DNA from: Fimbriimonas ginsengisoli Gsoil 348
GTDB taxonomy: Bacteria; Armatimonadota; Fimbriimonadia; Fimbriimonadales; Fimbriimonadaceae
Reading direction: 5' to 3'
Length of the DNA: 64,000 bases
Assembly (NCBI GenBank): GCA_945881865.1
Contig: CAMCVK010000003.1
Location: 1-64,000, forward strand
In this document: piece after piece, positions 1-64,000 of the stretch
Layout of the letters: the number at the start of each line of letters is the position of its first letter
Numbering within the stretch: position 1 is the stretch's first letter
Made by a program: the position numbers and the translations under genes
The notes under the pieces: generated by a model
Database searches by the model: none
What the model was told of the DNA's origin: nothing
What the model saw: the letters and a program-made list of their open reading frames with translations, nothing else

Positions 1-46
1 TACCGCATTTCGAGTGCGGCGCACTAGACCACTATGCGATCTCTCC
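1..46 (-). tRNA. tRNA-Ser (anticodon CGA), 5' part only, cut by the window edge
   Basis: Read on the minus strand from position 46, the sequence opens with the acceptor strand GGAGAGA and a D arm closed by GCA/TGC. An anticodon arm follows with stem CCGCA/TGCGG and the seven-base loop CTCGAAA. The anticodon CGA lies at 10-12 and reads UCG, a serine codon. The variable arm, T arm and 3' acceptor strand lie beyond position 1. The fold up to the anticodon is complete and regular, so this is a real gene truncated only by the window. No promoter was recognised in 47-115. Confidence 0.9.
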
Positions 47-115
47 GAGAACATTATGGCCGATCTGGTTTTGCGGTTGCCGGAATGACGGGGCGAATCT
101 ACCGTAGAAAGGGAC

Positions 116-532
116 ATGCCGACCGTTACCTTCACCCTTCGACTTCCGGTTCCGGCTTCTCGCCTGCTTGAGTTTCATCGGGACGCCGGGGCTTTGGCAA
201 AGATCACGCCCGGAGCGTGGGCCCTTCGTTTGCAGCCGCCGACCGGCGAGATGGTGCCCGGGATGGCAGTTTCTGCCTCCCTACTTGGTTTGACGGTGTG
301 GAAGGGGCAGATTGATGAGGTTTTGCCGGACGGTTTCATCGATTCGGCCACAAACGTGGGCGCCTTCAGCACGTGGCAGCATCGACATCGGATTTCTGGC
401 GACGAAACGTCCTCTGTTTTGGAGGACATCATCACCTACCAGCCGAAGCCGTTCTTGGCGGGAATGGCGGTGCTGGGGCTTAGGGCTCTGTTCGCCTACC
501 GCCATTGGCGGACGGCGAAGCTTCTACGGTAG
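116..532 (+). CDS. SRPBCC-superfamily ligand-binding-like protein
   Basis: A 138-residue protein with the make-up of small SRPBCC (START/Bet v1-like) domains. It starts with a beta strand followed by a segment of the 'vpas.lleFHrd..al..itP' type, has a central block around 'GMAVSASLLGLTVWKGQI', and ends with a block ('SSVLEDIITYQPKPFL') leading into a C-terminal amphipathic helix. Similar domains occur alone or at the N terminus of SDR-type YfcH proteins. No catalytic residues can be named and the ligand is unknown. It stands alone between the tRNA and the vapBC pair, and the ATG at 116 is the only reasonable start. The family call is from overall pattern only. Confidence 0.7.
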   Translation: MPTVTFTLRLPVPASRLLEFHRDAGALAKITPGAWALRLQPPTGEMVPGMAVSASLLGLTVWKGQIDEVLPDGFIDSATNVGAFSTWQHRHRISGDETSSVLEDIITYQPKPFLAGMAVLGLRALFAYRHWRTAKLLR

Positions 533-562
533 ATTTCCACCTTTTTGGTGTATCCTTCCACC

Positions 563-814
563 ATGGCATTGAACATCAAGAATGAGGAGACGCATCGGCT
601 GGCGACTGAGCTAGCCCGGCTGACGGGAGTCAGCATCACCGAAGCGGTAACAAAAGCACTTGTGGACCAGCTTGATCGTCTGGAGGTTAACCGCCAGGCC
701 CGTTACGAGCGTCTACGCGAAATGATCAGTGAGACAAGTGCTCTAATGTCTCCCGAGACCAAGTTGCTAGATCACGGCGAATTGCTGTATGACGAAGACG
801 GGTTGCCAAAGTGA
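563..814 (+). CDS. vapB: VapB-type antitoxin (Rv0623 family)
   Basis: An 83-residue antitoxin. The N terminus ('MALNIKNEETHRLATELARL', then TGVSITEAV) is the signature of the VapB family that binds DNA as a dimer and masks a PIN-domain RNase. The rest is charged and ends in an acidic tail that would thread into the toxin active site. The start at 563 fits the family, which begins MALNIK; an upstream in-frame ATG at 545 would add six atypical residues. The stop overlaps the toxin start as GTGA, so the two are translationally coupled. Such pairs usually repress their own promoter, but no operator was identified here. Confidence 0.88.
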   Translation: MALNIKNEETHRLATELARLTGVSITEAVTKALVDQLDRLEVNRQARYERLREMISETSALMSPETKLLDHGELLYDEDGLPK

Positions 815-1224
815 TCCTTGACACCTCTGCCGTAGTTGCGATCATCAAAAACGAACCCGAAGCGGAGACATTTCTGAATGCGCTCTTCCTGTCTAACGAG
901 CCCCTCCGGATGTCGGCAGCGAGCTATCTTGAGTCAGCGGCCGTGCTAGATTCCGATCCAAACCAACGCGTTGGTATGGCGCTGGATGATTTCATTGGCG
1001 AGACGGAAGTGATCATTGAACCAGTTACGGAGAATCAGGCCAGGCTTGCACGTCGAGCGATGCAAATTTTCGGACGAGGAAGCGGAAGCAAGGCGAAGTT
1101 GAACTTTGGCGACTGTTTTACGTACGCGCTGGCAAAAGATTTGCGAGAACCCTTGCTCTATAAAGGGAACGACTTTCTTCACACGGATGTGCGGTCGGCC
1201 CTACCGCGAAGTTCATCTGAATGA
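811..1224 (+). CDS. vapC: VapC-type PIN-domain ribonuclease toxin
   Basis: A 137-residue PIN-domain protein starting at GTG, overlapping vapB by 4 bases. The first acidic residue is in 'MILDTSAVVAII', a conserved Glu lies in 'ASYLESAAV', and the late acidic centre is in 'LNFGDCFTYALAKDL', followed by the 'PLLYKGNDF' strand. These are the metal-binding positions expected of an active Mg2+-dependent VapC RNase. Family members usually cleave tRNA or rRNA; the target here cannot be read from sequence. Nothing suggests inactivation. The last ten residues are serine- and arginine-rich and probably disordered. Confidence 0.88.
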   Translation: MILDTSAVVAIIKNEPEAETFLNALFLSNEPLRMSAASYLESAAVLDSDPNQRVGMALDDFIGETEVIIEPVTENQARLARRAMQIFGRGSGSKAKLNFGDCFTYALAKDLREPLLYKGNDFLHTDVRSALPRSSSE

Positions 1225-1258
1225 TCCATGCGATGGGAGCGATTGGGCTAGCAAGCCT

Positions 1259-2272
1259 TCACGCGGCCAGTTTCTCAAAAATGTCTTTGAGAAATTGGCC
1301 GGTGTACGACTCCGGCACTTTCGCCACATCCTCCGGGGTCCCGAAGGCCACGACGCGGCCGCCGGCGTTTCCGCCTTCGGGGCCCATATCAACCAACCAG
1401 TCGGCGGTTTTGATCACGTCGAGGTTGTGTTCGATTACGAGCACCGTATTCCCCGTATCCACCAGACGATGAAGAACCTTCAAAAGTCGGTTCACATCCT
1501 CGAAGTGAAGGCCCGTGGTCGGCTCGTCAAGAATGTAGATCGTGCGGCCGGTTGAACGTTTTGACAGTTCCGACGCGAGCTTGATGCGCTGGGCTTCGCC
1601 GCCCGAGAGCGTGGTTGCCGGCTGACCCATCCGAACGTAGCCCAGGCCAACTTCCTGCAAGGTCTCCAGCTTTCGGAAAATCTTGGGAATCGGGCGGAAG
1701 AATTCGCACGCGTCATCAATGGTGAGGCCGAGCACCTCCGAAATGTTCTTGCCCTTATAGCGGACTTCCAGCGTTTCGCGGTTGTACCGCTTGCCCTTAC
1801 AGACCTCGCACGGAACGTAGACGTCCGGCAGAAAGACCATTTCGATCTTGAGCACGCCATCACCTTTGCAGGCCTCGCAGCGTCCGCCCTTCACGTTGAA
1901 GCTGAAGCGTCCGTTCGAGTAGCCGCGAATCTTGGCGTCGGGAGTTTGCGCAAACAACTCCCGAATCATGTCGAAAGTGCCGGTGTAGGTAGCCGGGTTC
2001 GACCGGGGCGTTCGACCGATCGGCGACTGGTCGATGTCGATAACTTTATCGAAGTGCTCCAAGCCTTCGATGCTGTCGTGGGCTTCCCAAACAGAACGGG
2101 TGCCATAAACCTCGAACATCAAACGGGGGAAAAGCGTGTCTTGGATGAGGGTCGACTTGCCGCTCCCCGAGACGCCCGTTACGCAAACAAAGAGCCCGAG
2201 GGGAATCGCGACATCAACGCCCTTGAGGTTGTTTCCCCTCGCGTTGCGAATAACCAGCCAACCGTCCGACAT
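1259..2272 (-). CDS. uvrA: UvrA C-terminal half (second ABC ATPase module only)
   Basis: A 337-residue protein matching only the second ATPase module of UvrA, the DNA damage-recognition subunit of nucleotide excision repair. It has Walker A (GVSGSGKST, residues 33-41), the zinc-binding Cys pairs C132/C135 and C155/C158, the signature LSGGEAQ (about 222) and Walker B (IYILDE, 245-250). Full UvrA is about 940 residues and carries a first ABC module plus the UvrB-binding region; neither is encoded here. A TAG stop lies four codons upstream of the ATG, and rfbA follows after 52 bp, so no N-terminal half is adjacent. All ATPase motifs are intact, arguing against a decayed fragment. It could be a standalone half-UvrA paralogue, a split uvrA, or a truncated relic. 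Confidence 0.85.
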
Positions 2273-2324
2273 ACGTGGAATCTAGTCTACTACGAAGTTT
2301 CAGCTCTGTTTGGTGAGCCGCTCG

Positions 2325-3200
2325 TCAACCAACCAACTTCTGCAGGTAGCGGCCGTATTCGGTTTTTGCCAGAGGGGCGGCGAGCCGGAGTACTTGCTCG
2401 GCGTCGATCAGGCCCATCGAAAACGCCACCTCTTCGGGGCAAGAAATCATCAGGCCCTGTCGCTTCTCAATCGTCTCCACAAAGTTCGCCGCCTCAAGCA
2501 AGCTCTCGTGCGTACCGGTGTCGAGCCAGGCAAACCCACGGCCAAGAATCTCTACCGAAAGACCGCCCGCTTCCAGATAGGTTCGGTTGAGGTCAGTAAT
2601 CTCCAATTCGCCACGAGCGCTCGGAACCTGCGCCCGTGCGAACTCGACCGCCTGGTTGTCATAGAAATACAAGCCCGTCACCGCGTAGTTCGACTTTGGA
2701 ACCTTCGGCTTTTCCTCAATGCTCACCGCGCGAAGCTGGTCGTCGAACTCAACAACGCCGTAGGACGACGCGTCCTGAACGCGATAGGCGAACACGGTCG
2801 CTCCTTCTTCCTGCGCGTCGGCCGCGCGCAGATGCTCCGGCAGGCCGTGGCCATAGTAGATGTTGTCGCCAAGAATCAGCGCCGACGGCGAGCCGCCGAT
2901 GAACTCCGCGCCGATGGTGAAGGCTTGCGCAAGCCCTTTCGGCTCCGGCTGGACTTCGTACCGCAGGTCGAGTCCCCATTGCGAGCCATCGCCCAGAAGC
3001 CGCCGAAACTGCGGCTGATCTTCCGGCGTCGTGATGAGCAAAATCTCTCGCATTCCCGCCAGCATCAGCGTCGTCAGCGGATAATAGATCATCGGCTTGT
3101 TGTAAACCGGCATGAGCTGCTTACTTACCGAGATCGTTAACGGGTGAAGACGCGTTCCGGCTCCGCCGGCAAGAATAATTCCTTTTCGATCGATCGCCAT
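2325..3200 (-). CDS. rfbA: glucose-1-phosphate thymidylyltransferase
   Basis: A 291-residue enzyme of full family length that makes dTDP-glucose from dTTP and glucose-1-phosphate, the first step towards dTDP-L-rhamnose. The nucleotide-binding signature [11 protein letters not shown] lies at about 12-22, [17 protein letters not shown] follows, the metal-binding loop is ILGDNIYYG, and the sugar-binding block [22 protein letters not shown] is in the middle. The C-terminal helices typical of RfbA/RmlA are present. The other rml genes are not adjacent. It sits 9 bp downstream of the Lon-N gene and 52 bp upstream of the UvrA fragment, suggesting one minus-strand transcript. Confidence 0.93.
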
Positions 3201-3209
3201 GTTTGTTCC

Positions 3210-3878
3210 TCAGTTAGGGGTGATCCACTCCTGCAGGTCCTGGCTTTGAACCTTATAGTAGGCGGGTTGGTTGGCCTCGAGAATGTGCCACTGGAGAATC
3301 GGCAAAAGCTCTTCGATGCGTTCCACGGTGTCGGTCATCTCCAGCAGGCGTTGCTTCTGGATGTTCTCCATGCTTAGAAGGTTCGCGATAGTGAAGCTAA
3401 GCGCGACCGGATCGGTCGGAAAAACGACCTGAACCGAGAACTCCTGCCTTTCGAACAACCGCTGAACCAAGATTTCGAACTCGCGGCGCGCTGATAGCAA
3501 AAGCGTCTCCACTTTGGATTGCTCCTCGATGGGGCTTTCGATGACCGGCTCAACGAAGCCTACTAAGAATGCGCGCGTATCGTCCAGGCGACGAACCCGG
3601 AAGCGACGCTCGCCCTGCACCAAGATATCCATACGGCCATCGTCATAGGTGGAAACCTCCTTGATGCGCACTACCGTTCCGACGAGGTACGGGTCGGCAA
3701 GACCTCCCGCTTCGTCGCCCGAGCGAATGAGTACGACCCCGAACGGACGGTCATCGCGGACGCAGAGTTGAATCATCTCGCGATACCGGTCTTCGAAGAC
3801 GTGAAGTTGCAACGCGGCATGCGGAAACAGCACCGTGTTGAGCGGAAACAACGGCAACTCCTCAAGCTCTCGGGCCAT
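3210..3878 (-). CDS. Lon N-terminal substrate-binding domain protein
   Basis: A 222-residue protein consisting only of the Lon (LAN/PUA-like) domain with no AAA+ or protease part. The opening 'ELPLFPLNTVLFPHAALQLHVFEDRY' pattern and the later 'DGRMDILVQGERRFRV' strand are diagnostic. A helical region follows (about 130-220). Single-domain proteins of this type are widespread; a role in substrate recognition is presumed but not established. I chose the ATG at 3878 because the upstream reading-frame extension is Arg-rich, overlaps the divergent kinase gene and is not conserved in character. The 99 bp between this start and the kinase start at 3978 is a divergent promoter region. Confidence 0.85.
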   Translation of the reverse strand: MARELEELPLFPLNTVLFPHAALQLHVFEDRYREMIQLCVRDDRPFGVVLIRSGDEAGGLADPYLVGTVVRIKEVSTYDDGRMDILVQGERRFRVRRLDDTRAFLVGFVEPVIESPIEEQSKVETLLLSARREFEILVQRLFERQEFSVQVVFPTDPVALSFTIANLLSMENIQKQRLLEMTDTVERIEELLPILQWHILEANQPAYYKVQSQDLQEWITPN

Positions 3879-3977
3879 GCCACCCAGAGTATAGCGTTTG
3901 GCCCGGCGGCCGTCGTCGCATCGCCATTTTCTCCTCCTTCGGCGCGACGTCAGGCGGGTAAAGTTCATTTCGTGGCG

Positions 3978-5678
3978 ATGATGGCGAACGGACATGACGG
4001 CGGAGACGAAAAAGTAGCTCTGCAGCGGCAGCTAGAGGCTCTTCAGCAGCGGATCTCCGAGTTGGAAACGGACCAGAACCTTCCGGCACCTCGGCTTTCT
4101 GATGCCGAAGTCGCGCCGCTGAGCGAGGCGGACGTTACGCTTCGTCGGCTTGTTCAGCGAATCTCCATGATCCTGCAGGCCGAGAAGATTGTCATCATGT
4201 TCTACCAGTCGGAGCTGGGCGAGCTAGTCGGCATTCCGCCCGCTTTCGGCGTGGATGACGAGCGACTGAAGCTCTTCCGCGTTCGGGCCACCACCGGCAT
4301 CTCGGGTCAGGTTTTCCGCGAAAGCGAACCGATTCTTTTCCACGACATCGCAAACGATCCGCGCGCCAAAGCCGATCCGTTTGGCCTGCTGGGTGCCCAG
4401 AACGGCGTCACCGTTCCGCTCGTCATCGAGAAGCGAGACGACGAGAACCGCATCGTCGAGCGAAACACGATTGGCGTTCTCCATGCCTTCAACAAGAAGC
4501 ACGGCGAAGACTTTAACGACGAAGACGTTCGGCTGCTGGAACGCATGGCGAAGAACGTTGGCTCCATCATCGCCAACCTTCAGATGTTCCGTGAGGTCGT
4601 CCAGAAGAAAGAAGAGCTCGCACAGACTTTCGAGTCGCTCAGCGCCGGCCTTATCCTGGTTTCGCCGGAGGGTCGCCTCAGCCAGGTGAACTCCTCGGCA
4701 CGCGCCATCTTCGGCCTCGGACCGGAAGTCGTTGGCATGAGCGCCCGCGACCAGCTGAAGAACGACGAACTGTGGAGCGTGATCACCGGTGCAAGCGAAG
4801 GCGTCGAGGGGACGAAGTGCGAAATCAACATCGTCATCAATGGGTCGGATCGCATCTATGAAGTCCAGGCGGCGCAGGTCCACGGCGAAGACGGCAAGAA
4901 CCTCGGAATCGTCGCGATTCTCAACGACGTGACCGAGATGAAGAACATCGACCGCATGAAGTCGAGCTTCGTCGCCATGGCCTCTCACGAGCTTCGAACG
5001 CCGTTGACGGCGATCAAGGGCTTTTCGAGCACGCTGCTCGAAGGCATCAACGACGACATTTATTCGAAGGAAGACCAGCGCGAATTCCTCGGCATCGTGG
5101 TCAGCGAGTGCGACCGTCTGCGAAGGCTGATCGACGACCTCCTCAACACCTCGCGTATCGAGGCCGGTGAAAGCCTAACGCCCAACTACACCGAGTTCGA
5201 ACTTGTTCCGCTTCTCGAGAAGACGGTTCGGGTGCAGCAGCAAGCGACCAATCGCCACACGGTCAAGCTCAACATCCAGGGCGAACTGCCGGCGACAATC
5301 ATCGGCGACGAAGACAAGCTCGACCAGATCTTTACCAACCTGCTGAACAACGCGATCAAGTACTCGCCGAACGGCGGTGACGTGACGGTACATGCCCGAA
5401 ACGAGGGCGAGACGCTGTTGTTTGGAATTCAAGACCAGGGCCTCGGAATTCCGAAGGATCACCTTGCCAAGGTGTTCGAGAAGTTCCACCGCGTGAACAA
5501 CGACGACAACCGAAAGATCTATGGAACCGGCCTCGGCCTATTCTTGGTGAAGCACTTGGTCGAGCAGGTTCACATGGGCAAGATCTGGGCAGATTCGGAA
5601 GTCGGCAAGGGCTCGACGTTCCTGTTCCGCATCCCAACGCGAATCGACATCGAAGAAGCCAAAGAGTTCAACGGTTAA
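3978..5678 (+). CDS. soluble sensor histidine kinase (GAF-PAS-HisKA-HATPase)
   Basis: A 566-residue kinase without membrane segments, so it senses an internal signal. Order: a short coiled-coil start, a GAF domain (about 50-205), a PAS domain (about 215-325; 'AGLILVSPEGRLSQVNSSA'), the HisKA dimerisation helix with the phospho-acceptor His in 'MASHELRTPLTAIKGF', then HATPase_c with the N box 'TNLLNNAIKYSP', the G1 box 'DQGLGIPKDH', 'KFHRV' and the G2 box 'GTGLGLFLVK'. All catalytic boxes are intact. No response regulator is adjacent, so it is an orphan in this window. The start is ambiguous between ATGs at 3978 and 3981 and the GTG at 3972. It is divergent from the Lon-N gene. Confidence 0.9.
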   Translation: MMANGHDGGDEKVALQRQLEALQQRISELETDQNLPAPRLSDAEVAPLSEADVTLRRLVQRISMILQAEKIVIMFYQSELGELVGIPPAFGVDDERLKLFRVRATTGISGQVFRESEPILFHDIANDPRAKADPFGLLGAQNGVTVPLVIEKRDDENRIVERNTIGVLHAFNKKHGEDFNDEDVRLLERMAKNVGSIIANLQMFREVVQKKEELAQTFESLSAGLILVSPEGRLSQVNSSARAIFGLGPEVVGMSARDQLKNDELWSVITGASEGVEGTKCEINIVINGSDRIYEVQAAQVHGEDGKNLGIVAILNDVTEMKNIDRMKSSFVAMASHELRTPLTAIKGFSSTLLEGINDDIYSKEDQREFLGIVVSECDRLRRLIDDLLNTSRIEAGESLTPNYTEFELVPLLEKTVRVQQQATNRHTVKLNIQGELPATIIGDEDKLDQIFTNLLNNAIKYSPNGGDVTVHARNEGETLLFGIQDQGLGIPKDHLAKVFEKFHRVNNDDNRKIYGTGLGLFLVKHLVEQVHMGKIWADSEVGKGSTFLFRIPTRIDIEEAKEFNG

Positions 5679-5688
5679 ACTTTAGGAC

Positions 5689-5717
5689 GGGCGGCAACCA
5701 CTTAGTCGCCGCCGCCC
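5689..5717. terminator. possible GC-rich terminator hairpin between convergent genes
   Basis: GGGCGGC at 5689-5695 pairs perfectly with GCCGCCC at 5711-5717, between the stop of the histidine kinase and the convergent end of the GH3 gene. No T run follows on the plus strand, so it may be a weak terminator or a simple hairpin. Confidence 0.4.
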
Positions 5718-5732
5718 AGATTCTTCCCCATC

Positions 5733-6965
5733 CTACGGTATTGGATTTTCGGTTGAGGTCCCAAGCGAGGCTCTGATTCGGCCAACGGCCGTCGCCGAGG
5801 CGCGAAGATTGCCTGCGTCGAACTTACGGGCACTGATCTGCTCGGCGACGCGGGCCGTAAAGTTCTTGCCCAACGTCGAGAGCGGCTTGATGGTCAAGAA
5901 CACATTGGTGCCGTTGCCCAACGCGAGGGAAGCCCGCTCGGCATCGGTGCCGTATTTCTGGAGCGCTTGCATGTCCGCCGCATCGGTAAACGTGATCCGG
6001 TTCGGAACCATCTCGGTTGCGATCGCGGAAAGCTTCGGTGAGAGTGAAGCCGGCAGGTCTTTGTCCCAGCCGGTGTAAATGATGTGCGACAGCATCAGGC
6101 CATCGAGGCTGGATGCGGCGAGCTTGAACGCCCGCAAGTGCCGGTTGAGCTCGTTCTTACCGGCGTTACTCACGGCAATTTGCGTATGGGTGTCGTCTTT
6201 CACCAAACCGTGGCCAGGGAAATGCTTGCCGATCGCCAGAACCCCCGCCTCCTTCAGCCCGCGAGCGAAATCGCCTCCTAGCGTTGCGGCTTCGACGGGG
6301 TCAGCCGAGAACGTCCGGCCCGCCAGCACTTTTGACCCGGGCATGCTGAGGTCAAGCACCGGCGCGAAGTTCACGTTGATGCCAAGCTCGGCGAGTTTCT
6401 TCCCGACTTCGGCACCGTAGTCGCGGACTTTTTCCGGCGTTCGGGCCATCTCTTCGGCGCTGGGTAGGCCCATCTTGATGCGCTGCACGCTACCGCCTTC
6501 CTGGTCAATGCAGATGAGCGGCGCGGGCTTGCCGCCTTCGTTCGCCGCCGCTCGGATGTCCGCCGTAAGCTGGCGTATCTGGCCATCCGACTTTAGGTTC
6601 GCGCCCATCAAAATTACGCCCGTAATCTCGCCTTCACGAAGGGCGGCGGACGTCCGCTGATCTAGCTTGGTGCCCGGCAACCCGACCACGATACAAGCGC
6701 CGACTGCCTGTTTCAGGTCCGCTCCAGCAAGTACGACTGGCTCTTCCACCGGGTTCTTGTCGTTTTGGGCATCGACGGCCCCCACTTTCTTGGGCGCGGT
6801 CGGCTTTTGGCCCTCGGCAACTGCAGACGTTTTCGCCAAAGGAAAAGCCTGCAGTAGAATCGCGAGCGTAGCTCCTTGCGACAAAAGCAACAGCAAAACG
6901 CACAGCAATCCACCGACCCAGCGGTCGGTTATTCTAAACTTCGGCTGTGGACGGGGCGGCGTCAA
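5733..6965 (-). CDS. membrane-anchored GH3 glycosidase, NagZ-like
   Basis: A glycoside hydrolase family 3 protein of about 410 residues. After a short cytoplasmic N terminus it has one hydrophobic helix (about 17-38), then a low-complexity linker and the GH3 TIM barrel. Visible motifs are 'LICIDQEGGSVQR', 'NVNFAPVLDL', the KHFPGHG loop with the following DDTHTQ (the Asp-His dyad typical of NagZ beta-N-acetylglucosaminidases) and 'ITFTDAADMQAL', which holds the probable nucleophile Asp. I place the start at the TTG at 6965 because it overlaps the kinase stop as TTGA; the frame open further upstream lies inside the kinase gene. Membrane anchoring and operon position suggest cell-wall muropeptide trimming controlled by the FHA/phosphatase/kinase genes. 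Substrate is inferred from family. Confidence 0.85.
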   Translation of the reverse strand: MTPPRPQPKFRITDRWVGGLLCVLLLLLSQGATLAILLQAFPLAKTSAVAEGQKPTAPKKVGAVDAQNDKNPVEEPVVLAGADLKQAVGACIVVGLPGTKLDQRTSAALREGEITGVILMGANLKSDGQIRQLTADIRAAANEGGKPAPLICIDQEGGSVQRIKMGLPSAEEMARTPEKVRDYGAEVGKKLAELGINVNFAPVLDLSMPGSKVLAGRTFSADPVEAATLGGDFARGLKEAGVLAIGKHFPGHGLVKDDTHTQIAVSNAGKNELNRHLRAFKLAASSLDGLMLSHIIYTGWDKDLPASLSPKLSAIATEMVPNRITFTDAADMQALQKYGTDAERASLALGNGTNVFLTIKPLSTLGKNFTARVAEQISARKFDAGNLRASATAVGRIRASLGTSTENPIP

Positions 6966-8644
6966 GACGTAACCTCGATCTGGTACTCGAAGGCCGGCAA
7001 CCGCTGAAAGGTCAGGATGGTAGCTTCGTCTGACGTTGGCACGGAATACGGCGACAACTTCGGCTCGTTTACAGTGGCGCGGCACCGGACAAGCAGACGG
7101 CCCGGCTTCTTGGGCGTGATTGTGAGCCGAATTCTTCGCTTCTGCGCTATCGGCCAGAGATCGGAATTGGTTTCGTAAATCAGATAACCCTGCGGCAGGG
7201 CTGACTTGCTCCAGACCCCATCCGCAAAAACAGAAACTTCGGAAGGTGGGGCGAACATCGCGACGTTCGGGCTCGCCGTGGAAACCGCCACGAGGTCTTC
7301 GACGCTAGTGCCGTCCGGATTCGCCAGCTCCACCGTCACGCTGCCTTTCAGCTTCCGGTCGCCATCTTGCATCAGATCGGCGGTAACGTCCACTACGAAC
7401 GAGCTGCCGACCCGCACCTTTTTAGGGATGGCCTCAAAGCGAGATAGCCGTACTTTCGGCGTATTGCCGGTTCCAGCAGATTCCCAAGATCCGCCCGGGA
7501 AGTTCTCCGTCACGGGCGGCGGATCAGGCTGCTTTGCCGGTTCCGTCGGCCCTGGCGTTGCTGCCGTTGTGTTGTCCGGCGGATACGGATTTCCGGTCGT
7601 TCCCGCTTCGGGATCCGTCGGCTCGTTCTTCGGATCGACGTAGCCCGTTGCGCCGGTCGTGGAAGGGTTTGTCGGGTTGATGTTTTCGTACGGCGTCTGC
7701 GGTTCCGTTGCCTTCGGCGACGTCGTTTCGTACAGGCCGTAGCCCACGGCAAGTAACCCGGCGGCGATGACGGATCCCACGAGAAACTTGGGGAGGCTGG
7801 CCGTACGCGGGGCGAGCGCGCCTTCCAGGGCCTGCACGAACTCGGTGGTTGAAGCGAATCGATTCGCTGGCACCTTAGAAAGAGCTCGGTAGAAAACCGC
7901 ATCAGCGGCCTTTGGAATAGTGGACTTTCGTGCAGAGATTGACGGCACCGGCGTTTGCAGGTGCGCGTGCATCACCGAGACCGGATTTCGATCGTCGAAC
8001 GGTGGTTGCCCGGCAAGCAATTCCCACGCCACGCACGCAAACCCGTATCCGTCGGTACGTTGACTCGGTTCCGCCAGCTTGGAATCAATCTGCTCCGGGG
8101 CCATATACTGCGGCGTTCCGATGGGCAGACCGTCCTGCGTTACCACCGTATTTCCGGAGCGAACGATGGTTCGGGCAATATCGAAATCTGCCACGAACGC
8201 ATGCAGGCTGGACTCAGTGACGTTTTCGATCAGGATGTTTGCTGGCTTCAGGTCACGGTGCAAGATTCCTGCCCGGTGCGCCGCTTCTACGCCTTCGCTC
8301 ACCTGCCGCAGGAGGTCGAGAATGACCGACTTATCGATGTGCGGATAGGTGCGCAACAGATCGAGCAGGTCGCCGCCCGGCACGTACCGCATCGTAAAGT
8401 ACGGCACGTCCGCCGTGTCTGGCGAAATTGTATAGACGGGCACTACATTCGGGTGCTGCACCGCCGCAAGCTTCCGCGCACCACTTAGGAAGCGCTGCCG
8501 AAGGTCTTGGTTGCCTAAATGCTGCTTCTGCAACACCTTAAGAGCCTCGTGCCGCTGAAGCTGGCGGTTGTAAACCCGATAGACGTCGGCGACCCCGCCG
8601 CTGCCAAGTGGCTCCCCCCCGTCATAACCTGGAATTTGGATCAT
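6962..8644 (-). CDS. membrane Ser/Thr protein kinase with extracytoplasmic domain
   Basis: A 560-residue Hanks-type kinase. The catalytic domain covers about 1-280: glycine loop 'GEPLGSGGVADVYRV', the ATP-anchoring Lys36 ('HEALKVL'), HRDLKPAN with catalytic Asp131, and 'MAPEQ'. The metal-binding DFG triplet reads D153-F154-D155, so its glycine is replaced. One membrane helix (about 285-305) is followed by a Thr/Pro/Asn-rich linker (about 310-395) and a C-terminal all-beta, Ig-like region (about 400-560). There are no PASTA repeats. It lies 23 bp downstream of the phosphatase gene and overlaps the GH3 gene by 4 bases. An AAGGA ribosome site precedes the ATG. It probably senses an envelope signal and phosphorylates targets that the FHA protein recognises. 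Confidence 0.9.
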   Translation of the reverse strand: MIQIPGYDGGEPLGSGGVADVYRVYNRQLQRHEALKVLQKQHLGNQDLRQRFLSGARKLAAVQHPNVVPVYTISPDTADVPYFTMRYVPGGDLLDLLRTYPHIDKSVILDLLRQVSEGVEAAHRAGILHRDLKPANILIENVTESSLHAFVADFDIARTIVRSGNTVVTQDGLPIGTPQYMAPEQIDSKLAEPSQRTDGYGFACVAWELLAGQPPFDDRNPVSVMHAHLQTPVPSISARKSTIPKAADAVFYRALSKVPANRFASTTEFVQALEGALAPRTASLPKFLVGSVIAAGLLAVGYGLYETTSPKATEPQTPYENINPTNPSTTGATGYVDPKNEPTDPEAGTTGNPYPPDNTTAATPGPTEPAKQPDPPPVTENFPGGSWESAGTGNTPKVRLSRFEAIPKKVRVGSSFVVDVTADLMQDGDRKLKGSVTVELANPDGTSVEDLVAVSTASPNVAMFAPPSEVSVFADGVWSKSALPQGYLIYETNSDLWPIAQKRRIRLTITPKKPGRLLVRCRATVNEPKLSPYSVPTSDEATILTFQRLPAFEYQIEVTS

Positions 8645-8667
8645 AAAATTTCCTTAATAAAACTTGC

Positions 8668-10086
8668 TTATTGCTGACTTGATTGTGGTTTAGGTTCGTT
8701 TGGCGTGACAGAAAAAGTAACCAACGGAGTGTCTCCGTTGATGTCTGCGGCCGTGGTGATGCTGATGCGTTGGCCGACCAGCGCTTGCAGGTTTCTCTCC
8801 TTAAGCTGCTTCATCGGGAACGAGTCCAAGCTTTCGGCCTTGCCGACCACAACGCGAAGCCCGCTATTCACGCTCGCTTGTGCGGCCGCATCCAGAACGC
8901 CCGCCTTATATTCCGTTCCAGATTTGCCAAGCGCGAACGTCACAGCGCTCGGCTTCGGCGGGACCTCTTTGGCCACTTTCGGAGGGTTGATCGTGTAGCC
9001 AGACGGAACCGAAATCGTCACGGACGACGCGGTCGCTTCCACGCCAAGTCGGGCGGGCTCTGGAACGGCCTGGCGAACTTCTGCACGCCGGACCGGTCGA
9101 ACAAACTGTTTGGTGATCAGATAGCTCTGGATCCCGATGAGGATCCCGACCCCGATCGCCGCCGCGCCGTATCCCAAAAGGGTCAACGGAAAGCCCCGTT
9201 TCTTCTCGGCTGGCGGTGCTTCGGGAATCTTGGATTGGCCGATCGTGACCGCCTCGTGAAGCTGGATCGTGGTGTCGATGGTGCTCGGGCCCCGGGCCGA
9301 GCTGTAAGGGACGACCGCCGCCCGAAAGTTCGGATGCCGAAGCAAAGAAACGGAAATATTGTCGGAGCCGCCCCGATCATTCGCCATGCCAATCAGAACT
9401 TGCGCAAGCTCGTTTAGGTCTGGGTAGCTCCGCCAAATCTGGACCATGTCGGCCGACTTAACGTACTCGTACAGGCCATCGCTGCAGAGAAGGATCAATT
9501 CTTTCGGCTCCCAGAGCCGGGTGAAAATCTTGACTTCGACCGTCGGCTCCGTCACCAGGCCGAGCGCGCGCTCCAGCCGGTTCCGCAGCGGCGACGACTC
9601 TGCCGCTTCTGCAGTCAGCTCCCCTTTGCGAACTGCGGTGGCGACATAGGTGTCGTCTTCGGTGATCTGCTCCGCGGCGTGCGGCGTCACGACGTAGCCG
9701 CGGCTGTCTCCCACGCTCGCCATGAACATCGTGGATTCTGTGACCGCACAAATGACGATGGTGGTGGCCGGACTAGACGCCGCGTTCCCACGGGCCCATT
9801 CTTGGATGCCAGTATTTGCCAGCGACACCGCCTCTCGGATCAATGTGGACTCGTCCGTCCCGTACGTTGTCGGATCGCCAAGAAAAACGTGTTTAACGGC
9901 GTTAACGGCGATTTGGCTCGCCACCTCACCCGAAGCGTGGCCGCCAACGCCATCCGCGACCACCGCAATCGCGACGATGCCGGATGGATGGGGCGTCTCG
10001 AAGACGTGGCTCCAACCGTTGTCTTCGTTGTTACTGCGCTGCCGGCCAACATCCGTTCGAAACAGCCCGGTCGGAAGCTTCACCAA
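8668..10086 (-). CDS. PP2C-family Ser/Thr protein phosphatase with membrane segment
   Basis: A 472-residue protein. The N-terminal PP2C (PPM) domain covers about 1-250 and has the metal-binding motifs 'TDVGRQRSNNEDN', 'VVADGVGGHASGE', 'ASVGDSRGYVV', 'LLCSDGLYEYV' and 'NDRGGSDNISV'; all Asp ligands are present. A proline-rich linker leads to one hydrophobic helix (about 300-325, 'LTLLGYGAAAIGVGILIGIQSYL'), then an extracytoplasmic region of about 140 residues with two PASTA-like stretches ('SVTISVPSGYTINPP'). It should reverse the phosphorylation made by the neighbouring kinase. The start overlaps the end of the FHA gene by 7 bases. Confidence 0.92.
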   Translation of the reverse strand: MVKLPTGLFRTDVGRQRSNNEDNGWSHVFETPHPSGIVAIAVVADGVGGHASGEVASQIAVNAVKHVFLGDPTTYGTDESTLIREAVSLANTGIQEWARGNAASSPATTIVICAVTESTMFMASVGDSRGYVVTPHAAEQITEDDTYVATAVRKGELTAEAAESSPLRNRLERALGLVTEPTVEVKIFTRLWEPKELILLCSDGLYEYVKSADMVQIWRSYPDLNELAQVLIGMANDRGGSDNISVSLLRHPNFRAAVVPYSSARGPSTIDTTIQLHEAVTIGQSKIPEAPPAEKKRGFPLTLLGYGAAAIGVGILIGIQSYLITKQFVRPVRRAEVRQAVPEPARLGVEATASSVTISVPSGYTINPPKVAKEVPPKPSAVTFALGKSGTEYKAGVLDAAAQASVNSGLRVVVGKAESLDSFPMKQLKERNLQALVGQRISITTAADINGDTPLVTFSVTPNEPKPQSSQQ

Positions 10087-11438
10087 GGTGTGCCTCCGGA
10101 ATACAAACCAGGGTTCGTCGTGCCCGGCGGCAAGGTCTTGAAGACGGCGACCGTTTCGCCGCGACCGAAGGTGATGAGCGAGTTGTGCGCGATCTCAACG
10201 CCTTCACTCATGACCGCCAGCGAATCCGCCAACGTGCCGTAAGTGCTGGAAGCATCTTTGATGAGAAAAATCTCGGAGCTTCGGACGATCACCGCGTGGT
10301 TGCGGGAGATCGTTGGATCATTGAGAACGACATCGCCGGCCTCGCGACCGATGGTCAGTTGCTCGCCGGTCATTGGAAACTCTCGTCCGGCGTCGGGGCC
10401 CTTGATGATCTTCAGGACCGGCGTAAATCCGGAAGGCGATGCCGCGCCGACAAGCGTTGGGGCTCGCCGCTCGGCCTCATTTAGGGTCACCACTTCGAGT
10501 TCGCGCTCAAATTCCAGCGTCGTTTGGCCGACGACAATCTTTAGCTGCGGCGCCAAGACAACGCCCTCGTGGTGGACCTTCAGGCCGTCTACGATGGAAC
10601 CGTTTCGACTTTGGTCTCGATAGTTCGAACCGCCCGCGTGAAGATCGATCACGGCATGGGAAGAGGAAACTTCCATATCTTTGGTCAATTTGACGCTGTT
10701 CTGTGGGTCTCGGCCAACGGTGTTCTCCCCGAGGTGGAGGCGGAACGATTCACCCTTGTGCGGCCCTTCAACCGCCCGCAAAACTGCACCCGGCACCAAC
10801 GTTGGAGGCCGCATTCCGGGGACAATCGTGGATTCCCGAGGAGCGGGGTTGAGAAACTCATCATGTGGTCTCGCCGCGACCACCGGCTCAAAAACCGGAG
10901 GGACAAAAACTGGGGGGACAAATACCGCTGGCTCGGCGGGAGCTGGATCCAGCGGAAGGCTAGGCGCTGGGTCGGCCGGCCGGCTTGGCCCGGTAGCGAT
11001 GCGCCAACCCACGATGCCGGCAATAACGAGAAAGCCTCCGATAAACAACCAAATCACTTTTCTTGGGTCCTCTTCGAGAAGGCGTTCCTTCTTAATTTCT
11101 TCCAGGTACAGGCTGCCGTCTTCTTCCGCCACCCTTGCCACCAGCCGGTAGTAAACACGGCCCTGCGCAGGATACTTTCCGTAGACCCAAATGCTACTCC
11201 CATCATCGGATTGGAAGCGGTAGTCGCCCTTTGCTTCGCGACGGGTGCCGATGATGCCTCTCACCGAGACGTTTCGTCCAATGAGAGGGCTCAACACACT
11301 CGGCTTCACGGTATCCACGGCGGAAGATGCAACCTCTTTCTGGCCGCAGCCAACGACAGCTACGGCAACGCCAGCGACCATGAACGCACGCCTGAGGGCG
11401 CGGAAACGTGAGTCTGGATTGACGAAATGGTTGAGCAT
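10080..11438 (-). CDS. lipoprotein/membrane protein with two FHA domains
   Basis: About 452 residues. The start at 11438 gives a classic lipoprotein signal: basic region 'RFRALRR', hydrophobic stretch, lipobox VVGC. A beta-rich extracytoplasmic domain (about 45-120) follows, then a membrane helix ('VIWLFIGGFLVIAGIVGW'), a Pro-rich linker and two cytoplasmic FHA domains. The first has 'VGRDPQNSVKL..SSSHAVI..SRNGSIVDG'; the second has 'IGREAGDVVLNDPTISRNHAVI..SSTYGT'. FHA domains bind phosphothreonine, so this is the likely reader for the kinase encoded two genes downstream. It is first in the FHA-PP2C-kinase-GH3 operon. An upstream ATG at 11480 is possible but would spoil the signal peptide. 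Confidence 0.87.
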   Translation of the reverse strand: MLNHFVNPDSRFRALRRAFMVAGVAVAVVGCGQKEVASSAVDTVKPSVLSPLIGRNVSVRGIIGTRREAKGDYRFQSDDGSSIWVYGKYPAQGRVYYRLVARVAEEDGSLYLEEIKKERLLEEDPRKVIWLFIGGFLVIAGIVGWRIATGPSRPADPAPSLPLDPAPAEPAVFVPPVFVPPVFEPVVAARPHDEFLNPAPRESTIVPGMRPPTLVPGAVLRAVEGPHKGESFRLHLGENTVGRDPQNSVKLTKDMEVSSSHAVIDLHAGGSNYRDQSRNGSIVDGLKVHHEGVVLAPQLKIVVGQTTLEFERELEVVTLNEAERRAPTLVGAASPSGFTPVLKIIKGPDAGREFPMTGEQLTIGREAGDVVLNDPTISRNHAVIVRSSEIFLIKDASSTYGTLADSLAVMSEGVEIAHNSLITFGRGETVAVFKTLPPGTTNPGLYSGGTPW

Positions 11439-11562
11439 CGGCTTCTGGATAATCAGAATGACCGGGCTGGCTGGAATCACCTGTGATAAATCTCACGATT
11501 CCGGAAGGGCATCGTGCAAACTGAAGATGGTTTCTCGAATTGGAAACCATGAAAACGCGATC

Positions 11563-11901
11563 ATGAACCCTCCAAAGGAAAAGCACACCTGGACGTTTCT
11601 CACGAATCACGCCCACGTGCTCGTTTGCCTCTACCGCGACCCGGCCGTCCGATTGCGTGAAGTGGCGCTGGAAGTCGGGATCACCGAACGTGCCGTACAG
11701 CGCATCGTCTCCGAGCTAGAAGACTTTGGTGCCATCCGGCGGGAGCGAGACGGGCGCCGAAATGCCTACGTTTTGGACTTGGCGAAGCCGCTACGTCATC
11801 CGATCGAGTCACACCGAACTGTCGCCGACCTCATCGAGATGGTGGGTTCGCCGGTCAACTCGGATCCCACGTCTCCCCCAGATAGTCGCGATACCGATTG
11901 A
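11563..11901 (+). CDS. winged-helix MarR/ArsR-like transcriptional regulator
   Basis: A 112-residue winged-helix protein: 'WTFLTNHAHVLVCLYRDP' (helix 1), 'RLREVALEVGITERAVQRIVSELEDFGAI' (helix-turn-helix) and 'RRERDGRRNAYVL' (wing). This matches a common family of small stand-alone regulators about 110 residues long that begin just before 'WTFLT', supporting the ATG at 11563. No ligand or metal site is visible. It is divergent from the FHA operon, with 124 bp between, so it may control that operon or itself. Its 3' end overlaps the convergent DUF4434 gene by 47 bp. Confidence 0.85.
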   Translation: MNPPKEKHTWTFLTNHAHVLVCLYRDPAVRLREVALEVGITERAVQRIVSELEDFGAIRRERDGRRNAYVLDLAKPLRHPIESHRTVADLIEMVGSPVNSDPTSPPDSRDTD

Positions 11902-12781
11902 ACAGGTTGTGCGCCGCCGGGTAGGCCGAATAAGGCGAGACGAAATGCGGAAACTCGAACGTGATGATCTTCGAGACGCTGGCAGCGGCGGCTTCTAGCT
12001 TCAACCGTAAGTAGCGCCAGTCCGCCGGCGGAAACTTGATCGGCATATCCCGGTCAAACGTCTCGACGTTCGACCAAATCTCGACCCCGTATCGCTGGCC
12101 AAGTTCAAGAATTCCCGCGTGGAAGTTGGGGAGCTCCTCGTAGTGAACCTGACCGTCCTGGAATGCGCAGGTCGTAAACGCTCCTTCGGTCTCGGAAAAA
12201 ATTCGGTTCCAGTGGTTCAGCGACTCCTGCAGGGACATCACGTCGCCGCCCGAGAACTGCTTCGCTCCTTGCGGGAACGGTGAGATCAAAACCGGAAGGT
12301 CTTTCGCCGCCCGGCAATGACGCCCAAGGTGGTTAAAGAGCTCGATGATGTTGCTGCCGTTTCGGCTCGTCTCGTGGCACAGGTACCAGCCCTTGAAACT
12401 GGCATGATGCCCGTATCGCTCAACCGCCTCGTCGATGAACGCCTTGTTCAGGTCCACCTCGTCCCACCAGGCGCCCCGCATCCAGTGGAATCCCGAGTCG
12501 TAAGTGCCAAAGAAAACGTTTAGCCCATGCTGATCAGCAAGTTCAAAGAAAACTTCACCTAGGTCCTCGTACACCGGCAACAAACCGGGAATCACTCGCG
12601 AAGGGAAAATGCACTTTGAACCGTATCCGGCGCGGATTATGATGACGGTATCGAGTCCAATCGACTTGTAGAGCCCAAATTCTCGATCCCACTCTTTTCT
12701 CCCCCAGTTTTGTGAAGGGATATCGTGGGTGATTTCGTCGAGGAACGTACCGGTAATCCGCGGGGCCGTGGACATGCCCAT
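11855..12781 (-). CDS. DUF4434 TIM-barrel protein (glycosidase-like)
   Basis: A 308-residue soluble protein resembling the DUF4434 family, a TIM-barrel fold distantly related to glycoside hydrolases. The opening 'RITGTFLDEITHDIPSQNWG' and 'WDREFGLYKSIGLDTVIIIRAGYG', then 'FFGTYDSGFHW', 'FKGWYLCHETSR' and 'VEIWSNVETF', follow the repeating strand-helix pattern; Glu residues in 'LCHETS' and 'WSNVETF' are at plausible catalytic strand ends. No signal peptide. Activity is unproven for the family. It ends within the 3' part of the convergent regulator gene. A second in-frame ATG at 12775 is equally usable. Confidence 0.75.
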   Translation of the reverse strand: MGMSTAPRITGTFLDEITHDIPSQNWGRKEWDREFGLYKSIGLDTVIIIRAGYGSKCIFPSRVIPGLLPVYEDLGEVFFELADQHGLNVFFGTYDSGFHWMRGAWWDEVDLNKAFIDEAVERYGHHASFKGWYLCHETSRNGSNIIELFNHLGRHCRAAKDLPVLISPFPQGAKQFSGGDVMSLQESLNHWNRIFSETEGAFTTCAFQDGQVHYEELPNFHAGILELGQRYGVEIWSNVETFDRDMPIKFPPADWRYLRLKLEAAAASVSKIITFEFPHFVSPYSAYPAAHNLFNRYRDYLGETWDPS

Positions 12782-12820
12782 TAAGGATAGTTCAATTCTA
12801 AGATGACTTGCACCCGCTGG

Positions 12821-13930
12821 CTAGATAGGGCTTTCCGTCAAGCGCGATAGGGTGGCTTCCATCACCGGCCCGGTTTGGGCGCTAACCGTAAAGACGAGGG
12901 CTTCGCGCAGAATCCGCTGGGCAGGATGCTGGAGCGAGTTCGCCGCCCCGCTGCTGCTGGTTACCGCCGCCCAGGCGCAGCGTTGCATCACGTCGATCGC
13001 CCAGGCGCGTGCTGCCAAACGCTGCGGAATCGTGGCGTCGTCCGTGGTTCCGGAAGCGACGGCGAGCGCGGCGTGGCAACGCACATGCTCGGCATTGAGG
13101 GCCTCAAACGCCGCCCATACAAACTTTTCATCTTTCTTTTTCGCGTTCCGCTCGAGAACGTCAAGTCCAGCCCGCGCGCACCCGATGGCAAAGTTGGCCT
13201 GCAACGTGATGTTCAAGCGGTCGTTGCGCTGTATCCAGCCTTCCGGCCGGATCATTGCAACGTGGCTCGCCGGCAGGAAGAAACCGTCGATGTCGAGGGT
13301 GACGGTGTTCGCGGTTCCCATTGCGGCAAGCTGCATGGGCGCGGTGGTTTGGACTTCTTTCGAAACCGGCGAGTAGTTACCCGCTCGCACAATGTCATTC
13401 TGGTCGCGCAGGGCCAGCGGAACGAGCCCGAACACGGCGCGGCCATCTGGCAGTTGCGCGCCGATCAAAAACTCCGGGTAGTAACCGTATCCGGTTACCC
13501 ACGGAACGTGGCCCTCAAGAAGGTACCCACCGTCAACGGCGGTGGCACGCATGATCGGAGGGCCGGAACGCCGCAGCTGGGAAAAACCGACTCCGACCAA
13601 GCGTCGGCCATCCACCATCTTCGGCAAAATGTCGGCCTTGAGGACTTCGTTCTCGCTCCGAGCGATCATTACCGCCGCGCTCTGATGCTGGGTTTGGAGG
13701 AATGCAAACGCACCGGAGTACCGCGCCGCCTCCATTTGGAAGTCGCGAAAATCATTGTCGGAGAGGCCCGGGCCGCCCCATTCCGGTCCAAGGCGAAGGG
13801 CCATCCAGCCCCGCTCGCACATCGTGTCGATGATCTCGCCGAGGGGGGTGGTCCATTCGTCAATTACCGACGCCTTCTCGCGAACATCCTGCCCCAGGAA
13901 GCTGGTCAAGTCGCAAGTAAGATCGGGCAT
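12821..13930 (-). CDS. acyl-CoA dehydrogenase-family flavoprotein
   Basis: About 369 residues in the acyl-CoA dehydrogenase fold: N-terminal helices ('GWMALRLGPEWGGPGLSD'), the middle beta domain ('VGVGFSQLRR', 'GGYLLEGHVPWVTGYGYYPEFLIGAQL') and a C-terminal helical bundle ending 'REALVFTVSAQTGPVMEATLSRL'. Such enzymes bind FAD and oxidise acyl-CoA or related substrates. The catalytic Glu of medium-chain enzymes could not be placed, and the C-terminal 'REALVFTVSAQT' end is more like DszC/monooxygenase-type relatives, so the reaction is uncertain. ATG 13930 is preferred over an upstream GTG at 13954. No fatty acid oxidation genes are adjacent. Confidence 0.78.
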   Translation of the reverse strand: MPDLTCDLTSFLGQDVREKASVIDEWTTPLGEIIDTMCERGWMALRLGPEWGGPGLSDNDFRDFQMEAARYSGAFAFLQTQHQSAAVMIARSENEVLKADILPKMVDGRRLVGVGFSQLRRSGPPIMRATAVDGGYLLEGHVPWVTGYGYYPEFLIGAQLPDGRAVFGLVPLALRDQNDIVRAGNYSPVSKEVQTTAPMQLAAMGTANTVTLDIDGFFLPASHVAMIRPEGWIQRNDRLNITLQANFAIGCARAGLDVLERNAKKKDEKFVWAAFEALNAEHVRCHAALAVASGTTDDATIPQRLAARAWAIDVMQRCAWAAVTSSSGAANSLQHPAQRILREALVFTVSAQTGPVMEATLSRLTESPI

Positions 13931-13972
13931 GAACCCATTATGATTCCCGGCCACCGCCGCAAAAACCGTCGG

Positions 13973-14085
13973 CTAGGACCACCATAATGATAGGCATGAT
14001 CGGGCCGACCCGCACCAAGATCGTCTGCACTCTGGGCCCCGCAGTGGGAACCCGCGAGAAGATTCGGGCGCTCATCGCGGCCGGA
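13973..14085 (+). repeat. 113-bp direct repeat, copy A (matches 17955-18067)
   Basis: This stretch matches 17955-18067 with a constant offset of 3982 bp. It covers the leader and first 33 codons of pyk. The first 85 or so bases differ at two sites only, both in the leader; the last 36 bases differ mainly at third codon positions. The pair brackets about 3.9 kb carrying the BNR-repeat gene. Confidence 0.93.
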
Positions 14086-14127
14086 TCAGCGCAATGTTGG
14101 CCCAACCGAATTTCCATTATTGTTTGA
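13987..14127 (+). pseudogene. truncated 5' copy of pyruvate kinase gene
   Basis: A 46-codon open frame. Its first 33 codons encode the same N terminus as the intact pyruvate kinase (MIGMIGPTRTKIVCTLGPA... to ALIAAG, with Ile for Met at codon 30). After codon 33 homology stops abruptly, and 13 unrelated codons lead to TGA at 14125. The intact gene continues with 'MNVARLNCSHG' at that point. It has no catalytic residues and is a remnant. The remaining bases to 14293 show no recognisable feature. Confidence 0.88.
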
Positions 14128-14293
14128 ACCCCTGAGTCAGTCCGCGTAGGAAAACAGCGCCTTAACCAATCGGTGATTCTCTTCCAACAAGATTTCCAGT
14201 TGAATTCAGATCTCGCCCTGTTTTTGCGGCGAAGCAGTCAGACTGGAACGCTCGGCGCACCCGAAGGATTTGCGGTCACAGACTCCTTACGAG

Positions 14294-14322
14294 TTGCCAA
14301 ATCTCCGTGGCGATGATACAAT
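14294..14322 (+). promoter_or_regulatory. near-consensus sigma70 promoter giving a probable leaderless mRNA
   Basis: TTGCCA at 14294-14299 and TACAAT at 14317-14322 are separated by exactly 17 bases. The ATG of the BNR-repeat gene follows 6 bases after the -10 box, so transcription should begin at or within a base or two of the start codon. No ribosome site precedes the ATG, consistent with leaderless translation. Confidence 0.72.
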
Positions 14323-14328
14323 TGCGAC

Positions 14329-17300
14329 ATGCGATGCTTTCTTGTTTTTTGCTTAGCCCTGCTATCCACCTTTTCGTTTGCCCAAGTTCCAATAAATCCG
14401 AAGCCAAATGCGATCCGCTTCGTAGCCAAGGAATCGCCAGCTCTCGTGGAGCGGGTGAAATCTATCGGGACCGTGCTCTTTGCGTCTCGCGAATCAGAAT
14501 TCGTTCTGCTACCTCACACTGGGACCAGCTTGTCCTCCGCGAAGAGCAAGTTAAGAAACCTCGGACTATCGGGCGTCGCCGTTTTTGAGCCTAAGGGAGA
14601 GCGACTCCAGATTGATCCTAACGTCGCTAGCCGCATAAAGAAAGGCAAACTCGAGTTCCGGCGGGCCAGAGAGCAAATGCTCTTCGAACGCGCCTACCCG
14701 TTCGTCATGCCGGATCCAAATCAGACCCAGCGAGCCATTCAAAAACGCGACCGAATGATGTCTTGGGAGCCGAGTCAAGTTTCGAAGCGCGACATCAACG
14801 GAAACTGGCAGTTTATGGGGCCGATTAACCTGCAGACCCCCCAGCTTCAGTACTTCGGGTCCGCGCCAGTTTCTGGCCGCGTGAACGCCGCCGCGTTCGA
14901 TCCAACTAACTCCGACATCATGTACCTCGCAGCCGCCTGTGGTGGCATCTGGAAAAGCGTTAACGCTGGAGCCTCTTGGCTGTTTTTGAGCCAATCGTGG
15001 CCCGACCTGCACGCTGCATCGATCGCAATTGATCCGACGAGGCCGAACATAGTCTATGCCGGAACGGGCGACCTAACGCAAGACCAACGAGCCGCATTTA
15101 ACCTTGGACTAAGCGGTGTCCTTTTTGGCGGAATGGGGGTAATGAAGTCAATCGATGGCGGACTGACCTGGACTCCGAAGGGAGCAAGCACCTTTGGCAC
15201 CAATTCAATCACGGCGCTTTGGGTTGACCCCACTAGCCCGAACACTGTTGTAGCCTGCGCCGGCGCAATATACCGGAGCACGGACGGCGGGGAAACTTGG
15301 TCCCAACGGACCAGTGTTGGACCCCTTTACGTAAATCTTTCCTACTCAGCACCCAGATCTGGCCTCGCCACCGGCTACTTGTACACGGCCTCCCCGGGAG
15401 ACGCGGCTCGCTCGTCTTACACGTTGAGGTCATCCAACGGCGGACTGACCTGGACCATCCTCACGCGCCCAAGCGCGGCCGTCCAGATGAATCCGGTGCT
15501 CGTGGCCGCTTCGAAAGTTTTTCCGGAAATCGTCTACGCACTTTTTCCCCAAGATCGTCGCGTCTATAAATCCACTAATGCAGGCACAACCTGGTTTGCC
15601 ACAGGGAGCGGAATTCCAAACGACGACTCGAATTGGGATCAGTCTTGGTACAACTATTCGATGGACTCGTCCTCTAGAGTCGATAATTCTAAAGTTTTTG
15701 ATGTCATTTATGTTGGCCAGAAGGATATCTATGCCTCTTTTAACGGTGGAGACTCCTGGAGATCGATTGGAGACACAAGCTCCTTGGTGTCAGCCAAGAT
15801 CCATACCGACCAGCACGGCGTGACCGCCAGCCTCCGAGATCCCGCAAGAGTTCTTGTATCAAACGATGGTGGTATCTACCAATACAACCAGTCAATCGAC
15901 AATTTTGCGAATCTTAACCGAAATCTGGGTATCGCGCAGTTCTACTCGGCTGACTGGAGCGACGTGAGTGCGACCGACGCAATCGGCGGCACGCAAGATA
16001 ACGGATCCCCCTGGCTCGACAACGGAGTTTGGAGAAACGCCGTCGGAGGCGACGGCGGTGACGGCTGGATCGACCCACGAAACAGAGCCGTGATGTTCTC
16101 CAGTAGCCAAAATTCGGTCATGAAAACGGACACGAGTTGGTTTTTGTCTGGCGTACAGGGCATTCCTTGGATGCCAAACGAAGCAAGAACGTTCACCCCA
16201 ATTCTGGAACCGGACCCAACGAGTCTCGACCGGCTGTACATTGCAGGGCAACGTCTCTACAGAATCGATAATGTCTTCTTGGGCGCAACAACCGCGCTCA
16301 ACGGCCCCAACTCGCCCACGATGATTCGGTCAATTGAGATCGCAAAAGATGATCCCAACAAAATCTATTGTGGTGCCGCTGGCAGAGTCTACATGACCAT
16401 CAACCGCGGCTCAAGTTGGCTTGAGATTCAAACCGGTCAGCCAAGCTTGCCAAATCGACTCGTGATGGACATGAGCGTTAACCCGTTCAACGCAAACGAC
16501 CTCACTGTTACCCTGGGAGGAAGTGGCAGCGCTCATGTTTATCGGTGTTCAAACGTCTTGGCGCAGCAACGGTCATGGCGACAGGTGAGTGGCGGAACCT
16601 TGGCGGCAAACACCGCCCTGCCAGACATTCTGACGGGCGCGATCGCCCGCGATCCGCGTGACCCGGTCAACATTTGGTACGTCGGAACCGACATTGGGGT
16701 TTTTGTGACCCTGAATGCGGGCGACGACTGGTACAACGCGACCGCGTCGCTACAATTGCCTAACGTGCCCATCACAGATATGGAAGCCGTAACGGCCACA
16801 AAGTTCCTAAATGTGGCCACCTTCGGTCGCGGCATGTGGCGTCTCCCGCTGACGTTTGATATTCAAACCGTTTCCTATGTCACAGCCGTGACGAGCACGC
16901 AATACCAAGGAGTTGAGTTTCCGGTGACGGTCACCCTTGGAAGGCTCGCCTCTTTCCCGCACCAGGACGTTCAAATACGATATAGCGGCCCCGTCCGTGG
17001 ACCGGCGAGCGTTCGGGTAGCCGGCGGCTCTCGGTCCGTCACGTTTCGCGTGCGCCCGAGCGAGGTGACCGCGCAAACTCCTGCCACGATCACCGCAGAA
17101 ATCGGCCAATCGACCAAGCAACTCACTGTCCAAGTCCGCCCGCCGAGACTCTCCGTCCTCGAGTTCGCAAACCGTTATGTCTGGGCCGGCGAAATCATTC
17201 GAGCTCGCATTGCCTTGCAAGGCGTCCCGGCAACGGACTACGTGGTTCAGTTATCTTCCACGACGCCCGGAGTGAAGTTTCCGTCGACTCTCACTTTCGG

Positions 17301-17700
17301 AAAGGGCGTCCAATCGCTCGCCTTCGATGTAGAAACGTCACCAGCAGAGAAGGACGTGACTATGATCCTCAAAGCCGTTTCGCAGGATAAAGGGGTCCTC
17401 TATGCAACCCTCGGTATTCGCGCCGCCCAAGTAGCCGCCGTGGAAACCGACAAGCCTGAGTACCTTGTCGGGGGTGGCGGAAACTTCACCGTTCACCTAA
17501 CGGCTCCGGCCTTTGGAAACGGGACGGTCGTGAACCTATCGGCCGTTCCAACCGGCACATCAAACCTGCCAACGACGATCCATGTTCCGGCCGGTGCACG
17601 GACCGCCTCGTTCCAGTTTAAATGCATAAAACCTGGAACCGTGACGGTGACGGCACTGACAACACGCGACGCGCAGAAAACAAAGTTCGTGATCAAGTAA
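14329..17700 (+). CDS. large secreted BNR/Asp-box beta-propeller protein (sortilin-like)
   Basis: A 1123-residue protein with a signal peptide (cleavage likely after 'STFSFA'). Residues about 165-835 form a beta propeller with at least eight Asp-box repeats of the S-x-D/N-x-G-x-T/S-W type: GGIWKSVNAGASW, KSIDGGLTW, YRSTDGGETW, RSSNGGLTW, YKSTNAGTTW, YASFNGGDSW, MTINRGSSW and VTLNAGDDW. This resembles Vps10/sortilin-type and photosystem-stability-factor-like domains. From about 845 to the end are three or four Ig-like beta domains ending 'TVTVTALTTRDAQKTKFVIK'. No glycosidase catalytic residues are evident; a binding or structural role is more likely. A/T at third codon positions is visibly commoner than in neighbouring genes. 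Together with the flanking pyk duplication this suggests acquired DNA. Confidence 0.85.
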   Translation: MRCFLVFCLALLSTFSFAQVPINPKPNAIRFVAKESPALVERVKSIGTVLFASRESEFVLLPHTGTSLSSAKSKLRNLGLSGVAVFEPKGERLQIDPNVASRIKKGKLEFRRAREQMLFERAYPFVMPDPNQTQRAIQKRDRMMSWEPSQVSKRDINGNWQFMGPINLQTPQLQYFGSAPVSGRVNAAAFDPTNSDIMYLAAACGGIWKSVNAGASWLFLSQSWPDLHAASIAIDPTRPNIVYAGTGDLTQDQRAAFNLGLSGVLFGGMGVMKSIDGGLTWTPKGASTFGTNSITALWVDPTSPNTVVACAGAIYRSTDGGETWSQRTSVGPLYVNLSYSAPRSGLATGYLYTASPGDAARSSYTLRSSNGGLTWTILTRPSAAVQMNPVLVAASKVFPEIVYALFPQDRRVYKSTNAGTTWFATGSGIPNDDSNWDQSWYNYSMDSSSRVDNSKVFDVIYVGQKDIYASFNGGDSWRSIGDTSSLVSAKIHTDQHGVTASLRDPARVLVSNDGGIYQYNQSIDNFANLNRNLGIAQFYSADWSDVSATDAIGGTQDNGSPWLDNGVWRNAVGGDGGDGWIDPRNRAVMFSSSQNSVMKTDTSWFLSGVQGIPWMPNEARTFTPILEPDPTSLDRLYIAGQRLYRIDNVFLGATTALNGPNSPTMIRSIEIAKDDPNKIYCGAAGRVYMTINRGSSWLEIQTGQPSLPNRLVMDMSVNPFNANDLTVTLGGSGSAHVYRCSNVLAQQRSWRQVSGGTLAANTALPDILTGAIARDPRDPVNIWYVGTDIGVFVTLNAGDDWYNATASLQLPNVPITDMEAVTATKFLNVATFGRGMWRLPLTFDIQTVSYVTAVTSTQYQGVEFPVTVTLGRLASFPHQDVQIRYSGPVRGPASVRVAGGSRSVTFRVRPSEVTAQTPATITAEIGQSTKQLTVQVRPPRLSVLEFANRYVWAGEIIRARIALQGVPATDYVVQLSSTTPGVKFPSTLTFGKGVQSLAFDVETSPAEKDVTMILKAVSQDKGVLYATLGIRAAQVAAVETDKPEYLVGGGGNFTVHLTAPAFGNGTVVNLSAVPTGTSNLPTTIHVPAGARTASFQFKCIKPGTVTVTALTTRDAQKTKFVIK

Positions 17701-17954
17701 GCGAACCAGACTGAGGCCGGGACGCCGGGCTCAATGCAGAGCTGCTCTGCAAACGGGTTCGGCATGCAGCCTCCAAGTTAGCTGGAAACGTATGAGCGCG
17801 GTGGCTCAAGATCTCGAACCCGGCATCCTTCGCTAGACCCCGGTCAGAATCCTGGAGGGTCATCCCGACCACCACCGTATCGCAAGACTCGGTGGGATGC
17901 GGCAGATCTTCTGGGCCCACGGCATCCGTCCGATCACTTCCAAAATCTGGCCCG
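17701..17954 (-). other. intergenic region with a coding-like minus-strand frame
   Basis: No plus-strand gene lies between the BNR gene and pyk. On the minus strand a frame open across 17693-17968 and on into pyk has protein-like composition ('CDTVVVGMTLQDSDRGLAKD', 'AGFEILSHRAHTFPANLEAA') and stops at 17693-17695. It has no start of its own before entering the antisense of pyk and no family I recognise. It may be the 3' remnant of a gene broken when the insert formed, or a chance open frame. Confidence 0.35.
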
Positions 17955-18067
17955 CTGGGACCTCCATAATGATAGGCATGATCGGGCCGACCCGCACCAA
18001 GATCGTCTGCACTCTGGGCCCCGCAGTGGGAACGCGGGAGAAGATTCGGGCCCTGATGGCGGCCGGA
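17955..18067 (+). repeat. 113-bp direct repeat, copy B (5' end of intact pyk)
   Basis: Functional copy of the repeat at 13973-14085; see that entry. It comprises the leader CTGGGACCTCCATA and the first 33 codons of the intact pyruvate kinase gene. Confidence 0.93.
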
Positions 18068-19384
18068 ATGAACGTGGCGCGGCTGAACTGTTCTCACGGG
18101 GATTGGGAGCAGAAACGGCAATGGATTGAGTGGATCCGGGCGGAGGAAAAAGCCCTGTCCCCGGTTGGAATTCTCGCCGACCTTCAGGGCCCAAAGTTTA
18201 GGATTGGCTCCATCGGCGACGGAATCTTGCTTACGGCCGGGGAGTCCCGTTTCGTTGGACCCGAGGCGGAAATCCCGATTAACCAACCGGAAATCCTTGC
18301 CGCGATGGCTGCGGGCGACCGGCTCTTGCTTGGCGACGGCGAAATCGAGTTCGCCGTGGAAGCCAAAGTCGGGGCGCAATTCCAGATCCGCGTCATCACG
18401 GGCGGCTACTTGCGCAGCCATAAAGGGGTCACCCTCGTCGATAAGGTTTTTGCGGTGGACGCCTTCACCGCGAAGGACGCCGAAGACGCTCAGGAGGCCA
18501 TCGCCGCTGGAGTGGACTTCATTGCGCTCAGCTACGTCCGCGAGGCAATTGATCTTGACGAGATCTGCGCCCTTGCCCACCCGCACGGCATCGGCGTCTG
18601 CGCGAAGATCGAGACGGGAGAGGCAATTGCCCACCTGGACGCCATTCTGGCAAAAGCCGATCTGGTCATGGTTGCCCGCGGGGACATGGGGCTACAGGTG
18701 GACCTCGAAAGCGTCCCGCGTCACCAAAAGGACATCATCCACTTGGCACGCGCCGCCGGAAAGCCGGTGATCACGGCAACTCAGATGCTGGAAAGCATGA
18801 TCGTGAACCCGCGCCCAACGCGCGCCGAGGTGACCGATGTCTTCAATGCGATCCTGGATGGAACCGACGCCATCATGCTCTCCGGTGAAACCGCGACCGG
18901 TGTCTATCCGGTGGAGTGCGTTGCCACCATGCGCCGAATCGCGGCACAAGCCGAGTCTTTCGGGGTGGCGCATCCCGTGCCGGATTTCGATTTCAATCCC
19001 GAGAACGACCGAACCGACGCGATCGCCCTGGCGGCGTCCCGCATCGCGAACCTGCCGGATGTCACCGCCATCGTTTGCACTTCGACGAGCGGCCAAACTC
19101 CCCGTCTCGTCAGCAAGTTTCGACCGAACAAGCCGATCTACTGCGCGACCCATCGCAAGCAAACCCAACGCCAACTCTCGGTTGTCTGGGGAGTTTCGGC
19201 GGCAGAAATGGCTCATCCCACCACCACGCAAGAAACCGTGCAACTTGCGGTGGAAACATTTTTGGCCCATGGCCTCCTCAAAATGGACTGTACGGTTGTA
19301 GTGACGGCGGGAACCCCGCCCGGGGAGCCCGGCAACACGAACCTGATTGAGCTCGTGAAAGTGAGGAAAGTCGTTAATGCGTAA
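17969..19384 (+). CDS. pyk: pyruvate kinase
   Basis: A 471-residue enzyme converting phosphoenolpyruvate and ADP to pyruvate and ATP. Motifs in order: 'TRTKIVCTLGPA' and 'MNVARLNCSHGDW' at the N terminus, 'ILADLQGPKFRIG', the inserted beta-barrel B domain, 'DFIALSYVREA', 'VCAKIETGEAI' with the catalytic Lys, 'VMVARGDMGLQV', 'KPVITATQMLESM', 'PTRAEVTDVFNAILDGTDAIMLSGETATG' and the C-terminal allosteric domain. Length is normal. ATG 17969 is chosen; ATG 17978 is an alternative starting MIGPTRTK. The next small gene overlaps its end by 8 bases. Its 5' end is duplicated 3982 bp upstream. Confidence 0.95.
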   Translation: MIGMIGPTRTKIVCTLGPAVGTREKIRALMAAGMNVARLNCSHGDWEQKRQWIEWIRAEEKALSPVGILADLQGPKFRIGSIGDGILLTAGESRFVGPEAEIPINQPEILAAMAAGDRLLLGDGEIEFAVEAKVGAQFQIRVITGGYLRSHKGVTLVDKVFAVDAFTAKDAEDAQEAIAAGVDFIALSYVREAIDLDEICALAHPHGIGVCAKIETGEAIAHLDAILAKADLVMVARGDMGLQVDLESVPRHQKDIIHLARAAGKPVITATQMLESMIVNPRPTRAEVTDVFNAILDGTDAIMLSGETATGVYPVECVATMRRIAAQAESFGVAHPVPDFDFNPENDRTDAIALAASRIANLPDVTAIVCTSTSGQTPRLVSKFRPNKPIYCATHRKQTQRQLSVVWGVSAAEMAHPTTTQETVQLAVETFLAHGLLKMDCTVVVTAGTPPGEPGNTNLIELVKVRKVVNA

Positions 19385-19703
19385 GAAGAAGAACGGGCAG
19401 GTCCGGAAAGTGGTCGGACCGGTGATCACGGTGATGCTTGCATCTGCCCTTGTGGGCGTCTACTTCAGTCGAGACGCGATTGGCGGCATGTATCAGGAGA
19501 AGGAGGCACGCGCCGCCGAAGCGCCTCTGCTCGAGGACGCTTTCAAGAAGCAGATCGAGGCGCAACGAAAACTGGTGCGAACTTCCACCACGGTCGGCAA
19601 AGAGGAACTCGACCGGGAACAGAACCCAGCCCGCATCGGGGAGGAAGCCTTGCCCAATCCCTTCGAGCCGCTGCCTTCAGACGGTCAGCGCGTGGATCAA
19701 TAG
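19377..19703 (+). CDS. small membrane-anchored hypothetical protein
   Basis: 108 residues: a basic start (MRKKKNGQVRK), one hydrophobic helix (about 12-31) and a charged, probably helical tail rich in Glu and Lys, ending in a Pro-rich segment. I do not recognise a family. It overlaps the pyk end by 8 bases, which suggests co-translation, and its own 3' end overlaps the convergent mgsA gene by 27 bases. Regular codon use and the tight overlap support it as a real gene, but function is unknown. Confidence 0.6.
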   Translation: MRKKKNGQVRKVVGPVITVMLASALVGVYFSRDAIGGMYQEKEARAAEAPLLEDAFKKQIEAQRKLVRTSTTVGKEELDREQNPARIGEEALPNPFEPLPSDGQRVDQ

Positions 19704-20045
19704 CTCGGCCGTCGCGGGATTCGTCGCAATCGGCGTGTTCGTGATGTTGCAGATCCGCTGGAGAGTTTGAATGTCCGGGTCGTGAGGGTGCACGTCCATT
19801 GGCTCGACAAAAAAGATCACCGCCCGCACTTGGCCGGCCAAAACCTCGGCCGCAATCTGGACGTCGCCACCGAGCGGACCGCTGAGGACTCCTCGAACCG
19901 GCAAGCCGACGTGCTCGGATAGGATTCGGGCCGTCGTTCCCGTACCGATGAGGTTCCAGGCCTTTAGCGCATCCCGGTGCGTGTGGGCAAAAACCTGTAT
20001 CTCGTCCTTTTTCCCGTCGTGCGCGATGAGTGCGATGGTGCCCAT
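19677..20045 (-). CDS. mgsA: methylglyoxal synthase
   Basis: About 122 residues, converting dihydroxyacetone phosphate to methylglyoxal and phosphate, an overflow route at the triose level. Diagnostic blocks are 'IALIAHDGKKDE', 'IGTGTTARIL', 'VLSGPLGGDVQIAAEV', 'VIFFVEPMDVHPHDPDI' and 'ICNITNTPIATNPATAELLI'; the catalytic Asp of 'GPLGGD' is present. The ATG at 20045 fits the family, whose members begin just before 'IALIAHD'; a start at 20078 would overlap pxpC. It lies last in the pxpBAC operon, 19 bp after pxpC, and close to pyruvate kinase on the other strand. Confidence 0.92.
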   Translation of the reverse strand: MGTIALIAHDGKKDEIQVFAHTHRDALKAWNLIGTGTTARILSEHVGLPVRGVLSGPLGGDVQIAAEVLAGQVRAVIFFVEPMDVHPHDPDIQTLQRICNITNTPIATNPATAELLIHALTV

Positions 20046-20064
20046 GCCCGAGTATGACAATGTT

Positions 20065-20838
20065 TCACTGAAGTTCAAGGGTGACCCTCAGCTCCTTGAG
20101 AAAGCGGTCGAGAAGGTCTTGCCGTGCTTGCCAAAGTTGGATCGCTGTTTTGCGTGTGACCCACTCGACGGAGACTTGGTCTCCGGGGAGCAGCTGGGCC
20201 ACGCGGTCGAGGTCGGCCCGAATGATCCAGCCCGGCGACGGATAGCCGCCAATCGTGGGGCCGTCCGGCCCGAGAATGATCGCGCCGCCGTCGGGTGTTT
20301 GCTGAATTTGACCGAAGAAGGTCGGTTGGCTCGGGCGGCCGTCTGCCGGGGCCGGGTTGCCGTGCGCGGAGAGCCGAACTCCCCGGCGGTCGCTCTGGGG
20401 CAGTACGCAGCGTTGGTGCATTTCCATCGGCCCCGAGAACGCGACTGCCCGGAGCGGCCCTTCACCGGGGACCGGCAGGGCTAACCGCATGTCTCGGTTG
20501 GCAGCTCCTCCGCAAAAGGAAACATAAGCCCGCGCCCCAACCGCCGCTATCCCCCAGCCGACGGCGAGCGAAACCCGGTCGCCCGCGCGAACCGGGAAGA
20601 ACCGGGAGCCCTGGGTTGCTTCCCCGCTCTCAGGTCGAAGAATCGCAACTTTGCCGTCGGCTTCGGCGATAAACGTGGTTTGACCCGGAGCGACTTCCCA
20701 AACGCCGTCATTCAGCACCCGCGCGATTTCAAACAAGAACCCATCGAATGGCCCGCCGTTTGGCACGCCAAAGTGTCGGCGTCCCGGCTGCGACGGACGC
20801 ACCTGCCGCGCGTTCCCCGTGAGTAGCCTTAGGCCCAC
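20065..20838 (-). CDS. pxpC: 5-oxoprolinase subunit C (biotin-dependent carboxylase-like, KipA family)
   Basis: 257 residues of the KipA/urea amidolyase-related family, one of three subunits of the ATP-dependent prokaryotic 5-oxoprolinase that opens pyroglutamate to glutamate. Recognisable blocks are 'GRRHFGVPNGGPFDGFLFEIA', 'RAYVSFCGG', 'VLPQSDRRGVRLS', 'GAIILGPDGPTIGGYPSPGWIIRADLDRVAQLLPGDQV'. It is shorter than typical members (about 290-340 residues), lacking part of the N-terminal and middle regions, but motifs are intact. It overlaps pxpA by about 10 bases. Confidence 0.88.
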   Translation of the reverse strand: MGLRLLTGNARQVRPSQPGRRHFGVPNGGPFDGFLFEIARVLNDGVWEVAPGQTTFIAEADGKVAILRPESGEATQGSRFFPVRAGDRVSLAVGWGIAAVGARAYVSFCGGAANRDMRLALPVPGEGPLRAVAFSGPMEMHQRCVLPQSDRRGVRLSAHGNPAPADGRPSQPTFFGQIQQTPDGGAIILGPDGPTIGGYPSPGWIIRADLDRVAQLLPGDQVSVEWVTRKTAIQLWQARQDLLDRFLKELRVTLELQ

Positions 20839-21587
20839 GGGGCGATCCCGTACCCGGCATCGTGCAGTGCACGCGCGGTAAGTTCGGCAAGCTCCAAGGA
20901 ATCGGCGCGGTCGCCGTGCAGGCAGATACTATCCACCTGAGGCGCCAAACGCACGACCTGGGTTGCAATCTCCGCCGGATCTTCCAGCAAAGCGGTCGGG
21001 TCGGAACGCGGCACGAGGGTGCCGTCGGCCGCATATCGGCGGTCGGCAAATCCTTCGCGTACGAACGGCTGGCTGGCCCGTTCGGCGATAACGGGATGAG
21101 CGGTGCCGGGCAACCCCAGCAACCGTAGGCGGTAAATCCGGAGCAGCATCGACAGCGAGTTCACACCCGGGAAACGGGAGAGGAAGAACGACGCCGGATC
21201 CTGGCCGGGCACATAGCCAAAACCGGGGCGGTTCCAATTCGGCGGCAGGATGATCGCGGTGTCGTTGTAGAAGGCGCCGTGAGGTTTCAGGTAGGCGACC
21301 TCGGAAAACCGCTGGACTGCCCGCACCTGGGCGAAAATGCTATCGAGATACGTGCGTGCCAGTTCGGGCGTGATCGGGCTTCGCCCCATCGAAGCGCGGT
21401 CGGGATATCCTGGGTGCAGGCCAACCTGCTTCCCGGCGGAAAGCCACTTCTCAAGCGTCGAAAACGTCAGGTCTTGGCTCCCGGCATGCGCGCCGCAGCA
21501 GACATTGCCTGAACTCGCGAACTGCAGCAAATCATCGTCGAACGGAAAGCCTTCCGCGATGTCAACGTTGAGGTCGATCGTCTTCAT
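20829..21587 (-). CDS. pxpA: 5-oxoprolinase subunit A (LamB/YcsF family)
   Basis: About 252 residues of the LamB/YcsF family, the polysaccharide-deacetylase-like subunit of 5-oxoprolinase. Motifs: 'IDLNVDIAEGFPFDDDLLQF', 'SGNVCCGAHAGSQDLTFSTL', 'VGLHPGYPDRASMGR', 'LKPHGAFYND', 'REGFADRRYAADGTLVPR' and 'ICLHGDRADS'. These contain the His and Asp residues conserved in the family. The ATG at 21587 overlaps the pxpB stop as TGATG; a GTG at 21590 is a possible alternative. Middle gene of pxpB-pxpA-pxpC. Confidence 0.92.
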   Translation of the reverse strand: MKTIDLNVDIAEGFPFDDDLLQFASSGNVCCGAHAGSQDLTFSTLEKWLSAGKQVGLHPGYPDRASMGRSPITPELARTYLDSIFAQVRAVQRFSEVAYLKPHGAFYNDTAIILPPNWNRPGFGYVPGQDPASFFLSRFPGVNSLSMLLRIYRLRLLGLPGTAHPVIAERASQPFVREGFADRRYAADGTLVPRSDPTALLEDPAEIATQVVRLAPQVDSICLHGDRADSLELAELTARALHDAGYGIAPWA

Positions 21588-22219
21588 CACAGCCGGACCC
21601 CTTCCAGTCGGGCGAACTCAGCGTCGTCGATCCGGTAGAACTGCACGCGATCTCCCGCGGCAATTGGGAAAAAGTCGTCGTCAACGTCTACCAGGGTCAG
21701 TGGAGTTCGGCCGATCAGGTTCCATCCGCCGGGCGATGCCGAGGGGTAAACAGCGGTTTGCCGCCCCGCGATGGCAACCGAGCCAACCGGCACCGCCGTG
21801 CGCGGACTCGACAACCGAGTGGTTTGCGCAATTTCGTCGGGCAGGTAGCCAAGGTAGGCGAAGCCAGGCTGGAACCCGACGGCGAAGCAATCGTAGGCCA
21901 GCGAAAGGTGGGCGGCAATCCAATCTTCTCTGCTGGACTCGCCGGCAAGCTGCGGCCAATCCAGGCCCAACTCATAGCAAACGGGGACCTGAATGAGCTT
22001 GTGCTCTCCGCTCACTTCGCCGTTCAAAATCGCGTCGGCGAGCACCTTTTGAATGGCATCTTCCGCGATCGGCCCGAAGACGGCAACCGTCTCGTACGAC
22101 GCAACGACGTCTTCAATATCGGAGCGGCCGAGTTGCCGAATCGCCGCCGCCAGACCCGACGGTCGACAATCCGCAGGCTCAATCAGCCAGCCCGTTTCGC
22201 CAAACGGCTTCACTTTCAC
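21587..22219 (-). CDS. pxpB: 5-oxoprolinase subunit B (KipI family)
   Basis: 210 residues of the KipI/allophanate hydrolase subunit 1 family. Signature blocks are 'YDCFAVGFQPGFAYLGYLP', 'RTAVPVGSVAIAGRQTAVYP' and 'SPGGWNLIGRTPL', all characteristic. It is first in the operon. The 38 bp between its start and that of the divergent dut gene must hold both promoters. KipI in Bacillus also inhibits a sporulation kinase, but the three-gene arrangement here points to oxoproline removal. Confidence 0.92.
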   Translation of the reverse strand: MKVKPFGETGWLIEPADCRPSGLAAAIRQLGRSDIEDVVASYETVAVFGPIAEDAIQKVLADAILNGEVSGEHKLIQVPVCYELGLDWPQLAGESSREDWIAAHLSLAYDCFAVGFQPGFAYLGYLPDEIAQTTRLSSPRTAVPVGSVAIAGRQTAVYPSASPGGWNLIGRTPLTLVDVDDDFFPIAAGDRVQFYRIDDAEFARLEGVRL

Positions 22220-22257
22220 CGGGCCCCCTGCTGCTTCTCGCTTATACTCTCGGAGAA

Positions 22258-22698
22258 ATGCCAGCCCACGAGGTTCACGTGCCGATTATGCTCTCCCGCG
22301 AAGCGGTCCCACCGGAGTACGCCACGCCCGGAGCGGCAGGCTTGGATCTGCGAACGCGCGAGTCCTTCGTTCTTGCCCCGATGCAACGCCGACAAGTGCA
22401 AACGGGGCTGCACGTTGCCATCCCAGATGGCTATGAGGCGCAAATTCGCCCTCGCTCTGGCCTGGCGAATCGCCACGGAATCTCGATGGTGAATACTCCT
22501 GGCACGATTGACTCCGATTATCGCGGAGAAATCGGCGTTTTACTGATCAATTTCGGGGAAACCGACGTCGAATTTCACGAAGGAGATCGGATCGGTCAGC
22601 TTGTGCTTTGCCCAGTCGCCCGGATTGCCTGGGACGTCGTGGCAGACCTGCCGGAAACGGAGCGCGGCACCGGCGGATTTGGTAGCACCGGACGTTGA
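22258..22698 (+). CDS. dut: dUTP diphosphatase (dUTPase)
   Basis: 146 residues, trimeric dUTPase that hydrolyses dUTP to dUMP. All five motifs are visible: 'PGAAGLDLRT', 'RPRSGLANR', 'NTPGTIDSDYRGEIGV' with the catalytic Asp, 'GDRIGQLVLCPV' and the C-terminal 'RGTGGFGSTGR'. Length is standard. A TATACT -10-like box lies at 22243-22248, and GGAG sits just before the ATG. Confidence 0.95.
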   Translation: MPAHEVHVPIMLSREAVPPEYATPGAAGLDLRTRESFVLAPMQRRQVQTGLHVAIPDGYEAQIRPRSGLANRHGISMVNTPGTIDSDYRGEIGVLLINFGETDVEFHEGDRIGQLVLCPVARIAWDVVADLPETERGTGGFGSTGR

Positions 22699-22726
22699 CC
22701 GTCAGACCTTCCGGACAGGAACAAGA

Positions 22727-23830
22727 GTGAGCATCATCGAGAATCATCAGGACGCGGTCGAGAAGGGGGAGATCTACCCACAAATCGCAAAAGCGAACCT
22801 CCTTCGCATGCGTGGCGACTACAAGGGCGCGATTGCCCAGTGCCTGTCGATCCTGAAGCGCTATCCAGACGATAGCGATGCGCACACACTCATCGCCGAC
22901 ATTTACGCGGAGCAAGGTGACCTCGGCCAGTCCGTGCAATGGTACGAACTCGCGCTTGATCTCAACCCAAAGTCGGAGAGCGATCGCGCCAAGCTGGAGG
23001 CCGTTCAGCAACGCATGAAGGAGCGCGATGCGGCCAGCGCGGTTCAGCAACTTGGGCTGCCGGCCGATCGGCCGTCGCCCTGGCTCTACGTGGGCATCAT
23101 GACCGTTCTGGCCCTGATTATCGGGATCGGCGCTTATATGCTGGGCCAGCGAACCGAGACGACGGGAAACACGCCGCAGACGCGCACCGTCGCGATTTCG
23201 GCTCCCCTTGAATCCGCGACGACGGCAGGACGGAGTGAGCCAGTGACGGAAACACCGGTGAACACGATTACCGTCGCCAGCGAAGAGGACCGAACGCTGC
23301 TGCAGGCCCTTGCCGGCCGACTGCCCGAAGGCACGGTTTTGCTTGGAGCGATTCAGGACCCGCGAACCCGCGAAATTACCTTGACCTACTCGCTCCGGCC
23401 AGAAGGCAGAGAGCGCGAGGCGGCGGCCGAGATTGCCCGGATGACGCTTGGCCAATTCGCAAACGTTTCGAGGGTGACGCTGCGCGGAGTTCGGAACGGC
23501 AAATTAGCCCACGTTGCGACCGTCGAACGGACCCGACTTTCGTCGACCGAGGTCGCTGGATGGGCGGAAGCAAACCCCGGGGTGGACGCCCTATCCAACG
23601 CAATTTTGGAAGGCGAGTGGCCGACCGCCGCCCCGAATCCGGACGCTCCGGTAAGTTCCGACGGCTCGACGGCACCTCCTGTTGAGCCGAGCGCGGGAGC
23701 GAACGCCATGCCCGGCAACCCAGGACCAACGAGCCCGGGACCAGGCAGCCCGGGGCCGGGATCAAATGAAATTCCGCCAAGCCCCGGCACAGAAACGTCC
23801 CCAAATCCTGGCACCGGAAACGGACCATAA
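22727..23830 (+). CDS. TPR-repeat protein with one membrane helix
   Basis: About 367 residues from a GTG start preceded by AGGA. Residues about 10-85 contain tetratricopeptide-like repeats ('LLRMRGDYKGAIAQCLSILKRYPDD', 'LIADIYAEQGDLGQSVQWYELALDLNP'). A membrane helix lies at about 124-144 ('WLYVGIMTVLALIIGIGAYML'). A second domain (about 185-300) has an alternating strand-helix make-up ('DPRTREITLTYSLRPEG', 'GQFANVSRVTLRGVRNGKLAHVATVERT'). The C-terminal 70 residues are Pro/Gly-rich. Function is unknown; a scaffold role at the membrane is plausible. It follows dut by 28 bp. Confidence 0.78.
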   Translation: MSIIENHQDAVEKGEIYPQIAKANLLRMRGDYKGAIAQCLSILKRYPDDSDAHTLIADIYAEQGDLGQSVQWYELALDLNPKSESDRAKLEAVQQRMKERDAASAVQQLGLPADRPSPWLYVGIMTVLALIIGIGAYMLGQRTETTGNTPQTRTVAISAPLESATTAGRSEPVTETPVNTITVASEEDRTLLQALAGRLPEGTVLLGAIQDPRTREITLTYSLRPEGREREAAAEIARMTLGQFANVSRVTLRGVRNGKLAHVATVERTRLSSTEVAGWAEANPGVDALSNAILEGEWPTAAPNPDAPVSSDGSTAPPVEPSAGANAMPGNPGPTSPGPGSPGPGSNEIPPSPGTETSPNPGTGNGP

Positions 23831-23840
23831 TCCAAGGACT

Positions 23841-24572
23841 ATGCGCGCTACCGTACAGCTCTACACCCTTCGCGACGCCCTCGAAGCCGACTGGAAAGGC
23901 ACTCTCGCCGCCGTCCGGGAGATCGGACTGGAATACGTGGAGCTCGCCGGCTTCTACGGCCAAACCGCCGCCGACTGGAAGTCCGCCCTGGATGAGCTTG
24001 GGCTGAAAGCCTCCGGCGCCCATATCGGCGTTGAGGCTCTTGAGAACGACTTCGACGCCACCGTCGCCGACGCGAAGACGCTCGGCATGAAGTTCATCAT
24101 CATCCCATGGGTCGATGCCTCGAAGGTTGGCGGCTGGGCGGCGTTCGGCGAGAAGCTGAACGTCATCGGTGCCAAGCTTGCCGCCGAGGGCCTTACGCTC
24201 GCCTATCACAACCACGACTTCGAGTATGCGAACGGTGACGGCCTGGCCGAGCTTTACGGCGCTGCCGGGCCGGAGAACCTGGTGGCCGAGATTGACGCGG
24301 CTTGGGTGAAGATTGGCGGTCACGACCCGATTGCCGTCATCGGCTCCCTTGCCGGTCGAGTGCCGCTGGTGCACGGAAAGGACTTCGACCTCTCGAAGAC
24401 CCCGCGATGGACTCCGGCCGGTGAAGGCACGATGGACCTGCCGGGAGTTTTCGCCGCCGCCGAGGCCGCTGGTACCGAATTCATCGCGATCGAGCTCGAC
24501 GAGTCGCCGGGCGCGCCGATTGACGCTGTTCGAGCCAGCTACGCCTACTTCAAGACACTCGGCGTCTCGTAG
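23841..24572 (+). CDS. sugar phosphate isomerase/epimerase family protein (xylose isomerase-like TIM barrel)
   Basis: 243 residues with an AP-endonuclease-2 / xylose isomerase-like TIM barrel. Visible elements are 'VQLYTLRDALE', 'IGLEYVELAGFYGQ', 'GAHIGVEAL', 'FIIIPWVD', 'LAYHNHDFEY' (metal-binding His/Asp region), 'VAEIDAAWVKIGGHDP', 'VPLVHGKDFD' and 'FIAIELDES'. These supply the Glu, His and Asp residues of the metal centre. Such proteins act as ketose epimerases or inosose-type dehydratases; the substrate cannot be read here. ATG 23841 matches the family start and follows the TPR gene by 10 bp. Confidence 0.85.
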   Translation: MRATVQLYTLRDALEADWKGTLAAVREIGLEYVELAGFYGQTAADWKSALDELGLKASGAHIGVEALENDFDATVADAKTLGMKFIIIPWVDASKVGGWAAFGEKLNVIGAKLAAEGLTLAYHNHDFEYANGDGLAELYGAAGPENLVAEIDAAWVKIGGHDPIAVIGSLAGRVPLVHGKDFDLSKTPRWTPAGEGTMDLPGVFAAAEAAGTEFIAIELDESPGAPIDAVRASYAYFKTLGVS

Positions 24573-24573
24573 C

Positions 24574-25452
24574 TCACGCCCGCGTTGGGACCGCGTCGGT
24601 TTGGCTGGAGACCTCGGATACAGAAACCGAGACCTCCAGCCGTTCGGTCCGATAGCCGGTGTAGATTCCCTTTGTCGGTGTGATCTCGCTGTAATCCAGA
24701 CCAACATGCGCCTTGACGTAGCGATCGTTGGCCAAGAGGTTATTGGTTGGGTCGAATCCCATCCACTTCCCGTTCGGCATGAGGCACTCTGCCCAGGCGT
24801 GCGTCGCTTGCTCGCCCCGCATCGAAGCGTCGTTGCCAACGTAGAGATATCCGCTCACGTAGCGCGCGGGAATGCCCGCCACCCTGGCGCAGGCGATGAA
24901 GAGATGCGCGAAGTCTTGGCACACCCCGCCCCGCTTTGCCAACACCTCGTCCAACCGGCTATTCACGTGCGTCGCATCTTGATCGTATTCAAACGACTCA
25001 TGGATGTGGCGGTTCATCCCGATGAGGAACTCGGCGACCGGAGCTTTTGGGTTTCGCAGGGTGTTGGAGCGGTAGCGAACTTCGGGTAGGAAGTCGACGT
25101 AGCGACTTTCACAGACATACTCGTAATATTGCGAGGCCAGGCTGGGTTCGGAGTAGAACTCCCAATCGGGCCAAACGAGGTTCAGCATCGCGAAAGGGTT
25201 AGCAAGGTGCGTTTCGACCAACGACGTCGCGAGTATCTGAAGGTGGTCGTGGGGTTCTCGAAGGCTGAAATGGTGCACGAACCCGCCTTGCTCCCGGTGT
25301 ACCGAAACTTTGGCGTACGGCGTTGTTTCCAGCCGGAAGTCCAGACAGGTCTGGGTTGCATCGGACATTGGCATAAGCCGAACCTCGTTATGGCTCGTAT
25401 GCGAGTTGCCGCGATAAACGTATTTCGTGCGATGGGCGAGGCGAAGTAACAA
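24574..25452 (-). CDS. transglutaminase-like cysteine protease-fold protein
   Basis: 292 residues: an N-terminal beta-rich Bact_transglu_N domain ('HRTKYVYRGNSHTSHNEVRLMPM') followed by the transglutaminase core. The triad is visible as Cys in 'GGVCQDFAHLFIACAR', His in 'QATHAWAECLM' and Asp in 'GFDPTNNLL'. This family commonly occurs with an alpha-E domain protein and a circularly permuted ATP-grasp ligase in a proposed peptide-synthesis system. Here the alpha-E gene is upstream on the same strand, but no ATP-grasp gene is in the window. It converges on the isomerase-like gene with one base between. Confidence 0.9.
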   Translation of the reverse strand: MLLRLAHRTKYVYRGNSHTSHNEVRLMPMSDATQTCLDFRLETTPYAKVSVHREQGGFVHHFSLREPHDHLQILATSLVETHLANPFAMLNLVWPDWEFYSEPSLASQYYEYVCESRYVDFLPEVRYRSNTLRNPKAPVAEFLIGMNRHIHESFEYDQDATHVNSRLDEVLAKRGGVCQDFAHLFIACARVAGIPARYVSGYLYVGNDASMRGEQATHAWAECLMPNGKWMGFDPTNNLLANDRYVKAHVGLDYSEITPTKGIYTGYRTERLEVSVSVSEVSSQTDAVPTRA

Positions 25453-25492
25453 GGTGATGTGGTTAACAGACGATGTCGTACGACCCGTTGAT

Positions 25493-25517
25493 GCAACGTC
25501 GCTCGTCGCGGCGTTGC
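25493..25517 (-). other. hairpin between the alpha-E and transglutaminase genes
   Basis: GCAACGTCGC (25493-25502) and GCGGCGTTGC (25508-25517) form a 10-bp stem with one G-T pair and a 5-base loop in the 93-bp gap between two co-directional genes. It lacks a T run, so it is more likely to affect mRNA stability or expression ratio than to terminate fully. Confidence 0.5.
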
Positions 25518-25545
25518 CCCAGCGGGGTTGGTGACTTCATCGTCA

Positions 25546-26556
25546 TCAATATGAGAGATAAGATTCTATGACGGAATTGCCGACCTCGGCGCACCGCTCT
25601 TGTGTTTGGACCAAAAATTCGTGCAGGCCAGATTTGATGATGTCCTCCGCCCGTAGGTAGTTAAGATCGTTGTACAGGATGCCCACCGATCGCTCGGCAG
25701 AGTTGATCGGGCTCAGGTCCTGGTTCCCGCTCACCCGGCGCAGGCACTTGGCGACCCTTCCGACCGAGTAGCGCACTGACGCGGGAAACTGCGGGTTGAG
25801 AATCAGGAACTCGGCAACGCGCGACGGGGTGACGCCTTTTCGGTAGGTTTTTCGAAACGCTTCGTAGGCGCCGACGGACTTGAGCACCGCCATCCAGCCG
25901 TGCAGGTCTACCGGACCGCCGACGGAGCCAAGCTCGGGGTCACCGGCGGTGACAACTGCCGCCGCGCCCGCCCCAGACCTCTTTCGTCCGGCAAACTTTG
26001 GCAGGAGGTCGTGATATTTCACGTCCAGAATCCGGGCCGTTTGGTCGGCACGCTCAAGGTAGCGGCCGATATCGTAAAAGTTCTGGGTTTCGCCGGTCAT
26101 CAGCGTCCGGCTCGTGATTCCTTGGAATAGATGCGACCCACGCTTCACGAACTCGAAAAACGCAAACGGTGAGCCGTTAAGAACCTTATCCAGATTCCAC
26201 GTTCGGTACTCCAAATAGAACTTATTGATGGACTCCCACATCTCGCTGGAAATCTGATCGCGGATGGATCGTCCGTTTTCGCGTGCGGAGAGCAAGCAGT
26301 TGTAGATCGAACTGTAATTCTTCTCATCGAATGCGAAAAAGTTGAGCACGTTGCGCTCATCCATCTTCTCGTACCGCTTCGCGAACTCCTCCTTCTGATC
26401 GGTGATTGCCAAGATGGACGACCAGCGAAGGGCCTCACCCACCAGCGGACTTTCCAGTCCGAAGTGGTAGTGGACGTCGATCATTCGGGCGGTGGCTTCG
26501 GCGCGCTCGATGTATCGGCCGATCCAGAACGCCGCGTCGGCATGCCTAGAAAGCAT
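25546..26556 (-). CDS. alpha-E domain protein (DUF403)
   Basis: 336 residues, almost all helical, with the family opening 'MLSRHADAAFWIGRYIERAEATARMIDVHYHF' and the conserved 'IFQGIT/FYDIGRYLERADQTARILDVKYH' second repeat. Alpha-E proteins accompany transglutaminase-like and ATP-grasp proteins in bacterial operons; the biochemical role is unknown. ATG 26556 matches the family start, while an in-frame upstream ATG at 26658 adds a Lys/Arg-rich stretch lying in the repeat-bearing intergenic region. A 93-bp gap separates it from the transglutaminase gene. Confidence 0.88.
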   Translation of the reverse strand: MLSRHADAAFWIGRYIERAEATARMIDVHYHFGLESPLVGEALRWSSILAITDQKEEFAKRYEKMDERNVLNFFAFDEKNYSSIYNCLLSARENGRSIRDQISSEMWESINKFYLEYRTWNLDKVLNGSPFAFFEFVKRGSHLFQGITSRTLMTGETQNFYDIGRYLERADQTARILDVKYHDLLPKFAGRKRSGAGAAAVVTAGDPELGSVGGPVDLHGWMAVLKSVGAYEAFRKTYRKGVTPSRVAEFLILNPQFPASVRYSVGRVAKCLRRVSGNQDLSPINSAERSVGILYNDLNYLRAEDIIKSGLHEFLVQTQERCAEVGNSVIESYLSY

Positions 26557-26709
26557 GGGCACCCCATTTTGTGCATTCGTGATCGCGAGCGGGCATGGCA
26601 AAGATTTAACACTACGTTTGGCCGAACGCGTGCGGGTTTTGCGGGTTTTTTGTTGCACCGGTTTTGTTTGGGTGAATTTGGACTTGCTTGGCCCGGTAGG
26701 GTAGCCGCC

Positions 26710-26783
26710 GGTTGGCTCTTACCGGCGCAAGGCAAGCGGAGCTTGCCTCCGTAAAAGCGGCGGCAGAGCCGTACGCACTCCAA
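26710..26783 (+). repeat. REP-like direct repeat, copy 1
   Basis: About 74 bp, matching 26888-26960 with few substitutions and one indel. It contains the perfect palindrome AGGCAAGCGGAGCTTGCCT and nested complementary ends (GGCTCT...AGAGCC). It lies in the 418-bp gap between the GH29 and alpha-E genes. Confidence 0.85.
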
Positions 26784-26807
26784 TATCCAGATGCCGGATT
26801 CCAAGAT

Positions 26808-26840
26808 GGTTCCCCTTGCCGCGAAGCGGTAGGGGGAACC
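26808..26840. repeat. palindromic element
   Basis: GGTTCCCC and GGGGAACC (8-bp outer stem) enclose an inner CCGC-GAA-GCGG stem. It lies between the two REP-like repeats. It has no T run and lies in non-coding DNA, consistent with a REP/BIME-like element. Confidence 0.7.
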
Positions 26841-26887
26841 GTGGAGGATGGGTCGATTAATTATGCAATTACACTTCCTGGCCGAAT

Positions 26888-26960
26888 GGTTGCTCTCACC
26901 GGCGCAAGGCAAGCAGAGCCTGCCTCCGGAAAAGCGGCGGCAGAGCCGCACGCACTCCAA
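26888..26960 (+). repeat. REP-like direct repeat, copy 2
   Basis: Second copy of the 26710-26783 unit. The central palindrome is slightly degenerate here (AGGCAAGCAGAGCCTGCCT). Between the copies are the 26808-26840 palindrome and a short A+T-rich stretch (GATTAATTATGCAATTAC). No gene is seen in 26557-26974. Confidence 0.85.
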
Positions 26961-26974
26961 AACTCCAAAACCCG

Positions 26975-29911
26975 TTACGGCAAAAGCCGGACCGCCTTCA
27001 GATTGAACGGTGCCATTTTCGACGGCATCTTCACTCGCACCGTTAGGTTGGCTTCGCCAGGGGTCACCAAGCTGACCGAACCGATCTTGGTCCGAACGAA
27101 CTTCTTCCAAGAGCCGGTCGATGGCACCGTGAACGAGAGCGTGTTGCCCCCGATCTCCACCGCCACCGTTGCCCCGGCCGACTCCGGATCGCAAGCGAAT
27201 TCGATCTCAACCGTACGATCGCCGCGATCTTCAATCATCAGCGGCCACGAAACCGTATCGGCTGGGTTGGTCCAGAAGCCAATCGCGTTCGTCTCGCGCT
27301 CGAAGCGCGCGCTGTTCCCAGCGACCTCCGCCTGGTTTGCCACCAATTCGAATGCCGCGCCGGAACGAAGCACCGGACGCGGACGAACCACCCGGAGGTC
27401 GCCCTCGGTCTCGCAAACGAACACGCGCGGCAGGGCGTCGGGAGCCGCCGCCGGGAGTTCAATCTTGGTTCCGTTAACCGTAAGACGACGGCCGGGCTCC
27501 CCGATCGGAGTCACCTTAACGACCTTTGCCTGGAGGCCCTCAAGATCGATCGACGTCGCCGAGTTATCGAACACCGTCAGGAACAGCTTCGCCCCGTTCC
27601 GCGAGACGCGCCCCCATGGCAACGGGCGAAGGAACGGTCCGGGGTGCGTGCCGTAGATTGCTTCGCCATTAGTTTTTAGCCAATCGCCAACCACCGCCAG
27701 CCGCTCAACCGAAGCCGAAGGGATGATCCCGGACGCCGTTGGGCCGACATTCAGCAGATAGTTTCCGCCCTTGCTGGCGCAGTCAACCAAGTTCTCGATC
27801 AACACCCGGGCCGATTTCCAATTTTCGTCGCTGGTTTTGAAGCCCCAGGTATCGTTCATCGTCATGCACGACTCCCAGTCCACGCCCGGCAGGCCGCTCG
27901 GTGGAATCTCCTGCTCCGGCGTCCCGTAGTCCCCGGCGAACTCCGCGCCAGACATCCCTTGCATTCCGGCCCGGCCGACGTCGACGCGGTTGTTGACGAT
28001 CGTATGCGGCTGCAGGTCCCGGACGGTCTGGTACAGGTCCAGCCCGCGCTCGTGCGTCCAGGTGGCTTCCCATTCGCCGTCGAACCAAACGACGTCAATC
28101 GGTCCCAGTTGGGTGAGAATCTCCTTGAGCTGGCCCTTCAGGACCTTCACGTAGCGGTCGTAGTCCGGCTTCAGCTTGCGGTCGTCCCAGGCTCGCTTGG
28201 GGAGGTAGTCCGGGTGGTGCCAGTCCATGATGCTGTGATAGAGCCCGAACTTCAGTCCCTGCAGGTGGCACTCGTCGGCGAGCTCGCGCAACGGATTGCG
28301 TTTGAACGGCGTGTTCCCAACGTTCCAGGTTCCGATTTTGCTGGGCCAAAGCGCAAAGCCCTCGTGGTGCTTGCTCGTGATGACGATGTACTTCATCCCG
28401 GCGTTTTTCGCGATTTCCACCCAGCGCTTGGCGTCGAACTCCGTTGGGTTGAACTGCGGCAGCAGCTTCTCCCAGTCGGTCGGCTTTACCTGGGCAGTCT
28501 CCATCAGCCACTCGCCGGCGCCGCCGACTTCCTTGCCGTTCCATCGGCCGGCGGGAATCGCGTACAGGCCCCAATGGATGAACATGCCAAAGCGGGCTTC
28601 TCGCCACCACGCCATGCGGCGATCTTTTTCTAGTGCGGTCTCTTGAAGGAAGGACTTCGGCCCGCGTGGGGTTCGGTAGGCGCGGACGCTGGCGGGCTCG
28701 CCGCTCGTGACGACGCGCAGGCCGGTCGCCCGGGTGGGAACGATGGGCAGGAGTCTCTGCAGGCCGACCGTGGTGCCTTTGGCAACCTCCCGCCACACTC
28801 CAGCTACGTTCGCCTCGACGCGGAACCATTTGATACGCTGACCTTGCCGCAGGTCTTCGCGAAGCTCAACGTGGTCGATGATCGGATTGCCTTTCAGGTC
28901 AACCGCTTTGCCAAGGCGCTCATCGCGCAGTCGGCGAAAGTCCATGAGGGCCTTCACGTCGTTCGGATGGATAAGCCCTTCCGGCGTCGGTGGAACGTTG
29001 AGCAGCAGCACCGATCCGCGACCGACCGACTTTAGGTAGAGATCAAACAGCTGCTCGCCGCTCTTGACCTGGTCGTCTTGGCTCTTGTGATAGAACCAGC
29101 CCGGCCGGATCGATACGTCGCACTCGCTCGGAACCCAGTGCGTTCCGTTCTCCTGGCCTTCGGCCAGCTCTTGGTACAGCGGCGTGCCTGGCTGGTAGCG
29201 GTCTCGGTTGATCGTGTTCCAGTTGGTTTCGGCGGCAATGCCCGATTCGTTGCCGACCCAGCGGATGTCTGGCCCGGCATCCGAAAAGATCACGGCCTTC
29301 GGCTGGTGCTTTCGAACGACCGAGTGAAACAGCTTCCAGTCGTAGACCTGCTTCTTGCCGTTTGGACCCTCGCCGTTTGCGCCGTCGAACCAAACTTCGA
29401 AGATTGGGCCGTAGCCGGTGAGCAGTTCCTTTAGGGTGTCGGCGAAAACCTGGTTGTAGGCCGGGGTGCCGTATGCGGGGTGATTGCGGTCCCACGGCGA
29501 AACGTAAATCCCAAACTTGAGGCCCTCGGCGCGGCAGGCTTCCGCGAGCTCCTTTACGATGTCGCGCTTAAACGGCGACTGTGCGACGGTATGCGTCGAA
29601 AACTTGCTAGGCCACAGGCAGAAGCCGTCGTGATGCTTCGCGGTGAGGACGACGCCCTTCATTCCGGCTTCGCGGAAGGTCCGGGCCCATTGCCGGCAAT
29701 CGAGCTTCGTTGGGTTGAAGATCCCGGCGTCTTCCTTGCCATCGCCCCATTCCCGGTCGGTGAACGTGTTGGGCCCGAAGTGGATGAAGGCGTTGTAACG
29801 CATCTTCTGCCAAGCGAGTTGGCTTGATGTCGGGACAACGCGCGAGGGGCCGTTCGCGAGGAAAAGGGAGGCCATTGCGAGGAGCGTGAACACTGGCTCC
29901 AGTTTAGGCAA
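26975..29911 (-). CDS. double-headed alpha-L-fucosidase (two GH29 domains in tandem)
   Basis: 978 residues, about twice a normal GH29 enzyme. After a signal peptide (about 1-20), a first GH29 barrel covers about 30-330 ('YNAFIHFGPNTF', 'LTAKHHDGF', 'FGIYVSPWDRNH', 'VWFDGAN' with candidate nucleophile Asp176). A linker with a beta-sandwich-like stretch (335-415) leads to a second barrel at about 430-760 ('FGMFIHWGLYAIPAG', 'ITSKHHEGF', 'VVWFDGEWE' with candidate Asp611, 'GGNYLLNVGPTASG'). A fucosidase C-terminal domain (770-840) and a carbohydrate-binding-like beta domain (850-978) follow. Domain 1 looks like the GH29-B (1,3/1,4-fucosidase) type and domain 2 like GH29-A, so the two may attack different linkages. 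Secreted glycan degradation is inferred. Confidence 0.88.
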   Translation of the reverse strand: MPKLEPVFTLLAMASLFLANGPSRVVPTSSQLAWQKMRYNAFIHFGPNTFTDREWGDGKEDAGIFNPTKLDCRQWARTFREAGMKGVVLTAKHHDGFCLWPSKFSTHTVAQSPFKRDIVKELAEACRAEGLKFGIYVSPWDRNHPAYGTPAYNQVFADTLKELLTGYGPIFEVWFDGANGEGPNGKKQVYDWKLFHSVVRKHQPKAVIFSDAGPDIRWVGNESGIAAETNWNTINRDRYQPGTPLYQELAEGQENGTHWVPSECDVSIRPGWFYHKSQDDQVKSGEQLFDLYLKSVGRGSVLLLNVPPTPEGLIHPNDVKALMDFRRLRDERLGKAVDLKGNPIIDHVELREDLRQGQRIKWFRVEANVAGVWREVAKGTTVGLQRLLPIVPTRATGLRVVTSGEPASVRAYRTPRGPKSFLQETALEKDRRMAWWREARFGMFIHWGLYAIPAGRWNGKEVGGAGEWLMETAQVKPTDWEKLLPQFNPTEFDAKRWVEIAKNAGMKYIVITSKHHEGFALWPSKIGTWNVGNTPFKRNPLRELADECHLQGLKFGLYHSIMDWHHPDYLPKRAWDDRKLKPDYDRYVKVLKGQLKEILTQLGPIDVVWFDGEWEATWTHERGLDLYQTVRDLQPHTIVNNRVDVGRAGMQGMSGAEFAGDYGTPEQEIPPSGLPGVDWESCMTMNDTWGFKTSDENWKSARVLIENLVDCASKGGNYLLNVGPTASGIIPSASVERLAVVGDWLKTNGEAIYGTHPGPFLRPLPWGRVSRNGAKLFLTVFDNSATSIDLEGLQAKVVKVTPIGEPGRRLTVNGTKIELPAAAPDALPRVFVCETEGDLRVVRPRPVLRSGAAFELVANQAEVAGNSARFERETNAIGFWTNPADTVSWPLMIEDRGDRTVEIEFACDPESAGATVAVEIGGNTLSFTVPSTGSWKKFVRTKIGSVSLVTPGEANLTVRVKMPSKMAPFNLKAVRLLP

Positions 29912-29933
29912 ATTCTGGGCCGTTGAGAAGGAT

Positions 29934-29959
29934 TCTCCCGGGGAAGTCGCCCCGGGAGA
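29934..29959 (-). terminator. strong hairpin at the end of the respiratory operon
   Basis: TCTCCCGGGG (29934-29943) pairs perfectly with CCCCGGGAGA (29950-29959) around a 6-base loop, 7 bases downstream of the last oxidase gene on the minus strand. The minus-strand tail is only moderately T-rich. It separates the operon from the GH29 gene and probably ends or stabilises the operon transcript. Confidence 0.65.
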
Positions 29960-29966
29960 GCAGTTT

Positions 29967-30404
29967 TTAGAGGCGGGGCCGGAAGTTCTCGGCGCCCTGC
30001 TCAGGTCGCTTGGCTGGGGGCCACTCGCGCGGGAGCGCGGTCCCGCCGCCGTTCGGACGGTTCAGTTCCCATCCGGCAGTTGGCTCGAAGCGTCGGGTTG
30101 CATAGTCACCCAAAATGCCGAACATGAGAATGAAGACGATGAAGCCGACCGCGACCCAAAGTCGCGTGAGAGGCGTTGCGAACTTCACACCCATGAAGAT
30201 CCAGATGACGAGGCAAGCCTTGACGCTCGCGATCAGCAGCGCGATGAGATTGTTAATCGTCGAGTTGCCGAAGTTGACATAGGAAGCCCATATGGTGATT
30301 CCCATGAGAGCCATGAGGGCGAGCAAGTTGCCGAACAAATGGTTGAACTTGACTTCGTGGTGGCCGCCGTGTCCGGCGGCCTTAGAAAGTGGGGTGGTAG
30401 CCAT
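29967..30404 (-). CDS. ctaF: cytochrome c oxidase subunit IV
   Basis: 145 residues with a His-rich start, three membrane helices ('LFGNLLALMALMGITIWASYV', 'NNLIALLIASVKACLVIWIFMGVKF', 'LWVAVGFIVFILMFGILGDY') and a polar Pro-rich tail. The 'SVKACLVIWIFMGVKF' block is the signature of prokaryotic cytochrome c oxidase subunit IV, a small subunit without redox centres. Last gene of the operon, 7 bp after subunit III. Confidence 0.85.
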   Translation of the reverse strand: MATTPLSKAAGHGGHHEVKFNHLFGNLLALMALMGITIWASYVNFGNSTINNLIALLIASVKACLVIWIFMGVKFATPLTRLWVAVGFIVFILMFGILGDYATRRFEPTAGWELNRPNGGGTALPREWPPAKRPEQGAENFRPRL

Positions 30405-30411
30405 GATTCTC

Positions 30412-31098
30412 TCAGGGTTTCGGCATCAAGTACATCAGCGGGAACAAGAAGATCCAGACGAGGTCGACGAAATGCCAGTAGAGCCCAACCATTTCGGTCG
30501 GGACGTAATCGAGGGTGACGTTCTTCGCGTTTAGGAACCACTTCACCCACAGGTAGGCGATGACGATGATGCCGACGATGACGTGCACCGCGTGGAGTCC
30601 GGTCATGCCGAAGTACAGGCCGTAATAGAGCTGCGCGAAGTTCGGTGCCGCACCGTGCAGATACTCCGGGTGTCGGCCAAACTCCGGTCCCGGGTAGAGG
30701 TTGTGCTGGAACTTCTCCATGTACTCAACGCTCTTGATGCCGAGGAAGCCGACCGCACAGACCAGTGTGATGCCGAGGTTCCAGAGAACCAGGTTTCGCT
30801 CCCTTCGCTGCGCACTTCGCACGGCGACAGCGACGGTGAACGAGCTGATCAAGAGAATGATCGTGTTGACGCCACCCATCGGGATGTTCAGGGCCTCGTG
30901 GGCGAGGTACCAGTCCATCTGATACATGCTGCGGTACAGCGTGTAGATGATGAACAGGGTTCCGAAGAACATCACTTCGGTGACGAGGAATGTCCACATG
31001 CCAACGAGGTAGGCCTCGTTCTGCTGGTCCATGTCCTCGAACTGGTGATGGAGGGCCTCGTCGTGACCGTGGCCGTGGGCGTCGGCGATGGCCGCCAT
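30412..31098 (-). CDS. ctaE: cytochrome c oxidase subunit III
   Basis: 228 residues with about five membrane helices. Blocks typical of subunit III are '[25 protein letters not shown]', '[20 protein letters not shown]', '[20 protein letters not shown]' and the C-terminal '[20 protein letters not shown]'. It stabilises the catalytic subunit and may help oxygen and proton supply. The ATG overlaps the subunit I stop by one base (TAATG). Confidence 0.93.
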
Positions 31099-32855
31099 TA
31101 GGATTTACCTCCGAGGTCAGATTCGTCCTTCTTCGGCTCGGCGAGGGCGCCGGGCTCGTAACCTTCGTAGCCGGTCGGCTCTAGGGCCTTGCGGGCCTGG
31201 GCCTGCTCGTGCTCAAGAACCGGGTCGAAGTCGTAGACCTCGTCCATGACGATCGGGGTCTGCTCGAAGTTGGTCGTGACAGGCGGCGAGGCGGTTTCCC
31301 ATTCGAGGCCATGGGCGCCCCAAGGATTCGCGCTTGCCTTAGGACCATTTGCCAGCGACTTCAGCAAGTAGAAGCCGGGGATGATCAGGCCAAGGGCGAG
31401 GACCGACGCTCCGGCTGTCGACATGAGATGGTACGGCTGATACTCCGGTGCGAAGTAGTAGTAGTGGTAGCGTCGCGGCATTCCCATCCAACCCATCACG
31501 AACTGAGGGAAGAAGGTGAGGTTGAAGCCGACGAAGACCAAAACTGCGTTCCACTTGGCCAGGCTCTCGCTATAGAGTCGGCCGGTCATCTTGGGCCACC
31601 AGTAGTGCAGGGCACCTAGGAAGGCGGTGAGCGAACCACCGACCATCACGTAGTGGAAGTGAGCGACGATGAAGTAGGTGTTCGTAAGGTGAACGTTGGT
31701 TCCCAGCGAGCCGAGGAACAGACCGGTGAGGCCGCCGACCGTGAAGAGGCCGATGAAGCTCAGCGCATAGATCATCGGCGACGTCAGCCGGATGTTGCCC
31801 TTGTAGAGCGTTGCCGTCCAGTTGAAGATCTTGACCGCCGAGGGTACGGCGACCAAGAAGCTGATGAGCGAGAAGACGATGCCTTGGTACATCGACTGGC
31901 TGGAGATGAACATGTGGTGGCCCCACACGAGGAAGCCAAGTCCGGCAATCGCCAGCGTCGAGAACGCAACGAAGTGGTAACCGAAGATCCTCTTTCGGGC
32001 AAAGTTCGCGATGAGCTCGCTTTGAATCCCAAAGGCCGGCAGAATCATGATGTAAACGGCCGGGTGGCTATAGAACCAGAAAAGGTGCTGGAACAGAACC
32101 GGGTCTCCGCCAAGCTCGGGGCTGAAGATCGGTAGCTGGAAGACCCTCTCGAAGACGATGAGCAGAAGCGTGATGGCAACGACCGGCGTTCCCAAGATGA
32201 TGACGACGGAGGTCGCGTACATCGCCCAGACGAACAACGGCAGTCGGAACCAGGTCATTCCCGGTGCCCTCATCTTATGGGTCGTAACAATGAAGTTAAT
32301 ACCGGTGGTGATGCTGCTAAATCCGCCAAAGAAGATGCCGACGATTACGAGCGCGATGTTTGAGTTCGCGTACATGCTGCTGTACGGAACGTAGAACGTC
32401 CACCCAGAGTCGACGCCGCCGTTGATCATCCCGCCGAGGATCAGCGTTCCGCCGATCATGTACAGGTACCAGCTCATCAAGTTGAGCCGAGGGAAGGCAA
32501 GGTCGCGCGCTCCGATCATGAGCGGAAGCAGGAAGTTCCCGAAGACCGCCGGAATGGCGACAACGAGGAACGTGAAGATCATCAGGATTCCGTGGGCACT
32601 GAAGATCTTGTTATAGGTCTCCGATTCCAGAACCCGACCAGCCGGTGAGGTGAGCTCGTACCGGATGAGACCGGCGGAGATCCCACCTAGCAAGAAGAAG
32701 AAGGAGATCGAAATGAGATACATGATCCCAATTCGTTTGTGGTCACCCGTGGTAAGCCAAGATTTCAGCGACCAGTCTACGGTTAGGTAGTTGGCCTGCT
32801 CGCGCTGGTGCGGCGAGCTATTCTCCAGTCCTTTTTCGATGGGTATTGAACTCAT
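31098..32855 (-). CDS. ctaD: cytochrome c oxidase subunit I, A2 type
   Basis: 585 residues, twelve-helix heme-copper oxidase core that reduces O2 and pumps protons. '[13 protein letters not shown]' and '[10 protein letters not shown]' (heme a His) are at the N terminus. The Cu(B) centre is FYSHPAVY (about 261-268, with His264 and the cross-linking Tyr268) plus 'VWGHHMF'. Heme a3 and heme a ligands lie in '[11 protein letters not shown]'. The helix VI motif is YSHPxVY rather than GHPEVY: the D-channel Glu is absent and the Tyr-Ser pair replaces it, which defines subtype A2 as in Thermus and Rhodothermus caa3. The C terminus is long and polar. It is 5 bp after subunit II. Confidence 0.96.
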
Positions 32856-32860
32856 GTTGT

Positions 32861-33997
32861 TTACTGTCTCCCCTCCTCTTGGGCGGCGATCGCGTTCACG
32901 GCAGGATTGCCGCGTCGGGTCGTGGGAGTTGCGTCAAGGCGCTTCTTAAGATTTTCTTGATACTGAATTGCGTTCGATGCGAATGGCGTCATTGTTCCGC
33001 CGGTGCCGTTTAGGGCCGCCGCATCGAGGCTAGTCGGGCTGCTGGCGGGTACTCCGCCGGGCGTTCCGATTGCTTTGATATACGTAAGTAGCTTCGGAAT
33101 GTCTTGCTCGGTGATCTTGCCTTCGTAAATCGGCATCGTTGGGCCGTAACCGGAGCTGAGCCGATTGTGCGGTCTTAGAATGGATTCTCGAATGTAGGTT
33201 TCGTCCGCGACCACGCTGGTTCCGTTGGAAAGCTTTCGTTGCTTGCCCCAGATTCCGTACAGCGATGGTGCACGCAGGTTGTCGTCGGCTCCGTGGCAGT
33301 TATTGCAGCTGATGTTGTTGTATAGCTTTTGGCCCGCTTGCTCGAGGGTCATCGGCGGCACGCTTTCGCCGCCGTTCGCGATCCAGTTCGCCCAGGCTTT
33401 CGGCTCCATTGCCACGACGGTTCCGCCCATTTCGCTGTGCTGAGTTCCGCAGTACATCGAGCAGAACAGGTGGTACTTGCCGGCCTTCGTCGGCGTGAAC
33501 CACATGCTTGTGTAGCGGCCCGGAACCACGTGCATCTGCACGCGGAACGCAGGAATGTAGAACGCGTGGATGACGTCTTGCGAGATCATCGTGAGCTTGA
33601 CCGGCTTGCCAACCGGCACGTGGAGCGTATTGTTCTCGCGGACCCCGTTCGAGTGTTGAACGTGCCACATCCACTGCTTACCGATGATGAAGATCTCTTG
33701 CGCATCCTTCGGCGGAACCTTCATATCGACGAACACCTTGGCGCCAAGGAAGAACATCACCAATCCCAGCAGCAGCGGAATGACGGACCAAGTGGTTTCC
33801 AGCCTTAGGTCTTCATAAATCGGGCGGGACCGGTCGGCTTTGCTTCCTTGCCGGTATCGAACGGTGAAGAAGATGACGGCAATGCCGACGACCACAGAGA
33901 AGAAGATCGTCAACCCAAGTAACAGGAAGAAGACGAAGTCATACTCGGCGGCGAAGTTCGACGCGGAAGGCGGAGAGAACGGAGTGTTCGTTAGCAT
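32861..33997 (-). CDS. ctaC: cytochrome c oxidase subunit II with fused cytochrome c (caa3 type)
   Basis: 378 residues. Two membrane helices (about 20-45 and 72-90) precede the cupredoxin domain, where the Cu(A) site is complete: His144, Cys179, Cys183, His187 and Met190, with '[10 protein letters not shown]' as the aromatic stretch. A C-terminal cytochrome c domain has CNNCH (C231, C234, H235) and a likely axial Met in '[10 protein letters not shown]'. The final 70 residues are low complexity. The fused heme makes this a caa3 oxidase that can accept electrons directly from ActA/ActE of the neighbouring alternative complex III. Gap to the SCO-like gene is 18 bp. Confidence 0.95.
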
Positions 33998-34015
33998 GGG
34001 GTGAACTCCTGGCGC

Positions 34016-34954
34016 CTAGGCCTGGGACCCTCCTTCCTGGTCGGACTTCGGTGCTTCTTTCGAAGCGAGCACCGAGTTTCGGTAGATCGGAGTGCGTTTG
34101 TTTTTCACGGCAAGGTTGAAGATCGAGGCGGCAACGACGAGGGTGGTTCCAATTCCGGTGATGAGGAGAGAAAGCTTGATGATCGGCGTGTACTTACCGG
34201 CGGAGGCGTCGGGGGTGATGCAGCCAAACATTTGGCTCTGATCAGCGGGCTCGGTCGGCGTGTCTTCCTGGGCGGCAGCAAGATTCGTCTCGAATACTTT
34301 CGTGGCGAAATCGTTTGCGATGGTGTATCCGCAGATTTTTCGCTGCTTAGAAATCACAGCCGTCATCGTGGGGTAGTTCAGGATTTTCTTCTCGGCGCTG
34401 TAATAGAACTTGAGGCCGATTGCGTCCGAGACCTTTCGGATGTTCGCCATATCGCCGGTGAGGAAGTGCCACCCTTTTTCGAACGCGGTGTTGTTTAGCC
34501 CTTCCAGGACGAGCTTCTCGCGAGCGGCGGCAAGCTTCGGCGTTTCCGTCGGGTTAAGGCTTAGGAGAATGACGTCGAAGTCTTTGCCGGCCGCGAGGTC
34601 CGTGGGATTCCCCACGTTGATTCGATTGCTTCGGCCGCTCGGATTGAGCTTGGCGATCGCTTTCGCCACGCCATCGAGCAGCGAGTTGCAGCCGTCCTTG
34701 GCGTTGAAGTAGGTCGGAATGAGAAGCGTTGGCCGAGCCGACATGATGTCGCCGATTTTCACCGTGGCCCCTTTCTCATCCTTAAACGTAGCATCTGCCG
34801 GAACGTACTTCCCGAGGTTCTGCGTGATTCCCATTCCGGCGACGATGTCGAACGGCTTTGCCTCCGCTGACTCTTGCGCAGAAGTCGCTCCCGCGGACAG
34901 CAAAGCGGCAACGAGCACCGCCAGCTTTTGTACTTGCCGACAAGGGTTCATCAT
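34016..34954 (-). CDS. SCO1/SenC-like protein lacking the copper-binding motif
   Basis: 312 residues: signal peptide, a thioredoxin-fold SCO-like domain (about 45-225) and a C-terminal membrane helix (about 258-280). The core blocks match SCO proteins ('YVPADATFKDEKGATVKIGDI', 'PTLLIPTYFNA', 'FDVILLSLNPTETP', 'KGWHFLTGDMANIRKV'). SCO proteins deliver copper to the Cu(A) site through CxxxC and a distant His. Here the motif region reads NAKDGCN: only the second Cys (Cys89) remains. Where the His is expected the sequence is 'KKILNYPTMTAVI', without His. Copper delivery by the usual mechanism therefore seems impossible; an altered assembly role is possible. It overlaps the upstream gene by 4 bases. 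Confidence 0.85.
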   Translation of the reverse strand: MMNPCRQVQKLAVLVAALLSAGATSAQESAEAKPFDIVAGMGITQNLGKYVPADATFKDEKGATVKIGDIMSARPTLLIPTYFNAKDGCNSLLDGVAKAIAKLNPSGRSNRINVGNPTDLAAGKDFDVILLSLNPTETPKLAAAREKLVLEGLNNTAFEKGWHFLTGDMANIRKVSDAIGLKFYYSAEKKILNYPTMTAVISKQRKICGYTIANDFATKVFETNLAAAQEDTPTEPADQSQMFGCITPDASAGKYTPIIKLSLLITGIGTTLVVAASIFNLAVKNKRTPIYRNSVLASKEAPKSDQEGGSQA

Positions 34955-35553
34955 GGGTTCGGCGCTTCCTCGGTTGCGGGCATTGTCTTTGCTTTATCCA
35001 TTTCGCTTGGCGAAACGCGGAAGCTTCCATTTTTCGCCTCGGCTTCCGCTTCTCTGCGCTGCATTTCGGCGGCGGCCGCACCCGCGTCCACGGTCTCATC
35101 GATTCGAATCTTGTTGTCCACGTTGCCTTTGCTAACGGCGTTGGTTTCGCTTCCCTTGGGAATTCCCCGCTCGGCAAGCAGGTCCATCGCCTGATCGATC
35201 GGGATGTGCGCCATAGCCTTATTGGGTCCAACGTAGCCGGTTGATTTGAGTGCCTCGTCTTCGGCGTAACGCATCTCGCTGATCTCGATTTTTGCGCTGA
35301 CGCCGCTTTGAACGAGCGGATTGGGCGCGGCGGGCACCTTACGCACCGTTTCGAATCCCCATTTGCCGGAGGCGTACTGCGGATTCACGCCCTTGTACCC
35401 AAACAATCCAAACAGGTAGATCCAGCCGAAGACGGCGCTGATCGCTGCAAAGACGAAAAACCCGATGATGACTTTCCGCAGCGTCTTGTAGTTGACGTCG
35501 CGGACTTCATAGCCCATCTCGACTAGCGGGTCTTCTCTCTTCTCAGTGTGCAT
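34951..35553 (-). CDS. single-pass membrane protein of the ACIII-caa3 operon, unknown function
   Basis: About 200 residues. The ATG at 35553 overlaps the actF stop by 11 bases. After about 28 polar residues there is one helix ('VIIGFFVFAAISAVFGWIYLFGLFG'), and then an extracytoplasmic region of about 145 residues rich in charged residues and Ala, with likely short helices, ending in a Pro-rich tail. No heme or metal motifs. It resembles the small proteins often found between complex III and oxidase genes, but I recognise no named family. Position and overlaps on both sides imply a role in assembly or linkage of the two complexes. Confidence 0.7.
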   Translation of the reverse strand: MHTEKREDPLVEMGYEVRDVNYKTLRKVIIGFFVFAAISAVFGWIYLFGLFGYKGVNPQYASGKWGFETVRKVPAAPNPLVQSGVSAKIEISEMRYAEDEALKSTGYVGPNKAMAHIPIDQAMDLLAERGIPKGSETNAVSKGNVDNKIRIDETVDAGAAAAEMQRREAEAEAKNGSFRVSPSEMDKAKTMPATEEAPNP

Positions 35554-36805
35554 GTGCCTTGGCCTCCTGGATTCGGTTGTCGTAGCTAACGAGGAGCGGA
35601 GTCTGTTTCGTTTGGTGGGCAAAGGTGGCGAGCCACAGGGCACCGACCGAAACCCACGCCAGGATGTCGTAGCCCAGGTTCACCGAAATCGGTCCGAGGG
35701 CGGCCCGGCCGGGCACCGCCGGAATCACGAGCATATACATGTCGAAGATGTGCATGACGAAGACCCAGCCGCAAACCTTCTGCAGGTTGTCGGTATAGCG
35801 TCGGGTTCTCGGCGCAAGCAGGAGGAAGAAGGGAACGAAGAAGCGCCCCACGATGAGCAAGAGTCCGAGCGCGCCCCAGCTGTTGGCTTCCATTCCGGCC
35901 GGGTGCATTGAGCTGCTTCGTTTAACGAAGTAGGACGTCATTTCCGGGATGTTTCCGTTCCAGATAATGAGAAACTGCGAGATGGACGTGTAGCCCCAGA
36001 GCATGGTGAAGGCGAAGAGCATGTTGCCCATGTCTCGCGTTAGGCCGGGATGGACAATGTCTTTGAACGGCGCACGCTTTGCGTTGATGCATACGAGGCC
36101 GAGGCAGAGAGCGAACGCGCCGCCGACTCCGGCGACGATCTGCCAAGGTCCGTACATCGTTGAGCTCCAGTGCGGCTCCATGCTCATGACAAAGTCGGTG
36201 AGTGCGAGGAACGACGTGAGCATGAAGATGACGATGGCAACCGCACCCGTGGTCATTCGCTTGGTCTCAAGCTTGAATTCCTTAGTCCGTTCCTGCTCCA
36301 TCGTGCTCCGGCGGAAGATGTAGGCAATGAGAGCCCAGATGGCGAAGTAGGCGATGAACCGAACCCCAAAGAACGGTAGGTTCAAGTAGGGCGCCTTCCA
36401 TTCGAGAATGCGGTCGCCGATGACGTGCGATGGGTCGGCCCATTCGTACACCTTGGGGAAGTTGAGCAGGATCGGGCTGAAAAGCACCGCAAGGACGACA
36501 AAGTTGATCCAACCCGCTCCGGCTTCGAGCATGCGAAGCACGCCGAGCGTCCACTGGCCGCGAACGGCGTGGTGGAGTGCGGTGAGAGCAAACATGCCCA
36601 GCGTGATGCTGACCCAGAAGAACCAGCCGAACATCCACGCGCCGGACATGCCGGTAGCGGTGCCCGGATTGAGCATAAGACCGACGCTGACGAGTAAACC
36701 AATGAAGCCAACAAGCCCCATGGGCGAGACGAGTCGGGCGAAGGAGAACGCTCCCAGCCCAGCTTTTGCATCCGATTCCGGATGATGCGTTGTTGCGTCG
36801 CTCAT
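35543..36805 (-). CDS. actF: alternative complex III subunit ActF
   Basis: 420 residues with about ten membrane helices, a relative of ActC/NrfD-type quinol-binding subunits. Typical blocks are 'GAWMFGWFFWVSITLGMFALTALHHAVRGQW', 'MTSFLALTDFVMSMEPHWSSTMYGPW', 'LWGYTSISQFLIIWNGNIPEMTSYF' (conserved in ActF) and the final 'YDILAWVSVGALWLATFAHQ'. Its bundle resembles ActC but lacks the full proton-path residues in described complexes. It abuts actE with no gap. Confidence 0.93.
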   Translation of the reverse strand: MSDATTHHPESDAKAGLGAFSFARLVSPMGLVGFIGLLVSVGLMLNPGTATGMSGAWMFGWFFWVSITLGMFALTALHHAVRGQWTLGVLRMLEAGAGWINFVVLAVLFSPILLNFPKVYEWADPSHVIGDRILEWKAPYLNLPFFGVRFIAYFAIWALIAYIFRRSTMEQERTKEFKLETKRMTTGAVAIVIFMLTSFLALTDFVMSMEPHWSSTMYGPWQIVAGVGGAFALCLGLVCINAKRAPFKDIVHPGLTRDMGNMLFAFTMLWGYTSISQFLIIWNGNIPEMTSYFVKRSSSMHPAGMEANSWGALGLLLIVGRFFVPFFLLLAPRTRRYTDNLQKVCGWVFVMHIFDMYMLVIPAVPGRAALGPISVNLGYDILAWVSVGALWLATFAHQTKQTPLLVSYDNRIQEAKAHAH

Positions 36806-37417
36806 TTAGTGTTTCGCTCCTTCGGCGTGTGCTTTGTCCTCTTTAGGCTTGAGGGACTCTTCTAAAGCGACCGGATCGGCATCGGCCAGCGGCGCGTTTT
36901 GGCTTAGCTGGAGCGCCTTGACATAGGCGACGATCGCCCACCGGTCTGAGGGTTCGATTCGAGAGGCGTAGGAGTACATCGTTCCGTAGCCGTTTGTGAT
37001 GACGTCGTAGAAGTGGCCGACGGGCATGTTCCGAAGCCGGTCCGTGTGATAGTTGCCTACCGGGCGCTTCAGGGTGAAACCTCGGTTAGCGATCATGCCG
37101 TTGCCGTCTCCCACCTGGCCGTGGCACGGCGAGCAGAAGATGTTGTATCGCTCTTGGCCGCGCAGAAGAAGTTTTTTGCTGAGCGGAACCGGAAGCTCGT
37201 TGACCCACTTTCCGCCTTTCGCGCCGGTGAAGAAGGCATCGTCCTTTCGCTCGTGGCCCTTGGCAATGGTTCCGGCAAGCAGCGGGCGGCTGGCCTGGCC
37301 ATCGGGAAAGAAGTCGTTCTGCGAAAGCGGCGCGCTCTTGTTCTGCCGCCACATATCAGTGTGGCAACCGGCCAAAAGCACCGAAGCCACGGCGAAGAAG
37401 ATTACGTTTCGGTTCAT
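36806..37417 (-). CDS. actE: alternative complex III subunit ActE, monoheme cytochrome c lipoprotein
   Basis: 203 residues. A lipobox (LLAGC at about 15-19) predicts a lipid-anchored protein outside the membrane. One heme c site, CSPCH, lies near residue 95, with a likely axial Met in 'NMPVGHFYDVITNGYGTMYSYA'. ActE is a c-type cytochrome that passes electrons from the complex to the oxidase. It overlaps actD by 4 bases. Confidence 0.93.
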   Translation of the reverse strand: MNRNVIFFAVASVLLAGCHTDMWRQNKSAPLSQNDFFPDGQASRPLLAGTIAKGHERKDDAFFTGAKGGKWVNELPVPLSKKLLLRGQERYNIFCSPCHGQVGDGNGMIANRGFTLKRPVGNYHTDRLRNMPVGHFYDVITNGYGTMYSYASRIEPSDRWAIVAYVKALQLSQNAPLADADPVALEESLKPKEDKAHAEGAKH

Positions 37418-37968
37418 GCTTCCACCTCGTGAACGCTGAGCGGGGCCATTTCGGCGAGGAATTGGCGGGTCTTGTCGGAGTCGAATTGCGGATCGCCGCT
37501 TTCGATGGCCAGGAAGAACCGATCTTGACTTGCCCGGTTGAAGCCGGGTGTGTTGAAGATGGAGTGGTACGGCTTCGGCAGACCGTTGAGGGCGATCATG
37601 CTAAAGAAGGCGGTGAGGCCGGCTACCAGAATCGTCATTTCGAAGGTGATCGGGATCATGGACGGAATCGAAACCAGCGGCTTACCGCCGACGTTCATCG
37701 GATAGTCCAAGACGTGCGCATAGAACTGCAGCCCGTAGCCAACGAAGGCTCCAACCAATCCGCCGGCGAAGACCAGGTACGGCACCTTGACGTCTCGGAA
37801 GCCGATGGCATCCGATAGTCCGTGGATGGGGAACGGCGAGTAAGCATCAAGCTTCTTGAAGCCGGCCTGTCGTGCCTTCTCGGCGGCGCTGATCAGTTTT
37901 TCGGGCGTGTCGAACTCGGCAACCAATCCAAAGCTTTTCGGGCTGTCGTCTGCGTATCCGTGGCTCAC
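37414..37968 (-). CDS. actD: alternative complex III subunit ActD (DUF3341)
   Basis: 184 residues: an N-terminal ferredoxin-like soluble domain ('GLVAEFDTPEKLISAAEKARQAGFKKLDAYSPFPIHGL') and two membrane helices ('YLVFAGGLVGAFVGYGLQF', 'PITFEMTILVAGLTAFFSMIALNGLP'). This is the DUF3341 family, identical with ActD. It carries no cofactors. 4-base overlaps on both sides. Confidence 0.93.
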   Translation of the reverse strand: MSHGYADDSPKSFGLVAEFDTPEKLISAAEKARQAGFKKLDAYSPFPIHGLSDAIGFRDVKVPYLVFAGGLVGAFVGYGLQFYAHVLDYPMNVGGKPLVSIPSMIPITFEMTILVAGLTAFFSMIALNGLPKPYHSIFNTPGFNRASQDRFFLAIESGDPQFDSDKTRQFLAEMAPLSVHEVEA

Positions 37969-39413
37969 TTGGCCACCTCCTTCTCAACCGTCGGCAAGGC
38001 TTCCTTGGGGGCGTTGCCGTATGGGGTCCTTTCCGCATTCGGCTCGACCTTCGAGTCGTTATTCAGAACCTTATGGAGGAGGTCCTTCATTTCGAAGACG
38101 TTAATCGCCGGCAGGAAGCGGATGAAGAGCATCATCAGCATCAGGAAGAAGCCCATCGTGCCGAAGAACATCGCGAAGTCCCAGAACGTCGGGATGTACA
38201 TCTTGTTCGAGCTCGGCAAATAGTTATTGGTGAGCGAGACCGGGATGATGACAAACCGCTCCAGCCACATTCCGAGGCCAACGACTGCGGAGACACCCCA
38301 GACGACAATCAGGTTTTGCCGCATCTTTTGCGACCACATCAGCTGTGGAATCACGCCGTTACAGAGGATGAGCAACCAGTAGCTCCAGGCGTAGGGGCCT
38401 TGGAATCGATCCATTAGCAGCTTGTACTCGTAAAAGTTCGCGCTGTAGACGGCGTAGAAGACTTCCAAGATGTAGCCGTAGAGAACGATGAGGCCGGTCG
38501 CCAGCATGATCTTGCACATCCAGTCGATGTGCCGCATCGTGATGAGGTCCTTTAGGCCGTAGAACGCCCGCACCGGAATGAGGAAGTTAAGCACCATCGC
38601 GAAGCCGGCAAAGACGGCTCCGGCAACGAAGTACGGCGGGAAGACGGTGACGTTCCAGCCCGGCACGATGGAAATCGCAAAGTCGTAGCTAACGATCGTG
38701 TGAACCGAGAGAACCAGCGGAGTAGAAAGTCCGGCCAGCAGCAGGTTCGCTTGCTCGTATCGGTGCCAGTGTTGGTTGCTTCCGCGCCAGCCCATCGAGA
38801 GGAGCGCGAAGGCGACTTTGCCGAACTTATTGGTCGACCGGTCTCGCATCGACGCGAAGTCGGGGATGAGCCCCATGAACCAGAAGACCAGCGAGATCGT
38901 GAAGTAGGTGGAAACCGCGAAAACGTCCCATTCCAGAGCGGAGCGGAACTGCGGCAACATGCCGAGAATGTTGGGATACGGGAACAGCCAGTAGGCGTTC
39001 CAGGGTCGCCCGGTGTGCAGCAGCGGATACATTCCCGCGCACATAACGGCAAAAATCGTCATCGCTTCCGCGAAGCGGTTAATCGAATTACGCCATTGCT
39101 GCTTGAAGAGCAGAAGAATTGCCGAGATCAGGGTGCCGGCGTGGCCGATACCGATCCACCAAACGAAGTTAACGATGTCGAACGCCCAGCTGACGGGAAC
39201 GTTGTTGCCCCAGATTCCGATGCCCTGGTAGAGCAACCAGGTGATGGAAATCCCCAGCATCCCGGTTCCGGCGAGGCCGACCAAGAAGAAGATCCACCAA
39301 GCTTTCTTGTGGAGCTGCGGCTTCAGAATCAGCCGACCAATCGAATCCTCTAGGGATTCGTAATTGTGCGGCTTTGTGATTAGGACGTCGTTCAGTACTT
39401 CTTGCTTAGCCAT
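37965..39413 (-). CDS. actC: alternative complex III subunit ActC (NrfD-like)
   Basis: 482 residues with about ten membrane helices of the NrfD/PsrC type, expected to bind quinol next to ActB. Family blocks include 'VPVSWAFDIVNFVWWIGIGHAGTLISAILLL', 'LHTGRPWNAYWLFPYPN', 'HWHRYEQANLLLAGLSTPLVLSVHTIVSYDFAISIVPGWN', 'YGYILEVFYAVYS' and 'LVVWGVSAVVGLGMWLERFVII'. The His and Glu/Asp residues proposed for quinol binding and proton passage are in these blocks. It overlaps actB by 8 bases. Confidence 0.95.
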   Translation of the reverse strand: MAKQEVLNDVLITKPHNYESLEDSIGRLILKPQLHKKAWWIFFLVGLAGTGMLGISITWLLYQGIGIWGNNVPVSWAFDIVNFVWWIGIGHAGTLISAILLLFKQQWRNSINRFAEAMTIFAVMCAGMYPLLHTGRPWNAYWLFPYPNILGMLPQFRSALEWDVFAVSTYFTISLVFWFMGLIPDFASMRDRSTNKFGKVAFALLSMGWRGSNQHWHRYEQANLLLAGLSTPLVLSVHTIVSYDFAISIVPGWNVTVFPPYFVAGAVFAGFAMVLNFLIPVRAFYGLKDLITMRHIDWMCKIMLATGLIVLYGYILEVFYAVYSANFYEYKLLMDRFQGPYAWSYWLLILCNGVIPQLMWSQKMRQNLIVVWGVSAVVGLGMWLERFVIIPVSLTNNYLPSSNKMYIPTFWDFAMFFGTMGFFLMLMMLFIRFLPAINVFEMKDLLHKVLNNDSKVEPNAERTPYGNAPKEALPTVEKEVAK

Positions 39414-42400
39414 TCAGCACCACCTGGGTGTTTCGATCGTTGTTGTCCAAAACGTTTTCGCGCGACGCGTGATCTTCGCCGTGACCCTCTTCACCGTGGT
39501 GATGGTCCTTCTTGCGCTTGTCTGGCTCGGGAATCGGCGTGATGGCCGGATTCGGGTTGCGCAGCTTGGCAAGGTGCGAAGTTCGCGGTCGGGTCTGCAG
39601 TTCCTCCAGCAGAAGCCAGGCGCGGGGATCGTTCCGCAGCTTCGCGACTTTGCTTTCCTTATCCGCTATGTTGCCGAACACGATAGCTTGGGTCGGACAG
39701 GCTTGCTGGCAGGCGGTGACGATGTCGCCGTCCTTCGGGTCGGTGCCTTGTTTTTTGCCTTCTATTCGTGCGGCATTGATTCGCTGGACACAGTACGAAC
39801 ACTTCTCCATGACACCACGGCTTCGAACCGTGACGCTTGGGTTGTTGATCATCTTGAGCAACGCGATGCCGTTCTGCTTCGCCGAGTGGATCGGCCCCTT
39901 TATGTTTTCGTCCTCGAAAACCTTGTCCGCGAAGTTCGGCTGGTTATCCGTGTAGTTCAGATAGTTAAACCGTCGCACCTTGTAGGGGCAGTTGTTTGAG
40001 CAGTAGCGGGTTCCAACGCAGCGGTTGTAAACCATCTGGTTGAGTCCCTCGTGGCTGTGAACCGTCGCGGCAACCGGGCAAACCGGCTCGCAGGGTGCTT
40101 TCTCGCAGTGAACGCACATGATCGGCTGCCACGTGAGCTGCGGGTTCGCTTCGTCGCCCTTGTAGTAGCGGTCAATTCGAATCCAATGCATTTCGCGGTT
40201 GACGTTGACCTGGACCTTACCTACGACCGGGATGTTGTTCTCGGCCTGGCAGGCGGTAACGCAGGCGTTGCAGCCGGTGCAAACGTTGAGGTCGATGGTC
40301 ATGCCCCACTGGGCACCATTCCATTCGAAAACCTCCTCAACGTACATATTGTTCTTCTTAATCTCATCCTGCGGGAACGCGCTGTACGGCACGAGTTCCG
40401 TGTAGTCTCGGTTGAACTGCTGGAGAGTGGCCTCGCGGAGAATGTCGCGCTCGTCGCCGATCCGGTCGCCGCCCAACGGGTTGTGCCCTTGGGTGCTGGC
40501 AAGGTCCATCGTCTTGCCGGTTGCCTTCGCGGTGACCGAAGTTGCCGCCATTTGGTTGGAGGTTCGAAGCGCGTAGGCGTTGAATCCGCCTCCATCGCGT
40601 CCGGTTGCCGTGGCCACCGAGCCGCCCCTGGTTCGGCCATACCCGAGGTGCACCGTGATGGCGTTTTGGGCCATGCCCGGCTGGATGTAGACGCCGGCTT
40701 CAACGGTTTGGCCGTTCGCATTCAGCGCGATGACCGAATCATTGGTAACGCCAAGCTCTTCAGCCATCTTAAGGCTCATGATCGCGGCGTTATCCCAGGT
40801 GATCTTGCTGATCGGGCTCGGAAGCTCTTGGAGCCATCCGTTGTTGGCAAATCGACCGTCATAAATCTTCGGGTCGGGCCGGAAGTTGAGCTCGATGCCG
40901 GAAACCGGCGGGTCGAAAGACATGGTGGCCATGTTTGCCGACTGGACACGCGCCACGGTTGGCGTCGGGGTCTGCGAAGGCAACACGCCGTCGTGAACGA
41001 AATCGCGCCAAGTGGCTTCGAAGTCGCCGGTTCCGCCAATCTTCTTCTTCCAGAAGTTCTTAACAATGTCGTAGCTGGCCTGGGGCTTGCCGTTGAGGGC
41101 GGCCATCACCTGGAGGGCGCAGCGCCCGTCGAACAGCGGCGCGATCAGCGGCTGCACCATGCTTGGCGTGCCGTCATGAGCAAGGGCGTCGCCCCACTCT
41201 TCCAGCGCATGGGTCTGCGGAAGCGTCCACTTTGCGTATTCGGTGGTCTCCGTCGTTTCCTGAGCAAGGTAGATGACGTTTGGCACCTTTCGCAATGCAT
41301 CGGCAAACTTGTAATCCGCCGGTGCGTCGTAGACCGGGTTTCCGCCGAGGATAAAGACCGTGTCGGCAGCGCCGGAGTCCATATCGCTGACAAGCTCCTT
41401 CAGTCCCAGGGCGTTCGGCGAGCCGTCAACCGCGGGAATGTGGCTGACCGTGTTGCCGGGGGCGCTGAGAGCCTCGTTGATCGCGTGGACGAGAGCATGG
41501 ACTTCTGCGCTCTGGTGGAGACCAGGGAACACGACCGCACGGCCGTTGGCACCGCGAAGATCGTCGACCATTGCCTGGAAGTGATCCGCCGAAAGCGGAG
41601 CGAAGGAACCGCCGGAGGCTCCGGCGACGCCGAGCGCGCTCGCCAAAGCCTGCGCGAAGGAAGGAATCTCGCTGCTTCGAAGAGCCCAGCGGTGGTCGGC
41701 CAGCATGCCCGAAAGCGAAGGCGTGCTTTCCACGGCGTAGAGCCGATTCATCGTGCCTTGCTTGCCGGCAACGCGTCGGAGCGAGGCGAAGTCGCGGGCG
41801 TATCGAACCGCACCGGGCGTCTGCTCCGTGGCGAGGAAGTCGCCGTCGAGGGTGAGAACGACATCCGCCTTGCTGAAGTCGTACAACGTCTCCATCGGCT
41901 TACCGAACGCGATTTGCGAGCCGCCGTAAATGTTGGCCCGGGAGACCGGCTCGTAGGCGTGCCACTTGGCGCCGGGATTTTTCTGAAGGAACGTCTGGAT
42001 CTGGTCGAGCAGGACCGGTGAAGTGACCGCGCCGGTGAGCAGGCGAATACCCTTAGCCCCCTTCATGATCTCCTTCAGGGCTACGTCGAAAAGCTCCCAA
42101 GTGGAGATATCGCCGGAATCCATCACGTTGGCGGCACGCTCTGGGTCGTAGAGCGAAAGCACGGCTGCCTGCGTGATTGCGTCAATCGCGCCAAGCGACG
42201 ACGGGTGCTCCGGATTTCCTTCCAGCTTGGTAGGTCGGCCCTCGTGCTGCTCGACGAGAACGCCTTGGGCGAACCCGGCAAGCGGGATCGTCGAGGCATA
42301 GAACAACGGCACGCCAAGTACCAGCTCTTCCGGCTGCTTCACGTAAGGGATGACCTTGCTCTGTCCGAGGAAAACGCTTCGGCAGCCCGAGAGTCCGGCG

Positions 42401-42645
42401 AGGGCCATCGAGGCACCCATGAACTTAAGCAGGTCGCGTCGATTCAGCTGCAGTAGGCTCTTTCGATTGGGGAATTCATCTTCCACCCAATCCTGGAATT
42501 CGGCCGTGTCGGCCACCTCTTCCAAGCTGCGCCAGTAGCCACGGCCTGACTTCCCGGCCAGCTTTTCGCGCACGGCCGCTAGATCCAGCTTTGGCTTCGT
42601 GGGCCCGCCGGTAATCGGCTCTAAATTCTTCTCGTCAAATGCCAT
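39406..42645 (-). CDS. actB: alternative complex III subunit ActB (molybdopterin-oxidoreductase-like fused to iron-sulphur protein)
   Basis: 1079 residues. An N-terminal extension is followed near residue 65 by a Tat-type signal '[20 protein letters not shown]', whose final Cys fits a lipobox. Residues about 100-730 are the molybdopterin-oxidoreductase-like part, which in known ActB proteins carries no Mo cofactor. The C-terminal 250 residues hold four cysteine groups for FeS clusters: [30 protein letters not shown] and CSYC, with a later CQQACP. Electrons from quinol at ActC pass through these clusters to the hemes of ActA and ActE. It starts 29 bp after actA. Confidence 0.95.
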
Positions 42646-42674
42646 TCTTTCCCCTCAATTCTCTTGCGCGCCGC

Positions 42675-43430
42675 TTAGTAGTGGCAAACCGAGCAGTCGG
42701 CCAGCTGCTGAACCTTAATGCCGTAATACTTCACGAGCTCCTTCCCTTTCGCTCGCTCCTTTCCGTCGTTCGTGCCGTCGAACGTGCCCACCATCAACGA
42801 GCGCTCCCGCAGGTTGAGCCCCTTCAGGCCGTCTTTCTGGTACTTCCAGTAAAGGTTGAAGACCTGCTGGCGCGGCTCTAGGTCGGGCCGTGATTCATCC
42901 TTGTAAATGTGTCGATCCGGGGCGCGGTGGCACTCAAGGCACCACTTCATCTGGAACGGGTTGCCCTTATACGTGATGTGCATGTGCTGAACAGGGCCGT
43001 GGCAGGTGTTACAGTTGATGCCTCGGGCCACGTGAATGCTGTGGTTAAAGTGAACGAAGTGCGGCAGCTGGTTGACCAGGTTCCACTTGAGTGGCGTGCC
43101 GGTTTCGTAGCTCTGGCGCACGGGCTCGAGCAGCGGCGAGTTCTTCCAAATCTGCGAGTGGCAGCTCATGCACGTCTCGGTGGACGGCACACCGGCATAC
43201 GAAGACTTTTCGACGTTCGCGTGGCAGTAGCGACAGTCGATACCAAGCTCCCAGGCATGGTGCTGGTGCGAGAATGGGACCGGCTGATTGATCGGCACGT
43301 TCACTTTCGTGTTCGCCGGCGACCGACTGAGGGCGGCAATGGCGAGCCACACCGTGGGAACACCCAAAACCACGCCGTAGAGTGCGGCGGTCGTAATGTG
43401 GTTTGCGCTTGGCTTAAAAATCTGTGCCAT
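42675..43430 (-). CDS. actA: alternative complex III subunit ActA, pentaheme cytochrome c
   Basis: 251 residues with one N-terminal membrane anchor (about 13-35) and five heme c motifs: CRYCH, CMSCH, CNTCH, CLECH and CSVCH, the last just before the C terminus. Multiple extra His residues ('HFVHFNHSIH', 'FSHQHH') serve as axial ligands. This is the standard ActA with five hemes. First gene of the operon; the promoter should lie in 43431-43572, where I could not identify one securely. Confidence 0.95.
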   Translation of the reverse strand: MAQIFKPSANHITTAALYGVVLGVPTVWLAIAALSRSPANTKVNVPINQPVPFSHQHHAWELGIDCRYCHANVEKSSYAGVPSTETCMSCHSQIWKNSPLLEPVRQSYETGTPLKWNLVNQLPHFVHFNHSIHVARGINCNTCHGPVQHMHITYKGNPFQMKWCLECHRAPDRHIYKDESRPDLEPRQQVFNLYWKYQKDGLKGLNLRERSLMVGTFDGTNDGKERAKGKELVKYYGIKVQQLADCSVCHY

Positions 43431-43572
43431 GACTATCTATTCACCATATGAAACGGAAACGGGGTCGGCCTCAAGCACCGCTCAAATCTGACGAATTCTT
43501 GACTCCGATGACGACCGAGATTGAATCTTACCGACTCATTCTTCTGGACTGCTCGCCCGGCTCCGCAATTTT

Positions 43573-45393
43573 TCAAAAAGTCACCGAGCGGCTGACCGCA
43601 AAAGAGAGGAAGAGAAGTGCGAGGTAGATCATGGAGTAGTGGAAGAGCGAACTGGCGTGGGGCCGGTCAATCTGCTTGGAAAGGTCAAAACATTTTTTAA
43701 TGAGGAGCGCGTTTAGCACCAATGCTGCGCCGCCGTAGATCCATCCGACCTGGGGCATGAGGAACGGAATCATCGTGACGATGACCGTAATCACGGCATA
43801 GATAAGGATCTGGTTCACCGTGACGCGGTCGCCCTTGACCACGGGCAGCATCGGCACGCCAGCCGCCGCGTATTCGTCCTTCAGCAATAGCGCCAGCGCC
43901 CAGAAGTGAACCGGCGTCCAAACGAAGATGATGGCGAACAGATAGAGGGCCAACGGCGGAATGTCATTTGTTACGGCGGCCCAGCCGACGAGCGGCGGGA
44001 ATGCTCCGGCCGCGCCACCGATGACGATGTTCTGCCAGGTTCGCCGCTTCAGCAGCATCGTGTAGATCACGACGTAGAACACTAATCCGCTGAAGGAGAG
44101 AACCGCAGCGAGCGGTCCGCCGGCTACCCAGAGGATGATAAACGAGAGAAGCGTCAGCGTGAAGGCGAATGTCAGCACGTGTGGCGACGAGATCGACTGG
44201 GTGACCGTCGGCCGGGTCGCCGTGCGCTTCATGGTGAGGTCGATGTCGCGGTCGATCACCATGTTGATCGCGTTGGCGGCACCGGCGGACATGTAGCCGC
44301 CAATCGCGACGGCAAGGAACTGCCAAAGCGGCGGGAAGCCCTTTTGCGCGGCGATCATTGCCGTCAGCGTCGTAAACAGAAGCAGACTGATGATCCGCGG
44401 CTTTGTGAGCGCGATATAGGCGTTGACCAAGGCGCGACCGCGCAGAGGCTCGGCCGCCGGGGCCGTTTCTGGCGGCGGGCGTAGCTCAACTCGTTCAACC
44501 CCAGCCTGCAGGGCGTACGCCGAGAGTACGACGACGGTGATGAAATTGATGTCAGCCCAGACGAGGTGGATCATCTGGAGCGCGATGGGTGCGTTCGCGA
44601 GAATATTCACCACGCCCACGAGACTCTGGGCAAAGTACAGCCCAACCATCCAGCCGGCCGCGATGCGAACCCGTGGGTCGGGTCGAAGATGGCATACCAT
44701 TCCGGCAACCAGCACCAAGTACACGCCGACCGAAACGGCGATGATCGGGTGAAGCGGCTGTAGCCGAACCATCCAGAACGTCGCTGGATTCATTGCCGCG
44801 GCGATTACGTCTTTGGTGGGTTGAAGCTGATGCCCGAGAGCCGATATTGCCCCGCTGACGCCGAGGAAGCAGACTCCGGCGAACGCCATCGCCAGCATCC
44901 AGCCGACCAAGCCTTGCCCGCGAAGCCGAAGGTCAATCTCCTGCTTCGAGCCGAGCCATGCAAGCGCCATCGCCCCGAGCAGGAAGAACGTGGAAACAAC
45001 GTGGAGGCCCATGACGCCCGCGCGAAGGGCGCTGTCGTCGTGAACGACTAGCTGGTACCTGACGAGAAGAAATCCGATCAGGCCTTCGAAGATTGTCAGC
45101 CCGAGGGTGACAACCGAAGCCTTGCGCACCACGCTTCCCTTCGGAAACGTCCGAAACGCCCAGTAAACGAGGATGAGCGCGAAGAGGCCAATCGCAGAAG
45201 TCGTGAGACGGTGCGAAGACTCCACGAACTTGGCAAACATGCCGTTCAGCGGAATGTGATCACCGTCGCACAGCGGCCAGTTGGTACCACAGCCGTCTCC
45301 GCTTCCCGATGCCCGCACGAAGACACCCCAGGCAACGGACAGTAGCGCGTAGATGAGGAGGGAAAGTGAGTACGTAGAGAAACGCCGGTTCAT
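43573..45393 (-). CDS. ctaAB: heme A synthase - heme O synthase fusion (CtaA-CtaB)
   Basis: 606 residues combining two enzymes of heme A synthesis. Residues 1-305 are CtaA/Cox15: 'GSGDGCGTNWPLCDG' with the paired Cys, 'FVESSHRLTTSAIGL', 'GLHVVSTFFLL', 'LQPLHPIIAVSVGVY' and 'QMIHLVWADINF', supplying heme-ligand His. A short linker (about 305-325) leads to CtaB (325-606), a UbiA-type farnesyltransferase with 'NAINMVIDRDIDLTMKRT' (prenyl-diphosphate Asp motif) and 'FVWTPVHFWALALLLKDEY'. The order heme B to heme O to heme A is thus served by one polypeptide, as described in Thermus. It lies 142 bp upstream of actA on the same strand and supplies heme A to the caa3 oxidase. Confidence 0.95.
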   Translation of the reverse strand: MNRRFSTYSLSLLIYALLSVAWGVFVRASGSGDGCGTNWPLCDGDHIPLNGMFAKFVESSHRLTTSAIGLFALILVYWAFRTFPKGSVVRKASVVTLGLTIFEGLIGFLLVRYQLVVHDDSALRAGVMGLHVVSTFFLLGAMALAWLGSKQEIDLRLRGQGLVGWMLAMAFAGVCFLGVSGAISALGHQLQPTKDVIAAAMNPATFWMVRLQPLHPIIAVSVGVYLVLVAGMVCHLRPDPRVRIAAGWMVGLYFAQSLVGVVNILANAPIALQMIHLVWADINFITVVVLSAYALQAGVERVELRPPPETAPAAEPLRGRALVNAYIALTKPRIISLLLFTTLTAMIAAQKGFPPLWQFLAVAIGGYMSAGAANAINMVIDRDIDLTMKRTATRPTVTQSISSPHVLTFAFTLTLLSFIILWVAGGPLAAVLSFSGLVFYVVIYTMLLKRRTWQNIVIGGAAGAFPPLVGWAAVTNDIPPLALYLFAIIFVWTPVHFWALALLLKDEYAAAGVPMLPVVKGDRVTVNQILIYAVITVIVTMIPFLMPQVGWIYGGAALVLNALLIKKCFDLSKQIDRPHASSLFHYSMIYLALLFLSFAVSRSVTF

Positions 45394-45546
45394 TTCACCT
45401 CCGGGACCGAAGATGCTAAATTTTCAATCAATTCATTATTTCTGAAAAGATTGAAAGTTCGTCCGGTGCAGTTCATCTAGATGCGTCTCCCATTCGACCA
45501 CTCGTAGTGTAGCCCAATTATTCTACGACGCTCTACGTTTTTCCTC

Positions 45547-46602
45547 CTATTTGTCCAGGGCGGCCAGGGCGTCTTTGAGTCGGTCGATGTTCTCGATTTG
45601 CGTCGGATCGACTTCGTTGAGCCGCGCGAGGTAGATGGAAACCCAGTCGCCAATGAAGGTAAGGGTCAGCATCTTTTCCAGCAGGCGCTCGCCGGAACCA
45701 CGCACGTGGTGGAACGTTACTTTCTCGGCACCGATGACATCTGCGGTCACCGCAGCGCGCGTCGACATACGAACGCTTTCGTGTCCATCTTCGAGGACGA
45801 TGGCGGCATAGTTGCCCGCCTGCTTCTCGGCCGCGACCCAACCCATGATCTCGTTGTGGCAGAGCTCGGGGAACGCGTTAGCGAAAAGCAGAAACTTTGC
45901 GTTTTCGTTGAACTGGCAGCGCCAGCGGTTCGCGATGTAGCCTCGGTAGCCACCGAGACCATAACAAACCGTCACCTTTCCGACGACGTCTTTCGCCAAC
46001 TTCATCGCGGCGTTGTCGGCGGCGTCCGGCCCTAGCTCTGCGCCAACGCGGTCCAGCCCGGCGAAGGCGGCTTCATAATCTTGCTGCGAGATCAATCCGA
46101 GTCCTTGGCTTGCCCATAGAACCGGGATCAACATCAGCCCTAGCGCTGAGCGCGGCGGTTGGCCGCCCGGAACGGTGATCACACGGTGCCCATGCTCGTG
46201 GCTCAACCGACCGATTTCGCCGCCGCTGGTGACCGTGATGATCGTGGCTCCGCGGGCTTGTGCCTGATGGTAAGCGCTCAGGGTTTCTTCAGTGTTGCCG
46301 GAGTAGCTCGCGATGAAGACCAGGCTGCGGGCATCCACAAAATTCGGAAGGTCGTAGTCGCGGACTACCTGGAACGGCACGCTGGCTTCGGCTTCGTAGA
46401 TGGCGCGCACGAAGTCACCGCCTGCCGCCGAGCCACCCATTCCGCACAAGACCACCACGTTTGGCGCCTGCATGGCCGGCTCAAACTCGAACGCTTGTGC
46501 GATGGAGAGCGCCGTTCGGCACTGCTGAGGAAATCCTTCGATCAGACCCAACATGTTTTTGGGATCAAGGGCAACGAGGTCGGAGCGAAGGTTGAGATCC
46601 AT
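45547..46602 (-). CDS. bifunctional phosphoglucose/phosphomannose isomerase
   Basis: 351 residues with two SIS (sugar isomerase) domains. The first has 'VVLCGMGGSAAGGDFVRA', 'VVRDYDLPNFVDARSLVFIASYSGNTEETLSAY' and 'GATIITVTSGGEIGRL'; the second has 'CHNEIMGW' and 'VRGSGERLLEKMLTLTFIGDWVSIYLA', where the catalytic Glu and His of the archaeal-type PGI/PMI family reside. It interconverts fructose-6-phosphate with glucose-6-phosphate and mannose-6-phosphate. Length fits the family. Divergent from the PEP-CTERM gene; 153 bp separate it from ctaAB. Confidence 0.9.
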   Translation of the reverse strand: MDLNLRSDLVALDPKNMLGLIEGFPQQCRTALSIAQAFEFEPAMQAPNVVVLCGMGGSAAGGDFVRAIYEAEASVPFQVVRDYDLPNFVDARSLVFIASYSGNTEETLSAYHQAQARGATIITVTSGGEIGRLSHEHGHRVITVPGGQPPRSALGLMLIPVLWASQGLGLISQQDYEAAFAGLDRVGAELGPDAADNAAMKLAKDVVGKVTVCYGLGGYRGYIANRWRCQFNENAKFLLFANAFPELCHNEIMGWVAAEKQAGNYAAIVLEDGHESVRMSTRAAVTADVIGAEKVTFHHVRGSGERLLEKMLTLTFIGDWVSIYLARLNEVDPTQIENIDRLKDALAALDK

Positions 46603-46632
46603 CGATGCTCATTATGGGGCATCGAATGTTTA

Positions 46633-46686
46633 GGTGACACGCTAAAAGGTGACCCCGAAAGACTTGGCACCCGTGCCCGTGTCACC
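46633..46686 (+). promoter_or_regulatory. structured leader element upstream of the PEP-CTERM gene
   Basis: GGTGACACG (46633-46641) and CGTGTCACC (46678-46686) form a perfect 9-bp stem enclosing 36 bases that contain another small hairpin (GGCAC-CC-GTGCC) and a CCCCGAAAG segment. It lies 52 bp upstream of the ATG, in the divergent region. The arrangement resembles a riboswitch aptamer or protein-binding RNA, but it matches none I recognise. Confidence 0.45.
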
Positions 46687-46738
46687 CGTCGCAGACTGGA
46701 TTCGTTTGGACGGCGACTTTTGCCAACCCGTGAATATC

Positions 46739-47386
46739 ATGAAAACCAGTCATCTTGTAATCCTCGGCCTCGCCCTTGCTTCGGCAAGCACTGCCAATGC
46801 CGGCGTTTTGAACATCACCAACATGGTCGCCGGAAAGTCTCAGATCGTTTCGGCAAGCCTTTTTGGTAACGGAAGCACTTTTTATAGTGGTCCGCAGAAC
46901 GCTCAGTACAACGGAGGATCGTTCTTCGACGGTTACTGCACCGACTTTGGCTTCGCGAACAACCTCCCGGTTGCTTACGCTGCTACTCCGACCAGTGCAC
47001 TTACGCTAGGCAATGGCGCGCGAGTTGCCAAGCTTTACAACACCTTCGCTTCGGCCGTTTCGACCGCAGACCAAGGTGCCGCCCTTCAGCTCGCGATCTG
47101 GGACGTCATTTATGACAACGGCGACGGCGCTGCAGCCGGTAACTTCCAGGTCACCGGCGGCCTCACGGCGGGTATCTCCACTTACCTGACGTCGTTCCTT
47201 TCGGACCCGCTGAGCGGCGCTTCGACCGACGTCACCTACTACGCCGCCGACAGCCACGGCCCGAACAACAACCTGTATCAGGGCATCCTTGGCCCGGGTG
47301 CCGGCGAGCCGGTTCCGGAGCCGGCAAGCATGGCCGTTCTCGGTCTGGGCGCCCTCCTGCTCCGACGACGCAACAAGAAAGCCTGA
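46739..47386 (+). CDS. PEP-CTERM surface protein with a Cys-Gln thioester-type signature
   Basis: 215 residues: a signal peptide ending 'ASTANA', a beta-rich middle and a C-terminal sorting signal 'VPEPASMAVLGLGALLL' followed by RRRNKK, the PEP-CTERM pattern recognised by exosortase. Two separated motifs, 'GYCTDF' (Cys67) and 'ALQLAIWD' (Gln117), match the Cys and Gln signatures of thioester adhesin domains, in which the two side chains form an internal reactive bond. No exosortase gene is in the window. ATG 46739 gives a good signal peptide. Preceded by the structured leader; ends in a hairpin shared with hisG. Confidence 0.85.
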   Translation: MKTSHLVILGLALASASTANAGVLNITNMVAGKSQIVSASLFGNGSTFYSGPQNAQYNGGSFFDGYCTDFGFANNLPVAYAATPTSALTLGNGARVAKLYNTFASAVSTADQGAALQLAIWDVIYDNGDGAAAGNFQVTGGLTAGISTYLTSFLSDPLSGASTDVTYYAADSHGPNNNLYQGILGPGAGEPVPEPASMAVLGLGALLLRRRNKKA

Positions 47387-47401
47387 AGCTAAAAGCTTCA
47401 G
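47383..47401. terminator. bidirectional hairpin terminator between PEP-CTERM gene and hisG
   Basis: CTGAAGCT (47383-47390) pairs with AGCTTCAG (47394-47401) around an AAA loop. It overlaps both convergent stop codons. The T run is short on both strands, so efficiency is uncertain. Confidence 0.65.
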
Positions 47402-48267
47402 TAAATGACCTTATTGAGCGGGTACTCGACCAAACCGGTCGCGCCCGCTCTTTTCAATCGCGGGATCAAGTCACGCACGTCTTTTTCGCTCAGGATGACC
47501 TCGGCGGCAATCCAGCGGTCGTCGGCCAATGGGCTGAGCGTTGGGTTCTGCAACGCCGGAAGTAGGCTCAAAATTTCGGCCTGTTGTTCGCGCGGCATAT
47601 TCATCTTTAGCCCCACCAGCTTCGCGGCGTTCATCGCCCCGGTGAGGAGAATCTCCAGCGATTGAATCCGCTCCCGCTTCCAGCCGTCCACCCAGGCGGC
47701 GGGCGACGCGATGAATCGCGTCGTCGAAGTAAGCAACCGGTCGATGATGACCAAGTTGTGGGCGCGCAGCGAATTGCCCGTTTCGGTGTTCACGACGATC
47801 GCATCGACTAGCTCGGGCACTTTCACCTCATCGGCACCCCACGAGAACTCGATGTTTGCGTGGACGTTGTTGTCGGCGAAGTATCGCGTGGCGAGGCGGA
47901 CGTATTCGGTGGCGATCCGTTTTCCGGCAAGTTGCTGGACCGACTCGATGCCGCTGTCCTTGTGAACCGCAAGCACGATCTGGATCGGATTGTTCGTGAG
48001 CTTGCTGTACCGAAGCTCGCAGACCTCTTGCACGTTCGCACCGGCGTCCTCAATCCAATCCTTGCCGGTTAACCCGGCATCGATAACGCCGTTCTGCACG
48101 TAGAGCGGAATCTCTTGCGGACGCAACAAGATCGGCTCCAGCGTCTCGTCGTCCACGATCGGCTGATAGGACCGCGACGACACCTTGAACGAGTAACCCG
48201 CCCGTTCGAAGAGGCTGAATGTCGCTTCCTGGAGGCTGCCCTTCGGAAGCCCGAGCTTGAGTTTCAT
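47398..48267 (-). CDS. hisG: ATP phosphoribosyltransferase (long form)
   Basis: 289 residues, first enzyme of histidine synthesis. 'LKLGLPKGSLQEATFSLFERAGY' and 'DAGLTGKDWIEDAGANVQEVCEL' begin the catalytic domain, then 'GKRIATEYVRLATRYFADN' and 'GADEVKVPELVDAIVVNTETGNSLRAHNL' (PRPP-binding region). A C-terminal regulatory ACT-like domain (about 215-289) marks the long, HisZ-independent form. Other his genes are not adjacent. Divergent from ribBA with 55 bp between. Confidence 0.95.
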   Translation of the reverse strand: MKLKLGLPKGSLQEATFSLFERAGYSFKVSSRSYQPIVDDETLEPILLRPQEIPLYVQNGVIDAGLTGKDWIEDAGANVQEVCELRYSKLTNNPIQIVLAVHKDSGIESVQQLAGKRIATEYVRLATRYFADNNVHANIEFSWGADEVKVPELVDAIVVNTETGNSLRAHNLVIIDRLLTSTTRFIASPAAWVDGWKRERIQSLEILLTGAMNAAKLVGLKMNMPREQQAEILSLLPALQNPTLSPLADDRWIAAEVILSEKDVRDLIPRLKRAGATGLVEYPLNKVIY

Positions 48268-48322
48268 TTCTGGAGTGTACTTTCGACCATCCGCCGGTCC
48301 CGCCGCCTACGTAGAATAGGGC

Positions 48323-49522
48323 ATGACCTTTTCCACCATCCCGGAAGCGCTGGAAGATCTTCGGCGCGGAAAGATGATCGTCGTTGTGGATGACCCGGAC
48401 CGCGAGAACGAGGGCGATCTGGTTTGTGCCGCCGAAGCTTGCACGCCCGAGATCATGAATTTCATGATCCGCTACGGGCGCGGCGTGCCGTTCATTCCGA
48501 CTTCGGCCGAGCGGCTGGCCGAACTCGGCGTGCCGATGATGACGAAGCAGAACACCGCGCGCCACGGAACCGCGATGGCCGAGACGGTGGACGCCCTGCA
48601 CGGTGCGACGACCGGCGTTTCCGCGCAGGATCGAGCCCGGACGGTTGCCGTATTTGTCGATCCCGAGGCGAAGCCGACCGACCTCGGGCGGCCAGGCCAC
48701 ATCATTCCCCTCCGCGCCGAGAAAGGCGGGGTGCTGGTTCGGGCGGGACACACGGAAGCCATCGTGGACCTTTGTATGCTCGCCGGATTCCAGCCAACCG
48801 GCGTGGGTTGCGAGATTCTGAACGAGGACGGCACGATGATGCGCCTCGATGGCTTGACCGAATTTTGCGCGGAGCACGACCTCCGGCTAATCACCATTGC
48901 CGACCTCATCGCCTATCGCCGCGTACACGAAAGATTGGTAGAACTCGCCGCCGGACCGATTGACTTCCCTACCAAGTTCGGCCACTTCCAGCTCTACTGC
49001 TATGAGACGAAGGTGGAAAAAGACCCGTACATCGCCATCGTGAAGGGCGACGTTTGCACCGACGAGCCGGTTTTGGTGCGGACCCACAGCAGCTGCCTCA
49101 CCGGCGATCTCCTCGGCTCGCTTCGGTGCGACTGCGGTGACCAACTCGAAATGGCCCTTCGGATGATTGAAGAAGAGGGCCGGGGCGTGGTGCTCTATAT
49201 CTCGCAGGAGGGGCGCGGGATCGGCATCGTGAACAAGCTTCGGGCGTACGAGTTGCAGGATCGCGGCATGGACACCGTCGAGGCGAACCTGGCGCTTGGC
49301 TTCCAGGCCGATCTGCGCGACTACGGCCTCGGGGCACAGGTGCTGGCCGACTTGGGACTTCGTCGGCTTCGGCTGATGACGAACAACCCGAAGAAGGTGA
49401 GCGCACTGCAAGGCTACGGGCTCGAGATCGTGGACCACGTGCCGATCGTTGCAAAGCCGAACCCCGAACGGGAGCGATACATGGCGACGAAGCGCGACAA
49501 GATGGACCACATGTTGCCTTGA
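48323..49522 (+). CDS. ribBA: bifunctional 3,4-dihydroxy-2-butanone-4-phosphate synthase / GTP cyclohydrolase II
   Basis: 399 residues making both precursors of riboflavin. The RibB half (1-200) has '[21 protein letters not shown]', '[17 protein letters not shown]' and '[11 protein letters not shown]'. The RibA half (205-399) has the zinc-binding cysteines in '[18 protein letters not shown]', the '[17 protein letters not shown]' loop, '[11 protein letters not shown]' and '[13 protein letters not shown]'. Both active sites are intact. The downstream gene overlaps its stop as TTGA. Confidence 0.96.
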
Positions 49523-49884
49523 AAAGACGTACTCCGCTTTCGCCGCTCGAGTGGGCCGTCATGGTGGGCGGCCCGCTGATCTTCATTTTGCTGGCGGTCA
49601 GCGGCGTGATGGCGTTTCTTGGTCCGACGCCCCGGCCGAACGCGATGGAGGTTCTGAGGACCGGGAAGGTGAAGCCCGGGATGCGCGAGGCGGAGGTTCT
49701 CTCGGTTGCGGGGCAGCCTAAGGCAAGCGTTCCGCGCGATACGGGCGGGTTTTTCTATCGCTACCAGCGCAGCCGCTGGAACCCGGAGGCTTCCAATTTC
49801 ACCGAGGAGGACGCCTACGTGGACTTTGACGACAGTGGGTACGTCACGGGCGTGAGCTTCGACGCCCGGACGCCCTCGCCTTGA
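49519..49884 (+). CDS. small membrane-anchored SmpA/OmlA (BamE)-like protein
   Basis: 121 residues from a TTG start that overlaps the ribBA stop by 4 bases. One helix (about 12-33) is followed by a compact domain beginning 'VKPGMREAEVLSVAGQP' and later 'FFYRYQRSRWNP' and 'AYVDFDDSGYVTGVSF', the alternating pattern of SmpA/OmlA/BamE folds. No lipobox. Role unknown; co-translation with ribBA is probably only positional. Confidence 0.7.
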   Translation: MKRRTPLSPLEWAVMVGGPLIFILLAVSGVMAFLGPTPRPNAMEVLRTGKVKPGMREAEVLSVAGQPKASVPRDTGGFFYRYQRSRWNPEASNFTEEDAYVDFDDSGYVTGVSFDARTPSP

Positions 49885-49887
49885 TCG

Positions 49888-50793
49888 CTATTTTTCGGCC
49901 CATAGTTCCAACACCGCGGACTTTGACTTCACCCCGCGCAGCTGCTTCACGCCGACGGGCTTACCGATGACTACCTTAACGATTTCGGAGATTCGTTGCA
50001 CAAGCTCCTTGTCCTGATTCCGGTAGAACCGAACTTCAAACTGATCCGGCATGCGAAGCTTATCGGACACCTGCCAGACCGGCACCGTTAGCCCGGTCGC
50101 CGCGAGTTGATCGGAAATCTTCTTCCGCACGCCTTCATCTAGGGACGAATTTGCCTGGCAATAGACGGTGCCGGTAAGTTTTTCAACCGGCACATTTGGA
50201 ATCGCGCCTGTGGCGGGCGCAGTCGCTCCCATCGGCTTGATGCTCGGGTCCGGAACTGGGTCGGCAAGACTTTCCGAGACCGGCTGGCCCTTCATTGCCT
50301 TTGCGAGTGTTTCCACATTTTTCTGGCTTGTGGCCGAGTTGGTCGCATCCGCCAGAATCCGTGCTCTCACGGCAGAAAGCTGTCTGGACTGGGCGAGGTA
50401 GTCGGTAAACGCCTTCTGGATTTTCTCGTCGGTGACCGCGACGTAGTACATCATCGCGAGCTTGAATTCTTCGTCATCTCCGGCAAAGATCGTTGCCCGG
50501 TGTTTTTCAATGAACTCCTCGGACCGCTTTTTCTCTTCATTGGCGTACTTGCGCTGGTCGAATTCGGTGGTGCGCTTCTTCTCTTGTTCCTGAAAGAACA
50601 GCGTCGTGCCCGAAATGATCAGAGTAACGATAATCGCTAGGTTTGCCGCTACAAACCGGGCAAGCCAACTTTGTGGAGCCGCTTCTTTCAGCGACTTCAG
50701 GATCTCCGGAACCTTTGCCGGGTCCGTCTTTGCGGTCTCCTTGAGGCCCTCCATCGCCAGCAGTTCGATCTCGCGGAATTCCTTCTTTGTCAT
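49888..50793 (-). CDS. hypothetical membrane protein with coiled coil and LytR_C-like end
   Basis: About 301 residues. A helical cytoplasmic N terminus (1-45), one membrane helix (about 48-68, 'VAANLAIIVTLIISGTTLFF'), a highly charged predicted coiled coil (70-105), a helical segment to about 165, a Pro-rich linker, then a C-terminal domain (about 205-301; 'LTGTVYCQANSSLDEGVRKKISDQL', 'VEVRFYRNQD'-like strands) resembling LytR C-terminal domains. ATG 50793 starts 13 bp after the CLC gene stop; an upstream ATG at 50835 would overlap that gene. Function unknown. Confidence 0.68.
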   Translation of the reverse strand: MTKKEFREIELLAMEGLKETAKTDPAKVPEILKSLKEAAPQSWLARFVAANLAIIVTLIISGTTLFFQEQEKKRTTEFDQRKYANEEKKRSEEFIEKHRATIFAGDDEEFKLAMMYYVAVTDEKIQKAFTDYLAQSRQLSAVRARILADATNSATSQKNVETLAKAMKGQPVSESLADPVPDPSIKPMGATAPATGAIPNVPVEKLTGTVYCQANSSLDEGVRKKISDQLAATGLTVPVWQVSDKLRMPDQFEVRFYRNQDKELVQRISEIVKVVIGKPVGVKQLRGVKSKSAVLELWAEK

Positions 50794-50806
50794 TTGCTTG
50801 GCACCA

Positions 50807-52051
50807 CTATAGGCCTGGTTCGCGCTTTTCTGCAAACCGCTTTCTCGGGCGGGGTTTGCGGTGGCTTAACCGCTGCGAAGCGTAGATTCCCCGGTGGCCG
50901 GTAATGCAATAAGTCAGGAAACAAACCAGCAGCGCCGGAAGGAACATCGCCGGACCAAAAAGCTCGGCGGCCAGCACCGTGCAGCAAAGCGGAACGTTTG
51001 CCGCTCCCGCGAAGACCGCGCAGAATCCGAGCGCGGCAAAGAACACCGGGTCTTGATGGGTGACCATCGCAATCGCCGAACCCAGCGTCGCCCCGACGCA
51101 GAACAGCGGCGTTACTTCCCCACCCCGAAAACCGAACCCCAAAGTCACCGCCGTAAAGAGCAGCTTCAGCAAAAATGTCCACGGCGCAACCCCGCCGGGT
51201 TCAAACGCTCGCTCGATCAGCCCAAGGCTGAGCCCGTTGTAATCGCGCGTGCCGACCCAGAGCGTCATCGCGATCACCACCAGCCCGCCGATCACCGGTC
51301 GAACCCAATCCGGGACCGTCAGTTTCTCGGCCAAACTCTTCACCGCGTGGACCACCCACGTGAAGCCCCCCGCCGCCAAGGCAAATGGCACCGCAAGCAA
51401 GGGAAACAGCCCCGACCAAACCGGGCTCACGGTCGGATACTCAAAGTGATGGATGCCGACGGCCCGGCAGACCCAGTCTCCGACGAAGCTCGCCACCAGG
51501 CACGGCAGCAGACCTTGGAATCGCAGCGCGCCGATCGCAAGGACCTCGATGCCAAAAATCGCACCGGCAAACGGCGTCCCGAAAACCGCGCCAAACCCGG
51601 CCGCCAGTCCGGCCATCAGGAGTAGCTTCCGCTCCTCGTCCCCCAACGAAAGTGGCCGAACAAAGACGTCCGCAATCGCACCGCCCATCTGAACCGCCGT
51701 GCCTTCGCGCCCGGCCGAGCCGCCAAACACGTGCGTGCCGATGGTGGAAAACAGAATCAACGGCGACATGACGAACGGGACCGGCGCGCGCGGCTCGTGA
51801 ATTTCGTCGAGCAGCATGTTAGTTCCCGCCGCGACGTCGCTTCCGCATCGGGTGTAAATCCAGCCGATCAGGCCCCCTGCCAGCGGAAGCCCAAACAGCA
51901 AATACGGATACGCGGCAAAATTTTCCGTCGCCAAATCTAGCAAGGCCAAGAATAAAGCCGAAGCCAGACCGGTAAACGCCCCGACTAGCAGCGCGACCGC
52001 ACTTACTTTCAGCAATCGGAGGCTCCCGTCTCGCCACGAATTTGGGTTCAT
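50807..52051 (-). CDS. CLC-family anion channel/antiporter, possibly fluoride type
   Basis: 414 residues with about ten to twelve membrane helices. The ion-path motifs are 'GGSAGREGTAVQMGGAI' with the gating Glu, and 'GFGFRGGEVTPLFCVGATLGSA', replacing the usual GGIFAP. The GREGT and FRGGEVTP variants are more like the CLC-F fluoride/proton antiporters than EriC chloride transporters. No CBS domains follow. I saw no fluoride riboswitch in the 57 bp upstream, so the specificity remains open. Divergent from map. Confidence 0.85.
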   Translation of the reverse strand: MNPNSWRDGSLRLLKVSAVALLVGAFTGLASALFLALLDLATENFAAYPYLLFGLPLAGGLIGWIYTRCGSDVAAGTNMLLDEIHEPRAPVPFVMSPLILFSTIGTHVFGGSAGREGTAVQMGGAIADVFVRPLSLGDEERKLLLMAGLAAGFGAVFGTPFAGAIFGIEVLAIGALRFQGLLPCLVASFVGDWVCRAVGIHHFEYPTVSPVWSGLFPLLAVPFALAAGGFTWVVHAVKSLAEKLTVPDWVRPVIGGLVVIAMTLWVGTRDYNGLSLGLIERAFEPGGVAPWTFLLKLLFTAVTLGFGFRGGEVTPLFCVGATLGSAIAMVTHQDPVFFAALGFCAVFAGAANVPLCCTVLAAELFGPAMFLPALLVCFLTYCITGHRGIYASQRLSHRKPRPRKRFAEKREPGL

Positions 52052-52108
52052 TGCATCCGCGCAAAGAGGCTACCGTAGGCGTGGGCGGTGTTGTGTCACC
52101 ATGATGGG

Positions 52109-52909
52109 ATGCTTCTGCGAACCCGGCCAAAGCCCGAAATTCGCCTCAAATCCAGCGGAGAAATCGACGCGATGGCCCGCGCCGGGCTTGCCGTGGGCAC
52201 AACCCTTCAGCGCCTCAAGGCGGCCGCCGCCGTCGGCGTGAACCTCCTGGACCTCGAAGCCCTCGCTCTCGAAAGCCTGGCCGAATTCCAGGCGAAACCT
52301 TCGCTCCTTGGCTACCATCCGGCGTTTTCGCAGGTTCCCTACGCCTGGGCGACCTGCCTTTCGGTCAACGACGAAGTCATCCACGGCACCCCGCGTAAAA
52401 AGCTGCTTCGTGACGGCGACATCCTCGGCATCGACCTCACCGCTAATATCGACGGCTGGCACGCCGACTCGGCCATCACCGTGCCCATTGGCCAGGTCTC
52501 GCCCCGCGCGGCCAAGCTTCTCAAGGTGACCGAAGAGTCGATGTGGCTGGGGATCGAAAAAGCCCGGAACGGCAACACGCTCGGCGACATCGGTGCCGCT
52601 ATCCAGCGCCACGTCGAGCGCGGCGGTTTCAGCGTGCTCAAGAACATGTGCGGCCACGGAATCGGCCAGCAAGTCCACGAGCCGGGCTTGGATGTGGCCA
52701 ACTTTGGTCGCCCCGGGGCGGGTCAGAAACTGCAAATCGGCATGACGTTCTGCGTCGAACCGATGGTCGCGGCCGGTCGCGGCGACATGAAGCATCGCAA
52801 AGACGACGTGTGGGCGGTTCTCACGAAGGACGGCTCCTTGGGCGCGCACTTCGAGCACACGGTGGCCGTAACCGAAGATGGTCCCAGAATCCTCACTCAG
52901 GTCGTCTAA
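52109..52909 (+). CDS. map: methionine aminopeptidase type I
   Basis: 266 residues, removing N-terminal Met from new proteins. The two-metal site is complete: Asp residues in 'ILGIDLTANIDGWHADSAITV', His in 'MCGHGIGQQVHEP', Glu in 'MTFCVEPMVAAGRG' and Glu in 'HFEHTVAVTEDGP'. 'YPTVSVNDEV'-type substrate loop appears as 'ATCLSVNDEVIHGTP'. ATG 52109 fits the family better than an upstream in-frame ATG at 52088. A leader/terminator element and purA follow. Confidence 0.94.
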   Translation: MLLRTRPKPEIRLKSSGEIDAMARAGLAVGTTLQRLKAAAAVGVNLLDLEALALESLAEFQAKPSLLGYHPAFSQVPYAWATCLSVNDEVIHGTPRKKLLRDGDILGIDLTANIDGWHADSAITVPIGQVSPRAAKLLKVTEESMWLGIEKARNGNTLGDIGAAIQRHVERGGFSVLKNMCGHGIGQQVHEPGLDVANFGRPGAGQKLQIGMTFCVEPMVAAGRGDMKHRKDDVWAVLTKDGSLGAHFEHTVAVTEDGPRILTQVV

Positions 52910-52929
52910 AACCGCTTTTCTCCGCTATA

Positions 52930-53003
52930 CTCAACTACTGTTGAGATAAGGCTCAACGGCGTAAGCCGGCGGATCCTCGACCGAGGAGGGTGCCGGTTTT
53001 TTT
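52930..53003 (+). promoter_or_regulatory. attenuator-like leader with terminator upstream of purA
   Basis: Between map and purA lies a terminator: CCGGC (52966-52970) and GCCGG (52992-52996) with an inner CCTC/GAGG stem and seven T (52997-53003). Ahead of it, GTTGAG (52940-52945) can pair with CTCAAC on either side (52930-52935 or 52952-52957). CGGC-GTAA-GCCG (52957-52968) makes a GNRA-capped stem that shares bases with the terminator stem. The pairings are mutually exclusive, as in an attenuator. A TATACT box at 52926-52931 could be a promoter, in which case the first CTCAAC would not be transcribed. Confidence 0.6.
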
Positions 53004-53029
53004 GTGCGTCCGATTCGAAGGAGAAATAG

Positions 53030-54319
53030 ATGCCAACACTCGTAATTGTCGGTGCCCAGTGGGGCGACGAAGCCAAGGGCAAAATGATCGACGTCCTGGG
53101 CGGCCAGGCGAACCTGGTCGTTCGCTATGCCGGCGGGAACAACGCGGGCCACACCGTCATCACCGGCGGAAAAACCTATAAGTTCCAGCTGATTCCGGCG
53201 GGAATCCTGCACCCCAACACCGTGGCCGTCATCGGAAGTGGGATGGTGGTTTGCCCCGAGGGCCTGCTCGATGAACTGGAGCGCACCCAAAGCCAGAAGT
53301 CCGACCTCGGCACGCTCAAGATTTCCAGCGCTGCCCACGTGGTTTTCCCTTATCACCGGATGCTCGACGCGCTGGAAGAAGAAGCGCGTGGCGAAAACAA
53401 AATCGGCACGACCTCGCGCGGAATCGGGCCGGCCTACCAAGACAAGGTCGCCCGCACCGGCATCCGAATGGGCGAGTTCGTCGAACCGGCGATCTTCGAG
53501 CGACGCTTTGCAGAGGTTTTGGCTTACAAGAACCGGTTGCTGGAGATGTTTGGCTCGAAGCCATTGGAATTCGCGCCGACCTTTGAGCGGTACCTCAAGT
53601 ACGCGGAGCGGCTGAAGCCGTTCGTGGAAGACACCGAGATTTTGGCGCAGGATGCGGTCGCGGCCGGCCACCGAGTGTTGTTTGAAGGCGCCCAGGGAAC
53701 CTACCTGGACCTCGACAGCGGGACATATCCGTACGTGACTTCTTCGCACCCCGTCGCGGGCGGCGCGTGCCTCGGTACCGGCGTCGGACCGCGCGATATC
53801 AACAACGTTCTTGGCGTTTGCAAGGCCTACACCACCCGGGTCGGTTCTGGTCCGTTCCCGACCGAACTCGACGACGAGATTGGCGCGCGGATTCGCGAGC
53901 AGGGTCAAGAGTACGGCACGGTGACGGGCCGTGGCCGCCGATGCGGCTGGCTCGATCTGGTTGCGCTGCGACATTCCGCACGGCTCAACAGCCTGAGCGG
54001 CTTGGTCGTGACGCGGCTGGACGTACTGCAGGGCATCGGCCGCCTGAAGGTGGCGACCGGGTACCGCGTCGACGGCAATCCGGTTCGCACGCTCCCGGCA
54101 AACGTTTGGGACCTGGCAAAAGTGCAGGCCGAATACGAGGAATTGGAAGGCTGGGACGAAGACCTTCGGCCCTGCCGAAAGTTCGAAGACCTGCCAAGTT
54201 CGGTGCGGCACTACCTCGCGTTCATCGAGGAGTACACCAAGACCCCGGTCGCCATTGTCAGCATTGGGCCGGACCGCGACGAGACGATCATCGTTCGCCC
54301 AGACCTGATTTGGGGCTGA
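53030..54319 (+). CDS. purA: adenylosuccinate synthetase
   Basis: 429 residues, forming adenylosuccinate from IMP, aspartate and GTP in AMP synthesis. Blocks: 'VGAQWGDEAKGKMIDVL' (usually GDEGKGK; the Gly is Ala here, the catalytic Asp is kept), 'YAGGNNAGHTVI' with the catalytic His, 'GTTSRGIGPAYQDK', 'EGAQGTYLDLDSGTYPYVTSSHP', 'TRVGSGPFPTEL', 'TGRGRRCGWLDL' and 'VRHYLAFIEEYTKTPVAIVSIGPDRDET'. Length is normal. A strong ribosome site (GAAGGAG) precedes the ATG. Expression is probably influenced by the leader terminator. Confidence 0.95.
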   Translation: MPTLVIVGAQWGDEAKGKMIDVLGGQANLVVRYAGGNNAGHTVITGGKTYKFQLIPAGILHPNTVAVIGSGMVVCPEGLLDELERTQSQKSDLGTLKISSAAHVVFPYHRMLDALEEEARGENKIGTTSRGIGPAYQDKVARTGIRMGEFVEPAIFERRFAEVLAYKNRLLEMFGSKPLEFAPTFERYLKYAERLKPFVEDTEILAQDAVAAGHRVLFEGAQGTYLDLDSGTYPYVTSSHPVAGGACLGTGVGPRDINNVLGVCKAYTTRVGSGPFPTELDDEIGARIREQGQEYGTVTGRGRRCGWLDLVALRHSARLNSLSGLVVTRLDVLQGIGRLKVATGYRVDGNPVRTLPANVWDLAKVQAEYEELEGWDEDLRPCRKFEDLPSSVRHYLAFIEEYTKTPVAIVSIGPDRDETIIVRPDLIWG

Positions 54320-54332
54320 CTTTCGGGTGAAG

Positions 54333-54351
54333 GGTTAAGATTAGGTTAAGA
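54333..54351 (+). promoter_or_regulatory. Pho-box-like direct repeat
   Basis: GGTTAAGA (54333-54340) and GGTTAAGA (54344-54351) are exact 8-bp repeats with a 3-bp spacer (11-bp period). On the other strand they read TCTTAACC, close to the CTTAACCT-type repeats, also 3 bp apart, of cyanobacterial Pho boxes. The downstream gene encodes a secreted phosphoesterase, which fits control by phosphate starvation. Confidence 0.5.
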
Positions 54352-54369
54352 CCGTCGCAAGGCGGTCTT
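54348..54369 (+). terminator. hairpin after purA
   Basis: AAGACCGTC (54348-54356) pairs with GGCGGTCTT (54361-54369), including one G-T pair, around a GCAA tetraloop. There is no T run, so it may be a weak terminator of purA or a leader hairpin of the next gene. It overlaps the second Pho-like repeat by four bases. Confidence 0.45.
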
Positions 54370-54391
54370 CCGCAACATTAAACTGGCGACG

Positions 54392-57076
54392 ATGCTCGCA
54401 TTATGCCTTTCGTTGATCGCGGCTGCGCCACCGGCCTATTTTGAGGCCCCCGCGGGAGACATGTTCGCGCAGGTCGTTCCCGGCGGAACGACCGTTTTGC
54501 CCAACGGACGATTTCTAACCCCCAAAGGCAAGCGGCTCTACACCGGCCAAACCCTCTGGCACGCCACGATGTCGCCGGACGCGCAAACACTGATCGCGCT
54601 GCACACCGACGATTCGGCCCCCGGTAACCGCAAGCCAGGATTCACGGTTTTTTGGAACCTCTCGCTTAAAACGCCGAGCCGAAAGCTCGTCACCATGGAT
54701 ACTATCGCACCGGCGGCGGTCTTCAGCCCAGACGGCCAGAAGCTCGTCGTGAGCACCGGCGACGCAGGCGGCCTGAAGGTTTTCAGCACGCGCACCTGGA
54801 CGGAAGAGGGTGCGCTTGCACTTAAAGACAACGGACTAACGGCCGGTTACCTCAACGACTTTGCCTTCTCGCGCGACGGGAAGAAACTTTATAGCGTTGA
54901 TGTGGCGACCCAAAAGCTCGTAACGATCGACTTTGCGACCCTGAAGGTTACGAACGTCGCGGCCGCCGGTCGCCAGCCTTACGCCATCGCGATGAGCCCG
55001 GACGGCAAGCGGGTCCACGTCGCCAATATCGGCGTTTTTGACTACACCGCCGTGCCGGCCGCAACCGAGAGCAGCCCGAACAAGCGCGGCATCACCATTC
55101 CGCCGTTCGGTTTCCCTTCGAAGGAAGCCACCGACGGCGTGAGGCTGGAGGGGCGAGACATCGCCGGGCTTGGCTCGCCGTTTGTGCCAGACGCACAATC
55201 GGTTTGGACCTACGCCGTTGGCAGCGACGGCATGCCGAAGTTCCAGAAATCCGCGAAGTCGGGCATTCTGATTCAAGGCGTCGCGGACGCCGGTAAGGCT
55301 GTCGGATCTAGCGCGCCGAACGCTCTGCTCATTGATCGCGGCTTGCTTTACGTCGCCAACGCGAACAACGACACGATCTCCGTTTTCGACGAGAAAACGC
55401 TGAAACTGCGACGCACCATCAAGCTTCGGCCGCTGGCCCAGGCATCGAAGCTACGCGGCGTCATCCCAAGCGGGATGACAATGAACCGAGCGGGAACGCG
55501 GCTCTATGTTTGCGAGAGTGGCCTGAACTCCGTGGCAGTCATTGATCCGAAGAACGGCAAAACCCTGGGGCGAATCCCGACGGGCTGGTTCCCAACGAAA
55601 GTATTGCTGAGCGCCGATGAGCAGCAGCTCGCGATTGCCACCCAGAAGGGGATCGGACGCGGTCCGCAGGGATCGAAGCACGCCCGGCCGACCACGGATG
55701 AGCGATTCGGCTACGTCGCGATGCCGGGCATGGTCGATCTGACCCCAACCCCGACCGACGAGCAACTGAAGACACTGAACCAAGAAGTCCTCCGTAACAA
55801 CGGTCTGGTGGTTCGAAAGCCGAAGACCCAGCAGAGCGTTATGCCTCTGATTCCCGGCAAGGCAAGCGACCAGATTAAGCACGTCGTCTTCATCACGAAG
55901 GAGAACCACACGTTTGACGGCATTTTCGGCGGCCTGAAAGGCTCGCGAAGCGAGGCCGACTACGCCGAATTTGGCATGAACGGCTGGATCTCGGAAAAGG
56001 GCCGAACCGAGCGGCTGCCGATCATGCCGAACCACATTCGCTTGGCCGAGCAGTTCTCGATTAGCGACAACTTCTACATGGAGCCGCAGGCCAGCGGCGA
56101 TGGCCACCGATGGCTCGTCGGCGTCTATCCCAGCCTGTGGACGACCCGCGTGTTCTACGCCGGATGGGACTTTGCCGCGAACAACAACGCCCGCGGCCGC
56201 ATGGTGAGCTTCAGCTCGAACGGCAGCCAGATTCCCGAGGACTACCTCGAGAACGGCTCGCTTTGGGAGCACCTGGATCGCCACGGTATCACCTTCCGCA
56301 ACTACGGCGAAGGCTATGAGCTGCCCGGCACCGACGAACCGGGTGAGTATTCGGGCCGAACCGGAACGCTATACAGCATCAACCACCCGATGCCGAAGGT
56401 GCTATTCGACAACACGGACTTTAACTTCCCGGCCTACAATACGGCCATTCCGGATATCGCTCGGGCCGACTGGTTCAAGGAAGACCTCGAGAAATATCGG
56501 AAGGCGAACGGCGGAAAATTCCCGCAATTCATCAACGCCGCCATCTGCAACGACCACGGCGACTCACCGAAGCCGAATCGCGGCTATCCGTACGTTGCCA
56601 GCTACATGGCGGACAACGACCTTGCGCTGGGCCGCATGGTCGAGTACCTATCGCGCCAGCCGGAGTGGAAGAACATGGCCATCTTCGTGACGCAAGACGA
56701 CTCGGGCGGAGACGCGGACAGCGTCGACCGACACCGCAGCTTTGTCTTGGCGATCAGCCCCTACGCGAAGCGCGGCTACGTGAGCCACGACCACAGCAGC
56801 ATCATTTCGATCATCAAGTCGATCTACTTGCTGTTTGGAATCGGGCCGAACAACATGTTCGACGGCGTCGCGACGCCGCTGCACGACATGTTCACGGACA
56901 AGCCGGACTTCACCCCGTACACGCACGTGCCGGTTGACCCCCGAGTCTTCAAGCCGGCGGACACGTTCGATCCGCAGGATCCGGACTTCAAGCGACGCCG
57001 AAGCGAGCGTCCAACCAAGATGGACGATCCGAAGTTCATCGAGTGGCTTCGAACTCGGGGCGGCGACAAAGACTAA
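54392..57076 (+). CDS. secreted phosphoesterase with N-terminal YVTN beta-propeller
   Basis: 894 residues with a short signal peptide ('LALCLSLIAAAPP'). Residues about 40-420 form a beta propeller of the YVTN/lactonase type ('YAIAMSPDGKRVHVANIGV', 'LLYVANANNDTISVFDEKTL', 'TRLYVCESGLNSVAVID'). The C-terminal half (about 490-870) is a phospholipase C/acid phosphatase AcpA-like phosphoesterase of the alkaline phosphatase superfamily: 'HVVFITKENHTFDGIFG' with the metal and nucleophile region, 'PQASGDGHRWLVG', 'FVTQDDSGGDADSVDRHRSF' and 'SHDHSSIISIIKSI'. This combination occurs in many soil bacteria. It probably releases phosphate from organic esters outside the cell; the Pho-like repeat upstream supports this. 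Confidence 0.88.
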   Translation: MLALCLSLIAAAPPAYFEAPAGDMFAQVVPGGTTVLPNGRFLTPKGKRLYTGQTLWHATMSPDAQTLIALHTDDSAPGNRKPGFTVFWNLSLKTPSRKLVTMDTIAPAAVFSPDGQKLVVSTGDAGGLKVFSTRTWTEEGALALKDNGLTAGYLNDFAFSRDGKKLYSVDVATQKLVTIDFATLKVTNVAAAGRQPYAIAMSPDGKRVHVANIGVFDYTAVPAATESSPNKRGITIPPFGFPSKEATDGVRLEGRDIAGLGSPFVPDAQSVWTYAVGSDGMPKFQKSAKSGILIQGVADAGKAVGSSAPNALLIDRGLLYVANANNDTISVFDEKTLKLRRTIKLRPLAQASKLRGVIPSGMTMNRAGTRLYVCESGLNSVAVIDPKNGKTLGRIPTGWFPTKVLLSADEQQLAIATQKGIGRGPQGSKHARPTTDERFGYVAMPGMVDLTPTPTDEQLKTLNQEVLRNNGLVVRKPKTQQSVMPLIPGKASDQIKHVVFITKENHTFDGIFGGLKGSRSEADYAEFGMNGWISEKGRTERLPIMPNHIRLAEQFSISDNFYMEPQASGDGHRWLVGVYPSLWTTRVFYAGWDFAANNNARGRMVSFSSNGSQIPEDYLENGSLWEHLDRHGITFRNYGEGYELPGTDEPGEYSGRTGTLYSINHPMPKVLFDNTDFNFPAYNTAIPDIARADWFKEDLEKYRKANGGKFPQFINAAICNDHGDSPKPNRGYPYVASYMADNDLALGRMVEYLSRQPEWKNMAIFVTQDDSGGDADSVDRHRSFVLAISPYAKRGYVSHDHSSIISIIKSIYLLFGIGPNNMFDGVATPLHDMFTDKPDFTPYTHVPVDPRVFKPADTFDPQDPDFKRRRSERPTKMDDPKFIEWLRTRGGDKD

Positions 57077-57897
57077 AAGTCGGTTGACGAGGCGACCGCT
57101 TCCATCCGATCGAGGTCGGCGGTCACCTCGGCCAACTTAGCGCGGATTCCCGCGAGGGAGTCTTTGCCCAACGGAAGCCGCAACGGCGGATTGACCATCG
57201 TGACGAGGTCGATCATCGCGCGGGCGGCCTTTGCCGGGTCGCCCGGCTGTTTGCCGTTCACGTCGTTGATCCAGGCGATGTTGGCGTGGGCCGTTTCGAC
57301 GTAGGCCGGGTTCTCGGCGGCAGCTCGCAGAAGCGAACGGCCCGCGAAGTCGGTTCGAAATCCGCCCGGCTCGACGTTGGTCACGTGGATTCCCATTGGC
57401 TGGAGCTCATGGTAGAGGGCTTCTCCGATGGCCTCCAGCGCGAACTTGGTCGAGGAATAGAGCCCAAACCCCGGACGCGACCGATGTCCGGCCACGCTCG
57501 TGATGTTCAGAATGTGCCCGGAACCCTGCGCACGCAGAACCGGCATCGTGTGCCGAATGACGTTCAGCGCGCCGAACACGTTCGTGTCGTATTGGTGGCG
57601 AACCTCGGCATCGGTGAACTCTTCGATGGCTCCAACCGCGCCAAAACCGGCGTTGTTCACCACCACATCGATGCGCCCGAAGGTGGAGATGGCCGCCGCG
57701 ACCGCCGCCGCAATGCTCGCCTCATCCGTAACGTCCAGCGCCGTGGTCAGAACCCGCTCGCCGAACTCGTCGGAGAGCGACTGGAGGACCTCCGGTCGGC
57801 GTGCGGTGGCAACGACAAGCTGGCCTTCTGCCAGAAGCTCATCCGCCAAAACTCGCCCAAAACCCGTCGAACTACCGGTGATAAACCAAACGCCCAT
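57073..57897 (-). CDS. short-chain dehydrogenase/reductase
   Basis: 274 residues, classical SDR. The cofactor motif is 'WFITGSSTGFGR', then 'LDVTDEAS', 'DVVVNNAGFGAVG', the catalytic Ser in 'HILNITSVAGHRSRPG' and YSSTK (Tyr and Lys). 'VVATARRP' has Arg residues after the second strand, favouring NADP(H). The substrate is unknown. It resembles the YusZ/oxidoreductase group. Its end overlaps the phosphoesterase gene by 4 bp. Confidence 0.9.
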   Translation of the reverse strand: MGVWFITGSSTGFGRVLADELLAEGQLVVATARRPEVLQSLSDEFGERVLTTALDVTDEASIAAAVAAAISTFGRIDVVVNNAGFGAVGAIEEFTDAEVRHQYDTNVFGALNVIRHTMPVLRAQGSGHILNITSVAGHRSRPGFGLYSSTKFALEAIGEALYHELQPMGIHVTNVEPGGFRTDFAGRSLLRAAAENPAYVETAHANIAWINDVNGKQPGDPAKAARAMIDLVTMVNPPLRLPLGKDSLAGIRAKLAEVTADLDRMEAVASSTDF

Positions 57898-58343
57898 ACG
57901 ATGAGATTACGCCACGGCGGCCTCTCTATCTCGTTGATTTCCTCGAGCATCGATTGGCTCCACCGACTGTACCGCGGCTCCGCGAACTGCACATGAACCG
58001 CTTTGGCTAACATTCACAACGTTCGCCACCAGCCCCGCTGGTGGCAACAGGGGGAAGTTTAGGTAAAAACCGCGGACTGAAGCACAGGGCAAGGCAGCCC
58101 ACCACGCATGCGTACCGTGAACAAGTCGAGTCCCAATCCAATCCTCATGACAAGCAGAAGCAAGCCCATCCGGTGAGTATTCCGTGACATAAGAAGCTGA
58201 TAGATCTCATCCCAAATCTCTCACATTGTGATATAGTGGCGTCATGAGACAGTAGCTACAAGCCCCGGGGGCGGGCATAAATTAGGCCACTGAATCACAC
58301 CATGGGGTTGGCCGAGCCAAATTCGAACAACGCCAACTATGCC
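57898..58343. other. intergenic region with one hairpin
   Basis: No gene was recognised over about 445 bp. At 58025-58045 GCCACCAGC and GCTGGTGGC form a perfect 9-bp stem with a CCC loop. A TATAGT box at 58232-58237 may serve the downstream gene, but no good -35 box is present. Base composition becomes more A+T-rich to the right of about 58200. Confidence 0.5.
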
Positions 58344-58793
58344 ATGAACCAGCTACTAAACCTACTTCTGAAAATCGTCCTAAGTCTTTTTGGTCAAAAA
58401 TTGATTTTCGCCGCATTTTCGATATCTTTTTTGTCGAGGAGCGGAGAACCTTTGCCTTCGGCCAACGAGTTGATGACGGCTGTCTTTGTCTTGTTTTGGG
58501 ACCACGCACTGTCGTGGCAAGGTGGGGGTTTCCCGGTTTTTATCCTTCTCACCTTGACCTCAATCTGCTTCTCTTACGGAAAGATTAGTCGGTATATTTA
58601 TGTAGCTTCAATTGCTTTATTTATCATTTACTTTGTGTATATGATTTATTACGTATCTACTGTCACCTTTGCTGGCACACCTATTTTTTGGGAACAGATC
58701 GCGTGGAGGCTGAGTGCGCTGGGTTTAGCGACAGCCCTCTGCTTTGCCCTCGACTTTCTTCTATCGAAGTATGAAAAGAGTCCGAAGCAGTAA
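58344..58793 (+). CDS. small integral membrane protein, unknown function
   Basis: About 149 residues with four hydrophobic helices ('LLNLLLKIVLSLFGQKLIFAAF', 'MTAVFVLFWDHALSW'/'FPVFILLTLTSICFSY', 'IYVASIALFIIYFVYMIYYV', 'LSALGLATALCFALDFLL'). No family recognised. Codons are A/T-rich compared with the neighbours (for example TTATTTATCATTTACTTTG). Its end overlaps the pseudopilin gene by 23 bases in another frame. An earlier ATG at 58302 in frame is possible. Probably a recently acquired or fast-changing gene. Confidence 0.55.
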   Translation: MNQLLNLLLKIVLSLFGQKLIFAAFSISFLSRSGEPLPSANELMTAVFVLFWDHALSWQGGGFPVFILLTLTSICFSYGKISRYIYVASIALFIIYFVYMIYYVSTVTFAGTPIFWEQIAWRLSALGLATALCFALDFLLSKYEKSPKQ

Positions 58794-59481
58794 AGGCTTT
58801 TCGACGATTGAGTTGCTCGCCGTGGTGGGAATCATCGTCTTACTCGCAGGCATACTTTTCGGGGTGTCCTCAGCAAGTAGAGCCGCCGCGAACCGTGCCG
58901 ACGAGGCGGGCCGGTTGCGCCAAATCTTTGTCGCCATCGCTCTCTACGAGGAGGACAACGATCGCCAATCCCCCATCTCGCTCGTTGATCTCGTTCCGCG
59001 CCACCTACCGGCTTCGGTGTTGCGGAATCCCTCGGATGCGCGGAACTCCTTAAACCTGACTGATTGGCCGGCTAACCCCTGGGTCGATTCCTGGATCGTG
59101 GATCCACCGGCTGTCTCGCAACGGAGGACGCCGCACATGAACAGCTACGCCTACCTAAAACCATTTTCCGCGCGGTTTCCGGCCGGCCGCACTTGGGAGG
59201 AATTCAGGCAAAATCCGCGAGTTGGAATCGTTGCCGGTCTGGGACTCTTTCAGTGCGCCAGCGAGCCCACCGTGCCGGGATGCGGCTACGGCAAGGATCG
59301 TCCGGAGATCTCTCTTGGGCAACCGGCGTTCAACTTGGCCGGGACAATTTTAACCGTTCGAATGGATGGTTCCATATATACCCGGACTCGGAAAGCACCC
59401 GCCCGTGGAAAACTTGGATTCGAGCAGCTCTTCTTCGACATGATGGGGCGAGACGTTGAAGTGTCGGTGAATCCAAACTAG
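58771..59481 (+). CDS. type II secretion / type IV pilin-like protein (pseudopilin)
   Basis: 236 residues. A basic start is followed by the prepilin signature 'KGFSTIELLAVVGIIVLLAG': cleavage and methylation would occur at the G-F bond, with Glu at position +5. The rest is a soluble domain ('SRAAANRADEAGRLRQIFVAIALYEEDND', 'PNSYAYLKPF'-like segments, two Cys in 'FQCASEPTVPGCGYG'). This is the Armatimonadota/Planctomycetes style of stand-alone pseudopilin (GspG/H-like). ATG 58771 puts the signature at residue 8. No secretion machinery is adjacent. Confidence 0.82.
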   Translation: MKRVRSSKGFSTIELLAVVGIIVLLAGILFGVSSASRAAANRADEAGRLRQIFVAIALYEEDNDRQSPISLVDLVPRHLPASVLRNPSDARNSLNLTDWPANPWVDSWIVDPPAVSQRRTPHMNSYAYLKPFSARFPAGRTWEEFRQNPRVGIVAGLGLFQCASEPTVPGCGYGKDRPEISLGQPAFNLAGTILTVRMDGSIYTRTRKAPARGKLGFEQLFFDMMGRDVEVSVNPN

Positions 59482-59498
59482 GGGCTCTCGGCAGCATC

Positions 59499-60131
59499 TT
59501 ACGCCACGGCGGCGATGGCTGACCCAGACAGTCGCTCCACCAATGCTTTGATCTCGGCAAATGCCTCCTGCTTGAACTCCGGCAGGCGGTCGTATTGGCT
59601 TCGCGATTGCACCGCGACCGCATACGTCTCGGTGATTCCCAATAGTCCGGCGAGATGCGAAAGGTAGACCTCCTGGTGATTCCACGGTCCGGCTGGCTCG
59701 CCTTCCTTGAATGCGCCGTTCCGTGAGATGAGCGAGACGATCTTTCGTCCGCCGGCAAGGCCAACTATGCCGTTCTCGCCAAAGCCGAACGTGCGCCCGG
59801 CGCGAACGATCTGGTCGATCCAGGCCTTCACGTTCGCCGGAACGCCAAAGTTATACATCGGCATGCCGATGACGATGATGTCGGCGGCCAGAAACTCGTC
59901 GGTGAGTTCGTTGGACAGCGCGAGCACCTTCAGATCTTGCTGATCTGCCGGCGCAAACGAGTTGCTGATCCATTCCTCGGTGACGAACGGCGGCGGGGTA
60001 GCCACGAGGTCGCGGATGATGACCTTGGTGCCTGGGTTATTGGCCGCGTATTCGGCGACGAAGACATCGGTGAGCTCGCGCGAAATGCTGTTAGAGCGGG
60101 GACTGGAGTCGATTCGGAGGAGAGTGGACAT
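59499..60131 (-). CDS. azoR: FMN-dependent NADH-azoreductase (flavodoxin-fold quinone reductase)
   Basis: 210 residues. 'LLRIDSSPRSNSISRELTDVFVAEY' (FMN phosphate loop), 'DIIVIGMPMYNFGVPANVKAWIDQIVRAGRTFGF' (flavin contact), 'GGRKIVSLISRNGAF' and 'YLSHLAGLLGITE' are typical of AzoR. It reduces azo dyes and quinones with two electrons, usually against electrophile stress. Divergent from an HxlR regulator, which probably controls it. Confidence 0.93.
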   Translation of the reverse strand: MSTLLRIDSSPRSNSISRELTDVFVAEYAANNPGTKVIIRDLVATPPPFVTEEWISNSFAPADQQDLKVLALSNELTDEFLAADIIVIGMPMYNFGVPANVKAWIDQIVRAGRTFGFGENGIVGLAGGRKIVSLISRNGAFKEGEPAGPWNHQEVYLSHLAGLLGITETYAVAVQSRSQYDRLPEFKQEAFAEIKALVERLSGSAIAAVA

Positions 60132-60200
60132 CGTATAAGGATTCTTCCGCGCCTAACGATCAATTTGCAAGTAGGCACCCGAAAGTGCGATACTATTCTT
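60132..60200. promoter_or_regulatory. azoR-hxlR divergent control region
   Basis: In 69 bp: an inverted pair GCAC/GTGC (60175-60178, 60185-60188), and the direct repeat GATACTATT at 60189-60197 and 60204-60212, the second inside the hxlR start region. TTGCAA (60165-60170) with GATACT 18 bp on could be an hxlR promoter that starts transcription near the ATG. TAGTAT on the minus strand could serve azoR. Confidence 0.45.
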
Positions 60201-60584
60201 ATGGATACTATTGAGCACGCCGGAGCGGTCACAGAGAATGAGTGCCCGATCGTCTATCTGTTGGGCTTGCTTTCCACCCGGTGGGCCCTTCCGGTGCTGT
60301 TTACGTTGCATCAGGCAAAAGGCCCGGTTCGCTTTGGTCAGCTGCAGCGCAGCGTCGGTCGCGTCACCCAGAAGGAACTCACCAAGACGTTGCGAGAGTT
60401 TGAAGCCCGTGGATTCTGTCTGCGGAAGGTTTATGCCGAGGTTCCGCCGCGCGTGGAATACAGCCTCACCCCGCTGGGCGAGTCGCTCCGTGGCCCGCTG
60501 GATAGCCTAGCCGGCTGGGTTCACGAGCACGGCCACAAGGTAAGCGGCTGCGAGTCGCATTCCAATCGTTTCAAGCAAAACTGA
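60201..60584 (+). CDS. HxlR-family winged-helix regulator
   Basis: 127 residues. 'CPIVYLLGLLSTRWALPVLFTLHQAKGPVRFGQLQRSV', 'VTQKELTKTLREFEARGFCLRKV' and 'PPRVEYSLTPLGESL' are the classical HxlR domain. The first Cys, in 'ENECPIVY' near residue 15, is the position that senses electrophiles and oxidants in YodB/HypR-type members, and a second Cys is in 'RGFCLRKV'. Divergent placement next to azoR parallels YodB-AzoR1 in Bacillus, so redox-sensing repression of azoR is likely. Confidence 0.92.
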   Translation: MDTIEHAGAVTENECPIVYLLGLLSTRWALPVLFTLHQAKGPVRFGQLQRSVGRVTQKELTKTLREFEARGFCLRKVYAEVPPRVEYSLTPLGESLRGPLDSLAGWVHEHGHKVSGCESHSNRFKQN

Positions 60585-60616
60585 AAGGGCTTCGCCGCGT
60601 AGAATAGGGGAAAGCT

Positions 60617-62524
60617 ATGTCAGCGCACCGAAACGTAATCGTCGTGGGCGGAGGTCTTGCCGGACTGATGACCACCATGAAGCTCGCCGAGGCGGGCCAC
60701 AAGGTCCAACTCTTCAGCGTCGTCCCCGTGAAGCGCTCGCACAGCGTTTGCGCGCAGGGCGGCATCAACGGTGCGGTGAACCTGCGGGGCGAAGGCGACT
60801 CGCCTTACCTGCACTTTGAAGACACCATTACCGGCGGCGACTTCCTCAACCACCAGCCCCCGGTCATGCGTATGGCCGAGCGCGCGCCCGCAATCATTTA
60901 TCTTCTGGACCGAATGGGCGTTCCGTTCAACCGGACCTCCGAGGGACTACTCAGCTTCCGGCGGTTTGGCGGGACGCTGAAGCACCGCACCGCCTACGCC
61001 GGTGCCACCACCGGCCAGCAGCTCCTCTACGCGCTGGATGAGCAGGTTCGGCGATGGGAATCGATGAACCGCGTTGAGAAGTACGAAGGTTGGGAATTCC
61101 TCAGCGTCATCAAAGACAACGACGGCACCTGTCGCGGCATCGTCGCGCAGAACCTGCGTTCGATGGAAATTACGGCATTTCCCGCTGACGCCGTCGTGAT
61201 GTGTACCGGTGGAAACGGCGTCATTTTCGGCCGATCCACCAACTCCATCATCAATACCGGCTCGCCGGTGAGCATTTGCTACCAGCAGGGCGTGCACTAC
61301 GGCAACCCCGAGATGGTGCAGATTCACCCGACGGCGATTCCCGGCGAGGACAAGTGTCGCCTCATCTCGGAATCGGTTCGTGGCGAAGGCGGCCGGGTTT
61401 GGGTTCCCCGCGATCCGTATGATGCACGGCCTGCCGCCGACATCCCAGAAGCCGACCGCTGGTACGTTTGCGAAGAAATGGACCCGGTTTACGGCAACCT
61501 GCTCAGCCGCGACATCGTTAGCTTCATCATGTACTGCGTTTGCCGAATGGGCAAGGGCATCCGTGGCCAGCAACAGGTCTACCTGGACATCACGCAGTTG
61601 CACAAAGATCGCGGCGGCCCCTTCACCCGCGAGCAGATCAACGACAAGCTCGAAGGCGTGTTGGAGATTTACGAGAAGTTCATGCGCGAGGACCCGATCA
61701 CGGTCCCGATGCGCATTTACCCTGCCGTCCACTACACGATGGGCGGCCTCTGGGTGGATTATGCGCTGAACGGCGACGGCTCGTGGAACGTAGACGAACC
61801 GCGTAACCAGATGACCAACATCGCCGGGCTGTATGCCGCGGGCGAAGCCGACTTCCAGTATCACGGCGCGAACCGCCTCGGCGCGAACGCCCTTCTTTCC
61901 TGTCTGGTCGGCGGCGAGATCGCCGCGCAGGGCGTGATGGCGTACCTAAAGCAGACCAAGATCGGCGAGGTCAACCCGGCCGTCGTGGAAGACGCCCGTC
62001 GCGAGAAGGCCGACGAGTACACGAAGCTTCGGCAGAGCAACGGTTCGGAAAATCCGTACAAGCTGCACGCCGAGCTCGCAGATGTGATGTGGAATAACTG
62101 CGGCATCTGGCGCGTTCAGAAGGATCTGATCGCCGCGCAGGCCAAGCTGGACGAGCTTTCGCAACGCGCCCGCCAGGTGAACCTGATCGACGACTCCGGC
62201 TGGAACAACCAGGCCGTGCCTTTTGCTCGTGCCGTTCAGAACATGATCGAGCAGGGCAAGGCGATTGTCGGCGGCGCGATGGCCCGCGACGAGTCGCGCG
62301 GCGCGCACTTCAAGATGGATACGCCAGACCGAGACGACACCAACTGGCTGAAGTCGACTCTGGCCACTTGGACACCGACCGGACCGACGTTCCGGCTGGA
62401 AGCGATCGACTGCCGATACATCGCTCCCCGCGCGCGAAAGTATCGGATCAATCAGAACAAGATCGTGAAGGATCTGATGGGCGAGGAATACCTCGCGGAG
62501 CTAGCCATTAAGACCGAAGCGTAA
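60617..62524 (+). CDS. sdhA: succinate dehydrogenase / fumarate reductase flavoprotein subunit
   Basis: 635 residues. FAD-binding 'NVIVVGGGLAGLMTTMKLAEAGHKV', the covalent-FAD His in 'KRSHSVCAQGGINGAV', 'HFEDTITGGDFLNHQ', the substrate and proton-transfer block 'HPTAIPGEDKCRLISESVRGEGG', 'HYTMGGLWVD' and 'GLYAAGEADFQYHGANRLGANALLSCLVGGEIAA'. The 'HYGNPEMVQIHPTAI' form and 635-residue length match the non-classical (B-type) SdhA/FrdA found with a diheme membrane subunit. sdhB and sdhC are not in this window. Ends in a bidirectional terminator. Confidence 0.94.
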   Translation: MSAHRNVIVVGGGLAGLMTTMKLAEAGHKVQLFSVVPVKRSHSVCAQGGINGAVNLRGEGDSPYLHFEDTITGGDFLNHQPPVMRMAERAPAIIYLLDRMGVPFNRTSEGLLSFRRFGGTLKHRTAYAGATTGQQLLYALDEQVRRWESMNRVEKYEGWEFLSVIKDNDGTCRGIVAQNLRSMEITAFPADAVVMCTGGNGVIFGRSTNSIINTGSPVSICYQQGVHYGNPEMVQIHPTAIPGEDKCRLISESVRGEGGRVWVPRDPYDARPAADIPEADRWYVCEEMDPVYGNLLSRDIVSFIMYCVCRMGKGIRGQQQVYLDITQLHKDRGGPFTREQINDKLEGVLEIYEKFMREDPITVPMRIYPAVHYTMGGLWVDYALNGDGSWNVDEPRNQMTNIAGLYAAGEADFQYHGANRLGANALLSCLVGGEIAAQGVMAYLKQTKIGEVNPAVVEDARREKADEYTKLRQSNGSENPYKLHAELADVMWNNCGIWRVQKDLIAAQAKLDELSQRARQVNLIDDSGWNNQAVPFARAVQNMIEQGKAIVGGAMARDESRGAHFKMDTPDRDDTNWLKSTLATWTPTGPTFRLEAIDCRYIAPRARKYRINQNKIVKDLMGEEYLAELAIKTEA

Positions 62525-62535
62525 GCTTCGGTCTT
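62510..62535. terminator. bidirectional terminator shared by sdhA and secG
   Basis: AAGACCGAAGC (62510-62520) pairs perfectly with GCTTCGGTCTT (62525-62535). The 4-base loop GTAA includes the sdhA stop TAA, and the secG stop overlaps the other arm. The 11-bp stem flanked by T on one side and A on the other can end transcription in both directions. Confidence 0.88.
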
Positions 62536-62780
62536 TAGTTGCCAAGCTTAAGGTAGTGGCTCAGCATGTCGATGCCGAGCATGAGGGCCATGAAGCCCAC
62601 GCCCAGGTACAGCGTCCAGCGCGAGATCTGGTCGTCAAAGCTGGCCTTGCCCTTGAACGACGTGCGGACACTGCCGCCCCCCGACATCGCGTCGCCTTTC
62701 CCGGTTAGCAGAATGAGGCCGGAGAAAACGATGGCGACAATGATGGCCACGGTTAGCAGGACCCAGTAGAACACGCTCAT
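62535..62780 (-). CDS. secG: preprotein translocase subunit SecG
   Basis: 81 residues with two membrane helices joined by a cytoplasmic loop. The pattern 'IVAIVFSGLILLTGKGDAMSGGGSVRTSFKGKASFDDQISRWTLYLG' contains the SecG-type loop (Q/GKGDA..GG) and the second helix. Length is that of other SecG proteins. ATG 62780 starts at the first helix; the open frame further upstream has no such character. SecG assists SecYEA protein export. Confidence 0.85.
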   Translation of the reverse strand: MSVFYWVLLTVAIIVAIVFSGLILLTGKGDAMSGGGSVRTSFKGKASFDDQISRWTLYLGVGFMALMLGIDMLSHYLKLGN

Positions 62781-62871
62781 GAACTCATAAGGGTACCCAA
62801 CGGGCTTTCGATTGGGTGGGATTTGAGGCGGCGACAAAATCACCGTTAGGGCAAATGGGCCGTGGCTAACG

Positions 62872-62877
62872 TATAAT
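62872..62877 (+). promoter_or_regulatory. TATAAT -10 box of the downstream ATPase gene
   Basis: A consensus TATAAT box at 62872-62877 lies 20 bases before the ATG at 62898. A possible -35 (TTAGGG at 62846) is poor and 20 bp away. Confidence 0.5.
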
Positions 62878-62897
62878 CGGGCGGCAGGTTTCCACCC

Positions 62898-64000
62898 ATG
62901 CTCGGCCCAAGTCGCACCCCGCCCACCGACCTCTTTGAGGAGCGATTCACGAACCGTGTCGGGGAGATTCGCCACTTCCTAGATCTGCTCAATCTGCCCG
63001 AGACAGAGCTGGTGAAGATTCACTTCTTCCGGGGCGTCACCGGCGCGGGCAAGTCGCACCTGTTGACGAAGTTTGAGAAGCTCTGTCGGGAACAGTCGGT
63101 CGGCGTGTTGCGCCTTGACCTGGACCCGGAGCGGCAGGGCACGCCGACAATCGACCAGGCCGCGTTGGCGGCGCGCCTGGTGCACGCCTGGGAGCTATCG
63201 GCGCCGCGCACCCGGCATGCGCTCATGCGCATTGCGCTCATTGAGTCGCAGGCGCTGTGGAGCCAGAGCGAGCTGGCGAAGGAGCTTGGTAGCCAGGCGG
63301 CGGGAGTTAGCAGTGACATTCTGCTGGAGAATTGGGACTCGTTCTCCATCGGTGGGTTTGTCGCGGCCGGCTTCAAGACGGCGATCGGCGCGGCGAGAGA
63401 GTGGCGCAGCCCGCTGCAGACGTTCCTGCGGTCGGAGGAAGGCAAAGCGGACGAGCTGTTTTTTCGTGGGAATCCGACGGCGGAAAAGATTCGTGAGGAC
63501 CTGTTTCGTCGGCTTGGGCTCGATTTTCAGGATCATCCGGCGGGCGAGCGGCAGAACCGGGCGGTTAGAGCCGCCCTGCTCATCGATTCTCTGGAAAAGG
63601 CGTCCGGTTCCCATGATTGGATTTGGGATATCTACCAAAACTTCGCCGATGCGAACGGGGTGCCCCGGCTTTTGGTTTTGGGGGCCGGGCAAACCGTGCC
63701 CGAGTTGCCTCCGGCAGCGGCGAATTTTGTTGATACGGTTTTCCTTGACGGCTTTCTCGATTCGGATGCTCGGCAGTACATCGAAGAGAAACGACGGATC
63801 GACCCTGCCCGCACTGGGGAGATTTTGGAGGCGTCTGTGGAGAGCGGCGAGCCGGTGCGCTACCACGTGTTTTCGCTTGGCCTGTCCTGCGACACGGTCT
63901 TGCTGGACCCTTCCACGAACCTGAACGATCTTGGGACGGCTGGCCAGTTGTCCGAGGATGAACTCAAGGAGGGGTACACACGGGAATTGGCGGTGGTGAA
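62898..64000 (+). CDS. P-loop (AAA/STAND-like) ATPase, N-terminal part, runs off the window
   Basis: The frame is open from ATG 62898 to the window end (over 365 residues). 'PTDLFEERFTNRVGEIRHFLDLL' precedes 'IHFFRGVTGAGKSHLL' (Walker A, Lys near 52), and 'RAALLIDSLEKA' near residue 225 is a Walker B-like strand. The F..R..E opening followed by a P loop is typical of STAND/NACHT or AAA_16 ATPases that regulate signalling or defence. No effector domain is seen in the N terminus; it may lie in the missing C-terminal part. A TAA lies eight codons upstream of the ATG, so the start is firm. Confidence 0.75.
   Translation, partial: MLGPSRTPPTDLFEERFTNRVGEIRHFLDLLNLPETELVKIHFFRGVTGAGKSHLLTKFEKLCREQSVGVLRLDLDPERQGTPTIDQAALAARLVHAWELSAPRTRHALMRIALIESQALWSQSELAKELGSQAAGVSSDILLENWDSFSIGGFVAAGFKTAIGAAREWRSPLQTFLRSEEGKADELFFRGNPTAEKIREDLFRRLGLDFQDHPAGERQNRAVRAALLIDSLEKASGSHDWIWDIYQNFADANGVPRLLVLGAGQTVPELPPAAANFVDTVFLDGFLDSDARQYIEEKRRIDPARTGEILEASVESGEPVRYHVFSLGLSCDTVLLDPSTNLNDLGTAGQLSEDELKEGYTRELAVV

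Follow-up and report, generated by a model that had tools for sequence, protein, structure and literature searches.

A structured purA leader in Fimbriimonadaceae is probably an ON-type riboswitch-like attenuator

Organization of the region upstream of purA was analyzed in a 64,000-nt stretch of contig CAMCVK010000003.1 (genome G000), hereafter the window; all coordinates are positions in this stretch on its forward strand. An ORF at 53030-54319 (+), with its ATG at 53030, encodes 429 aa and carries the signature GAQWGDEAKGK, from which we take it to be purA (adenylosuccinate synthetase), the gene that the leader would control. A Shine-Dalgarno sequence, AAGGAGA, lies at about 53018-53024 (+). 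Upstream of purA, a GC-rich hairpin is followed by a U-tract (52966-53003), as expected of an intrinsic terminator or attenuator. The predicted terminator spans 52963-53003 (+); its base pairs CCGGC (52966-52970) with GCCGG (52992-52996), its upper stem is UCCUC/GAGGA, and a tract of seven T residues (52997-53003) directly follows GCCGG. Folding energy of the map-purA gap was lower than that of dinucleotide shuffles (z = -2.98; 2 of 200 shuffles were as low). Two other ORFs in the window, at 48323-49522 (+) and 47398-48267 (-), were named by eye as RibBA-like (dihydroxybutanone-phosphate synthase/GTP cyclohydrolase II) and HisG-like (ATP phosphoribosyltransferase), respectively.

A structured leader domain of ~44 nt occupies 52940-52981 (+), with the intrinsic terminator directly 3' and sharing the 3' strands of its three stems. 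The outer stem, P1, pairs GUUGAG (52940-52945, +) with CUCGAC (52976-52981, +), the latter strand being assigned by pairing conservation and covariation. P1 encloses an internal loop with AUAAG (52946-52950, +; consensus ANAAG) on its 5' side, where four of five columns are invariant in 44 sequences, and GGAUC (52971-52975, +; consensus GRAUC) on its 3' side, invariant except for one G/A position. P2 consists of GC (52951-52952, +) paired with GC (52969-52970, +), invariant in all 44 sequences. It is followed by a bulge, UCAA (52953-52956, +), with the consensus NNNA in the alignments and a nearly invariant A, and by the P3 hairpin CGGC-GUAA-GCCG (52957-52968, +), in which GUAA is a GNRA tetraloop; the size and sequence of this loop vary among relatives. 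The long-range GUUGAG/CUCGAC helix around a near-invariant internal loop, which the initial annotation had missed, gives the leader its aptamer look.

That annotation had instead proposed that GTTGAG pairs with either of two CTCAAC copies. Both sequences are present, and the downstream copy (52952-52957, +) is a plausible local competitor, the partner of GUUGAG in the putative OFF state; as a conserved alternative partner it gives way to CTCGAC at 52976-52981. The upstream copy (52930-52935, +) overlaps the predicted -10 promoter element TATACT (52926-52931, +), which was assigned from its sequence and its conserved spacing in relatives. Because of this overlap the upstream copy is a poor RNA partner and is probably not transcribed, and we rejected it. 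No recognizable -35 element was seen upstream of the -10 box. In 58 of 60 motif leaders, the GTTGAG equivalent is preceded by a -10-like hexamer at a distance of 3-8 nt (mostly 5-8), and this constrained spacing places the predicted transcription start at 52938-52940 (+). The purA RNA should thus begin with GUUGAG at or near its 5' end. A start after 52945, which the initial annotation had named as evidence against its switch-like reading, is not what the promoter predicts.

Distribution of the leader was analyzed by comparative genomics. purA homologues were identified in 113 of 121 genomes searched. A covariance model (R1) built from relatives' leaders gave one convincing match in G000 (61.5 bits; the next scored 22.5) and matched 63 of 85 Fimbriimonadaceae genomes, once per genome. 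When 291 Armatimonadota genomes were searched, 63 had exactly one match at E ≤ 0.001, all of them Fimbriimonadaceae, and no R1 match at that threshold was found in the other Armatimonadota. At every inspected motif locus purA was directly downstream. Association with purA only, at one copy per genome, is the consistent tie to functionally related genes expected of a riboswitch. Since map precedes purA in just 2 of 61 motif loci, the neighboring gene does not explain the motif, and the possibility that it is a simple map terminator, raised in the initial annotation as a ground for abandoning the switch, was rejected. A pattern scan over 84,980 species genomes returned 58 loci and identified the motif-bearing family as Fimbriimonadaceae. 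Those scoring at least 39 bits were all in Fimbriimonadaceae-type records or in relatives already seen with purA; the remainder scored at most 29 bits, and those whose context was read sit inside unrelated reading frames. A distribution beyond Fimbriimonadaceae was rejected on these grounds.

Mapped onto a purA tree, the motif occurs throughout the family and needs at least six state changes, which suggests that it is ancestral in Fimbriimonadaceae and was lost several times. No hidden copies were found in motif-less relatives with search filters off. A hairpin immediately before purA is also present in several related genera that lack the motif. In motif-less relatives (L031, L015, L016, L034, and L036), there is often a different strong hairpin directly following a TATAAT-like -10 element and immediately preceding purA, such as GGGTTGGGACC-loop-GGTCCCAACCC-TTTT in L031; these may be unrelated attenuators or 5' stabilizers. 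Two Fimbriimonadaceae genomes of 1.5 Mb (G047 and G065) had neither a purA match nor the motif, which suggests that purine synthesis is reduced in them or that they have a dependent lifestyle.

The sequence upstream of purA was read in about 70 of the 113 purA-bearing genomes. The common motif is [-10 box]-5 to 8 nt-GUUGAGAUAAGGCUCAACGGC-variable-GCCGGCGGAUCCUCGAC-variable-GCCGGC-U-tract, with an almost invariant core, GAGANAAGGC ... GCGRATCCTC. An alignment of 44 leaders, built from sequence only, had 17 invariant columns, which fall into the groups G.GA.AAGGC and GCG.ATCCTC. P1, P2 (GC/GC), and P3 (CGGC/GCCG) were together paired in 92.7% of cells, and both sides had changed in five of the pairs; when partners were slid by one to three columns as a control, 25-50% of cells were paired. 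P1 alone was paired in 90.5% of cells and P3 in 92.3%, with double changes in three of the four P3 pairs. The local GUUGAG/CUCAAC hairpin was paired in 74-76% of cells in relatives. An alternative 5' hairpin, P1' (GUUG/CGGC), was paired in 91.6% of cells and had two double-changed pairs.

Because shuffles ignore relatedness, we evaluated these counts against our own simulation of independent columns on the purA tree (58 tips). For P1, P was about 0.001-0.005 and the double-change score was reached in 0.1% of runs. For P3, P ranged from 0.002 to about 0.05, marginal on one measure (0.052), with the score reached in 0.2% of runs. P1-P3 together gave P of 0-0.001, and no run (0%) reached their double-change score. 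P1' gave P of 0.02-0.06 with the score reached in 6% of runs, and the slid-partner controls were not significant. The GUUGAG/CUCAAC hairpin showed no covariation signal on this tree (32% of runs reached the observed score) and was rejected as a conserved structure. The invariant P2 is compatible with pairing; like the near-invariant core, it is silent on covariation because it does not vary. By these comparisons P1 and P3 covary beyond the tree-aware null, the outcome for which the initial annotation had suggested aligning relatives' leaders, and the leader has the conserved, structured 5' character with covarying stems expected of a riboswitch. Leaders of L023, L025, and L026 diverge as a subtype: their core contains GCGAATCC, their outer P1 is weak, and their terminator hairpin is almost perfect; sensing is possibly altered or lost there.

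Growing window transcripts were folded as prefixes, yielding thermodynamic predictions that exclude tertiary contacts and kinetics. The local GUUGAG/CUCAAC hairpin and P3 appeared first, and P1 was a minor competitor near 41-44 nt (local hairpin versus P1 at 44 nt, 0.79 versus 0.20). With the local hairpin favored in the window, P1 therefore needs help. The terminator base formed at 56-60 nt and replaced P3, in line with the competition between a GNRA-capped CGGC/GCCG stem and the terminator that had been described initially. Since the terminator replaces P3, termination is expected of the RNA on its own and should be prevented when P1-P3 are held in place. The local hairpin is a plausible competing fold in the window's genome, specific to the window.

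Among 60 leaders, the P1 core was present in the unconstrained domain fold of 49. A strict U-tracted terminator was found in 44, with weaker tracts in others (about a quarter lacked a strict U-tract). A few leaders (L055, L057, L170, L043, and L048) had no terminator, and their downstream partner sequence contains the Shine-Dalgarno sequence, as in the pairings CCUGC/GCAGG (L055 and L057) and CCUCG/CGAGG (L170). In every one of the 60, the domain's 3' strand has two predicted pairings, one within the domain (ON) and one with a downstream terminator or Shine-Dalgarno element (OFF). This sharing bears out, at the level of prediction, the earlier description of the purA leader as switch-like, its stems excluding one another, and it is the relation between aptamer domain and expression platform expected of a riboswitch. 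As both platforms pit the domain against an OFF element, the arrangement points to an ON switch.

We conclude that the purA leader is probably an ON-type riboswitch-like attenuator not described before. Its conservation, its association with purA, the covariation of P1 and P3, and the overlap with the terminator are apparent at the level of sequence. Riboswitch-like working is well supported by the anatomy, while we infer ligand binding, the ligand, the ON direction, and the start site. In the proposed mechanism, RNA polymerase would start at about 52938-52940 and make the ~44-nt domain first, in the order P1 (GUUGAG/CUCGAC), the 5 x 5 internal loop (ANAAG/GRAUC), P2 (GC/GC), the NNNA bulge, and P3 (CGGC/GCCG). 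The domain would then be stabilized, most likely by a small purine-branch-point metabolite in the internal loop; so held, the 3' strands of P1-P3 would be withheld from the terminator and purA would be transcribed (ON). Without ligand, the terminator at 52963-53003 would take the 3' strands, GUUGAG would fold into the local hairpin with CUCAAC, and transcription would stop. In a few relatives, the same strand would mask the ribosome-binding site instead of forming a terminator. A more specific and tentative proposal is that the leader represents a new class of riboswitch, restricted to Fimbriimonadaceae, which would sense a purine nucleotide of the IMP/AMP/GMP branch point (e.g., IMP or GTP) and activate purA. 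An IMP- or GTP-type ligand is our guess because the regulated gene is purA, whose product uses both as substrates, and because of the ON logic.

The conserved loop could also be a protein site. An RNA-binding protein, possibly PurA or a family-confined regulator, might recognize the internal loop and stabilize or block the domain, and the single gene and narrow taxonomic range fit a leader read by one protein. We consider such a protein-dependent attenuator unlikely: PurA autoregulation would normally be repressive, yet a stabilized domain should prevent termination, and no conserved upstream neighbor suggests a regulator (map, for example, adjoins only 2 of 61 loci). It is rather improbable that the leader is an OFF switch, in which a ligand would stabilize P1' (GUUG...CGGC) or GUUGAG/CUCAAC and free the 3' strand for the terminator, as in feedback by AMP, ADP, or ATP. 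The pairing of P1', with its two double-changed pairs and weak tree-aware support, and the stability of the local hairpin in window folds are consistent with this direction, but P1 covariation would go unexplained, as would the near-invariance of GCGRATCCTC while the terminator's other arm changes.

An invariant internal loop and a covarying P1 are not needed for termination, and the element lies downstream of its own predicted promoter, with map upstream in so few motif loci (2 of 61). These features make it very unlikely that we are dealing with a non-sensing terminator or 5' stability hairpin, such as a terminator of upstream map, even though a U-tracted stem is present and several motif-less related genera keep a hairpin in the same place. 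Transcription attenuation, as the initial annotation held, is the likely mode; of the means it listed, ribosome pausing is unlikely, since the aptamer lies at the predicted 5' end of the RNA and neither a start codon nor a leader ORF is conserved. In some members TTG AGA TAA at the 5' end could be taken for an ORF of two codons, but members with GTCGAG or GTTGGG lack it, and the aligned leaders contain no conserved start codon and no run of control codons. We give translation-coupled attenuation, by leader peptide or ribosome pausing, hardly any credence.

The ON-type riboswitch-like reading was next compared with known RNAs. Against the 71-nt window leader, the best Rfam 15 hits were unrelated models at 10-14.5 bits, far below cut-offs, and no Rfam model matched any of 13 motif loci (the window leader and 12 relatives) at E ≤ 1. 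The leader thus matches neither the ZTP, purine, and guanidine classes, as noted initially, nor any other Rfam class. A vague likeness to the NAD+-I riboswitch (nadA motif, RF03013) was presumed for some members, where GCGAAUC lies 3' in an internal loop. This candidate was rejected: its model matched nothing in G000 at a threshold as loose as E 10 and nothing over cut-off in five Fimbriimonadaceae genomes. Full-text literature searches, in which subscription literature was thinly covered, found no work on a purA riboswitch or a Fimbriimonas riboswitch, and purA was not mentioned in the genome-scale ncRNA papers searched. Neither purA nor inosine ligands come up in the reviews searched on riboswitch discovery and ligands, one of which reports that ATP riboswitch claims turned out to be false (PMC10043782, PMC9971707). 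The structured purA leader is real and previously unlisted in Rfam and in the literature searched.

With its sole link to adenylosuccinate synthetase, this compact orphan RNA offers a short list of testable ligands, and its minimal 44-nt size makes probing easy. It would also reveal how IMP is directed toward AMP in a poorly studied phylum. Guanine/adenine (RF00167), ZTP, guanidine, and PRPP riboswitches control purine-related genes; unlike these, the purA leader is one stem with an internal loop rather than a three-way junction, and it has no Rfam match. Direct overlap of aptamer and terminator is known from ON-type metabolite riboswitches such as the pbuE adenine, fluoride, and PRPP classes. 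The purA leader differs from them in its conserved sequence and structure and in its restriction, so far, to purA. It is like them in having a small 5' aptamer-like domain whose 3' strand is the 5' arm of the terminator, and in using terminator or Shine-Dalgarno-masking platforms in different members.
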